Of a stretch of DNA of 34,108 nucleotides, positions 1 to 34,108 are shown in pieces. The first letter of the stretch is position 1. Every line of letters starts with the position of its first letter. The notes under the pieces were generated by a model. It searched no databases. It was not told the origin of the DNA and saw only the letters and a list, made by a program, of their open reading frames with translations. The DNA lies in contig JAUQWM010000007.1 of assembly GCA_030835125.1 (NCBI GenBank), forward strand, positions 1 through 34,108, read 5' to 3'. Source of the stretch: Gemmatimonadaceae bacterium. Lineage in GTDB: Bacteria > Gemmatimonadota > Gemmatimonadetes > Gemmatimonadales > Gemmatimonadaceae. The translations under genes and the position numbers were made by a program.

Positions 1-24
1 AACTCTCAACTCCCAACTCCCAAC

Positions 25-28
<4 letters not shown>
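1..28. repeat. Heptanucleotide tandem repeat (AACTCTC/AACTCCC) at the 3' end of icd
   Basis: Four consecutive 7-bp units read AACTCTC, AACTCCC, AACTCCC, AACTCAA. The last unit contains the reverse-strand stop codon of the isocitrate dehydrogenase gene (25-27), so the repeat supplies the stop. The tract runs off the left edge of the window. It belongs to the same family as the eight CTCTCAA units at 1332-1387, so icd is bracketed by this family on both sides. Confidence 0.85.
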
Positions 29-1248
<1,220 letters not shown>

Positions 1249-1251
1249 GTC

Positions 1252-1389
<138 letters not shown>

Positions 1390-1393
1390 GTAC

Positions 1394-2557
1394 CTAACCC
1401 ACCTCGACCACTCCCGCCGCCCCCATGCCGCCGCCGATGCACATCGTCACGAGTCCGTGGCCGCCGCCGCGGGCGGAGAGCTCATGCACCAGTTGCGTCA
1501 TCAGTTTCGCGCCGGTCGCGCCCAGCGGGTGCCCCAGGGCGATCGCGCCGCCATTCACGTTGAGCCGGTCGTCGGGGAACCCGAGTTCCCGCTTGACGGC
1601 CACTGCCTGCGACGCGAACGCCTCGTTGAACTCGATCAGGGCGATGTCGGCGAGGGAGAGGCCAGCGCGCCGCAGCGCCTTCGGCACCGCCTGCACGGGG
1701 CCCATGCCCATCACGTCGGGCTCCACGCCTGCCGCCGCGAAGGTCACGAAGCGGGCCAGCGTATCGAGGCCGTGGGCGCGGGCGTAGTCCGCGCTCGTCA
1801 CCACCACCGCCGCGGCGCCGTCGGAGAAGGGACTCGAGTTGCCCGCGGTGACCGACCCGCCGTTCCTGAACGCCGGCTTGAGCTTCGCCAGCTTCTCCAC
1901 CGTCGTGTCCGTCCGCACCAGCTCGTCCACGGCGAAGTGGCCCTCGGTCACCTGCTTGCTGGCACCGGACCAGGAGACGCGCTGCACGGGCACCGGCACG
2001 ACCTGTTCCTCGAAGCGCCCGGCGGCCAACGCGGCCGCTGCCTTCCGGTGGCTGTCCAGCGCATACGCGTCCTGCTCGGCGCGGGAGACCTTCCATCGCT
2101 CGGCGACGCGCTCGGCGGTCAGGCCCATCGCGATCATCTGCTCGGTCATTCCGGGATGAAGCCGGGTATGCCATCCCGACATCGGCACCTGGCTCATCAT
2201 CTCGACGCCGCCGGCAATCACGACGTCGGCCATGCCCGAGATGATCGCCTGCGCGGCGCCGGCGATGCTCTGGAGGCCTGATGAACAGAAGCGATTGACC
2301 GTGGCCGCGGGAACCTGCACGGGCAGTTTCGCCCGGAGGACCGCGAGCCGGGCGATGTTGAGTCCCTGCGATCCTTCCGGCATCGCGCAGCCCCAGAGCA
2401 CGTCGTCGACCTCGCGCGGATCCACGTCGGCCCGCTTCACCGCCTCCTGGATCACGAGCGCCGACAGGTCGATCGGGTGCACGCCGGCGAGGGACCCGTC
2501 GGCCTTGCCCCGGCCGACCGCCGTCCGCACCGCGCTGACAATGACGGCTTCACGCAT
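1394..2557 (-). CDS. fadA: Acetyl-CoA acyltransferase (3-ketoacyl-CoA thiolase)
   Basis: This 387-residue thiolase cleaves 3-ketoacyl-CoA with CoA in the last step of beta-oxidation, or condenses acetyl-CoA in reverse. The acyl-accepting cysteine is C91 in NRFCSSGLQ. The C-terminal catalytic motifs are the histidine in [17 protein letters not shown] and the second cysteine in [10 protein letters not shown]. Length is normal for the family. The ATG at 2555-2557 lies two bases after the stop of the FadN-like gene (2560), so the two are almost certainly cotranscribed and translationally coupled. The fadN-fadA order matches the B. subtilis fadNAE operon, but no acyl-CoA dehydrogenase follows here. 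A biosynthetic role such as acetoacetyl-CoA formation cannot be excluded from sequence alone. Confidence 0.95.
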
Positions 2558-2559
2558 GA

Positions 2560-4866
2560 TCAGTTCCGCAGGGGTTTGCCGTGCTCCAGCATGTGCGCGA
2601 TCCGGGCTCGCGTCTCGGGGGTGCCCAGCAGGGACAGGAATGCCTCGCGCTCGAGGTCGAGGATGTCCTGCTCCGTGACCATGCGTGGTGGCCCATCGCC
2701 ACCGCACAGGACGTGCGCGATCCGCCGGCCGATGGTGACTTCATGGTCGGTGATGTATCCCGCTTCCCGCATCGCCCAGACGCCATACGACAGGTTGCCG
2801 ATGCCTTCCGCGCCCAGCGCCCGCACCGTCCGCGGCATGGCGGGCGTGTAGTCAGGTGCCAGTTCCAGCACGCGCGCCTTCGCGTCACTTAGTACGCGGT
2901 CGCGGTTCATGGTGATGCGATCGCGGCCGCGCAGGAAGCCCAGGCGTCGCGCGTCGAGCGCGCTGGCGCTCATGGTGCCCATCGAGACCAGCTTGAAGGC
3001 GCGCTTCACGGCCTCGAACGGATCGGCCTCCTCGTACGGCTCGAGGTCGCGCGTGAACCGGAACAGCATTTCCTTGGTCCCGCCGCCTGCGGGCAGCAGT
3101 CCCACGCCGACCTCCACGAGCCCGATGTACAGCTCGCAGCCGGCCTGGACGCGCGACGCATGCAGGGCAAACTCCGCGCCGCCGCCCAGCGTGATGCCGC
3201 TGGGGGCCACGACGACCGGGAAGGACACCTTGCGCAGCCGGCCGACCACGTCCTGGAAACGCCTGACGAGTCCGTCGAGCCGGTCCCACTGCGCCGCATC
3301 CACCGCCGCCAGCAACTCGACCAGGTTGGCGCCGGCGGAGAACACGCCCGGGTTGGCACTGCCGAGCACGAGGCCGACGAAGTCGCCCCGGTCCACCAGG
3401 TCCAGGGATTGCTCGATGAGGTCGAGGGCGCCGGTGCCCAGGGTGTTCATCTTCCCGTGCAGCTTGAGCAGCGCCACGCCGTGGCCGATGTCGAGCAGGG
3501 TCCCGTCGCGGCTCGAGGCGAGCGATCCGAGGCGCAGCTCCACGAGGTCGAGGTCGAGCGCATGCGGGATCGGCTCGATCGGCGCGTACTCGCCCACGAA
3601 GGAGAGCTGGCGCGGCCCGCTGCTGAGCTGCCGGTAGAAGCCCTCGCGGGCGGTGGCCAGCAATCCCGGCTGTCCCATCTTCCGCTGCCCGAACTCGGAA
3701 CGGAGCCAGTCGGCCCCCAGCGCGTCGAACATCGCGAAGGGGCCCAGCTCCCACGCGAATCCCCATTCGAGCGCGCGGTCGACCGACGTGACGTCGTACG
3801 CGAGTTCCGGCGTCTTCTCGAGTGCGTAGGCGGCCGTGTCGAGCAGCAGCTCCTGGAGGAACTCGGCATAGCGGCCCCGCGCCATGGTGATCCCCTTGAG
3901 CCGTGCCACCAGCGGTTGCTGCTGGAGCGGCGCCAGTTCCGCCAGGGCGGGAACGACCTGCGGCTTGTACTCGCCCGTGCGCCAGTCGAGCGTGAAGATC
4001 TGCGCCCCGTCCTTGCGATAGAACCCCGCGCCGCTCTTGGCGCCCAGGCGCCCCTGCCTGACGAGGTCGTGGACCCACGACGGCAGCGAGAAGTCCTCGC
4101 CGGTGGTGGCGGACAGCCCGGCCGAGACGTCGACCAGCACATCGAGCCCCGAGATGTCGGCCGTGCGGAACGTGGCGGACTTCGGCCGGCCAATCAGCGG
4201 CCCGGTGAGCGCGTCGACCTCGTCGATCGTGAGGTCGTACCGTTCCATCAGGTGGATGGTGCGGAAGATCCCGTGCAACCCGAGGCGGTTCGCGATGAAG
4301 CCGGGGACGTCACGCGCCATCACCACACCCTTGCCCAGCATCCGCTCCATGAAGTCCCGGATGCGCGCCACGACGTCAGGCAGCGTATCGGACGTCGGGA
4401 TCAGCTCGAGGAGGTGGAGGTGCCGGACGGGGTTGAAGAAGTGCGTGCCCAGGAAATGCTGGCGGAACGCCTCGCCCCGGCCCTCGACGAGGGTGTGGAT
4501 GGGGATGCCCGACGTATTGGACGTGACGATCGTCCCGGGCCTCGCGACGCCCTCGATCCGCGCGAACAGTTCGCGCTTGGGTTCGGGGCGCTCGATGATC
4601 GCCTCGACGATCCAGTCGCAGTCTCGCAGGCGTTCGAGATGGTCCTCGGTATTGCCGATCGAGACGCGTGCCGCACAGGCCGGGTCCATGAAGGCGGGCG
4701 GGCGGGCCTTGAGTCCCTTGTCCACGGCGCTGCGTGCCCGTCCGTCGCGATCGGGGCTGTCCGGGACGTCGAGCAGGACGACGGGGAAACCGGCGGACGC
4801 GGCAAGGGCCGCGATCCCGGTGCCCATGACGCCCGCGCCAACCACGCCCACCCTCGCGATTCGCAT
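2560..4866 (-). CDS. fadN: 3-hydroxyacyl-CoA dehydrogenase / enoyl-CoA hydratase fusion (FadN type)
   Basis: This 768-residue bifunctional beta-oxidation enzyme hydrates enoyl-CoA and oxidises 3-hydroxyacyl-CoA with NAD. The dehydrogenase comes first: a Rossmann GAGVMG at residues 10-15, [15 protein letters not shown], and [10 protein letters not shown] at the start of the C-terminal dehydrogenase domain. The crotonase domain follows from about residue 450, with oxyanion-hole GGGAEF and catalytic-type glutamates E565 and E585. These are 20 residues apart, the same spacing as the E. coli FadB pair. Dehydrogenase-before-hydratase is the FadN order, opposite to FadB. A GAGG lies about 8 bases before the ATG. 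It is the first gene of the minus-strand fadN-fadA-(icd) block and is divergent from the M1 aminopeptidase across 117 bp. Confidence 0.94.
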
Positions 4867-4983
4867 TCGGCCTCGTCCGAGTTGTTACGCGGAGGAAGAT
4901 CGAGCAGCGTCATCGCATCGACAAGGGACGCGCGTGGCTTCGCGGCTCTACCGTGTCGATGGGCGCACCACTAGGCTCCGAGC

Positions 4984-7578
4984 ATGATCGCGCTCGCTAT
5001 CGTGCTGGCCCTTGCATCCATGCCCGGCGTCGCACCCGGAGCGGGCGCCGACTCGCTGATGGCGCCGGGCGTGTCTCGGGAACTCGCGGATTTGCGCCGC
5101 GAACGCGTGTCCAACCTGCGGTATGAACTGGCCCTTGACGTCACCAGGCCCGATACCGCGGTTGGCCGGCTGACGACGCGCTTCATGCTGACCGGTTCCG
5201 GCGACCTGATCCTGGACTTCCGCGGCCCCGCGCTGCGCCGGGTCCGAGCCAACGGCGTGACCCTCGCCACGGTCGAGTTCAACGGACATCACATTCGCAT
5301 TCCCGGTGCGGCCCTCGGCGTCGGGGCCAACCGGCTCGACTTCGAGTTCAACGCGCGGATCGCGCCCGCCGGCGCGAGCATCATCCGCGTGCGGGATCCG
5401 TCCGACAGCGCGACGTACCTGTACACGCTCCTCGTTCCGAGCGACGCGCAACTCCTCTTCCCGGCGTTCGACCAGCCCGACCTCAAGGCTCGCGTCAGGC
5501 TGAGCCTGACAACGCCGCGCGACTGGACGGCCGTCGCCAACGGCGCCCGCACCGGGGCGGACACGGCGGGCCAGAAGGTGACGCACGCGTTCGCCGAGAC
5601 CCGACCGATCAGCACGTACCTGATCGCCTTCGCCGCGGGCCCCTGGGCGACCCGGACCTCCACGATCGCGGACCAGCCGGTCACGCTGTATGTCCGCCGG
5701 TCGCGGGCCGCCGAGGTCGAGGCGGACTCGATCATCGCCGATAACGCCAGGGGGCTGCGCTGGCTCGAGCGGTACTTCGCGTATCGCTACCCGTTCGGGA
5801 AGCTCGACATCGTGCTGGCGCCCGCGTTCCCCTTCGGTGGCATGGAGCACCCGGGCGCCATCTTCTACAACGAGGAGCGGTTCATCTTCCGCGAACCGCC
5901 GACGCTCACCCAGCGGCTCGGACGCACGGCGACGATCTACCACGAGGTCGCCCACCAGTGGTTTGGCGACCTGGTGACGATGCGCTGGTTCGACGACCTC
6001 TGGCTGAAGGAAGGCTTCTCGACCTACATGGCCGCGCGGATGCAGGCGTCGATGGATCCGCGCTCCGACGCCTGGAAGACCTTCTACCTGCGCAACAAGC
6101 CGCCCGCGTACGCGGTCGACGCAACGGAGGGCACGACCCCGGTCTGGCAGTCACTGGCCAACATGGACCAGGCCAAGAGCGCCTATGGCGCGATCGTCTA
6201 CAACAAGGCACCGTCGGTCCTGAAGCAACTCAATTACCTCGTCGGCGACGACGCCTTCCAGGGCGGCCTGCAACGCTTCCTGCGACAGTACGAGTTCGGG
6301 AACGCCACGTGGCAGCAACTGCTCGCCTCGGTGGGTTCGGCGTGGGGCAAACCGCTCGACGCCTGGGGGGCATCCTATATCCTCCGTCCGGGGATGCCGG
6401 TCATCGAGCAGCGCCTCGACGTGCGGGACGGCAGGATTGCCCGCCTCGCCCTGGTGCAGCGGCCGGCGCGTTCGATCTCGGGACGGGGCCCCTGGCCCAT
6501 CCGCACGGAGGTGACGATCGCCGGCGATGGCGCCCCGGCGCGCATTCCCGTGACGATCACCGGCGACACGACCATCGTCGCGCAGGCGGCTGGACTGCCC
6601 GCGCCGCGGTGGGTGTTCGCGAACTCGAACGACCAGGCTTACGCCCTCGTCCTGCTCGACTCCGGGAGCGTCTCCTGGCTCGAGCGGTCGCTGGGGACCG
6701 TGGCCAGCGGGTTCGAGCGCGCCATGCTCTGGGGCGGCCTGTGGGACCTGGTGCGGGACGCGGCCTTGTCGCCCGACCGGTTCGTGGGCATGGCGCTGCG
6801 GGAGCTGCCCGCCGAGCGCGACGAACAGGTGGCCGGTGTCCTCGTCGGCCGCCTGACGAGGGCCGTTGGCGGCTACCTCTCCGACGCGCGGCGCACCGCC
6901 AGGCTGCCGGACGTCGAGCACGTCCTGCTGGCGGGCGCCAGGGACAGCGCGTCCACGTACGGCATCCGTCGCGCCCACCTCGACGCGTTCGTCCGGGTGG
7001 CCGGGACTCGTGAGGCACTCGACACCTTGGACGCACTGCTCGACCGCGAGTCGTTCCGGGGCCTCTCGCTCGGCGCGCCGACGCGCTGGGCGATCGTCAC
7101 CCGGCTCGTCGCCACGGGCGCACCAGGCGCGGAGCGACGACTGCGCGAGGAGGTCCTGCGCGACCGGTCCCCCGACGGCGCGCGCCGGGCATTCGTCGCC
7201 GGCGCTGCACGCCCGGACCCGGCGGTCAAGCGGGAGTACTTCGAGCGGTACTTCGCTGACTCCACGCTCAACGAGGACTGGGCGACCGCGAGCCTGGACG
7301 CCTTCAACGCCCCGGAGTCGCGGGCCCTGGCGGCGCCCTTCCTGCGTCCGGCCCTCGACTCCCTGCCATGGATCCAGCGCCACCGTCGCATCTTCTACCT
7401 GGGGTCGTGGCTTGGCGCCTTCCTGGACGGACAGGTGGGCACCGACGCCGTCGAGACGGTCGACCGGTTCCTCCGCGAGACGCCCCGCCTCGGCGCGGAC
7501 CTCCGCAGCAAGGTGCTGCAGGCGGCCGATGAGCTGCGCCGTACGGCCGCCATCAGGGCCCGGTTCGCCAATGACTGA
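4984..7578 (+). CDS. M1 family zinc aminopeptidase, exported
   Basis: This 864-residue gluzincin removes N-terminal residues from peptides. A short signal peptide (about residues 1-23, ending GAGA) suggests a periplasmic or surface location. Zinc ligands are H320, H324 and E343 in HEVAHQWFGD...WLKEGF, the canonical HExxH-x18-E. The substrate-binding GxMEN motif is present as GGMEHPG (residues 285-291), with His replacing the usual Asn, a variant I recall in other bacterial M1 proteins. The C-terminal 400 residues are the helical ERAP1-like region. No Shine-Dalgarno site precedes the ATG. A TAGGCT hexamer ends six bases before it, so the mRNA may be leaderless. The stop overlaps the next gene by 8 bases. 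Confidence 0.94.
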   Translation: MIALAIVLALASMPGVAPGAGADSLMAPGVSRELADLRRERVSNLRYELALDVTRPDTAVGRLTTRFMLTGSGDLILDFRGPALRRVRANGVTLATVEFNGHHIRIPGAALGVGANRLDFEFNARIAPAGASIIRVRDPSDSATYLYTLLVPSDAQLLFPAFDQPDLKARVRLSLTTPRDWTAVANGARTGADTAGQKVTHAFAETRPISTYLIAFAAGPWATRTSTIADQPVTLYVRRSRAAEVEADSIIADNARGLRWLERYFAYRYPFGKLDIVLAPAFPFGGMEHPGAIFYNEERFIFREPPTLTQRLGRTATIYHEVAHQWFGDLVTMRWFDDLWLKEGFSTYMAARMQASMDPRSDAWKTFYLRNKPPAYAVDATEGTTPVWQSLANMDQAKSAYGAIVYNKAPSVLKQLNYLVGDDAFQGGLQRFLRQYEFGNATWQQLLASVGSAWGKPLDAWGASYILRPGMPVIEQRLDVRDGRIARLALVQRPARSISGRGPWPIRTEVTIAGDGAPARIPVTITGDTTIVAQAAGLPAPRWVFANSNDQAYALVLLDSGSVSWLERSLGTVASGFERAMLWGGLWDLVRDAALSPDRFVGMALRELPAERDEQVAGVLVGRLTRAVGGYLSDARRTARLPDVEHVLLAGARDSASTYGIRRAHLDAFVRVAGTREALDTLDALLDRESFRGLSLGAPTRWAIVTRLVATGAPGAERRLREEVLRDRSPDGARRAFVAGAARPDPAVKREYFERYFADSTLNEDWATASLDAFNAPESRALAAPFLRPALDSLPWIQRHRRIFYLGSWLGAFLDGQVGTDAVETVDRFLRETPRLGADLRSKVLQAADELRRTAAIRARFAND

Positions 7579-8143
7579 TCCGCATGCCCTGCGGGTCGAC
7601 CTCCCCGGCTGGGCGGCCGCGCGCGAGGTCGATGACAGGCGTTATGCAACGGATGATGACCGGATGCGGGTCGCCATCGAGGTGGCGTCGGCGAATGTCA
7701 CTGCCGGCAGCGGCGGGCCGTTCGGCGCGGCGATCTTCGAGGAGGCGAGCGGCCGCCTGGTGTCGCTCGGCGCGAATTCCGTCGTCCGGCTGCGGAACTC
7801 GTCGCTCCACGCCGAGATGGTGGCGTTCATGCGCGCGCAGGCCAGGCTGGGCACCTACTCGCTGGCCGCCGAGGGCCTCCCGGCGCACGCGCTGTACACA
7901 TCCTGCGATCCCTGTGCGATGTGCCTGGGCGCCGCGCTGTGGGCCGGCGTGCGGCGCATCGTGTGCGGCGCCACCCGACAGGATGCGGTCGCGCTCCAGT
8001 TCGACGAGGGGCCCGTGTTTCCCGCGTCGTACGAGTACCTCCACTCGCGCGGCATCGAGATCGTCCACGGGGTCCTGCGGGCGGAGGCGCGCGCCGTGCT
8101 GCAGCGCTATCGCGATCGCGGGGGCGTGATCTACAACGCATGA
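7571..8143 (+). CDS. CDA-fold zinc deaminase (guanine deaminase / nucleoside deaminase type)
   Basis: This 190-residue cytidine-deaminase-superfamily enzyme should deaminate a purine or pyrimidine base or nucleoside in the cytosol. Zinc ligands and the proton-shuttle Glu are H80 and E82 in LHAEM, and C115 and C118 in PCAMC. GGPFGAAIF and LYTSCDPCAMCLGAALW resemble B. subtilis GuaD more than TadA, but the substrate is not fixed by sequence. The ATG overlaps the end of the M1 gene by 8 bases. Its own stop overlaps the next start as ATGA, so the three genes form one translationally coupled unit. The metabolic link to the flanking peptidases is not obvious. Confidence 0.9.
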   Translation: MTDPHALRVDLPGWAAAREVDDRRYATDDDRMRVAIEVASANVTAGSGGPFGAAIFEEASGRLVSLGANSVVRLRNSSLHAEMVAFMRAQARLGTYSLAAEGLPAHALYTSCDPCAMCLGAALWAGVRRIVCGATRQDAVALQFDEGPVFPASYEYLHSRGIEIVHGVLRAEARAVLQRYRDRGGVIYNA

Positions 8144-8946
8144 CGGCGTCGGCCCGGATGTGGACTCGCATGGTCGCGCTGGGGGCCGCGTTCGTGACGC
8201 TCGCCTGCGACGTCTCGATCGCGGAGGAGGATGAACTGGGGGACCGGTATGCCGCGGCCCTCGAGGCCCAGCTTCCATTGCTGTCCGATTCGGCGTCCAC
8301 CGCCTGGCTCGCGCTCCTGGGCCACCGCATAACGCGGGTTGCCGACGACGCCCGGCGCGACTGGCACTGGTACCTGGTCGACGACAGCACCGTCAACGCC
8401 TTCGCCGTGCCCGGTGGCCACGTGTTCATCCACCGCGGCCTCGTCGAGCGCGCCGGATCGCTGTCCGAGTTCGCGGGCGTGGTCGGCCATGAGGTGGCGC
8501 ACGTGACCTTGCGCCACAGCGTCGACCAGTTGCGGTCGCGCACGAAGGCGAACGTGATCGTGACGGTGTTCTGCGCCGTCGTGAACGCATGTGGGTCACC
8601 GGTGGCGCAGGTCGCGCTGGACGTCGGCGGGAAGGCGCTGTTCGCGAAGTACAGCCGGGATGACGAGAGCCAGGCAGACTCCGCCGCGGTGGGGTATCTC
8701 GTCGAGGCGGGAATCGACCCCCGCGGGATTCCATCCTTCTTCGCGCGCCTCGAGGCGGAGCGGTCGACGAATCCGACGGCGCTGGACGCCTGGTTCGGGA
8801 GTCATCCGCTCGAAACGTCCCGGATCACGCGCACGCGAGCTGTCCTTGGCAACTTCAACGACGCGACGCTCGATGGCCTGACGGTTGAGGATCCAGGATT
8901 CTCCGCCTTTCAGTCAGCAGTGAAGGCGTCGAACCGTGCGCGCTGA
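8140..8946 (+). CDS. M48 family metallopeptidase, exported
   Basis: This 268-residue peptidase is of the short BepA/YcaL/Oma1-like M48 type. It has HEVAH at residues 117-121 and a third-ligand segment ESQADSAAVGYL. The N-terminus has a hydrophobic stretch ending VTLACD, an imperfect lipobox, so it may be a lipoprotein or periplasmic. In this family, VNAFAVPGGHVFIHRGL before the zinc motif is typical. Relatives clear misassembled outer-membrane proteins, a role that would suit a diderm cell, but this is by analogy only. The start overlaps the deaminase stop as ATGA. Confidence 0.9.
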   Translation: MTASARMWTRMVALGAAFVTLACDVSIAEEDELGDRYAAALEAQLPLLSDSASTAWLALLGHRITRVADDARRDWHWYLVDDSTVNAFAVPGGHVFIHRGLVERAGSLSEFAGVVGHEVAHVTLRHSVDQLRSRTKANVIVTVFCAVVNACGSPVAQVALDVGGKALFAKYSRDDESQADSAAVGYLVEAGIDPRGIPSFFARLEAERSTNPTALDAWFGSHPLETSRITRTRAVLGNFNDATLDGLTVEDPGFSAFQSAVKASNRAR

Positions 8947-9149
8947 ATCAGATACCGTGCAGGCGGCATTACGCTGAATGCCAGAAACGGCCCTTGCGTT
9001 AAATCCTCCTCACCGTAGTCTACGTTCCGATCATTGTTCGGTCCGCGGTTCATTCGGGCGGTGTGCAGCGGCCTGCCGTTTGCTCACTGGATCACTCGAC
9101 ATCAAGCGCCGTTTGCCAGGCGACGAACCTTCATCATTAGGCCGCACAC
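8947..9149. other. Intergenic region, relatively AT-rich
   Basis: About 200 bp upstream of the TPR gene, visibly richer in A and T than its surroundings, with no convincing reading frame. A weak sigma70-like pair (TTGCGT at 8995, TAGTCT 16 bp further on) could be a promoter for the TPR gene but matches consensus poorly. No terminator hairpin with a T-run is visible after the M48 gene. Confidence 0.4.
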
Positions 9150-10421
9150 ATGCTCGTACCGGAAGCTCCGCTCGACGCGTATCGCACGGACCTCGCTCGC
9201 GACAAGTCGCGTGAGGATTTCGGCGGCGCCGACACCGTGTGGCTCCTGACGGCGCATTGTCTGTCGCGGATCGCGCGGGCCACCGCTACCGACCTTCCGG
9301 TCCTCGGGGCGCAGTGCGCCGCCGCGTTGCGGGACTTCGCGGAGCCGGCGAGCGGGGGCAATGCGACGCCGGCCGCGGAGCTGGAGGATATCCTCCTGGT
9401 CTGTGAGGGCATGGCACGCCTGCGGACGCGCGCCGGCGCGGATGCCCTGACGAAAGGCATTCGGGGAATGGCGACGCGGATGGCGGACGCCGGGGCGTTG
9501 TCCATGGCCTATACCGCTGTGGGGTTCGTGCGACGGGTGGCGGACAACGCGAGTGATCGCGAGCGCGGCCTGCTCACCGCGGACCAGGCCATGATCGCCA
9601 GGCTGCTGGGCGACCTGGAGGCGGCGGAGGAGCTGTATCGCGCGGTCGAGTCGATCGGCGAGCGCGCCGCCGACATGACGGTCGTCGCCCGCGCGTTCAT
9701 CGGGCGGGGCGTCGTGGATCGCGTTCGGGGCAACTACCCGCGGTCCCGGATCTTCTTCGAGAGGGCGCTTGAACTCGCCGAGACGATCCAGTCGCGCGAC
9801 CTGAAGCGACTGGCCCACCAGGGCCTCACGATCTGTCATGCCATCGGCCGCAACTACGACCGCGGCCTGCAGCATGGCTGGGCGACGTACGAGTTGGCGG
9901 ACGGCCACCTCGGCCGCGAGGTGGAGGCCCTCACGAACCTCGCGCAGCTGTCGCTTGACGCCGGGTTTCCGGGAGCGGCGCTGCGAGGGTACGCGGCGGT
10001 CCTGGGGCGGTCGCCGTCGCCGCGGGTGGCGCTCAGCGCGCTGGGCGGTGCTGCGATCGCCGCCGCCCAGGCGCGCGAACCGGCGGCCCTGGCGCGCGCC
10101 ACGGCGGAGATCGAGGCTCGCGCGGCTGCGTCCGCCATGCCCTACGAGAACGCGCAGGCCCTGTACAGCCTCGCGACCGCCTACGCGGCCACGGGCGACC
10201 GCGGCCGGCAGGATGAGTACCTCGCCCGCGCCCGCAAGCTGGCGAAGGCGAGGGGCTTCTTCGAGCTGCTCCACAAGACCGACCCGGACGTCGTGGCGAA
10301 GGTGGCGATGCCGCCCGTCTCCGTCCCGCTGACCGAGCCGTCGCGTGACGTGGTGGCCTCGCTCACGGAGATCGACGTGGGCGAGGCCGCCGGGTTGCTC
10401 GCGCTTACTCCCCAGGCCTGA
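9150..10421 (+). CDS. TPR-repeat protein of unknown function
   Basis: This 423-residue protein is all-helical, with no signal peptide and no recognisable catalytic domain or HTH. From about residue 110 onward it shows degenerate tetratricopeptide-like helical pairs, for example ARLLGDLEAAEELYRAVESI, NYPRSRIFFERALELAE, NYDRGLQHGWATYELA and YSLATAYAATGDRGRQDEYL. It resembles the TPR regions of large bacterial regulators but lacks their DNA-binding part. Such repeats bind proteins or peptides, and the protein is predicted cytosolic. Its 3' end overlaps the convergent small DYVNPLG lipoprotein gene by 17 bp. That arrangement recalls, but does not prove, a sensor/peptide pair. No function can be assigned. 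Confidence 0.8.
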   Translation: MLVPEAPLDAYRTDLARDKSREDFGGADTVWLLTAHCLSRIARATATDLPVLGAQCAAALRDFAEPASGGNATPAAELEDILLVCEGMARLRTRAGADALTKGIRGMATRMADAGALSMAYTAVGFVRRVADNASDRERGLLTADQAMIARLLGDLEAAEELYRAVESIGERAADMTVVARAFIGRGVVDRVRGNYPRSRIFFERALELAETIQSRDLKRLAHQGLTICHAIGRNYDRGLQHGWATYELADGHLGREVEALTNLAQLSLDAGFPGAALRGYAAVLGRSPSPRVALSALGGAAIAAAQAREPAALARATAEIEARAAASAMPYENAQALYSLATAYAATGDRGRQDEYLARARKLAKARGFFELLHKTDPDVVAKVAMPPVSVPLTEPSRDVVASLTEIDVGEAAGLLALTPQA

Positions 10422-10650
10422 TGGCGATGCTGCCTAACGGGTTGACGTAATCGCCCAGCGGGTTCACGTAGTCTCCGAGGGGATTGACGTAATCACCGAG
10501 CGGATTGACGTAGTCACGATTCTCGCACGTCGAGTACGGCACCTTGCCCGCCATGCAGGACGACGACGTGGCGGGAGCGGTCGGCGAAACGCAGGCCGCC
10601 AGGGCGGCGACCGGGATGATGGCGGTGACCAGGCGAAGGATACGGCGCAT
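10405..10650 (-). CDS. Small lipoprotein with four tandem DYVNPLG heptapeptides
   Basis: This 81-residue protein has a signal peptide of about 19 residues (MRRILRLVTA..., hydrophobic core) ending in a clean lipobox LAAC with C20. A short linker VSPTAPATSSS follows, then two cysteines (C32 and C42) flanking a basic-polar segment, then DYVNPLG repeated four times exactly at residues 46-73, and an 8-residue tail. GGAG lies about 7 bases before the ATG. The repeats are identical in protein but differ at many synonymous sites, so they are maintained as peptide. I recognise no family. The gene is divergent from an AraC-type regulator with a palindrome in between and overlaps the convergent TPR gene. 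It could be a peptide-signal precursor, a surface ligand or a structural lipoprotein. Confidence 0.85.
   Translation of the reverse strand: MRRILRLVTAIIPVAALAACVSPTAPATSSSCMAGKVPYSTCENRDYVNPLGDYVNPLGDYVNPLGDYVNPLGSIAIRPGE
10432..10515 (-). repeat. Four 21-bp units encoding DYVNPLG
   Basis: Four in-frame 21-bp units lie within the small lipoprotein gene. The units use GAT or GAC, GTC or GTG, AAC or AAT, CCG or CCC, TTA, CTG or CTC, and GGC, GGA or GGT, yet all encode the same heptapeptide. One unit uses the rare codon TTA. Confidence 0.95.
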
Positions 10651-10711
10651 GTATGGCTCCAGCGGTTGGGGGTCTGAAGCAACCTGTACCACTGCGCGAG
10701 CAGGCACCGAC

Positions 10712-10740
10712 ACGCCATGTGACGTCGTGATACATGGCGT
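10712..10740. promoter_or_regulatory. Candidate operator: perfect 9-bp inverted repeat in a divergent promoter region
   Basis: ACGCCATGT at 10712-10720 and its exact reverse complement ACATGGCGT at 10732-10740 are separated by 11 bases. The site lies 21 bp before the AraC-type regulator start and about 60 bp before the lipoprotein start. That is a suitable place for the regulator to control both genes. The binding protein is inferred from position only. Confidence 0.6.
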
Positions 10741-10761
10741 AACGTTTCGTGCGATGGTTCC

Positions 10762-11556
10762 ATGATCGTGGCGGCGCTGGTGCGCGACCCGACCTCCCGT
10801 GCCCGACTGTCCGCGGCGCTCAGGAACGAATCGGCGGTGCGGTATTGCGCCCGGATGAGCGAGGTGCTGACCATGGTCGAGACCGGCCTGGCCGCCCTCG
10901 TGGTGACCGAGCATCGCGACTACGACGGCAGCCCGACGCTCCCCGGAATCCGGCACCTCAGGAGTGCGTTCCCCTCCGTACCGGTCGTGGTCTACCTGCC
11001 CGTCTCCGCCGAGGTCGCGGGCGTCGTGATGGAAGTGGCGAAGGCCGGCGCGAGCCAGCTGGTCTTTCAGGGCGTGGATGACCTCAAGCCCGCGCTGAGG
11101 ACCGCGATCGATGCGGCGGTGGACCAGGTCTCCGCCGCCGGGCTCAGCGCCGAACTCGAGCCGCTGGTGCCCGCGACCATCCTGCCGTTCCTGCGGTATT
11201 GCATGGAACACGCGCGGCGCGACATCTCCGTCGAGGAGGTCGCCGGCGCCATGGGGGTCCACCGCAAGACGCTCGTGGACCGGCTTCGCGCTGCGAGACT
11301 GCCGTCACCACGCTCGGTCATCGGCTGGTGCCGCCTGCTGGCCGCCGCGCGCCTCCTCGACGACCCGGGCCGCACGGTCGAGCAGGTGGCCCTCAAGCTC
11401 GACTTTCCATCCGGCACCGCCCTGCGCAACATGTGCAAGCGCTACACCGGGCTCCGGACGACCGAGGTGCGCCAGAATGGTGGCGTACGCTGCCTGATGC
11501 ACGCGTTCAAGGGCGAGCTGGTGGCGCTGGCGGCGAACAGGCCGCCGGCCGCCTGA
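10762..11556 (+). CDS. AraC-type transcriptional regulator with a pseudo-receiver N-terminus
   Basis: This 264-residue protein has a C-terminal AraC double helix-turn-helix at about residues 150-245: ISVEEVAGAMGVHRKTLVDRL is the first HTH, and TVEQVALKLDFPSGTALRNMCKRYTG is the second with its conserved tail. The first 120 residues have the alternating hydrophobic pattern of a response-regulator receiver. The segment that should hold the phospho-acceptor Asp reads ALVVTEHRD, so phosphorylation is unlikely. It is divergent from the DYVNPLG lipoprotein across 111 bp that contains a perfect inverted repeat. Autoregulation and control of the lipoprotein are the natural guesses. It ends four bases from the convergent ATPase gene. 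Confidence 0.88.
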   Translation: MIVAALVRDPTSRARLSAALRNESAVRYCARMSEVLTMVETGLAALVVTEHRDYDGSPTLPGIRHLRSAFPSVPVVVYLPVSAEVAGVVMEVAKAGASQLVFQGVDDLKPALRTAIDAAVDQVSAAGLSAELEPLVPATILPFLRYCMEHARRDISVEEVAGAMGVHRKTLVDRLRAARLPSPRSVIGWCRLLAAARLLDDPGRTVEQVALKLDFPSGTALRNMCKRYTGLRTTEVRQNGGVRCLMHAFKGELVALAANRPPAA

Positions 11557-11560
11557 CGGG

Positions 11561-12358
11561 TCAGAGGCGCCGCAGGAAGCGGTCGGGATCGTCCAGGAAC
11601 TCCCGCGTCAGTCGCACATGCTCGAGTTCCGCATAGGGCGTGAACCTCGGCGGCAGTTCGTCGAAGTCCAGGATCGACGCCTTCGGGTACGCCAGCAACA
11701 TGGGCGAGTGGGTGGCGATGATGAACTGTGCGTCTTCGGCGACCATGTCCCGGAGCATGGCCAGGAAGCCGAGCTGGCTCTGGGGTGAGAGGGGCGTCTC
11801 GGGCTCGTCGAGCAGGTATAGCCCGCCCGGCACGAACCGGCTCCGGAACAGCTGGAAGAACGCCTGCCCGTGGGAATTGGCGTCCAGGTCGACGCCGTAC
11901 CGCCGCTCCATGTCGGAGAGCGACCCCCGGGCCGGTCCCCCCGCGAGCGTCCGGGCGTGCGCGGGGCGGTCCCGGTAGGCCACATCGATCTCCGACAGCT
12001 CGCGACGGAACTCCTCGCGCGTCTTCGACAGCGCCCGCGTGAACCCGAAGAAATCTTCGGCGCGCAGGAAGAATCCACGGTGAGTCCGGTGCGCCCAGGC
12101 CAGGTGCAGCGCGGCCGCGAGCTTGCGCTGGTCCGCCAGGCTCTCGTCGTGACGGGGCGCCGTGGACGCGACCGCGGGAAGCCCGGTCGCGATCGCGAGC
12201 GATTCGAGCAGCGTGGACTTCCCGGATCCGTTCTCGCCCACGAGGAAGGTCACAGGCGACTCGAACGTGACCGTCCCCAGCGCGCGGATGGAAGGCACGC
12301 TGAAGGGAAAGCCCTGGTCCTCCACCTGGGGCACGGTCACCGAGCGGAGGTGAATCAC
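11561..12358 (-). CDS. AAA family ATPase (ABC-type fold, COG3910-like)
   Basis: This 265-residue stand-alone ATPase is related to RecF/OLD/ABC-type ATPases. It has Walker A GENGSGKS at residues 41-48, Walker B LYLLDEPETPL, and the switch histidine in FIIATHSPM. Members of this group are poorly characterised; DNA repair, defence and toxin-antitoxin roles have been suggested for relatives. I chose the GTG at 12358, giving an IHLRSVTVPQ start that resembles family N-termini. A GTG at 12403 would add 15 unconserved residues, and neither start has a good Shine-Dalgarno site. No partner nuclease or toxin is next to it, which argues against a classic two-gene defence system. It converges with the AraC-type regulator. 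Confidence 0.85.
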   Translation of the reverse strand: MIHLRSVTVPQVEDQGFPFSVPSIRALGTVTFESPVTFLVGENGSGKSTLLESLAIATGLPAVASTAPRHDESLADQRKLAAALHLAWAHRTHRGFFLRAEDFFGFTRALSKTREEFRRELSEIDVAYRDRPAHARTLAGGPARGSLSDMERRYGVDLDANSHGQAFFQLFRSRFVPGGLYLLDEPETPLSPQSQLGFLAMLRDMVAEDAQFIIATHSPMLLAYPKASILDFDELPPRFTPYAELEHVRLTREFLDDPDRFLRRL

Positions 12359-12391
12359 GGGGCAGCGGAGGGCGCGTGCCCCGCGTTGACC

Positions 12392-12421
12392 TTGAGGAAC
12401 CACCGCAACGGGAGCCTATTT
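12392..12421 (+). promoter_or_regulatory. Possible sigma70-type promoter of the S9 peptidase
   Basis: TTGAGG at 12392-12397 is followed, after 17-18 bp, by CCTATTT. The predicted transcript would start about 45 bases before the S9 start codon. The match is partial and the region is short, so this is tentative. Confidence 0.25.
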
Positions 12422-12470
12422 CGTGCTGCCGATCGCGGCGGAATCACCGACCCACTGGAGCGAAGGACAT

Positions 12471-14621
12471 ATGCGCAGGATGATCGCACTCATCGCACTG
12501 GCCGCGCCACTGTACGGCCTCACGGCCCAGTCCCAGCGTCCGTTCACGCCGGCCGACTGGTATCGGGTGACGACGCTGAGCGCGCCGGCGGTGTCGCCGG
12601 ACGGGCGGCTGGTCGCCTTCACGGTGACCACGGTGAAGGAGACCGACAACCGCCGCCACCAGGAAGTCTGGGTTGTCCCCAGCGCCGGCGGCACGTCGTT
12701 GCGGTACACCGCGCCTGGATATGAGAGCTCCAATCCGCGCTGGTCTCCAGATGGACGCTGGTTGCTTTTCAACTCCACGCGCCCCGGTTCGCGCGGTCGC
12801 ACCTGGGGCCTCCGCATGGACCAGCCCGGCGGTGAGGCGGTGGAGATCGACAGCTTCCCCGCCGGCTCCATGCCTGGCGACCACCGGTTCGTGGTGACGT
12901 CAGAGCCCCTGCCCGTGGACAGCACCGGCCGCGGCCGGGACTCGCTCGTGAGCATGCCCCCGATGGCGCGGCCACCCTACGGTTCGATCACCCAGCCGCT
13001 GGATCCCAGGCGATTCGACGGGCGCCACATCACCGACCTGCGGTACAAGGCGAACGGCCAGGGATTCCTTCCGGGCCCGCGCGAGGCGCGCGTCATTCGC
13101 GCGTCGCAGCTCTGGATGCAGCCGGTCGGCGGAGGGGCGAAGAAGGTGATCGACACGACGAGATACTCGCGCCGCAGCCCGGCCGTATCGCCCGACGGGC
13201 AGTGGATCGCCTACGTCGCCGATCCCGAGATGCGGCCCGACTCCGTCGTCGAGGCCATCGCGGACTCGATGGCGCTGCTGCCCTATGACGCCAGGCGCGA
13301 CGAGGCGCCACGCAACGACGCCGACATCTTCATCGTCAGCGTGAACGGCGGGGCGCCGCGCCGCCTGACGAGTGCGATGGGGTCGGAAGGCGACGTCACC
13401 TGGTCGCCCGACGGCAAGTCGATCTCGTTCACGTCAGCCGCCACCCGGACCGGGTCGGCCCGTCTGCACGTCGTCCCGGCGGCCGGCGGCACGCCCGGCA
13501 ACCTGCTGGGCAACTGGCAATACGAGCCGCAGGATCACTGGTGGACGCCGGCCGGCCAGATCATGGTGGCTGCCGCGGTGGGCGGGCGCACCGCGCTCTT
13601 CCGGCTCGATCCCGGCACGAAGCTGATGACGGAAGTCATCGGCGGTCGGCGCCGCCTGGCGGGGTTCTCGACGGATGCAAAGCAGGCGAAGGTCGCTTAC
13701 GTATCGACGAGCATCACCAAACCCACGGAGTTGTACATCGCCAACAGCGACGGCACCGGCGAGGTCAAGCTGACGACCTTCAACGACAAGCTGAACGCCG
13801 AGGTGGAGTGGGCGGACGCGGAGCGGTTCACCTACAAGTCGGTCGGCGGGCTGGAGATCGAGGCGTGGCTGCAGAAGCCTGCCGGCTACACGCCAGGCCG
13901 GAAATACCCGTTGGTCCTGTACATCCACGGCGGACCGCACAGCGCGTACGGGGAGAACTGGTTCGACGAGTTTCACAACCTGTCCGGCGCGGGGATGTGG
14001 GTCCTCTTCACCAACCCGCGCGGGTCGAGCGGATATGGCGGCGACTTCACGTACTCGACGCGCGGCCGCTGGGGACTCGAGGATTTCCAGGACCTGATGA
14101 AGGCGGTGGACATCGTCTCCACGCGTGCCGACGTGGACTCGACGCGCATGGGCGTCACCGGAGGGTCGTACGGCGGCTTCATGACGGCGTGGATCACGAC
14201 GAAGACCAACCGGTTCAAGGCGGCGCAGACGGACCGCATGATCTCGAACTGGTGGTCGTGGTACGGGACGACCGACGTGCCGGGCCTGACGGAGTTCGAG
14301 TTCTTCGGGAAGCCGTGGGAGAACGAGAAGGTCTACGACGAACTCTCACCCATTCGCTTCGTCGACAAGGTGCGCACCCCGACCCTGATCGTGCAGTCGG
14401 AGGAAGACCACCGCACCCCGATGGCGGACGCGGAGCAGTGGTTCATGGCGCTGAAGAAGCAGGGCGTCCCGGTGGAGCTGGTGCGGTATCCGCGCTCGAC
14501 GCACGACCTTTCCCGCACGGGTGAGCCATGGCTCCTCGTGGATCGACTGGGCCGGCTTCGGCAGTGGTTCGGCCACTGGCTCAAGCCGACGGGAGCGGCG
14601 ACCACGTCGTTCGATCGGTGA
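12471..14621 (+). CDS. S9 family prolyl oligopeptidase-like serine peptidase, exported
   Basis: This 716-residue protein has a signal peptide (MRRMIALIALAAPLYGLTAQ), then a beta-propeller of WD/TolB-like blades with repeated SPDG motifs (about residues 40-420), then an alpha/beta-hydrolase domain. Catalytic residues are S566 in GGSYGGF, D646 in SEEDHRTP and H678 in RSTHDLS. It is the S9C type (acylaminoacyl-peptidase / dipeptidyl aminopeptidase) and should cleave short peptides in the periplasm, the propeller limiting substrate size. The ATG at 12471 is preceded by GGAGCGAAGG. A GTG at 12423 would place 16 polar residues before the signal peptide and is less likely. A heptad repeat starts five bases after the stop codon. 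Confidence 0.94.
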   Translation: MRRMIALIALAAPLYGLTAQSQRPFTPADWYRVTTLSAPAVSPDGRLVAFTVTTVKETDNRRHQEVWVVPSAGGTSLRYTAPGYESSNPRWSPDGRWLLFNSTRPGSRGRTWGLRMDQPGGEAVEIDSFPAGSMPGDHRFVVTSEPLPVDSTGRGRDSLVSMPPMARPPYGSITQPLDPRRFDGRHITDLRYKANGQGFLPGPREARVIRASQLWMQPVGGGAKKVIDTTRYSRRSPAVSPDGQWIAYVADPEMRPDSVVEAIADSMALLPYDARRDEAPRNDADIFIVSVNGGAPRRLTSAMGSEGDVTWSPDGKSISFTSAATRTGSARLHVVPAAGGTPGNLLGNWQYEPQDHWWTPAGQIMVAAAVGGRTALFRLDPGTKLMTEVIGGRRRLAGFSTDAKQAKVAYVSTSITKPTELYIANSDGTGEVKLTTFNDKLNAEVEWADAERFTYKSVGGLEIEAWLQKPAGYTPGRKYPLVLYIHGGPHSAYGENWFDEFHNLSGAGMWVLFTNPRGSSGYGGDFTYSTRGRWGLEDFQDLMKAVDIVSTRADVDSTRMGVTGGSYGGFMTAWITTKTNRFKAAQTDRMISNWWSWYGTTDVPGLTEFEFFGKPWENEKVYDELSPIRFVDKVRTPTLIVQSEEDHRTPMADAEQWFMALKKQGVPVELVRYPRSTHDLSRTGEPWLLVDRLGRLRQWFGHWLKPTGAATTSFDR

Positions 14622-14625
14622 AGTC

Positions 14626-14653
14626 GGGAATCGGGAATCGGGAGTCGGGAATC
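14626..14653. repeat. Heptanucleotide tandem repeat GGGAATC, four units
   Basis: GGGAATC, GGGAATC, GGGAGTC, GGGAATC, beginning five bases after the S9 peptidase stop. Relative to the flanking plus-strand genes it reads GGGAATC. The icd, pntAB, lemA and peptidase-MA tracts read GATTCCC in the mRNA sense, so this is the exception. Confidence 0.9.
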
Positions 14654-14705
14654 GGTGGTGCCCTCGACGAAGGCTCGCGGCCTGTGGTTGAAGGCTCGGG
14701 TTCCT

Positions 14706-14726
14706 GACTTCTGACCTCGGACCTCG
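14706..14726. repeat. Heptad repeat GACTTCT/GACCTCG at the 5' end of the glycosyltransferase
   Basis: GACTTCT, GACCTCG, GACCTCG, followed by GAACGTT, where the hydrophobic N-terminal region of the glycosyltransferase begins. It is the same GAxxTC heptad style as the tract at 19390-19430 and sits where a start codon would be expected. Confidence 0.7.
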
Positions 14727-14791
14727 GAACGTTCCTTCTCGTCGCCCAGGGCGTCGCGGCGATCGTCCTGCTGTGGCGCCTGCTTCCCGGG

Positions 14792-15919
14792 ATGCGCCGG
14801 CTGCCGCCCGTCGCGCCGCGCCCTCCGCTGGCCGATACGACCGTGTCGGTGATCGTGCCGACGCTCAACGAGGCGGGGCGCCTCGCGCCATGCCTCGCCG
14901 GATTGCGCCGGCAGGACGCGCCACTGCTGGAAGTCATCATCGTCGACAGCGGATCGACCGACGGCACGCTGGGGCTCGCGCGGGAGGCGGCAACGCTGGA
15001 CGCGCGGATCCGCGTCACGAGCGATCCACCGTTGCCGGCAGGGTGGATCGGGAAGGTCTGGGCGCTGCAGCACGGCCTGGGGCTGGCGCGCGGTGACTGG
15101 GTGCTGGGCGTGGACGCCGACACCGAGCCCAATCCCGGCATGGTCGCCGGTGCGGTGGCAGCGGCGCGGATGTACGGACTCGACCTCGTGTCATTCGCCC
15201 CGATGTTCGCCGACCAGTCGGCCGCCGAGCGCTGGTTGCAGCCGTCGTTGCTGGCGTCCCTCGTGTACCGGACCGGTGCGCCCTCGGCACGCCCGTCGCC
15301 GGATCGCCTCCTCGCGAACGGGCAGTGCTTTCTCGTCAGGCGGGACGTGCTCCTGGCGCACGGCGGCTACGCCCCCGCGCGGGCGTCGTTCGCTGATGAC
15401 GTCTTTCTCGCCCGCCACTACGCGCGCGCGGGCGTGCCGTGCGGGTTCCTCGACGGACGGCTCCTCTATCGGGTGCGGGCGTACCGGTCCGCGGCCGAGA
15501 TGTGGCGCGAGTGGGGACGGTCGGTCGACCTCGCGGACCTGGGGACGCGGGGTCGCCAGGCGATCGAGGTGCTCTTCCTGGCACTGGTGCAGGGACTGCC
15601 GGTGCCGCTGCTCGCGGCGGTGGTCGCGGGACTGGTGGCGGCGCCACTCCCGCTGATCCAGCTCAACGCCGGGTTGCTCGCGGTGCGCATGGGACTCCTG
15701 GTGGCTCTGGCGCCTTCGTACGAGCGGCGCGGCCTGCCGTTCGCGCTGAGCTGGCTCACGGATCCCGCGGCGGTCCTGCGCGTGGCGCTTTCCTCGGTGC
15801 GGCGTCCCGTGTCCTGGCGCGGACGCTCGTACCGTGGCATCGACTCGCGGCAGGGGAGTTCGCCCGGTCCCACCCGCCTTGCGGGTGAGGATTCCGGCCA
15901 TGAGTCTTCAGGACCCTGA
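14792..15919 (+). CDS. Membrane glycosyltransferase, family 2 (CruC/HpnB-like)
   Basis: This 375-residue GT2 enzyme has an inverting GT-A fold: SVIVPTLNEAGRL at the nucleotide-binding edge, the metal-binding VDADTEP, the acceptor-side FADDVFLARHY and a WREWGRSV motif. Two or three hydrophobic segments follow at the C-terminus (about residues 255-305), anchoring it to the inner membrane. The layout resembles carotenoid or hopanoid glycosyltransferases, but the acceptor is unknown. The frame stays open upstream to 14708 and encodes a plausible N-terminal membrane helix (FLLVAQGVAAIVLLWRLLPG) that relatives possess. No ATG, GTG or TTG precedes it, only a CTG at 14711, and this point falls in heptad repeat DNA. 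The protein may therefore start at a non-standard codon or be N-terminally truncated. Confidence 0.88.
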   Translation: MRRLPPVAPRPPLADTTVSVIVPTLNEAGRLAPCLAGLRRQDAPLLEVIIVDSGSTDGTLGLAREAATLDARIRVTSDPPLPAGWIGKVWALQHGLGLARGDWVLGVDADTEPNPGMVAGAVAAARMYGLDLVSFAPMFADQSAAERWLQPSLLASLVYRTGAPSARPSPDRLLANGQCFLVRRDVLLAHGGYAPARASFADDVFLARHYARAGVPCGFLDGRLLYRVRAYRSAAEMWREWGRSVDLADLGTRGRQAIEVLFLALVQGLPVPLLAAVVAGLVAAPLPLIQLNAGLLAVRMGLLVALAPSYERRGLPFALSWLTDPAAVLRVALSSVRRPVSWRGRSYRGIDSRQGSSPGPTRLAGEDSGHESSGP

Positions 15920-15974
15920 GGGCGGATCAACGGGTACCCACGGTCCCGCCTTCTTCACCGACCGACCAATCTCA

Positions 15975-17696
15975 ATGCAGACTGCATTCCGCCTTGCCGC
16001 GGCGCCGCTGGTTGTGGCCGCGCTGACTGCTTCGATCGCCCAGGCGCAGGTCGCCACTCCCTTGCCCCGCAAGTACATCGGTCCACCCACGGTCACCGAG
16101 ATCACCGCGGGCGACCTGATGACGCGCGTCTACAAGTTCGCCGACGACTCGATGATGGGTCGCCAGGTCGGCACGCCCTGGAACGATGTGGGCACCGCGT
16201 ACATCGAGAGCGAGGTCCGCCGCCTCGGGCTGCAGCCGGCCGGCGACAACGGCACCTACTTCCAGAAGGTCCCGCTCTTCAACCGCCTCCTCGACTCGGC
16301 GTCCACCGTCACGGTGGACGGCGCCACGTTCCGCGCCGGCGCCGACTTCACCGCGAGTGCCCAGGGATTCGTCCGGTCCGTGGGCAGCGCCCAGGTGGTC
16401 TTCGTGGGTCCGTGGGTGGACACGCTCGCCAACATCCCGGCCGATTCGGCGCGGGGCAAGGTGCTGGTGTTCGTGCCGGGGGGCCTGGCACCGGGATCCG
16501 ACATCCAGAAGTTCGTCACCTCGAACGGCTACGCGAAGTGGCTGGAGATGCAGGGAGCCGCCGCGGCGAACGTCGTGGTGGTCGGCGAGGCGCTGCCGCC
16601 TAACGCATTGCGGCAGGCGTTCGCGAACACGGGAACCGTCTTCCTCCAGGACTCCGTGCCGCTGTCGATCAACGTGACCCGCGCGATGGCCGAGGCCATG
16701 CTGGGCGGTCCGGCGTCGACCTGGAGGAACCGGGTGCCGGGGAAGGTGATCGAGGCCGCGGTGCGCTTTGTCGACACGCCGAAGGCGGGTCGCAACGTCG
16801 TGGCGATCCTGCCGGGTTCCGACCCGCGGCTCAAGGGGCAGTACGTGGCCATCGGTGCGCACAACGACCACATCGGCGTGCGCGCGCAGGGGCCGGTCGA
16901 CCACGATTCGGTGAAGGCCTACATGCAGGTCGTGCGGCCGCAGGGCGCCGATTCGCCGAATCGCCCGCCGACCGCCGAGGAGTCCGCGCGGGTGAAGGCG
17001 CTCCTCGACAGCCTGCGCGCGATGAACGCGCCCCGCCTCGACTCGATCTTCAACGGCGCCGACGATGACGGCTCCGGCTCCATGACCGTGCTGGAGATCG
17101 CCGAGCTGTTCGCGAAGGGGCGCGACAAGCCCAAGCGCTCGATCCTGTTCGTCTGGCACACCGGCGAGGAGATGGGCCTGTGGGGCGCGAGCTATTTCAC
17201 CGCCAATCCCACCGTCCCGCGTGATTCCATCGTCGGCCAGCTGAACATGGACATGGTCGGCCGCGGCGCGGCGGAGGACGTCACCGGCGAGGACCTGGAG
17301 GGCAAGCTCCTCAAGGGGGGCGACGGCTACGTGCAGCTGATCGGCTCGCGGCGCCTGTCCACCGAGATGGGCGACCTCATCGAGAAGGTGAACACGGAGA
17401 AGAAGCTCGGGCTCCGCTTCGACTACGCGATGGACGCGAACGGGCACCAGCAGAACATCTACTGCCGCAGCGACCACTACGAGTACGCGAAGTTCGGTAT
17501 CCCGATCACGTTCCTCTCGACCGGCGGGCACTCGGATTACCACCAGGTGACCGACGAGCCGCAGTACATCGAGTACCCGCACATGGCGCAGGTGGCCCAG
17601 CTCGTCTATCACGCGGCGATGCAGATCGGCAACCTGGACCATCGGCTGGTGGTCGACAAGCCGAAGCCGGACCCGAAGGGGACCTGCGTGCAGTAG
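15975..17696 (+). CDS. M28 family zinc peptidase with signal peptide
   Basis: This 573-residue exported aminopeptidase has a signal peptide MQTAFRLAAAPLVVAALTAS...AQA, then a PA-like insert (about residues 120-240), then the M28 catalytic core. Co-catalytic zinc ligands are H296 (in AHNDH), D364 (in GADDDGSG), E399 of the EE pair in HTGEEMGL, D426 (in NMDMVG) and H519 (in GGHSDYH). It should release N-terminal residues from peptides in the periplasm or medium and complements the S9 and M1 enzymes nearby. I chose the ATG at 15975 because it begins the signal peptide; earlier in-frame starts add unrelated residues. A gap of 55 bp follows the glycosyltransferase. Confidence 0.93.
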   Translation: MQTAFRLAAAPLVVAALTASIAQAQVATPLPRKYIGPPTVTEITAGDLMTRVYKFADDSMMGRQVGTPWNDVGTAYIESEVRRLGLQPAGDNGTYFQKVPLFNRLLDSASTVTVDGATFRAGADFTASAQGFVRSVGSAQVVFVGPWVDTLANIPADSARGKVLVFVPGGLAPGSDIQKFVTSNGYAKWLEMQGAAAANVVVVGEALPPNALRQAFANTGTVFLQDSVPLSINVTRAMAEAMLGGPASTWRNRVPGKVIEAAVRFVDTPKAGRNVVAILPGSDPRLKGQYVAIGAHNDHIGVRAQGPVDHDSVKAYMQVVRPQGADSPNRPPTAEESARVKALLDSLRAMNAPRLDSIFNGADDDGSGSMTVLEIAELFAKGRDKPKRSILFVWHTGEEMGLWGASYFTANPTVPRDSIVGQLNMDMVGRGAAEDVTGEDLEGKLLKGGDGYVQLIGSRRLSTEMGDLIEKVNTEKKLGLRFDYAMDANGHQQNIYCRSDHYEYAKFGIPITFLSTGGHSDYHQVTDEPQYIEYPHMAQVAQLVYHAAMQIGNLDHRLVVDKPKPDPKGTCVQ

Positions 17697-17776
17697 GACG
17701 GGCGATGCGGGAAGGGAAGTGATATGTTGTCGGCGATTGGCAGGCTCATTTTCCCGTTCCCTCATCCCTTCGTCCG

Positions 17777-18682
17777 ATGCGTATCCTGACCCTTGTTGCA
17801 GTGGCAGTTGCCGGCGCCGGTGGGTACCTGGTGGCACAGGCGCGTACGCCTGCGGCCGTGCCTGACGAGGACGCCGGTCACGGCGACCATGCCGCCGGGG
17901 GCACCGTGGTGCTGGACGCCCAGCAGGCGGCGTCGCTCCCGGCCGCCGGCAGCACCGCCGCCCAGCGCCTCGCCGCGTCGCCGCGGCATGGCGAGTGGGT
18001 CGCCATCAAGGTCGGCGCCTCGGACAGCGTGATGACGTGGGTCGTCTACCCGGAGATTTCCGGCAAGGCGCCGGTGGTGATCGCCATCCACGAGAACACG
18101 GGGATCAACGCGTGGACCCGCAGCGTGGCGGACCAGCTGGCCGCGGAGGGCTTCATCGGGATCGCGCCCGACATGACGACGATGGGCAAGACCTCGGGGC
18201 TCATGGAGGACACGCCGACCGACATCGGCCGGCAGCTCATCGCCAGGGCGACCCCGGAGTTCGTCAACGCGGCGCTGGATGCGGTGGCGAAGTACGGGAT
18301 GGCGCTGCCGGCGGCGCAGCCGAAGTACGGCGTCATCGGGTTCTGCTGGGGCGGCGCGCGCTCGTTCCTGCACGCGACGCATGCACCTGGCCTCGCGGCG
18401 TCGGTCGTCTACTACGGCTCGCCGCCTGACGCCGGCCAGATCGCGGCCATCCGCGCGCCGGTGCTCGGCCTGTACGGCGGGGCCGATGCCCGCATCAACG
18501 CCACCATTCCCGCCACCGACTCCACGATGAAGGCACTCGGCAAGTCGTACGAGTACCACATTTTCGAGGGGGCGGGGCACGGGTTCCTGCGCGCGCAGGA
18601 CGGCAGCGAGGCCAACGCGAAGGCCGCACAACAGGCCTGGCCGAAGACGGTCTCGTTCCTGAAGGCGAAGCTGGGAGCCTGA
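17777..18682 (+). CDS. Dienelactone hydrolase family protein, exported
   Basis: This 301-residue alpha/beta-hydrolase has a short signal peptide (MRILTLVAVAVAGAGGYLVAQA). All DLH active-site residues are visible: E106 in IHENTG, nucleophile C190 in GFCWGG, D237 in GGADAR and H268 in GAGHGFL. Family members hydrolyse lactones or small esters, and many exported homologues have no known substrate. An extra His-rich stretch (AGHGDHAAGG, about residues 33-42) lies between signal peptide and domain and might bind metal. The 80 bp before it is relatively AT-rich and may hold its own promoter. A 6-bp hairpin follows the stop. Confidence 0.92.
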   Translation: MRILTLVAVAVAGAGGYLVAQARTPAAVPDEDAGHGDHAAGGTVVLDAQQAASLPAAGSTAAQRLAASPRHGEWVAIKVGASDSVMTWVVYPEISGKAPVVIAIHENTGINAWTRSVADQLAAEGFIGIAPDMTTMGKTSGLMEDTPTDIGRQLIARATPEFVNAALDAVAKYGMALPAAQPKYGVIGFCWGGARSFLHATHAPGLAASVVYYGSPPDAGQIAAIRAPVLGLYGGADARINATIPATDSTMKALGKSYEYHIFEGAGHGFLRAQDGSEANAKAAQQAWPKTVSFLKAKLGA

Positions 18683-18684
18683 GC

Positions 18685-18701
18685 GCGGGAACCTGTCCCG
18701 C
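18685..18701 (+). terminator. Possible terminator hairpin after the dienelactone hydrolase gene
   Basis: GCGGGA at 18685-18690 and TCCCGC at 18696-18701 form a perfect 6-bp stem with a 5-base loop, two bases after the stop codon. No T-run follows, so intrinsic termination is doubtful. Confidence 0.35.
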
Positions 18702-18722
18702 TCGCCTCGGGTAGGCGGCGCC

Positions 18723-18863
18723 ATGGAGTTGGACAGGACGACCCTGCATGACCTGGCAATCCTGGACGAGGGCGAGGACGGCATCAGCCTCTTTGCCCTC
18801 GTCGATCGTACGCGCACCCGGTTGGGCAGGGAGCGCTTGCGGGCGCGAAGGGTCGCGTCCTGA
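18723..18863 (+). pseudogene. Truncated MutS-related gene (N-terminal remnant, 46 codons)
   Basis: An ATG at 18723 opens a 46-codon frame beginning MELDRTTLHDLAILDE and continuing SLFALVDRTRTRLGRERLRAR before TGA. This matches the N-terminus (MutS domain III) of the short MutS-related proteins, which start M-x-[IL]-D-[KR]-T-T-x-x-D-L-x-I and continue S-[VL]-F-x-x-L-x-x-T-x-T-x-x-G. No downstream frame continues the domain and there is no Walker ATPase region before OsmC, so this is a decayed or deleted copy rather than a gene. The family match comes from memory of sequence patterns, not a search. Confidence 0.6.
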
Positions 18864-18962
18864 CATCGCCCGGCCCGCGGATGCCAAGGGAATAGCCGGG
18901 TGCTACTTTGGGTGAGGCATCCGCGAGATGCGAGCGATCACGCGATAACGGAGGAATATCCG

Positions 18963-19385
18963 GTGGAACGAAAGGCCTCGGCGATCTGGAACGGCACGCT
19001 CAAGGAAGGGAATGGCACCATGAGCGTGCCCAGCGGCGTGCTCAGGGATGCCGCCTACACGTGGGCGACACGGTTTGCCGAAGACCAGGGGACCAATCCC
19101 GAGGAACTCGTGGGGGCAGCCCACGCGGGCTGTTTTTCGATGGCCCTGTCCGGAAAGCTCACCAGCGCCGGCCTCCCGCCCGAGCGCATCGCCACGACGG
19201 CGGCCGTCACGCTCGAGAAGACTGATGCCGGCATGACGGTCACGCGGGTCCACCTGTCGACACGTGCCAGGGTGCCGGGCGCCACCCCCGAGGCCTTCGC
19301 GGAGCACGTCGAGGCCGCGCGGGCGACGTGCCCGATCTCGCGGCTCCTCAACGCGACCATTACGGTGGACGGAAGGCTGGAATAA
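18963..19385 (+). CDS. osmC: OsmC family peroxiredoxin
   Basis: This 140-residue cytosolic thiol peroxidase reduces organic hydroperoxides. The two catalytic cysteines are C57 in HAGCFSMAL and C123 in ATCPISRLL, the standard OsmC/Ohr pair, and length is normal. The GTG start at 18963 is fixed by a strong GGAGG at 18950-18954, eight bases upstream. A start at 18900 would add 21 unrelated residues. The sequence (GNGTMSVPSG..., NPEELVGAAHAGCFS) fits OsmC rather than Ohr. The heptad tract begins within five bases of its stop. Confidence 0.94.
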   Translation: MERKASAIWNGTLKEGNGTMSVPSGVLRDAAYTWATRFAEDQGTNPEELVGAAHAGCFSMALSGKLTSAGLPPERIATTAAVTLEKTDAGMTVTRVHLSTRARVPGATPEAFAEHVEAARATCPISRLLNATITVDGRLE

Positions 19386-19389
19386 CCAC

Positions 19390-19430
19390 GAGGTCCGAGG
19401 GCCGAGGTCCGAGGTCCGAGTCCGAGGTCA
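19390..19430. repeat. Heptanucleotide repeat GAGGTCC, about six units
   Basis: GAGGTCC, GAGGGCC, GAGGTCC, GAGGTCC, a 6-bp unit GAGTCC, then GAGGTCA. It starts four bases after the OsmC stop codon. Confidence 0.88.
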
Positions 19431-19446
19431 GGGCCCACGGGTCGCC

Positions 19447-19474
19447 GAGTCACGAATCACAAATCACGAGTCAC
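19447..19474. repeat. Heptanucleotide repeat GAGTCAC/GAATCAC, four units
   Basis: GAGTCAC, GAATCAC, AAATCAC, GAGTCAC, followed directly by GAATTGG, whose TTG is the likely start codon of the arginase-fold gene. It has the same unit and sense orientation as the tract upstream of htpX. Confidence 0.9.
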
Positions 19475-19477
19475 GAA

Positions 19478-20455
19478 TTGGTCCGCACCTTCTTCCTGCT
19501 GATCGTCGCGGCGACCGCCGTCCCGGCCCAGGTCCGCTACACCGGACCGGATGGGCGGGTCAGGGTGGCGCTCGCCCAGCAGCCGTTCTCGCCTAACGGG
19601 ACGTCCCGCGGGCCGGCCACGATGGCCGCCGGGGGCATTCGCGATACGCTGGCGCGGCTCAATGCCGTCGTGCGCTCGGCCGAGGCCGCGCTGACGCCTG
19701 ACGAGGGCACCGAGTACGGCGGGTGGAAGCGCCTGGGCATGGCCCTTGGCCACTTCGGCGACATCGTCCGCCAGAACGAGCAGGACGGGTACTTCACCGT
19801 GGGCCTGCTCGCGACCTGCCCGTCGATGCCGGGCCTGGTCGCCGGACTGCAGGCGTCCGGTCCCGGGCGGGATCCCCTGCGCATCGGCATGCTCTGGCTG
19901 GATGCCCACCCGGACATCAACACGCCCGAGACGACGCGCAGCGGTTCGCTGGGGGGGATGCCGGTCGCGGTGGCGACCGGGCGCGCGCTGCAGCGCATGC
20001 GGCTCGACGCCGGCCTCGATCCGGCGCTGTCTGACCAGCATGTCGTGATGGGCGGCGTGCGGCTCACGGACCCGCTGGAGCAGGAGATCCTCGACCGTTC
20101 GCGCATCGAGCAGGTCTCGGTCGACGACCTGCGTCGCGCTTCGCCGGCGGTCTTCGCCCAGCTCGACCGGCTGGATCGCATCAGCGACAAGCTCTACATC
20201 CACATCGACCTCGACGTGCTCGATCCCGCCGAAGTCCCCGGCCACGGCAACAAGGTCCCCGGCGGACCGTCGAGCCGGGAACTGGCGGCGCTCTTCGAGC
20301 AGATCTTCGCCCGGTATCCCAGGGCGTCGGCGATCGGCTTCGCGACCATCCCGACCGACGACCCCGGCGGTGTCTCGATTTCGGCCGTCAACCGCATGAT
20401 CACGGGAGCGGTGAAGGGCGTGATGGCGCGCGAGGGACGCGGACCGCGCCCCTAG
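19478..20455 (+). CDS. Exported arginase-fold protein with altered active site
   Basis: A 325-residue ureohydrolase-fold protein. The metal motifs WLDAHPDIN (Asp-x-His-x-Asp) and HIDLDVLDP (Asp-x-Asp) are intact. By alignment from memory with Bacillus arginase, the first Mn ligand (His of GGDHS) is Cys in LLATCPS, the proton-shuttle His of SGNIHGMP is Gly in SGSLGGMP, and the guanidinium-binding Glu near the C-terminus is not evident. It also has a signal-like N-terminus (VRTFFLLIVAATAVPAQ), unusual for this family. The activity is therefore uncertain: ureohydrolase on another substrate, or a non-catalytic relative. The only sensible start before the signal peptide is TTG at 19478, immediately after heptad repeats, with no Shine-Dalgarno site. 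The stop shares the tetranucleotide CTAG with the convergent transporter. Confidence 0.83.
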   Translation: MVRTFFLLIVAATAVPAQVRYTGPDGRVRVALAQQPFSPNGTSRGPATMAAGGIRDTLARLNAVVRSAEAALTPDEGTEYGGWKRLGMALGHFGDIVRQNEQDGYFTVGLLATCPSMPGLVAGLQASGPGRDPLRIGMLWLDAHPDINTPETTRSGSLGGMPVAVATGRALQRMRLDAGLDPALSDQHVVMGGVRLTDPLEQEILDRSRIEQVSVDDLRRASPAVFAQLDRLDRISDKLYIHIDLDVLDPAEVPGHGNKVPGGPSSRELAALFEQIFARYPRASAIGFATIPTDDPGGVSISAVNRMITGAVKGVMAREGRGPRP

Positions 20456-21957
20456 GCCCCGGCCACCTTCCGTCGGAGCAGGCGAAACGCCGCCAGGGCA
20501 GCGGCGATACCGAACGCACTCCAGTCGGCCGTTGCCTTGCCGAGATAGATGAAGACGGCCAGCCAGGCCGTGGCGATCACCAGGGTCCCGAACGCGACCA
20601 CCCCGCCGAAGCGCGCAAAGGCCCCGAAGGTGATCCGCGCCCCCTCGCGCTCGGCGAGCCCGATCGTGGTGACGTTCGCCGAGGCACCGATGGGCGTGGC
20701 GTTGCCGCCGAGGCAGGCACCTAACGACAGCGCCCACCACAGGACTTCGGTGTCGCCGGGGAGTCCCCCGGCGAGCTGCGCCACCACCGGGATGGCCACG
20801 GCCACGAACGGGATGTTGTCGATCAGCGCGGACATGATGCCCGCGACCCAGCAGATGATCAGGGCGGCGAAGAAGAGGGTGCCGGCCGGCGTGAGGCCCA
20901 GCGTCTCGGATCCCGCCACCACCCCGTCCTGGAGCGCCCGCGCCATCGTGGCAATCAGCCCGGTTTCCACCGCGGCGCCGACGATGATGAAGAGGAAACC
21001 GAAGAAGGCCAGTGTCGGCCACTCGATGTCGCGCTCGGTCACGGCCAGCACGCCGTGCACCCGCTCCGAGGCGGTCGGGTGGTGGCGCCGGATATACAGG
21101 CGGTCCTGGACGATCAGCGCCGCCGCCGCCCCGATCGTGGCCGGCACCGCCGCCGGCATGTGCGTGATGTGGTGCGTGAGGAACCCGGCCAGGATGCCGA
21201 TGGAGATGGCCAGCATCCAGCGCGCCAGGTCGGGATCCAGGATGGTCGGCGCCGGATGGTCCAACCCGGCATCGCCACGACCCGCCGCCAGCTCCCGCGC
21301 GTAATACCGCTCGCTGTAGAAGACGAGCCAGAACATCATCACCAGGATGGGTGGCGTGAGGTTCTCGATGAAGTCGATGAACGACAGGCCGGCGCCCGAG
21401 CCGATCATGATGTTCGGTGGGTCCCCGATCAGCGTCGCGGTCCCGCCGATATTGGAGGCCATCACCATCGGCAGTACGACCGCGGCGGGGGCGAGGTTGA
21501 GTCGTCGCGCCAGGCCGAGCGCCACCGGAGTCATGAAGACCACCGTGGTGACGTTGTCCAGGAACGCCGAGGCCAGCGCGGTGAACCAGGCCACCAGCGA
21601 AAGGATGAGGATCGGCCGCCCCTTCGCGCGCGCCAGCATCCGGGCGATGGACCACTCGAAGACGCCGGTCGTCTTGAGCACGCCGACCACGGCCATCATG
21701 CCCGCGAGCAGCACCAGCACGTTGAGGTCGAGCGCCTCGGCGGTCGCCTCGAACGACAGCAGGTGGTACGGCGTGAAGTAGGTGATCGCCCAGAGCACGC
21801 CGACCGCACCCAGCACGACAACGACGCGGTGCGCCGCCTCGATCGTCAGCAATACGAAGACTCCCACCAGGAGCACGGCCACGATCCCCTGCGAGACCGG
21901 GTCCGTGGTCGAGGCCAGCGCGGCCTCGGCCTGGAGCAGGACAGGCCACGTCGCCAT
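20452..21957 (-). CDS. ArsB/NhaD-type ion transporter (putative Na+/H+ antiporter, COG1055)
   Basis: This 501-residue inner-membrane protein has about 12 hydrophobic segments. Conserved ion-transporter (IT) superfamily segments are present in both halves: FLDNVTTVVFMTPVALGLAR with NIGGTATLIGDPPNIMIG in the first half, and SALIDNIPFVAVAIPVV with GGNATPIGASANVTTIG in the second. Candidate activities are Na+/H+ antiport (NhaD) or anion transport. The P-protein/ArsB branch shares these motifs, so the substrate is not certain. Its ATG lies four bases after the pntB stop, so it is the last gene of the transhydrogenase operon and may balance protons moved by Pnt. Confidence 0.9.
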   Translation of the reverse strand: MATWPVLLQAEAALASTTDPVSQGIVAVLLVGVFVLLTIEAAHRVVVVLGAVGVLWAITYFTPYHLLSFEATAEALDLNVLVLLAGMMAVVGVLKTTGVFEWSIARMLARAKGRPILILSLVAWFTALASAFLDNVTTVVFMTPVALGLARRLNLAPAAVVLPMVMASNIGGTATLIGDPPNIMIGSGAGLSFIDFIENLTPPILVMMFWLVFYSERYYARELAAGRGDAGLDHPAPTILDPDLARWMLAISIGILAGFLTHHITHMPAAVPATIGAAAALIVQDRLYIRRHHPTASERVHGVLAVTERDIEWPTLAFFGFLFIIVGAAVETGLIATMARALQDGVVAGSETLGLTPAGTLFFAALIICWVAGIMSALIDNIPFVAVAIPVVAQLAGGLPGDTEVLWWALSLGACLGGNATPIGASANVTTIGLAEREGARITFGAFARFGGVVAFGTLVIATAWLAVFIYLGKATADWSAFGIAAALAAFRLLRRKVAGA

Positions 21958-21961
21958 GCGG

Positions 21962-23353
21962 CTACAGCTGCTTGATCTCGGAGATGACCTTGGTCAGGCT
22001 CTGCTTGGCGTCGCCAAACAGCATGGACGTCTTCGGGTTGTAGAACAGCTCGTTCTCGATGCCCGCGAAGCCGGCCGCCATGGACCGCTTGAGCACGATG
22101 ATGCTCTTCGCATAGTCCGCGTTGATGATGGGCATGCCGAAGATCGGGCTGGACTGGTCGGTGCGGGCGCCCGGGTTCACGACGTCGTTCGCGCCGATGA
22201 CGATCGCCACGTCGCAGCGCTCCATCTCCGGGTTGATGTCGTCCATCTCGCGCAGCTTGTCGTACGGCACGTTCGCCTCGGCGAGCAGCACGTTCATGTG
22301 CCCGGGCATCCGTCCCGCCACCGGGTGGATCGCGTACTTCACTTCACCGCCGCGCTTCTCGATCAGTTCCTGGATCTCGCGGACCGCGTGCTGGGCCTGG
22401 GCCACGGCCATCCCGTACCCCGGGATCACGACCACGCTCTGCGCGTACGCCAACTGGATCGCTGCGTCCTCCGGCGTCACCGACCGGACGCTGAGTCCCG
22501 CGGCGCTCTTCGCCGATCCCTTGGGCCCGGCCGCGCCGAACGCCCCGAACAGCACGTTGGCCAGCGACCGGTTCATCGCCTTGCACATGATCTGCGACAG
22601 GATGATGCCTGACGAGCCCACCAGGGCGCCGGAGATGATGAGGACGCTGTTGTCGATGACGAACCCCGTCATCGCGGCGGCGATGCCCGAGTACGAGTTG
22701 AGCAGCGCGATGACCACCGGCATGTCCGCGCCCCCGATGGGAATCACGAGCAGGATGCCCAGCAGGAGGCTGATCGCGCAGACGGCGTAGAATGGCCACA
22801 GCAGCGACTCGGCCGTCATCAGCTGGTAGGTGCTCAGCCCCACCACGGTCAGGACCAGCAGCGCGCTGAGGAGCTTCTGCGCGGGGAAGACGATCGGCTT
22901 CCCCGTCATCACCTCCTGGAGCTTGGCCCAGGCGATGAGGCTGCCGGTGAACGTGATCGCGCCGATGAACAGCGAGAGCTGGATCGTGATGCCGGTGTCG
23001 ATCGGGATCTGTTCCGCGTGCAGTTCCGACTTGAGGAACTCGGCGCCACCCACCAGCAGGGACGCCGCGCCTCCGAACCCGTTCAGCAGCGCCACCATCT
23101 GGGGCATCGACGTCATCCTCACCGTGCGCGCCATCCAGTACCCGACCCCGGACCCGACCACCAGGCCCGCGAGGACCACGGACGGGGACAGGATCTCCGC
23201 GGACAGCAGCGTCGCGATCACCGCGATGAGCATGCCCAGGCCGGAAACGGCATTGCCACTGCGCGCCGTCGCGGGACTCTGCAGGCGCTGGAGCCCGACG
23301 ATGAACAGGATCGCCGCGACGAGGTAGACGAGTTGCTCCGTCGCGCGGTTCAT
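21962..23353 (-). CDS. pntB: NAD(P) transhydrogenase subunit beta
   Basis: This 463-residue inner-membrane subunit has about nine N-terminal transmembrane helices (residues 1-260, ending before AMNRSLANVLFG), then the soluble NADP-binding domain III. Domain III shows VVVIPGYGMAVAQAQHAV, the dinucleotide-binding loop, followed by IHPVAGRMPGHMNVLLAEA and NDVVNPGA, all diagnostic of PntB. With PntAA and PntAB it couples hydride transfer between NADH and NADP+ to inward proton flow, supplying NADPH. The ATG at 23351-23353 overlaps the pntAB stop as ATGA. Earlier in-frame starts lie inside pntAB and are unlikely. Confidence 0.97.
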   Translation of the reverse strand: MNRATEQLVYLVAAILFIVGLQRLQSPATARSGNAVSGLGMLIAVIATLLSAEILSPSVVLAGLVVGSGVGYWMARTVRMTSMPQMVALLNGFGGAASLLVGGAEFLKSELHAEQIPIDTGITIQLSLFIGAITFTGSLIAWAKLQEVMTGKPIVFPAQKLLSALLVLTVVGLSTYQLMTAESLLWPFYAVCAISLLLGILLVIPIGGADMPVVIALLNSYSGIAAAMTGFVIDNSVLIISGALVGSSGIILSQIMCKAMNRSLANVLFGAFGAAGPKGSAKSAAGLSVRSVTPEDAAIQLAYAQSVVVIPGYGMAVAQAQHAVREIQELIEKRGGEVKYAIHPVAGRMPGHMNVLLAEANVPYDKLREMDDINPEMERCDVAIVIGANDVVNPGARTDQSSPIFGMPIINADYAKSIIVLKRSMAAGFAGIENELFYNPKTSMLFGDAKQSLTKVISEIKQL

Positions 23354-23640
23354 CGCTTCTCCTCCTTCTTGAACATGAGGAGCATGCGGTCCGTGACGGC
23401 GTAGCCGCCGACCACGTTCAACATCGCGAAGACCACCGCCAGGAAGCCGAGCACCGTCGAGATCCATCCGAGGCCGGCTCCGGCGACGATCAGGGCGCCG
23501 ACCACCGTGATGCCGGAGATGGCGTTCGACCCCGACATGAGCGGCGTGTGCAGGGTGGGGGGAACGCGCCCGATCAGCGCGGCCCCCAGGAAGGTCGCCA
23601 GGACGAAGATGACGAGACCGCCAATCAGGGACTCAGACAT
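23350..23640 (-). CDS. pntAB: NAD(P) transhydrogenase subunit alpha part 2 (membrane segment)
   Basis: This 96-residue protein contains three transmembrane helices (GLVIFVLATFLGAALI, NAISGITVVGALIVAG, LGFLAVVFAMLNVVGGYAV) and the RVPPTLHTPLMSGSNAISGI loop conserved in PntA domain II. In the three-subunit form of the enzyme this region is a separate polypeptide. The ATG at 23638-23640 is followed by a normal N-terminus (MSESLIGGLVIF). It is preceded, five bases away, by four GATTCCC heptads instead of a Shine-Dalgarno site. It overlaps pntB as ATGA. Confidence 0.95.
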   Translation of the reverse strand: MSESLIGGLVIFVLATFLGAALIGRVPPTLHTPLMSGSNAISGITVVGALIVAGAGLGWISTVLGFLAVVFAMLNVVGGYAVTDRMLLMFKKEEKR

Positions 23641-23645
23641 GGGTC

Positions 23646-23673
23646 GGGAATCGGGAATCGGGAATCGGGAATC
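23646..23673. repeat. Heptanucleotide repeat GGGAATC, four perfect units
   Basis: Four identical GGGAATC units (GATTCCC in the mRNA sense) fill the short gap between pntAA (stop 23679) and pntAB (start 23640) within one operon. Confidence 0.95.
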
Positions 23674-23678
23674 GCGCG

Positions 23679-24776
23679 TCAGGCGCGGACAGAGCCGGCA
23701 TGGACGAGGCACATCGGACCGGTGATCTCATCCTCGAGATTCAGGGTGATGGTGCCATCCTTGATCAGGTGCTGGAGCAGCGTCAGGACGTTCTTGCTGA
23801 ACATGAGGCTCGCGTGGTGCGGCACGGAACTCGGCAGGTTCGTCGCGCCCATGACCACCACGCCGTTGTGCACCGTGGTCTGCCCCGCGACGGTGAGCTC
23901 ACAGTTGCCGCCCGATTCCGCCGCCAGGTCCACGATCACCGCCCCGGGCCGCATGGTGGCCACCATGGCGGCCGTGATCAGCCGGGGCGCGGCGCGGCCG
24001 GGAATCTGCGCCGTGGTCACGACGAGGTCCTGGTCCTTGAGGTGCGTCGCCATCGCGTCCATGGTCTTGCGCTGCTCCTCCTCGGTCTGCGCGCGCGCGT
24101 ACCCGCCGGCCGCCTCGGCATCCGCCGATGGTTCCGGCCCCACGAAGGTGGCGCCCAGCGAGAGCACCTGCTCCCGGGCGGCGGCGCGAATATCGAAGCC
24201 GGAGACGACGGCACCCAGGCGGCGCGCCGTCGCGATGGCCATGAGGCCCGCGACGCCGGCACCGAGCACGAACGCCTTGGCGGGCGGAATGTTGCCGGCC
24301 GCCGTCGTCAACATCGGCAGGATCTTCCCCATCTCGGCGGCGCCAAGGAGCACGGCCTTGTAGCCCGCGATCGTCGCCTGCGAGGAGAGGATGTCCATCG
24401 ACTGGGCGCGGGTGATGCGGGGCACCTTCTCGAGCGACAGGGCCGACACGCCACCGGAGGCCAACTGGGCAAGGAGGTCGGCGCTGGTCGATGCCTGCAG
24501 GAGTGAGATGAGCAGGGCGCCATTGGCCAGGTGCCGCGCCTCGTCTGCCGACGGCTTCTGGACCTTGACGACGACGCCGGCGCCAAGTGCCGCGGTCGCA
24601 TCGCCGAGGGTCGCTCCCGCCTTCTCGTAGAGGGCATCGGGGAAGTTCGCCGGCACACCGGCACCGCGTTCCACCATGACCTCGACGCCCGTCTTCACCA
24701 GGCGGGAAACGCTCTCGGGACTCATGGCCACACGTCGTTCGCCGGTGGCCGTCTCCCGCGGGACTCCGATACGCAT
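23679..24776 (-). CDS. pntAA: NAD(P) transhydrogenase subunit alpha part 1 (NAD-binding)
   Basis: This 365-residue cytosolic domain I binds NAD(H). It has the alanine-dehydrogenase/PntA fold: MRIGVPRETATGERRVAMSP at the N-terminus, the Rossmann motif GAGVAG at residues 172-177, the RAAAREQVLSLGA segment, the mobile-loop region around TTAQIPGRAAPRLIT, and VIVDLAAESGGNCE. It ends where the hydrophobic domain II begins in the next gene, the typical split form. GGAGAAG lies just upstream of the ATG, and a plausible sigma70 promoter precedes it. It is the first gene of pntAA-pntAB-pntB-transporter. Confidence 0.97.
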   Translation of the reverse strand: MRIGVPRETATGERRVAMSPESVSRLVKTGVEVMVERGAGVPANFPDALYEKAGATLGDATAALGAGVVVKVQKPSADEARHLANGALLISLLQASTSADLLAQLASGGVSALSLEKVPRITRAQSMDILSSQATIAGYKAVLLGAAEMGKILPMLTTAAGNIPPAKAFVLGAGVAGLMAIATARRLGAVVSGFDIRAAAREQVLSLGATFVGPEPSADAEAAGGYARAQTEEEQRKTMDAMATHLKDQDLVVTTAQIPGRAAPRLITAAMVATMRPGAVIVDLAAESGGNCELTVAGQTTVHNGVVVMGATNLPSSVPHHASLMFSKNVLTLLQHLIKDGTITLNLEDEITGPMCLVHAGSVRA

Positions 24777-25104
24777 GTGCCGTTCTTCTCCGGGTGGGAA
24801 AGCTCGGGGATACTGGCCAGCGCACCGACCTTATTCAAGGGAAGAAACCGCTCGGCACCGCGGGGAAATCACTCTGGCCGTGGTGGATGCGGTCACCGTG
24901 GCACGCGGTCCGTCGACCGGAGCGCCCCGCAAGCCGGCATCGGGAGGGTTGGCGGACGGAACGAGGGCCGGCGAATGAGGGTAGCGGTGGGTCACGCGGG
25001 GACCCTCGGGTGGCTCGCCGAGTCTCCAATCGCTAGACTGACGACGCCAGGCTCCCGGCCCAGTCGCCGGCGCCCTTTCGATCCCAACGGCTTCAGACCG
25101 GGTG
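24777..25104. other. Divergent intergenic region between pntAA and the Ig-like lipoprotein
   Basis: This 328-bp gap carries the probable pnt promoter at its left end. A weak -10-like TAGACT at 25034-25039 lies 17 bp after TGGCTC, about 60 bp before the lipoprotein start. I see no supported reading frame, heptad repeat or strong hairpin in the middle. Confidence 0.5.
24810..24838 (-). promoter_or_regulatory. Likely sigma70-type promoter of the pnt operon
   Basis: On the minus strand TTGAAT (24838-24833) is followed, 17 bp later, by CAGTAT (24815-24810). The predicted start site would give a leader of about 27 bases before pntAA. The -35 matches four of six consensus bases and the -10 three, with ideal spacing. 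Confidence 0.4.
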
Positions 25105-26166
25105 ATGACGATGATGCGACGGAACGCTTGGGCGAAGGGCGCGCTCGCCACCTGCCTGTCGGTGGTCCAGGGACTCCTGGTCGCGTGCAGTGGCTCCTCC
25201 GAGCCGACGCCCACGGTAGCGACGGTGGAGGTGACGCCGTCCTCGGCCAACCGCGAGGTCGGTGAGACCGTGCAACTGAGTGCCGCCGTGAAGGATGCGA
25301 ACGGGAACATCCTCTCGGGACAGACCGTGAACTGGTCGTCATCCGCGTCCGGCGTGGCATCGGTTTCTGCGTCCGGCCTGGTCACGGCCAACGCGCTTGG
25401 CACCGCAATCATCACCGCGGCCAGCGGCAACAAGAGTGGCATTTCGACCATCGAGGTCGTTCCGGAGCCCATCGCCAGTATCAGCGTTGCACCGACGACC
25501 GATACGCTCCTCCTGAACGAGACGGTGCAGCTGGTGCCGACCCTGCGGGATGCCCTCGGCGTGGTCGTCACCGGCCGGACGGTGTCGTGGTCATCGAACG
25601 CGACCGCGGTGGCCACCGTCAGCAACTCCGGACTCGTGACCGGCATTGCCGACGGCGTCGCGACCATCACCGCCACCGCAGACGGGCTGTCCGCCACGGC
25701 GGTGATTACGGTGTTCGGCCCATGTTCGACGGCGCTGGCGCCGGTGATCGCGGTGGGGGCGACCGTCGACGGGGCGCTGACGACGACCGACTGTCGCCTG
25801 GTCGACGGCAGTTACGGGGATCCCTACAACATCACCGTGACCTCTGCGACCGCCGTCCAGATCGACCTCACCAGCACGGCGTTCGACACCTGGCTGGTGT
25901 TGTTCGAGCTGCTCCCCAACGGGGTGCTGCAGGAGCGCGCGCTGAACGACGACGTCGCGCCGGGCACCACGGACTCGCAGATCGCGTTCACGCTGCAGCC
26001 GGGCGCCAACTACTTCATCCTCGTGAACTCCTTCGACCCCGGGGTCTTCGGGCCGTACCAGCTCAAGGTGGCGACGAGCGGCGGGTTCGTGGGGCGGGTG
26101 GCAGGCGTGATGAAGCCGGGCAAGAGCCTCTCCGCCGTCCGGCAGTCGATCAAGCCTCCACGGTAG
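25105..26166 (+). CDS. Lipoprotein with two bacterial Ig-like (BIG2) domains and a PPC-like domain
   Basis: A protein of about 353 residues with a lipoprotein signal ending LLVAC (Cys about 28) followed by SGSSEPTPT. Two BIG2 domains come next (about residues 37-120 and 121-207), each with the GETVQL/NETVQL strand, WSSxxxxVASVS-type core and GLVTanAlGtAtIta ending. The last third (after CSTALAPV) resembles the pre-peptidase C-terminal fold: FDTWLVLFELLPNG, ALNDDVAPG, QIAFTLQPGANYFILVNSFD. A surface-anchored adhesive or scaffold role is likely. In-frame ATGs at 25105, 25111 and 25114 and a GTG at 25102 are all possible starts; 25114 gives the most typical signal peptide (MRRNAWAKG...). Confidence 0.88.
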   Translation: MTMMRRNAWAKGALATCLSVVQGLLVACSGSSEPTPTVATVEVTPSSANREVGETVQLSAAVKDANGNILSGQTVNWSSSASGVASVSASGLVTANALGTAIITAASGNKSGISTIEVVPEPIASISVAPTTDTLLLNETVQLVPTLRDALGVVVTGRTVSWSSNATAVATVSNSGLVTGIADGVATITATADGLSATAVITVFGPCSTALAPVIAVGATVDGALTTTDCRLVDGSYGDPYNITVTSATAVQIDLTSTAFDTWLVLFELLPNGVLQERALNDDVAPGTTDSQIAFTLQPGANYFILVNSFDPGVFGPYQLKVATSGGFVGRVAGVMKPGKSLSAVRQSIKPPR

Positions 26167-26172
26167 GAACCG

Positions 26173-26196
26173 CGCCGGCCTGCTCCAGGGCCGGCG
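26173..26196. terminator. Hairpin between convergent genes
   Basis: CGCCGGCC at 26173-26180 pairs perfectly with GGCCGGCG at 26189-26196 around an 8-base loop. It sits in the 97-bp gap between the convergent lipoprotein and sigma-factor genes and could end transcripts from both sides. T-runs are weak on either strand. Confidence 0.5.
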
Positions 26197-26263
26197 TGAG
26201 CCGTTTCGACAGCGGTTTGCGCACGGTGGGTCGTGGGGACGCGAACGGCGCGGCGCTTGCCGG

Positions 26264-26824
26264 TCAGCCGAGTTCGCGCTGCAGCCAAGCTCGCGCCGAA
26301 ACCCAATCCCGCTTCACCGTTGCCACCGACACGTCCAGCGTTTCTGCCGTCTCCTCGATGCTCAAGCCGGCGAAGTAGCGCAACTCCACCACGCGCGCGG
26401 CGCGCGGTGAGAGCGCGGCGAGCCGGTGCAGGGCCTCATCGACGCCGAGGATGTCTTCCGAGTGCGTGGTGACTTCGGCGGCGTGGTCCTCGAGGGTGAC
26501 CTGGCGTCCGCCGCCCCGCTTCTCGGCGCCATGCTGCCGCGCGTGATCGACGAGGATCTGGCGCATGGCCTGGGCGGCGATGCCGAAGAAGTGGCGACGA
26601 TTCTGCCACGCGAGGTTCGGCGCGTTCACCAGCCGGAGATACGCCTCGTGCACCAGGGCCGTCGTCTGCAGCGTGTGGTCCGGGCGCTCGGAGCGGAAGT
26701 AGCTCTCGGCCAGCTGCCGCAGCTCGCTGTAGACGAGCGGCAGGACGCGCTCCAGCGCGCCGGATTCCCCCTTGCCGGCCGCGTTGAGCAATTCCGTGAC
26801 TTCGTCCGCCCGTTCCGGGGACAT
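26264..26824 (-). CDS. ECF-type RNA polymerase sigma factor (TIGR02999-like)
   Basis: This 186-residue sigma factor has region 2 (LPLVYSELRQLAESYFRSERPDHTLQ..., HEAYLRLV, RRHFFGIAAQAMRQILVDHAR) and region 4 (LSPRAARVVELRYFAGLSIEETAETLDVSVATVKRDW). The wording matches the group often found beside Ser/Thr kinases in Acidobacteriota, Planctomycetota and Gemmatimonadota. It is divergent from such a kinase here, so activation by phosphorylation rather than by an anti-sigma factor is likely; none is nearby. The ATG at 26824 begins MSPERADEVTELLNAAG, the usual N-terminus. Upstream in-frame residues are low-complexity and not conserved. Confidence 0.93.
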   Translation of the reverse strand: MSPERADEVTELLNAAGKGESGALERVLPLVYSELRQLAESYFRSERPDHTLQTTALVHEAYLRLVNAPNLAWQNRRHFFGIAAQAMRQILVDHARQHGAEKRGGGRQVTLEDHAAEVTTHSEDILGVDEALHRLAALSPRAARVVELRYFAGLSIEETAETLDVSVATVKRDWVSARAWLQRELG

Positions 26825-26960
26825 CGCGTCGCCCTCCCATGGCCCGCCGGGAGTACTATGCCGCTCCGCCCGTGCGTTCTCAACCAGTCGGCTCCGGCTG
26901 GCGCCGGGGACCCGGGGAGTACACGTTCGTTCCTTCCTCGCCGCTGAAGCAGGCCGATCC

Positions 26961-26995
26961 TCCCTTCTCCCATCTCCGATCTCCAAGCTCCCGGC
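26961..26995. repeat. Degenerate heptad tract TCCnnnC, five units, before the kinase start
   Basis: TCCCTTC, TCCCATC, TCCGATC, TCCAAGC, TCCCGGC in strict 7-bp register, ending four bases before the kinase ATG (27000). The fixed positions are TCC and the final C. It is the most diverged tract in the window. Confidence 0.75.
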
Positions 26996-26999
26996 TCAG

Positions 27000-29456
27000 A
27001 TGCCTGACGAGTGGTGGTCACGGGTCAGCGAGTCCCTCGAGCACGCCCTCGCCGTGCCGACCGGGGAGCGCGCCCGCTGGATGGGAGCGCTGGCGCTGCG
27101 CGACCAGGCGCTGCACGACGAGGTCTCGAGCCTCCTCGCGGCGCACGAGCGCGAGGCGGGACGATTCGAGGAACCGGCCGTCGCGCGGTTCGGCGCGATC
27201 GCGGCGACTCCCGGCCTGGAGGCGGGACAGGTCATCGGGCCGTATCGCGTCATCCGCGAGGTGGGACGGGGCGGAATGGGCTCCGTCTTCGAGGCCGTGC
27301 GCGTCGACGGCGACTTCCAGAAGCGTGTCGCGATCAAGATCATCGCCGGCGGACGCTGGCACGCGGCCCTGCTGAAGCGGTTCCGCCAGGAGCGCCGCAT
27401 CCTCGCGCGCCTCGAGCACCGCAACATCGCGGCCCTGCTGGACGGCGGTGGGCTCCCCGATGGCGCCCCGTACTTCGCCATGGAGTTCGTCGAGGGAGAG
27501 CCCATCGACGCGTACAGCGCGTCGCGCGCGCTACCCGTGCGCGAGCGGCTTCAGCTCATGCGACAGGTGTGCGGCGCCGTCCACTTCGCGCACCAGAACC
27601 TCGTCGTGCACCGGGACCTCAAGCCGGGGAACATCCTGGTCACCGCGGACGGGACGGTGAAGCTGCTCGACTTCGGGATCGCCAAGCTCCTGGCCGGCGG
27701 TGACGACTCCAGCGATCCGGAGCAGGACCTGACGGGACTTGGCGCCGGCCCGTTCACGCTGGCGTACGCGAGCCCGGAGCAAGTGCTGGGAGACCCGGTG
27801 ACGACCGCCAGCGACGTGCACGCGCTGGGAGCGGTGTTGTACCGGGTGCTCACGGGACGGCACCCGTTCCGTGATGGTGACACGGCGCCGTCCGAGATGC
27901 GTCGCCGGATCCTGGAGGCAACGCCGGCACCGTCAGGCCTCGGCCCCGACCTCGACGCGATCCTGCGCACCGCCATGCACAAGGAGCCGGGGCGGCGCTA
28001 CGAGTCGGCACTGGCATTCGCGGAGGACCTCCGTCGATACCTCGACGGCCAGCCGGTGCGCGCGCGCCCGGATTCCGCCGGCTACCGCCTGCGGAAGTTC
28101 GCCCGACGCAACCGCGTGCCGGTGGGCGCGTCGGCACTCGCCCTGGCGGCGCTCCTCGCCGCGGTGGTCGTCTCGATGCGACAGGCGCGCATCGCCGCGG
28201 AGGAACGAGACCGGGCGCGCGTCGAAGCGGCGAAGGCCAATCGCGTGACCGCGTTCGTGCAGGAGATGCTGCGCGCCGCGGATCCCCGGGAGGCGCGGCC
28301 GGACCTGACCGTGTCCGAGGCGCTGGCCGCGGCCGCGCTCCGGGCCGACTCCACGCTGGCGGACGAACCGGAGGTGCTGTCGGCGGTGCAGACCGCGATC
28401 GGGCTCAGCTACCTCGGCCTTGGCCGGTACGATGCCGCCGAGCCCATGCTGCGTCGCGCGCTTGCGCTGCGGCAAGCGCTGGGGGGTGCGAATGCCGGGC
28501 TGGCCGCCAGCCTGCGCAACCTGGCGGTGCTGCATAACGATCGCGGAGAACTGGCGCCGGCCGAGTCGCTGTTCACGCAGTCGTTGGCGGCATACCGGCG
28601 GGCGTCGCCGCCGGACAGCGCCGGGCTGGCGCTGGCGCTCAACGACCAGGCGGACCTGCTGCAGTACACGGGAGACCTCCCGGGCGCCGAAGCGGCGCAC
28701 CGCGAAGCGCTGGCGATTCGCGAGCGACTCGACGGTCCGCGGAGCGAGTCGGTCGCGGCCAGCCTCAACAACCTGGCGGTCGTGCTGGGACAGCTGGGGC
28801 AGTGGACGGTGGCGGAGTCGCTGCACATGGCGTCGGCCGGGATCGTCCTCGAGCGGCGCGGTCCCGACCATCCGGACGTGGCGTCCGCGCTCACGTCGGC
28901 CGCGTTCGCCGTGCAGGCGCAGGGGCGCTTTGCCGAGGCGGAGTCGCTGTACCGGGCGGCGTTGAGGATCCGCGTGAAGGTGCTCGGTCCCGGGCATCCC
29001 GAGACCGCGCGCACGCACATGAACCTCGGCTGGATGCTGCACGATTCGAAGCGGTACCCGGAGGCGCTGGAGGAAGCCACGCTGGTCCTGTCGAACCGCA
29101 CGGCGTTCGGCGACGATCATCCCGCGATCGGCAGTACGCTCACGATGCAGGGGCAGAGCCTGCTCGCGCTCGGACGGATTGGCGAGGGCGAGGCGAGCCT
29201 GCGCGACGCGCTGCGGATCCGGGAGCGCGCGCTGCCGGCGGGGCACTGGCTGATCGCCGCGAGCCGGAGCGCGGTGGGCGAGGCGTTGTTGCTGCGGGGC
29301 CGGTATGCGGAGGCGGAGCGGTTGTTGCTGGACGCACTCGTCGTGCTCCGGAAGGAGCGCGGGGAGGACCAGGAGCTGACCGCGCTGGCGAAGGCCCGGC
29401 TGGTCAGGCTCTACGAGCGCTGGGGGAAACCCGGCGAGGCGGCGAAGTACCGCTAG
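27000..29456 (+). CDS. Transmembrane Ser/Thr protein kinase with C-terminal TPR array
   Basis: This 818-residue protein has an N-terminal segment of about 75 residues typical of this kinase group (WWSRVSESLEHALAVPTGERARW...), then a Hanks-type kinase domain: glycine loop GRGGMGSVF, ATP-anchoring K113 in VAIKII, catalytic H204-R205-D206 in VHRDLKPGN, D224 in DFG, and the YASPEQ/SDVHALGAVLYRVLTG lobe. One transmembrane helix lies at about 375-395. From about 460 to the end are TPRs of the kinesin-light-chain type (GRYDAAEPMLRRALALRQ and similar), predicted extracytoplasmic. It probably senses something outside and phosphorylates the divergent sigma factor or other targets. No Shine-Dalgarno site is seen; a heptad tract abuts the ATG. 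The stop shares CTAG with the convergent gene. Confidence 0.93.
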   Translation: MPDEWWSRVSESLEHALAVPTGERARWMGALALRDQALHDEVSSLLAAHEREAGRFEEPAVARFGAIAATPGLEAGQVIGPYRVIREVGRGGMGSVFEAVRVDGDFQKRVAIKIIAGGRWHAALLKRFRQERRILARLEHRNIAALLDGGGLPDGAPYFAMEFVEGEPIDAYSASRALPVRERLQLMRQVCGAVHFAHQNLVVHRDLKPGNILVTADGTVKLLDFGIAKLLAGGDDSSDPEQDLTGLGAGPFTLAYASPEQVLGDPVTTASDVHALGAVLYRVLTGRHPFRDGDTAPSEMRRRILEATPAPSGLGPDLDAILRTAMHKEPGRRYESALAFAEDLRRYLDGQPVRARPDSAGYRLRKFARRNRVPVGASALALAALLAAVVVSMRQARIAAEERDRARVEAAKANRVTAFVQEMLRAADPREARPDLTVSEALAAAALRADSTLADEPEVLSAVQTAIGLSYLGLGRYDAAEPMLRRALALRQALGGANAGLAASLRNLAVLHNDRGELAPAESLFTQSLAAYRRASPPDSAGLALALNDQADLLQYTGDLPGAEAAHREALAIRERLDGPRSESVAASLNNLAVVLGQLGQWTVAESLHMASAGIVLERRGPDHPDVASALTSAAFAVQAQGRFAEAESLYRAALRIRVKVLGPGHPETARTHMNLGWMLHDSKRYPEALEEATLVLSNRTAFGDDHPAIGSTLTMQGQSLLALGRIGEGEASLRDALRIRERALPAGHWLIAASRSAVGEALLLRGRYAEAERLLLDALVVLRKERGEDQELTALAKARLVRLYERWGKPGEAAKYR

Positions 29457-32401
29457 GGGGAGTACGCGAGGCTGGCCCACGCGCGGGCGCGCCGCCGGTA
29501 GGGCTCGTCGAAGGACCACGCCGCCCCCACCCGGGCCCGGACCGACGGCAGTCGCGCGAACCCTAACGACGAGACCGCGAACGTGCGCTCGATCCCGGCC
29601 AGCCGCTTCAACGCGCCGAGCGAGTCACCGGCGGCGACCCAGGTCGCGAAGGGCTCCCACGACATCCCGCCGAGGGACGCCCGGAAGACGTGCACGTTGG
29701 CGCCGCGCAGGAAGCCGGGTGGCACGGCGGGGAGGGTGATGCGCTGCGGGAGCCAGGACGGGTCGATCCACGGGTTGGCCGCGCCGCCGACCAGGAATTG
29801 CTCTGCCGCCCGACCGGCGTCGCCGGGTTCCGCGCGCGTGACGCCCCCAAGCAGCCAGTCGATGCGAACGAACCGGCGACCCGTTCCGGCCACCGCCGTC
29901 GCGGAGCCAGCCAGTCGCCGCCAGTCGTCATCGCCGGTGCGGCCCGCCGACGCCGCGAGTCCACCCACCAGGCTCAGGGTCATTGCGCCGGCCGATTGCG
30001 TCAGGCGACCCCGCGCCTCGCCGAACGCCAGCAGCCGGGTGGCCCCATCGAGGGCATGGTTGTCCATCCGCCCGGCCGACGCGCCGGCGCGGAGCGACCA
30101 GCCTGACGCGCCCTCCTCGCTGGCGAGCCGCGCCGCGAGCCCGCCACCGGTGTAACGCAGGTCCATGGATGGCGGTGCCAGGTGATCCCGCAACGCGGAC
30201 ACCTGCTGGTCGACATGCCACACGGTGCCGTCGATGGCAACGCGGGTGCGTCGCAGCGACGCCGCCAGGGATCCGCCGCGCCACGAACCGCGCGTGCCGG
30301 CACCACCCTGTGCCACGATGCTGAGGCGTGCGATGGGATCGATGTTGCCGATCATCAGCGTGCCCACATGGCCATCCGGACCCGCGCTGAGCCCGGGAAG
30401 CACGCGCCAGCGCCGCGGACCCAGTCCGTAGTCGGAAACCGGGAATCGGGAATCGGGAGTCGGGAATCGGGAAGCGTCCAGCTGCGCGATCGCCGGCGTC
30501 GGCGGTGCCACGGGCGACGACCCGCCCCCGATCGCCACCACGTTCAGGGCGCCATCCAGCGAAGCCAACCGGCGGACGTCGTAACCGCCGCTTCGCAACG
30601 CCAGGAACCACACGCTGGAATCGCGTCGACCGACGTCCGGGGCCAGGACCGCGCCGATGACCCGGGTCAGGACCCTCCCTGCGCCGCCCTCCACCGGGAG
30701 GTGCTCCAGGTTGGCGATCCCGCCGCGTTCACTGACGACGACCAGGTGCGCCCCGTCGGCCGTCCACGACGGTGCATAACGAGATGCCCCGGGGGCGTCC
30801 TCGAGCCGGCGCACCGACCCGGACCCGACGTCGACGATCGCGATTCCCCAGCGACCGTCCTCCTGGAAGCCTGCCGCGACATGCCGGCCATCGGGACTGA
30901 ACCGCGGCCGGTGCCAGACGAGCGCCGGCGAACCGGCGGCCAGCGTGCGCCACGAGCCGTCACGCAGGTCCACCACGACCAGGCTGCAGGATCCGGCGTG
31001 GCACCGGATGGCGGCGGCCTCGCGCCCATCGGGCGACGGGTCCCCCTGCCGCACGCTCGCGCCGCGCGTCACCCGCCTGACGACACCGGACGTCGTGTTC
31101 CACAGGAAGAGATCCGGCCGCGTGATGCCGTTCGGCGCGGGTTCGTCGCGGGTCACCAGGACGTGCACGCTGTCCACCCACCGGGGATGCTCGTGCGAGC
31201 GTCCATTGGCGGGATGCAGCGTGGCCAGTACGCGCCGTGGCCGGGGAAACGAGTCGCGCGGCGCCACGTCGAGCGAGTCGCGCGCCAGCAGGCGCGCGCG
31301 CGCCTGCCTGACGAGTGAGTCGGGGGCCGGGCGGGCGTCCCAGACCTGGAGTCGCGAGGGACCGCCCAGCGACCTGGCGACGATGGCCACGCGCTCGCCG
31401 TCCGGGGACACCGCCGGGTCGCCGGTCGCCCCGCTCATCCGCTGCACCAGTTCGCCCTCGACCAGCCCCGCGGCGCGCAGGCGCCCGCGCACCTGAAGGG
31501 CGCGGTCGATGACGTCCACCGTGAAGGCGCCATACATCTCCGCCGGCGACACGCCGAAGACCCCGGCGAACGCGGCGTCGAACGACCGCTCCTGCCGCGC
31601 GCTCATCCGCCGCCACAGGTGGACGAGGCTCGAGTCGCCCTGGCGCTGCTCCAGCCACTCGAGGAAGGCCGACCCCACGAGGTAGCGCATGTTGCCGCCC
31701 AGGAACGCGCCGCTGCCGTTGAGTTGTCCGTAGGTCGGGAACCGGCCCTCGAGCGCCCATTGCCGGAGCACGGCGGCGCGCCCCACCGAGAACGGCCGGC
31801 CGCTGCCGGTGAGCTGTCCCTCGATCAGGGTCGCGTACCCCTCGATGACCCACGGGGGCGCCTTGCGGGCCACCGGGCTGAGCTTCGTCGGCAGGAAGCG
31901 CCAGAGCAACCGCTCGCGCGGGTTGCGCGACGGGAATGTCAGGTGGGCGATGTGCGCGTACTCGTGCACCGCGAGCGCCTCTCCCCAGCCGCGGTGCGCA
32001 CCGAAGGTCGGCGAGGGCGACGGCGGTGTGGGCCAGAGGAAGATGACCGGACCCTCGAGGAAGGGCAGCGCGAACCCGTTCGCAACGTTCGATGGATCCT
32101 CGACGAGCACGGTGACCCGCGCCGCGGGCTGGTTCCCCACGACTGCATTCACCGCGCCGGCATACGCTTCCATCCGCGCCGCCACGCCCCGCGTCCATTC
32201 CTCCATCTCGGCGGGGAAGTGGATATCGAAATGCGCCGTCACAATGGTGCGCCAGGGAACCTGGGGTCGCGTGAGGTACTGTCCGTGCGCCGGCGCCGCT
32301 GCCAATCCGAGTGCCAGCGCGATCAACACGGCGGACCGCCGACAGCCGTCGGGCGCCTGGAGCGTTCGCGCCAGGAGTCCCACGTCACGGCCGGGTCTCA
32401 C
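29453..32401 (-). CDS. Exported peptidase-MA-like metallopeptidase with beta-propeller and possible outer-membrane barrel
   Basis: A protein of about 982 residues. A signal peptide (RRSAVLIALALGLAAAPAHGQ) precedes a peptidase-MA domain with HEYAH (H146, E147, H150) and a downstream third-ligand segment WVIEGYATLIEGQ. A TolB-like propeller follows (about residues 330-640; AVSPDGERVAIV, FSPDGRHVAAGF, WTADGAHLVVV). The last 300 residues have alternating strands typical of a beta-barrel and end in YSP rather than a classic terminal Phe. A GGGAATC heptad tract is translated within the propeller-barrel linker (ASRFPTPDSRFPVSD). The GTG at 32401 overlaps the htpX stop as GTGA; GTG at 32383 is an alternative. 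Function is unknown beyond probable surface proteolysis. Confidence 0.85.
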   Translation of the reverse strand: MRPGRDVGLLARTLQAPDGCRRSAVLIALALGLAAAPAHGQYLTRPQVPWRTIVTAHFDIHFPAEMEEWTRGVAARMEAYAGAVNAVVGNQPAARVTVLVEDPSNVANGFALPFLEGPVIFLWPTPPSPSPTFGAHRGWGEALAVHEYAHIAHLTFPSRNPRERLLWRFLPTKLSPVARKAPPWVIEGYATLIEGQLTGSGRPFSVGRAAVLRQWALEGRFPTYGQLNGSGAFLGGNMRYLVGSAFLEWLEQRQGDSSLVHLWRRMSARQERSFDAAFAGVFGVSPAEMYGAFTVDVIDRALQVRGRLRAAGLVEGELVQRMSGATGDPAVSPDGERVAIVARSLGGPSRLQVWDARPAPDSLVRQARARLLARDSLDVAPRDSFPRPRRVLATLHPANGRSHEHPRWVDSVHVLVTRDEPAPNGITRPDLFLWNTTSGVVRRVTRGASVRQGDPSPDGREAAAIRCHAGSCSLVVVDLRDGSWRTLAAGSPALVWHRPRFSPDGRHVAAGFQEDGRWGIAIVDVGSGSVRRLEDAPGASRYAPSWTADGAHLVVVSERGGIANLEHLPVEGGAGRVLTRVIGAVLAPDVGRRDSSVWFLALRSGGYDVRRLASLDGALNVVAIGGGSSPVAPPTPAIAQLDASRFPTPDSRFPVSDYGLGPRRWRVLPGLSAGPDGHVGTLMIGNIDPIARLSIVAQGGAGTRGSWRGGSLAASLRRTRVAIDGTVWHVDQQVSALRDHLAPPSMDLRYTGGGLAARLASEEGASGWSLRAGASAGRMDNHALDGATRLLAFGEARGRLTQSAGAMTLSLVGGLAASAGRTGDDDWRRLAGSATAVAGTGRRFVRIDWLLGGVTRAEPGDAGRAAEQFLVGGAANPWIDPSWLPQRITLPAVPPGFLRGANVHVFRASLGGMSWEPFATWVAAGDSLGALKRLAGIERTFAVSSLGFARLPSVRARVGAAWSFDEPYRRRARAWASLAYSP
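30441..30475. repeat. Heptanucleotide repeat GGGAATC inside a coding region
   Basis: Five units: GGGAATC, GGGAATC, GGGAGTC, GGGAATC, GGGAAGC. It is translated on the minus strand without a stop as part of the linker of the peptidase-MA protein. Thirty-five bases is not a multiple of three, so the tract cannot be a simple in-frame insertion of whole units alone. Confidence 0.93.
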
Positions 32402-33432
32402 TCCCGTCCCCCGTCTCCCGTCATCCGTCGGTCCTGGTACGCCATCGCCTTCAACCTGGCCACGCGAATCGCCATCGGTGGATGGGTCCCCAGCAGGCCG
32501 GCAAGGAACCCCTCGCGGTTGTTGAGGCGGCGGCCGAGGGGATCGGCGATGCAGAGGTGCGCGCTGCCGCGGTGAATGCTCTTCGTGGGAAGGGCGGCAT
32601 GCTCGATCTTCTGCAGGGCACTCGCGAGCGCGCCGGGGTTGCGCGTGAACTGCGCGCTCATGGTGTCCGCGAGGTACTCTCGCTTCCGGCTCACGCCGAG
32701 CGCGAGCAGCCGCGTGACGAGCGGGGCGAGGATCCAGCTCACGATCCACAGCACCAGGACGACGATCAGCACCGGATTGCCGCCCTTCTTGCCGCCACCA
32801 TGGCTGCGGCTCATCGACCGCGTCCGGATGCGGCCGCCACCGCGCATCATGCGACCCATCGCGTCGCCGACCAGCGCGACCGCCCCGACGAGCGCGGCCA
32901 GCATCGTCATCAGTCGCACGTCCAGGTTCCTGATGTGCCCCAGCTCGTGCGCGATCACCGCCTGCAACTCATCGCGGTCGAGCATCTCGAGCAGTCCCGC
33001 CGTCACCGCGACATGGGCCGTGGCCTCGTCCCGGCCCGTGGCGAACGCGTTGGGGTCCTCGTCAGGCACGATCCAGATCCGCGGGCGCCGGATCCCGCCG
33101 GCGATGGCCATCTCCTCGACGACGTTCACGAGCCGCACTTCGGCGTCGCCCTGCGGGTCAATGACCTCGCGGGCGTTCGTGGACCAGAGCACGCGCTCGG
33201 GGCCCCTGCGCCACGCCACCAGCGCGCCGATCGCGGCCGCAGTGGTGAGGCCAAGCCCGAGGAAGGGGACGGTGTGTCGATAGGCCCCCGGTTGCGCGTC
33301 GAGCGTGTACTGCCAGGCAATCCAGTCGCCGCCGAAGCCAAGCCAGGCGAAGAAGGCGATGAAGCCGGCGACCAGCAGGATCGAGCGCCGGCGGTTGGAG
33401 GCTTGCTGGGTGAAGAGGTCGGCGTTGGACAT
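32398..33432 (-). CDS. htpX: HtpX-like M48 membrane zinc peptidase
   Basis: This 344-residue inner-membrane protease degrades damaged membrane proteins. Two N-terminal helices (SILLVAGFIAFFAWLGF; VPFLGLGLTTAAAIGALVAW) precede the DEDPNAFATGRD motif and HELGH (H162, E163, H166). Two more helices follow, and then the third-ligand segment RKREYLADTMSAQFTRNP. A basic, Gly-rich insertion (GGGRIRTRSMSRSHGGGKKGG) between the inner helices is longer than in E. coli HtpX. LemA lies directly upstream, a common pairing. The ATG is preceded, two bases away, by heptad repeats and no Shine-Dalgarno site. The stop overlaps the next gene as GTGA. Confidence 0.95.
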   Translation of the reverse strand: MSNADLFTQQASNRRRSILLVAGFIAFFAWLGFGGDWIAWQYTLDAQPGAYRHTVPFLGLGLTTAAAIGALVAWRRGPERVLWSTNAREVIDPQGDAEVRLVNVVEEMAIAGGIRRPRIWIVPDEDPNAFATGRDEATAHVAVTAGLLEMLDRDELQAVIAHELGHIRNLDVRLMTMLAALVGAVALVGDAMGRMMRGGGRIRTRSMSRSHGGGKKGGNPVLIVVLVLWIVSWILAPLVTRLLALGVSRKREYLADTMSAQFTRNPGALASALQKIEHAALPTKSIHRGSAHLCIADPLGRRLNNREGFLAGLLGTHPPMAIRVARLKAMAYQDRRMTGDGGRE

Positions 33433-33434
33433 CA

Positions 33435-33510
33435 GTGATTCGTGACTGGTGATTCGTGACTCGGCACCTCCGCGTCATCGCCGAGTCACGAGTCACGAAT
33501 GACCAGTCAC
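33435..33510. repeat. Large inverted repeat built from GTGACTC-type heptads between lemA and htpX
   Basis: The left arm has GTGATTC, GTGACTG, GTGATTC, GTGACTC (33435-33462). The right arm has GAGTCAC, GAGTCAC, GAATGAC, CAGTCAC (33483-33510), roughly the reverse complement with one extra or shifted unit. The spacer is about 20 bases. The mRNA could form a long, slightly bulged hairpin exactly between the two genes. The lemA stop codon (33507-33509) lies inside the last unit of the right arm, and the left arm ends two bases from the htpX ATG. Confidence 0.88.
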
Positions 33511-34067
33511 GAGAGGTCGACCTTCGGCACCGCGCGCTCGGCTTCGTCCGTGATCTCCCAGAGCGGCGCGGGCGTCGCGCCCGCGATCCCGGCCACGAAC
33601 ACTGTCGGCACCTGGCGCTGCTTGGTGTTGTATTGCGTGGCCACGTCGTTGTAGAGCTGCCGGGCAAACGCGATCTTGTTCTCCGTCGACGTGAGTTCCT
33701 CCTGCAGCTGTCCGATGTTCGCGGTCGCCTTGAGGTCCGGGTCCGCCTCGACCACCGCGAGCAGGCGATGCAGCGCGCCCGTCAACTGGCCTTCCACCGC
33801 GGCGATCTTCGCCACGTCGCCTCCGGCGGACACCGAGATGGCCTGGTTCCGCGCCGCCACCACCGCCTCGAGCGTCCCCTTCTCGAAGGTCATCGCCCCC
33901 TTCACGGCCGCGATCAGGTTGGGAATCAGGTCGTGCCGGCGCTTCAACTGCACATCGATCTGCTTCCACGCGTTCGCGACCTGATTCTTGAGGGAGATCA
34001 GGGCGTTGTAGGCCCCAACGCCCCACATCACGATCAGGACCGTCAGGATCAGCAGGGTGATGAGCAT
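33507..34067 (-). CDS. lemA: LemA family membrane protein
   Basis: This 186-residue protein has one N-terminal transmembrane helix (MLITLLILTVLIVMWGVGAY) followed by the LemA helical domain: NALISLKNQVANAWKQIDVQLKRRHDLIPNL, then KGAMTFEKGTLEAVVAAR, and ENKIAFARQLYNDVATQYNT near the end. The biochemical role is unresolved. In many bacteria it is encoded with HtpX or TPM-domain proteins and tied to envelope stress. The ATG at 34067 has a GAGG about 7 bases upstream, a real ribosome site squeezed between the start and a GATTCCC tract. Its stop lies in a heptad unit shared with the inverted repeat before htpX. Confidence 0.95.
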   Translation of the reverse strand: MLITLLILTVLIVMWGVGAYNALISLKNQVANAWKQIDVQLKRRHDLIPNLIAAVKGAMTFEKGTLEAVVAARNQAISVSAGGDVAKIAAVEGQLTGALHRLLAVVEADPDLKATANIGQLQEELTSTENKIAFARQLYNDVATQYNTKQRQVPTVFVAGIAGATPAPLWEITDEAERAVPKVDLS

Positions 34068-34078
34068 CTTCAGGCCTC

Positions 34079-34106
34079 GGGAATCGGGAATCGGGAATGG
34101 GGAATC
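34079..34106. repeat. Heptanucleotide repeat GGGAATC at the right window edge
   Basis: GGGAATC, GGGAATC, GGGAATG, GGGAATC upstream of lemA, in GATTCCC orientation relative to lemA. It may continue beyond the window. Confidence 0.9.
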
Positions 34107-34108
34107 GG

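Follow-up and report, generated by a model that had tools for sequence, protein, structure and literature searches.

Bacillota are the only bacteria for which intracellular TPR pheromone receptors (RRNPPA) have been described (PMC9765709, PMC12700828). The RRNPP_detector survey covered Firmicutes and viruses only (PMC10075063). In the literature we searched, no paper tied Gemmatimonadota to an RRNPP-type TPR pheromone system. The enterococcal sex pheromones cAD1 and cCF10, peptides of 7-8 residues that are read by a cytosolic receptor, are cut from the signal peptides of lipoproteins. Here we describe a cassette of three genes, encoding a TPR protein, a short lipoprotein and a regulator, that looks like an unreported peptide-signalling system in two-membrane bacteria, from which systems of this kind are not known. 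We put the probability that it is a self-contained peptide-sensing circuit, RRNPP-like in its working but not a member of RRNPP, at roughly one half.

The window, i.e., the whole stretch of DNA that was analysed, is the entire 34,108-base contig C36 of the 4.48 Mb draft genome of a Gemmatimonadaceae bacterium, a genome in which the cassette occurs once (Table 1). An initial annotation of this DNA had taken the host to be probably diderm, as its placement in Gemmatimonadota bears out, and had described a lipoprotein precursor of 81 residues with four identical heptapeptides, encoded by a gene that overlaps the TPR gene at the latter's 3' end. The precursor, its lipobox and its DYVNPLG units are all found there, and the overlap is one of 17 nt between the 3' ends of two convergent genes. 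The whole precursor reads MRRILRLVTAIIPVAALAAC-VSPTAPATSSSCMAGKVPYSTCENR-(DYVNPLG)x4-SIAIRPGE, and its gene is divergent from that of the regulator, with a region of 111 bp separating the two. A scan for sigma-70 promoters and terminators found none. Many arrays of 7-bp units (TCGGGAA, ACTCGTG, TCAACTC and others) lie in intergenic regions of the window, both contig ends included (1-26, 1250-1389, 14614-14655, 19389-19478, 23644-23674, 30432-30473, 33435-33513 and 34077-34108), and are possibly phase-variable or assembly-breaking repeats.

Table 1. Features of the three-gene cassette, in window coordinates.
Feature	Coordinates	Strand	Details
TPR superhelix protein gene, cytosolic, candidate peptide receptor	9150..10421	+	423 aa; without export signal
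Short lipoprotein precursor gene, candidate pro-peptide	10405..10650	-	81 aa; LAAC lipobox, Cys20
Lipoprotein-type signal peptide and lipobox, residues 1-20	10591..10650	-	MRRILRLVTAIIPVAALAAC; same type in relatives
Four identical DYVNPLG units, residues 46-73	10432..10515	-	relatives have 1-4 units [DN][FY][VI]NPxx
Operator-like block, lipoprotein/regulator intergenic	10709..10745	.	aligned in 12 genomes
Regulator gene, receiver-fold N-terminal domain and AraC-type HTH	10762..11556	+	264 aa

That the three genes form a conserved unit is shown by comparison across Gemmatimonadota, where the order of TPR gene (forward), short lipoprotein gene (reverse) and receiver-AraC regulator gene (forward) recurs. 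Pooling all loci, we gathered 79 TPR-regulator pairs from 66 genomes, and an antisense lipoprotein ORF is present in the gap of 67 of them, which bears out the claim that the window holds a real, undescribed cassette. Since the loci were picked mostly through TPR matches, and some through regulator matches, it is the lipoprotein count that forms the unbiased part of this comparison. Lipoproteins were recognised from a combination of lipobox, hydrophobic stretch and positive start, and not with SignalP; a stricter first set of rules gave 38/79, and the figure of 67/79 comes from relaxed rules for which the controls were re-run, with 0 such ORFs on the sense strand and a mean of 1.0 (maximum 4) over 50 shuffled sets. 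In 11 of the 12 pairs with no gap lipoprotein, the gap is shorter than 200 bp, too short to hold one. One might ask whether a gene so short, overlapping the 3' end of the TPR gene, is a chance ORF and no real gene. The recurrence of the ORF at the same position, with none on the other strand, already refutes this by comparison, and the purely synonymous differences among the units (see below) speak against it as well; we give a chance ORF a negligible probability.

Searching 198 related genomes with the lipoprotein returned 11 matches at E<1e-3, all of them inside a cassette or next to the regulator gene where a contig ends. Lipoprotein homologues without the TPR and AraC-type genes, which the initial annotation had named as evidence that would count against its proposal, are absent from this set. 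Among more distant loci there is one exception: in G064 (L142:2034-3276), a lipoprotein with the tail CPPGVSVGSGQC is divergent from a regulator homologue, and a TPR gene was not detected alongside. Other distant exceptions to the full cassette are L202, L206, L207 and L211, which have a TPR gene and an antisense lipoprotein gene, with no regulator homologue detected within the stretch. The TPR protein as query found 42 genomes at E<=1e-10, and of the 47 stretches retrieved for these matches, 45 have a regulator homologue near the TPR match. Phylum-wide, a TPR profile found 138/395 genomes and 61/138 genera, other families of the class included, and the distances among TPR proteins and among regulators are correlated at r=0.91, against a maximum of 0.12 in 999 permutations. 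All relatives found belong to Gemmatimonadota, the nearest named ones being Gemmatimonadaceae, in searches that comprised whole genomes of that phylum, plasmid records, phage records and one scan of GTDB species contigs with the regulator alignment as query. Plasmid matches to the TPR query came from Gemmatirosa plasmids only, two cassettes being plasmid-borne in Gemmatirosa kalamazoonensis, a cultured species in which the lipoproteins terminate in CVQPWY and CDATQPWWLC, and phage records searched with the regulator query gave no match.

The short-gap pairs that lack a lipoprotein (L204, L208, L224-L226, L232, L233, L236, L084 and L092) form clades of their own on the TPR tree; lipoprotein-less TPR-regulator pairs resemble RRNPP receptors without a propeptide. 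In G105 (L078, L074), several cassettes lie close together, and one contig of 6.7 kb holds multiple genes of both the TPR and the regulator kind, probably as the outcome of recent local duplication. The genes flanking the cassette, for an M1 peptidase and an AAA ATPase, are conserved solely inside the window's clade, where shared ancestry is enough to account for their synteny, and a target operon beside the cassette was rejected on this ground. Genes for an M1-type aminopeptidase (window 4984-7578) and an M48 metallopeptidase (8143-8946) lie directly upstream of the cassette; because the synteny of the M1 gene is limited to the window's clade, a role of these two in peptide maturation would be speculation. 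Identity as a defence system was also rejected, PADLOC giving nothing more specific than weak, generic matches to TPR and HTH.

The DNA of the four DYVNPLG units differs at 7 of 21 positions, through at least 9 substitutions, all of them synonymous. With ~24% synonymous sites, the chance of such an outcome under no constraint is ~2.5e-6; what is conserved is therefore the peptide and not the DNA, and the heptapeptide appears to be kept by protein-level selection and not by recent DNA copying. DYVNPLG-type repeats beside TPR genes in related genomes, a search that had been proposed for the window, were found: within the window's clade, the tails consist of four units (DYVNPLG, DYINPLG or DFVNPNA), three (DFVNPHV, DFVNPHI or NFVNPNV) or two (DFVNPNV). 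Units are 97% identical within a precursor and 64% identical between precursors, which is the pattern of concerted change. Tandem heptapeptides hold for the window but are not universal: in most relatives there is just one C-terminal peptide, and certain repeat units are 6, 8, 10 or ~15 residues long. The precursors end in a peptide, with the classes [DN][FY][VI]NPxx, xPWx, SGYxI, xGSGx and others; in other TPR clades the peptides include DTLPWN, DTIPWV, DVKPWG, GGSQPWY x3, APTLPWADVN, RRPTIPWA x3 and ATEVVPWF x2, as well as CRSGYVIIDGRVLC, CDQNNPNVCH, GFPTTGN, HNPDSGN x3 and HTLGSGN x6. An exact internal repeat of at least 5 residues is present in 16 of the 67 precursors (0.2 expected by chance), and unrelated heptamers are repeated in separate lineages (DYVNPLG x4, HTLGSGN x6, HNPDSGN x3); such a recurrent independent rise of short repeated units fits the peptide itself as the putative functional unit. 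Peptide class, defined by simple patterns drawn after the data had been seen, tracks TPR clade, with 10 changes on the TPR tree against a mean of 39 and a minimum of 31 for shuffled labels, a match that may be plain co-descent. Where a genome has paralogous cassettes, their peptides differ, e.g., MLGSGG, QVIGSGS and GGLLGSNH in G398. No obvious protease site was seen between units. A likeness of xDTLPWN to PapR (ADLPFEF) was noticed on visual comparison only and carries no weight here.

These precursors invite other readings. The lipoprotein might be a surface repeat protein (an adhesin, a decoy for phage or host, or an envelope spacer) whose expression the AraC-type regulator simply controls, with the TPR protein as a co-regulator that has no contact with the peptide. 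A lipobox in all members, a repeat number that differs among relatives and the paired half-sites upstream of the lipoprotein gene (described below) agree with this. The mature parts are tiny, however, with a median of 35 residues after the lipobox Cys, and consist mostly of one peptide of 6-8 residues, and both the tracking of TPR clade by peptide class and the four loci that hold TPR and lipoprotein genes with no detected regulator count against a mere surface product; we consider it doubtful, though it deserves some weight. Size and lipobox also recall small toxic lipoproteins, and a toxic lipoprotein or peptide of an entericidin-like or lysis-protein-like kind could be restrained by the TPR protein and the regulator. 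Yet no toxin family was matched, the varied hydrophilic tails look non-membrane-active and an antitoxin-like partner is absent, which leaves toxicity a very improbable explanation.

The TPR protein matches Pfam TPR_2 over the cut-off (E=9e-8), and its AF2 model is a continuous TPR superhelix with a pLDDT of 90.7. The best structural match to this model is LGN (Z 24-26), followed by RapI, RapH, RapF and NprR (Z ~19-21), with KLC1 also among the top matches; Rap, NprR, LGN and KLC1 all bind peptides or proteins, and the predicted fold is of the peptide-binding type. Pheromone receptors are not set apart by this fold, because the matches to LGN and other eukaryotic TPR proteins equal or exceed those to Rap. 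A Pfam scan of 28 TPR homologues returned generic TPR models and one RPN7 match, with no RRNPP model, and a TPR profile compared to PDB sequences at E<=0.01 retrieved no Rap, NprR, PlcR, PrgX or AimR chain.

The regulator has an AraC-type HTH at residues 153-240 (Pfam HTH_18, E=1e-12, 48 bits against a cut-off of 33.6), and its AF2 model (pLDDT 90.2) gives the N-terminal domain, residues 1-125, a receiver fold (Z 18.2, 117 residues, rmsd 1.9 to 3t6k); the Pfam scan of the regulator yielded no Response_reg match. The phosphorylation site is degenerate in the window, where the expected Asp is an E and the Lys a Q, and across 79 regulator homologues the conserved acidic pair, the phospho-Asp and the Lys are mixed.

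The perfect palindrome that the initial annotation had reported between the divergent genes is present, as ACGCCATGT-N11-ACATGGCGT at 10712-10740 with half-sites 20 bp apart, and is now joined by the finding that sister clades have direct repeats at this location, at a spacing of 20-21 bp. When offsets from 14 to 35 were tested, repeats matching at 13/16 positions were found in 14 of the 67 lipoprotein-regulator regions, only at offsets 20 and 21 (~0.1 expected); the window's own region has a 9/16 repeat match plus the palindrome. A distance of 20-21 bp is the half-site spacing of AraC-family dimers (araI1-I2), and because of this agreement the palindrome is best read as the predicted operator of the cassette's own regulator. 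It is unique in its own genome, where the sole other site is a single weak match at 3 mismatches, and the block consensus, with <=3 mismatches allowed, has a single occurrence in each of 10 relatives, always at the cassette. No outside regulon was found in the own genome and these 10 relatives, the full operator lying solely at the cassette, and a search with the half-site gave matches near the chance level. A 19-nt match to the operator block, GTGATACATGGCGTAACGT, lies at L274:6225-6243 (G000:C37 ~14224-14242), with an MFS transporter gene ~180 bp downstream of it and a Dpp/Opp-type transporter operon beside it, and is a possible second target of the regulator. The palindrome CGTTACATGG(C/T)GTAACG, or a close variant of it, was seen in three relatives (L275:4696, L276:486 and L277:4392), in the intergenic stretch separating a GNAT gene from one for a small membrane protein. 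Palindromes like CGTTACATGGYGTAACG, located between small membrane-protein and GNAT genes in three relatives, were set aside as regulon sites because they are upstream of neither flanking gene.

In the peptide-sensing circuit that we propose, the lipoprotein would be exported, and its terminal or repeated peptide (here DYVNPLG, in four copies per precursor) would be freed from it. The peptide, or a processed form of it, would re-enter the cytosol, an import for which four SBP_bac_5 (Opp-like binding) proteins encoded elsewhere in the genome are permissive only, and would bind in the groove of the TPR protein, which may then modulate the receiver-AraC regulator in the way that Rap modulates response regulators. 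Acting at the paired half-sites, the regulator would control the lipoprotein gene and itself in a feedback loop, and what the signal conveys could be cell density, the presence of kin or the state of export in the cell itself. Compared with Bacillota, release and re-import are made more difficult by the lipid anchor and the second membrane.

Release and import are unneeded if the TPR protein is instead a cytosolic export gauge that binds the tail of un-exported prolipoprotein: once lipoprotein export is saturated, precursor would accumulate, engage the TPR protein and reset the regulator. A cytosolic TPR protein and a conserved tail suit such a gauge, as does a strong operator at the cassette only, which is what a self-contained feedback loop would have, and no double crossing of two membranes is called for. 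It leaves unexplained, however, why the peptide diverges between clades and between paralogues of the same genome, and why one precursor holds several copies, and we regard it as unlikely. Beyond the peptide-sensing circuit itself, we tentatively advance, at a little short of even odds, the wider proposition that cytosolic TPR peptide receptors evolved independently and phylum-wide in diderms, with multi-copy lipid-anchored precursors and a pseudo-receiver/AraC output, as a pheromone class outside Bacillota.

If the peptide-sensing reading is right, dozens of receptor-peptide pairs, with their peptides predicted, become available for a phylum that is common in soil and for which hardly any cell-cell signalling is known, and a new question arises as to how a peptide that passes two membranes is obtained from a precursor with a lipid anchor. 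Even under the rival explanations, the cassette is a widespread regulatory unit with a mapped putative operator and a testable ligand, and the two plasmid-borne cassettes of cultured G. kalamazoonensis make experiments possible.

Like the RRNPPA systems of Bacillota (Rap-Phr, PlcR-PapR, NprR-NprX, AimR-AimP; PMC9765709, PMC10075063, PMC12700828), the cassette has a cytosolic TPR protein within the range of 250-500 aa (423 aa) and an adjacent small exported precursor within that of 10-100 aa (81 aa, with the lipobox called by pattern), ending in a short variable C-terminal peptide, and it shares with them multiple paralogous pairs per genome and some receptors without a precursor. Unlike RRNPPA, it occurs in Gemmatimonadota and has no RRNPPA sequence match, its precursor is a lipoprotein with identical tandem peptide units in one precursor, its gene order is convergent, and its DNA-binding protein is a separate third gene. 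Judged by sequence and by known distribution, which comprises Bacillota and their mobile elements, RRNPPA membership fails; what stands of the RRNPP analogy first drawn for the window is the TPR fold, the adjacent tiny exported precursor, the repeated or hypervariable peptides that follow clades, and the response-regulator-type regulator.

The regulator has the receiver fold of two-component response regulators but not their conserved acidic pair, phospho-Asp and Lys. With AraC/XylS proteins it shares the HTH_18 domain and paired direct-repeat half-sites ~21 bp apart, whereas its N-terminal domain is a receiver fold and not a cupin, and it is tied to TPR and lipoprotein genes. An HTH-less TPR superhelix beside a receiver-fold DNA-binding protein is also the arrangement of Rap-ComA and Rap-Spo0F, the Z to RapF, RapH and RapI being ~19-21 (24-26 to LGN); in contrast to these, the receiver here is degenerate, is fused to an AraC-type HTH and is encoded in the same cassette, and binding between the TPR protein and the regulator is putative. 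Lastly, as with enterococcal cAD1 and cCF10, a short signal from a lipoprotein precursor would be read by a cytosolic receptor, here a candidate one, but where the enterococcal peptide comes from the signal peptide, the conserved peptide of the cassette lies in the mature tail.

Follow-up and report, generated by a model that had tools for sequence, protein, structure and literature searches.

Rickettsia palindromic elements are longer palindromic repeats that have been inserted in frame into unrelated proteins at tolerated sites, and the elements of the REPIN/RAYT system are short dispersed repeats that persist as genome populations. Heptamer repeats of bacteria have so far been described mostly as intergenic features. 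The report on the G-rich GGGAATC and GGGNATC repeats of Xanthomonas and Nostoc places them on both strands, mostly between genes and near stop codons, with a preference for about four units and a minority of copies in genes, and gives 83% conservation of place between two Xanthomonas (Rehm et al. 2015, PMC4692102). The TAACTGA heptamers of Beggiatoaceae, cyanobacteria, and Bacteroidetes are presented as a single unit located mostly upstream of start codons, with an orientation-dependent stop content that is argued to govern array sites; the in-frame copies listed are chiefly in hypothetical proteins or near the ends of proteins (MacGregor 2015, PMC4679880).

Our analysis concerns a GGGAATC heptad array read in frame within a gene of a Gemmatimonadaceae bacterium. 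The window is the whole contig C36 (34,108 bp) of a 4.48 Mb genome (G000) in 73 contigs, and the relatives used for comparison are Gemmatimonadaceae. Our own period-7 detector placed the array at 30440-30473, and TRF called six copies of period 7 at 30432-30473, which includes a degenerate edge from position 30432. The 14-mer GGGAATCGGGAATC had 16 matches with up to two mismatches in the whole window, compared with a mean of 0.29 in shuffles, and 0 of 100 shuffles reached 16. The array lies in frame within the open frame 29453-32749 of the minus strand, in which the host gene was called, like all genes of this analysis, by our own codon-score caller, not a standard annotator; the gene frame was the top-scoring frame on both flanks. 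The minus-strand translation is ASRFPTPDSRFP, with the longer sense reading DASRFPTPDSRFPVSDYG, and corresponds to residues 621-631 of the host protein. The cycle is imperfect (PTP instead of PIP) because one unit is GGGAGTC. Table 1 lists the features of the window.

Table 1. Host-gene regions and heptad arrays of the window.
Feature	Position	Strand	Basis
Host gene: signal peptide, HExxH metallopeptidase-like domain, TolB-like propeller, linker, C-terminal predicted beta-barrel	29453..32383	-	
Helical peptidase-like domain with HEYAH, residues 27-288	31469..32254	-	invariant H123 E124 H127, model
TolB-like beta-propeller, residues 294-595	30548..31453	-	TIGR02800 below cut-off, PD40, Foldseek TolB
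Linker holding the array, residues 600-632	30437..30535	-	low pLDDT
C-terminal all-strand region, predicted barrel, residues 633-959	29456..30436	-	model secondary structure
GGGAATC array (GATTCCC in sense), predicted translation ASRFPTPDSRFP	30440..30473	-	TRF, detector, shuffles, frame score
Three adjacent intergenic arrays, minus-strand order GAGTTGA, GAGTCAC, GATTCCC, filling the gap between two genes	1250..1389	-	TRF, gene calls
Intergenic GATTCCC array directly after gene 12480-14621	14624..14655	-	TRF, gene calls
Intergenic heptad arrays of CGAGGTC and of CGAATCA, between a gene end at 19385 and a gene start at 19478	19389..19478	.	TRF, gene calls
Intergenic GATTCCC array filling gap 23640-23679	23644..23674	-	TRF, gene calls
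Intergenic heptad array (CTCCCAT)	26960..26992	.	TRF, gene calls
Inverted pair, GTGATTC/GTGACTC and CGAGTCA arrays, between genes 32398-33432 and 33507-34067	33435..33513	.	TRF, gene calls
GATTCCC-type array cut by contig end	34077..34108	-	TRF

The AlphaFold2 model of the host protein (28 sequences; residues counted on 29453-32332 of the window) had a mean pLDDT of 88.8. Values fell below 50 at residues 614-617 and 619-622, and the ten-residue blocks across 611-630 had values of 50 and 63, the latter at the site of the array (621-630). Together with the frame scores, this bears out the original prediction that the array lies inside a gene, in a linker between a propeller and a C-terminal barrel-like region. 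Foldseek returned TolB matches to the model (E 2.5e-11). The host had also been named a peptidase-MA protein. An HExxH motif is present, with H123, E124, and H127 invariant in alignments of 12 and 28 sequences; however, PD40 was the sole Pfam family above its cut-off, and no Pfam or NCBIfam peptidase-family model matched the catalytic region at E 0.1 or better, so the peptidase identity is one that we infer. From its model, the host looks like an outer-membrane protein, predicted to lie at the surface. A homologue in genome G026 (L033) contains one in-frame TGA within the match.

The linker was aligned between the host and 29 family loci, of which 26 were informative; the three left out were L043 and L051, apparently in the wrong frame, and the copy of the same-genus genome G001 (L054; named copy L118). 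The latter stops at a contig end before the linker, and the nearest linker comparison is therefore missing. The SRFP cycle was absent from all 26 informative relatives. Nor was SRFP or RFPIP found in the homologous frame of any of the 80 named loci, though some of these loci end before the linker. The linker comparison proposed in the original prediction thus showed no conservation in distant homologues, and an ancient linker feature is ruled out by the absence of the array from every informative relative. A first contig scan with the host protein as the single query found no relative. The aligned stretch is 44 residues long in the host and 39 in the three closest named relatives (L081-L083); therefore, the array did not simply add its length, and it appears to have taken over or filled up a flexible linker whose length varies. 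A conserved linker function of the peptide in the host would fit the location of the array exactly between two domains of the model. However, the cycle is missing from the relatives compared, and the same peptide is found in unrelated proteins, which leaves this explanation with a negligible chance.

The census covered 1,634,108 bp of the genome, namely 80 stretches and the window, from contigs picked among those with GGGAATC matches. At a score of at least 12, there were 245 segments of period 7, compared with 1, 4, 3, and 3 of periods 8, 10, 11, and 13; the same cut-off gave 24, 11, and 20 segments of periods 6, 9, and 12, and 170 of period 14, a multiple of 7. Merging left 244 arrays: 168 intergenic, 44 over a gene 3' end, 4 over a 5' end, and 28 internal, that is, inside a gene by 30 bp or more. 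Most arrays were intergenic, although the called coding share of the sample was 86.6%. The stop codon was covered by 39 of the 44 arrays at 3' ends. Thirty-nine distinct unit families were present, about 15 of them common, and single units made up 35, 29, 24, 21, and 19 arrays at unrelated places. With all units pooled, four full units were found in 84 of the 244 arrays and three in 72. The 24 GGGAATC arrays comprised 16 intergenic, 4 at 3' ends, and 4 internal.

A GAKK core was considered as a rule for the units and rejected as unproven: it occurred in 216 of 244 arrays but in only 23 of 39 distinct units, it was marginal with distinct units counted once (fit 129.7, null maximum 125.4), and it was weaker elsewhere (9 of 20 in G001 and 1 of 6 in named genomes). 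In the window, a heptad array is also located at the other contig end (1-26). The assembly probably broke at heptads, since both contig ends are heptad arrays. A degenerate heptad, CTCCCGTCACCCGT, at 32401-32429 covers the 3' end of the gene 32398-33432, directly before the host gene.

The heptapeptide cycles originally quoted for GGGAATC, GNRESGI and DSRFPIP, are correct, and so is the stop content given for GTGACTC, which reads VTRDS*L (asterisk, stop) on one strand and ESRVTSH on the other. GGGAATC can sit in a gene without introducing a stop, as predicted. In contrast, openness in six frames did not single out this unit. GGGAATC arrays were internal in 4 of 24 cases, compared with 24 of 220 for arrays of all remaining units (Fisher p 0.49). 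The count was 18 of 136 where neither strand of the unit has a stop and 10 of 108 where one strand does (p 0.42), the internal arrays being non-independent (28 in 15 genes, nine of them in one gene). With heptamers weighted by the base composition of the genome, 76% carry no stop on either strand. Other heptads proved equally common inside genes, the outcome that had been named as refuting: 8 of the 29 GAGTCAC/GTGACTC arrays were internal. GTGACTC, the very unit chosen as the contrast, is thereby the most frequent unit inside genes, read on its open strand (ESRVTSH). The proposal that only the GGGAATC family, or one orientation of the others, would be found in genes therefore held for orientation, as 10 of 10 internal arrays with stops on one strand were open in sense, but not for a special status of GGGAATC. 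The orientation result is close to a tautology, because an open reading frame forces an open sense strand.

The gene frame scored best on both 240-bp flanks in 26 of the 28 internal arrays (exceptions, C8:92721 and C63:173053). Hosts supported by Pfam included two DNA polymerase III alpha proteins, one DnaE2-like with nine arrays and one of the replicative type, as well as a radical SAM protein, a relative of penicillin acylase, an enzyme of the DAHP synthase family, MqnA, a NUDIX protein, an AMP-binding enzyme, a thioredoxin, a glycosyltransferase, and LexA (array near the C-terminus). The ImuB-like gene before DnaE2 also belongs to these hosts, although its IMS_C match barely reached the cut-off; we assigned the names DnaE2, ImuB, and replicative DnaE from homology and neighborhood. 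The densest in-gene site of the sample is formed by the consecutive radical SAM, ImuB-like, and DnaE2-like genes (L167:8349-16471; G000 C8:88349-96471), which hold 13 of the 28 internal arrays. At the end of the LexA gene (L218:5410-6069), a heptad array is read in frame, and an inverted partner lies after it. A link of the arrays to SOS mutagenesis (DnaE2, ImuB-like, LexA tail) was considered and dropped; the numbers are too small for more than coincidence.

Alignments to solved homologues of DnaE2, replicative DnaE, the KdsA-like enzyme, and the acylase placed the in-gene arrays in gaps. Compared with Taq PolIII alpha, the DnaE2 arrays lie outside the strongly aligned blocks (29-328, 367-505, and 615-943). 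The replicative-type enzyme (L191/L192; G000 C22:178480-182040) carries an in-frame GAGTCAC array in a catalytic-region turn, where a 22-residue stretch takes the place of the short Taq turn before VTQYDM. Of 49 full-length family matches, five were longer than our enzyme and 44 were shorter, the difference being exactly 12 residues in 21 of the shorter ones. The DnaE of G001 gave two adjoining matches, both covering query residues 541-553, and was 14 residues (42 nt, six units) longer overall. This one case, located from coordinates only, suggests more repeat copies in G001 and a frame-keeping step. The DAHP-family enzyme (L210:1533-2393) best matched KDO-8-phosphate synthases and holds a composite cluster of AGGTCCG-type and GAGTCAC units in one loop; its residues 148-173 (26 residues) stand where the solved homologue 3fs2 has six. 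The length of this KdsA-like enzyme varies in the family, and the G026 member has the same length as ours. The MqnA array fills a loop of variable length across the family.

These hosts bear on whether an in-gene array could be a phase-variation switch, in which gain or loss of a unit shifts the frame and turns a surface protein off. Slippage by one unit would shift the frame, because seven cannot be divided by three, and from its model the linker host resembles an outer-membrane protein. However, its array is short and interrupted by GGGAGTC, which should lower slippage, and similar arrays occur in the replicative DnaE and the KdsA-like enzyme, where switching off is expected to be lethal; in the one case noted, the longer DnaE of G001, the length step would keep the frame. 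We consider such a switch highly improbable.

Comparison with G001 covered 43 loci (333 kb) with blocks of roughly 75-88% identical DNA, and 20 of the 244 arrays had an orthologous place, eight of these in the DnaE2 gene. The same unit was found at 2 of the 20 places, another unit at 8, and no array at 10. At four shared loops, the DnaE2 genes of the two genomes differ in their units. Among other DnaE2 loci of the family, 6 of 28 had an in-frame array (score of at least 14), with still other units. In 16 of 29 GAGTCAC arrays, the first unit comes directly after TGCC, compared with a background of 0.58% of positions; another array lies within 40 bp upstream in 16 of the 29. The TGCC-GAGTCAC edge was found again in the DnaE2 of G001, and the edge 18-mer TGCCGAGTCACGAGTCAC occurred 17 times in our genome, twice in G001, and in none of the other 97 family genomes searched. 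Three perfect tandem GGGAATC units were present in 3 of 298 sampled genomes of the phylum, ours included, and G001 also carries them. The distribution of the 18-mer and of the GGGAATC triples indicates that the set is lineage-specific. Among the GATGCCT arrays, 15 of 35 are preceded by CCCT.

We favor the reading that the linker array is probably a member of a large, recently active heptanucleotide population that was spread by copying between loci and then shaped by selection. New sites would be seeded from existing arrays instead of by independent slippage on the spot. Arrays landing in a gene would survive selection only with an open sense strand, a net length that preserves the frame, and a loop or linker that tolerates them. 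The peptide SRFPTPDSRFP would then be a passenger without a sequence-specific role. Copying is supported by the limited set of units at unrelated loci, mostly abutting genes and often at the stop codon, and by the in-frame minority, which sits where the relatives vary or fail to align. The shared array edges likewise suggest copying between loci rather than independent slippage. Against copying, no empty site with intact flanks and no target-site duplication came to light, and the linker and MqnA arrays sit where relatives have other residues of similar length, so that replacement or evolution in place would also fit. That 8 of 20 orthologous places hold a different unit is unexpected under simple inheritance. 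The marginal fit of the GAKK core and the origin of 13 of the 28 internal arrays in one three-gene region also count against it. No mobilizer was found in a search of G000 for Y1_Tnp, the transposase domain of RAYT type, while 5 of 14 control genomes matched.

Alternatively, each array could have been born in place by slippage on a chance 7-base duplication and kept in an unconstrained loop, with no movement between loci. Heptamers are discussed as a slippage-prone unit length in two reports (Rehm 2015, PMC4692102; MacGregor 2015, PMC4679880), the copy numbers are small, mostly three or four, and the same loop holds different units in two species. Slippage should nevertheless give locus-specific units, yet single units fill dozens of unrelated places and more than half of the GAGTCAC arrays share the TGCC edge. 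Birth in place is thus unlikely as a general origin.

A role of the arrays as DNA or RNA elements (G-quadruplexes or hairpins, e.g., terminators), with in-gene copies as strays, is compatible with copying. GGGAATC arrays are described as forming G-quadruplexes in vitro in work on Xanthomonas (Rehm 2015, PMC4692102). At the linker array, five GGG tracts lie on the plus (template) strand. The density of intergenic arrays was highest in convergent gaps (2.48 per kb), followed by tandem (0.98) and divergent (0.40) gaps, but mere harm near promoters gives the same gradient. Same-family neighbors within 80 bp were inverted in 17 of 21 cases; 45 further neighbor pairs were of different families. In contrast, several common units, GAGTCAC, GATGCCT, and GAGTTGA among them, lack GGG tracts on the strand listed, and half of the compared G001 places have no array. 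We regard this role as somewhat unlikely. A bolder extension of copying, that the composite heptad clusters are a self-spreading repeat class of the genus, with a defined TGCC edge before GAGTCAC, repeated invasion of the same protein loops by changing units, and resulting variation in loop length and sequence of core enzymes that include the replicative and error-prone DNA polymerases, is put forward tentatively as a possibility.

The in-frame families in the replicative DNA polymerase, DnaE2, the KdsA-like enzyme, and MqnA, whose units turn over between sister species at the same loop, provide comparable events in conserved proteins, and slippage and copying thereby become directly testable by comparison of strains. 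They also show one route by which enzyme loops gain new sequence. Our search of the open-access literature found no earlier description of translated multi-family heptad clusters in core enzymes and nothing relevant on heptads in Gemmatimonadota.

Unlike the Rickettsia palindromic elements, the in-gene clusters described here are direct tandem heptads of different units, often composite, and in contrast to REPIN/RAYT, the RAYT-type Y1_Tnp had no match in G000. By the definition of the Xanthomonas report, the linker array belongs to the same class (at least 14 bp with at least one GGGAATC unit), and our GGGAATC arrays resemble that class in being mostly intergenic (16 of 24), as do our arrays of all units pooled in favoring four units (Rehm et al. 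2015, PMC4692102). Dispersal over both strands, proximity to stop codons, and a smaller share within genes are common to both as well. By the same account, our genome differs in that GGGAATC is one of about 15 common families, clusters mix families, and in-gene copies lie inside conserved enzymes; compared with the 83% for Xanthomonas, the unit is kept at 2 of 20 G001 places, though our two genomes are more distant from each other. The TAACTGA repeats are likewise heptamer arrays (MacGregor 2015, PMC4679880), but our in-gene copies occupy central parts of core enzymes, and TAACTGA was not among the 30 most frequent of our 39 unit families. GGGAATC arrays and the orientation argument have already been published for other bacteria, whereas the multi-family form within core enzymes looks new.
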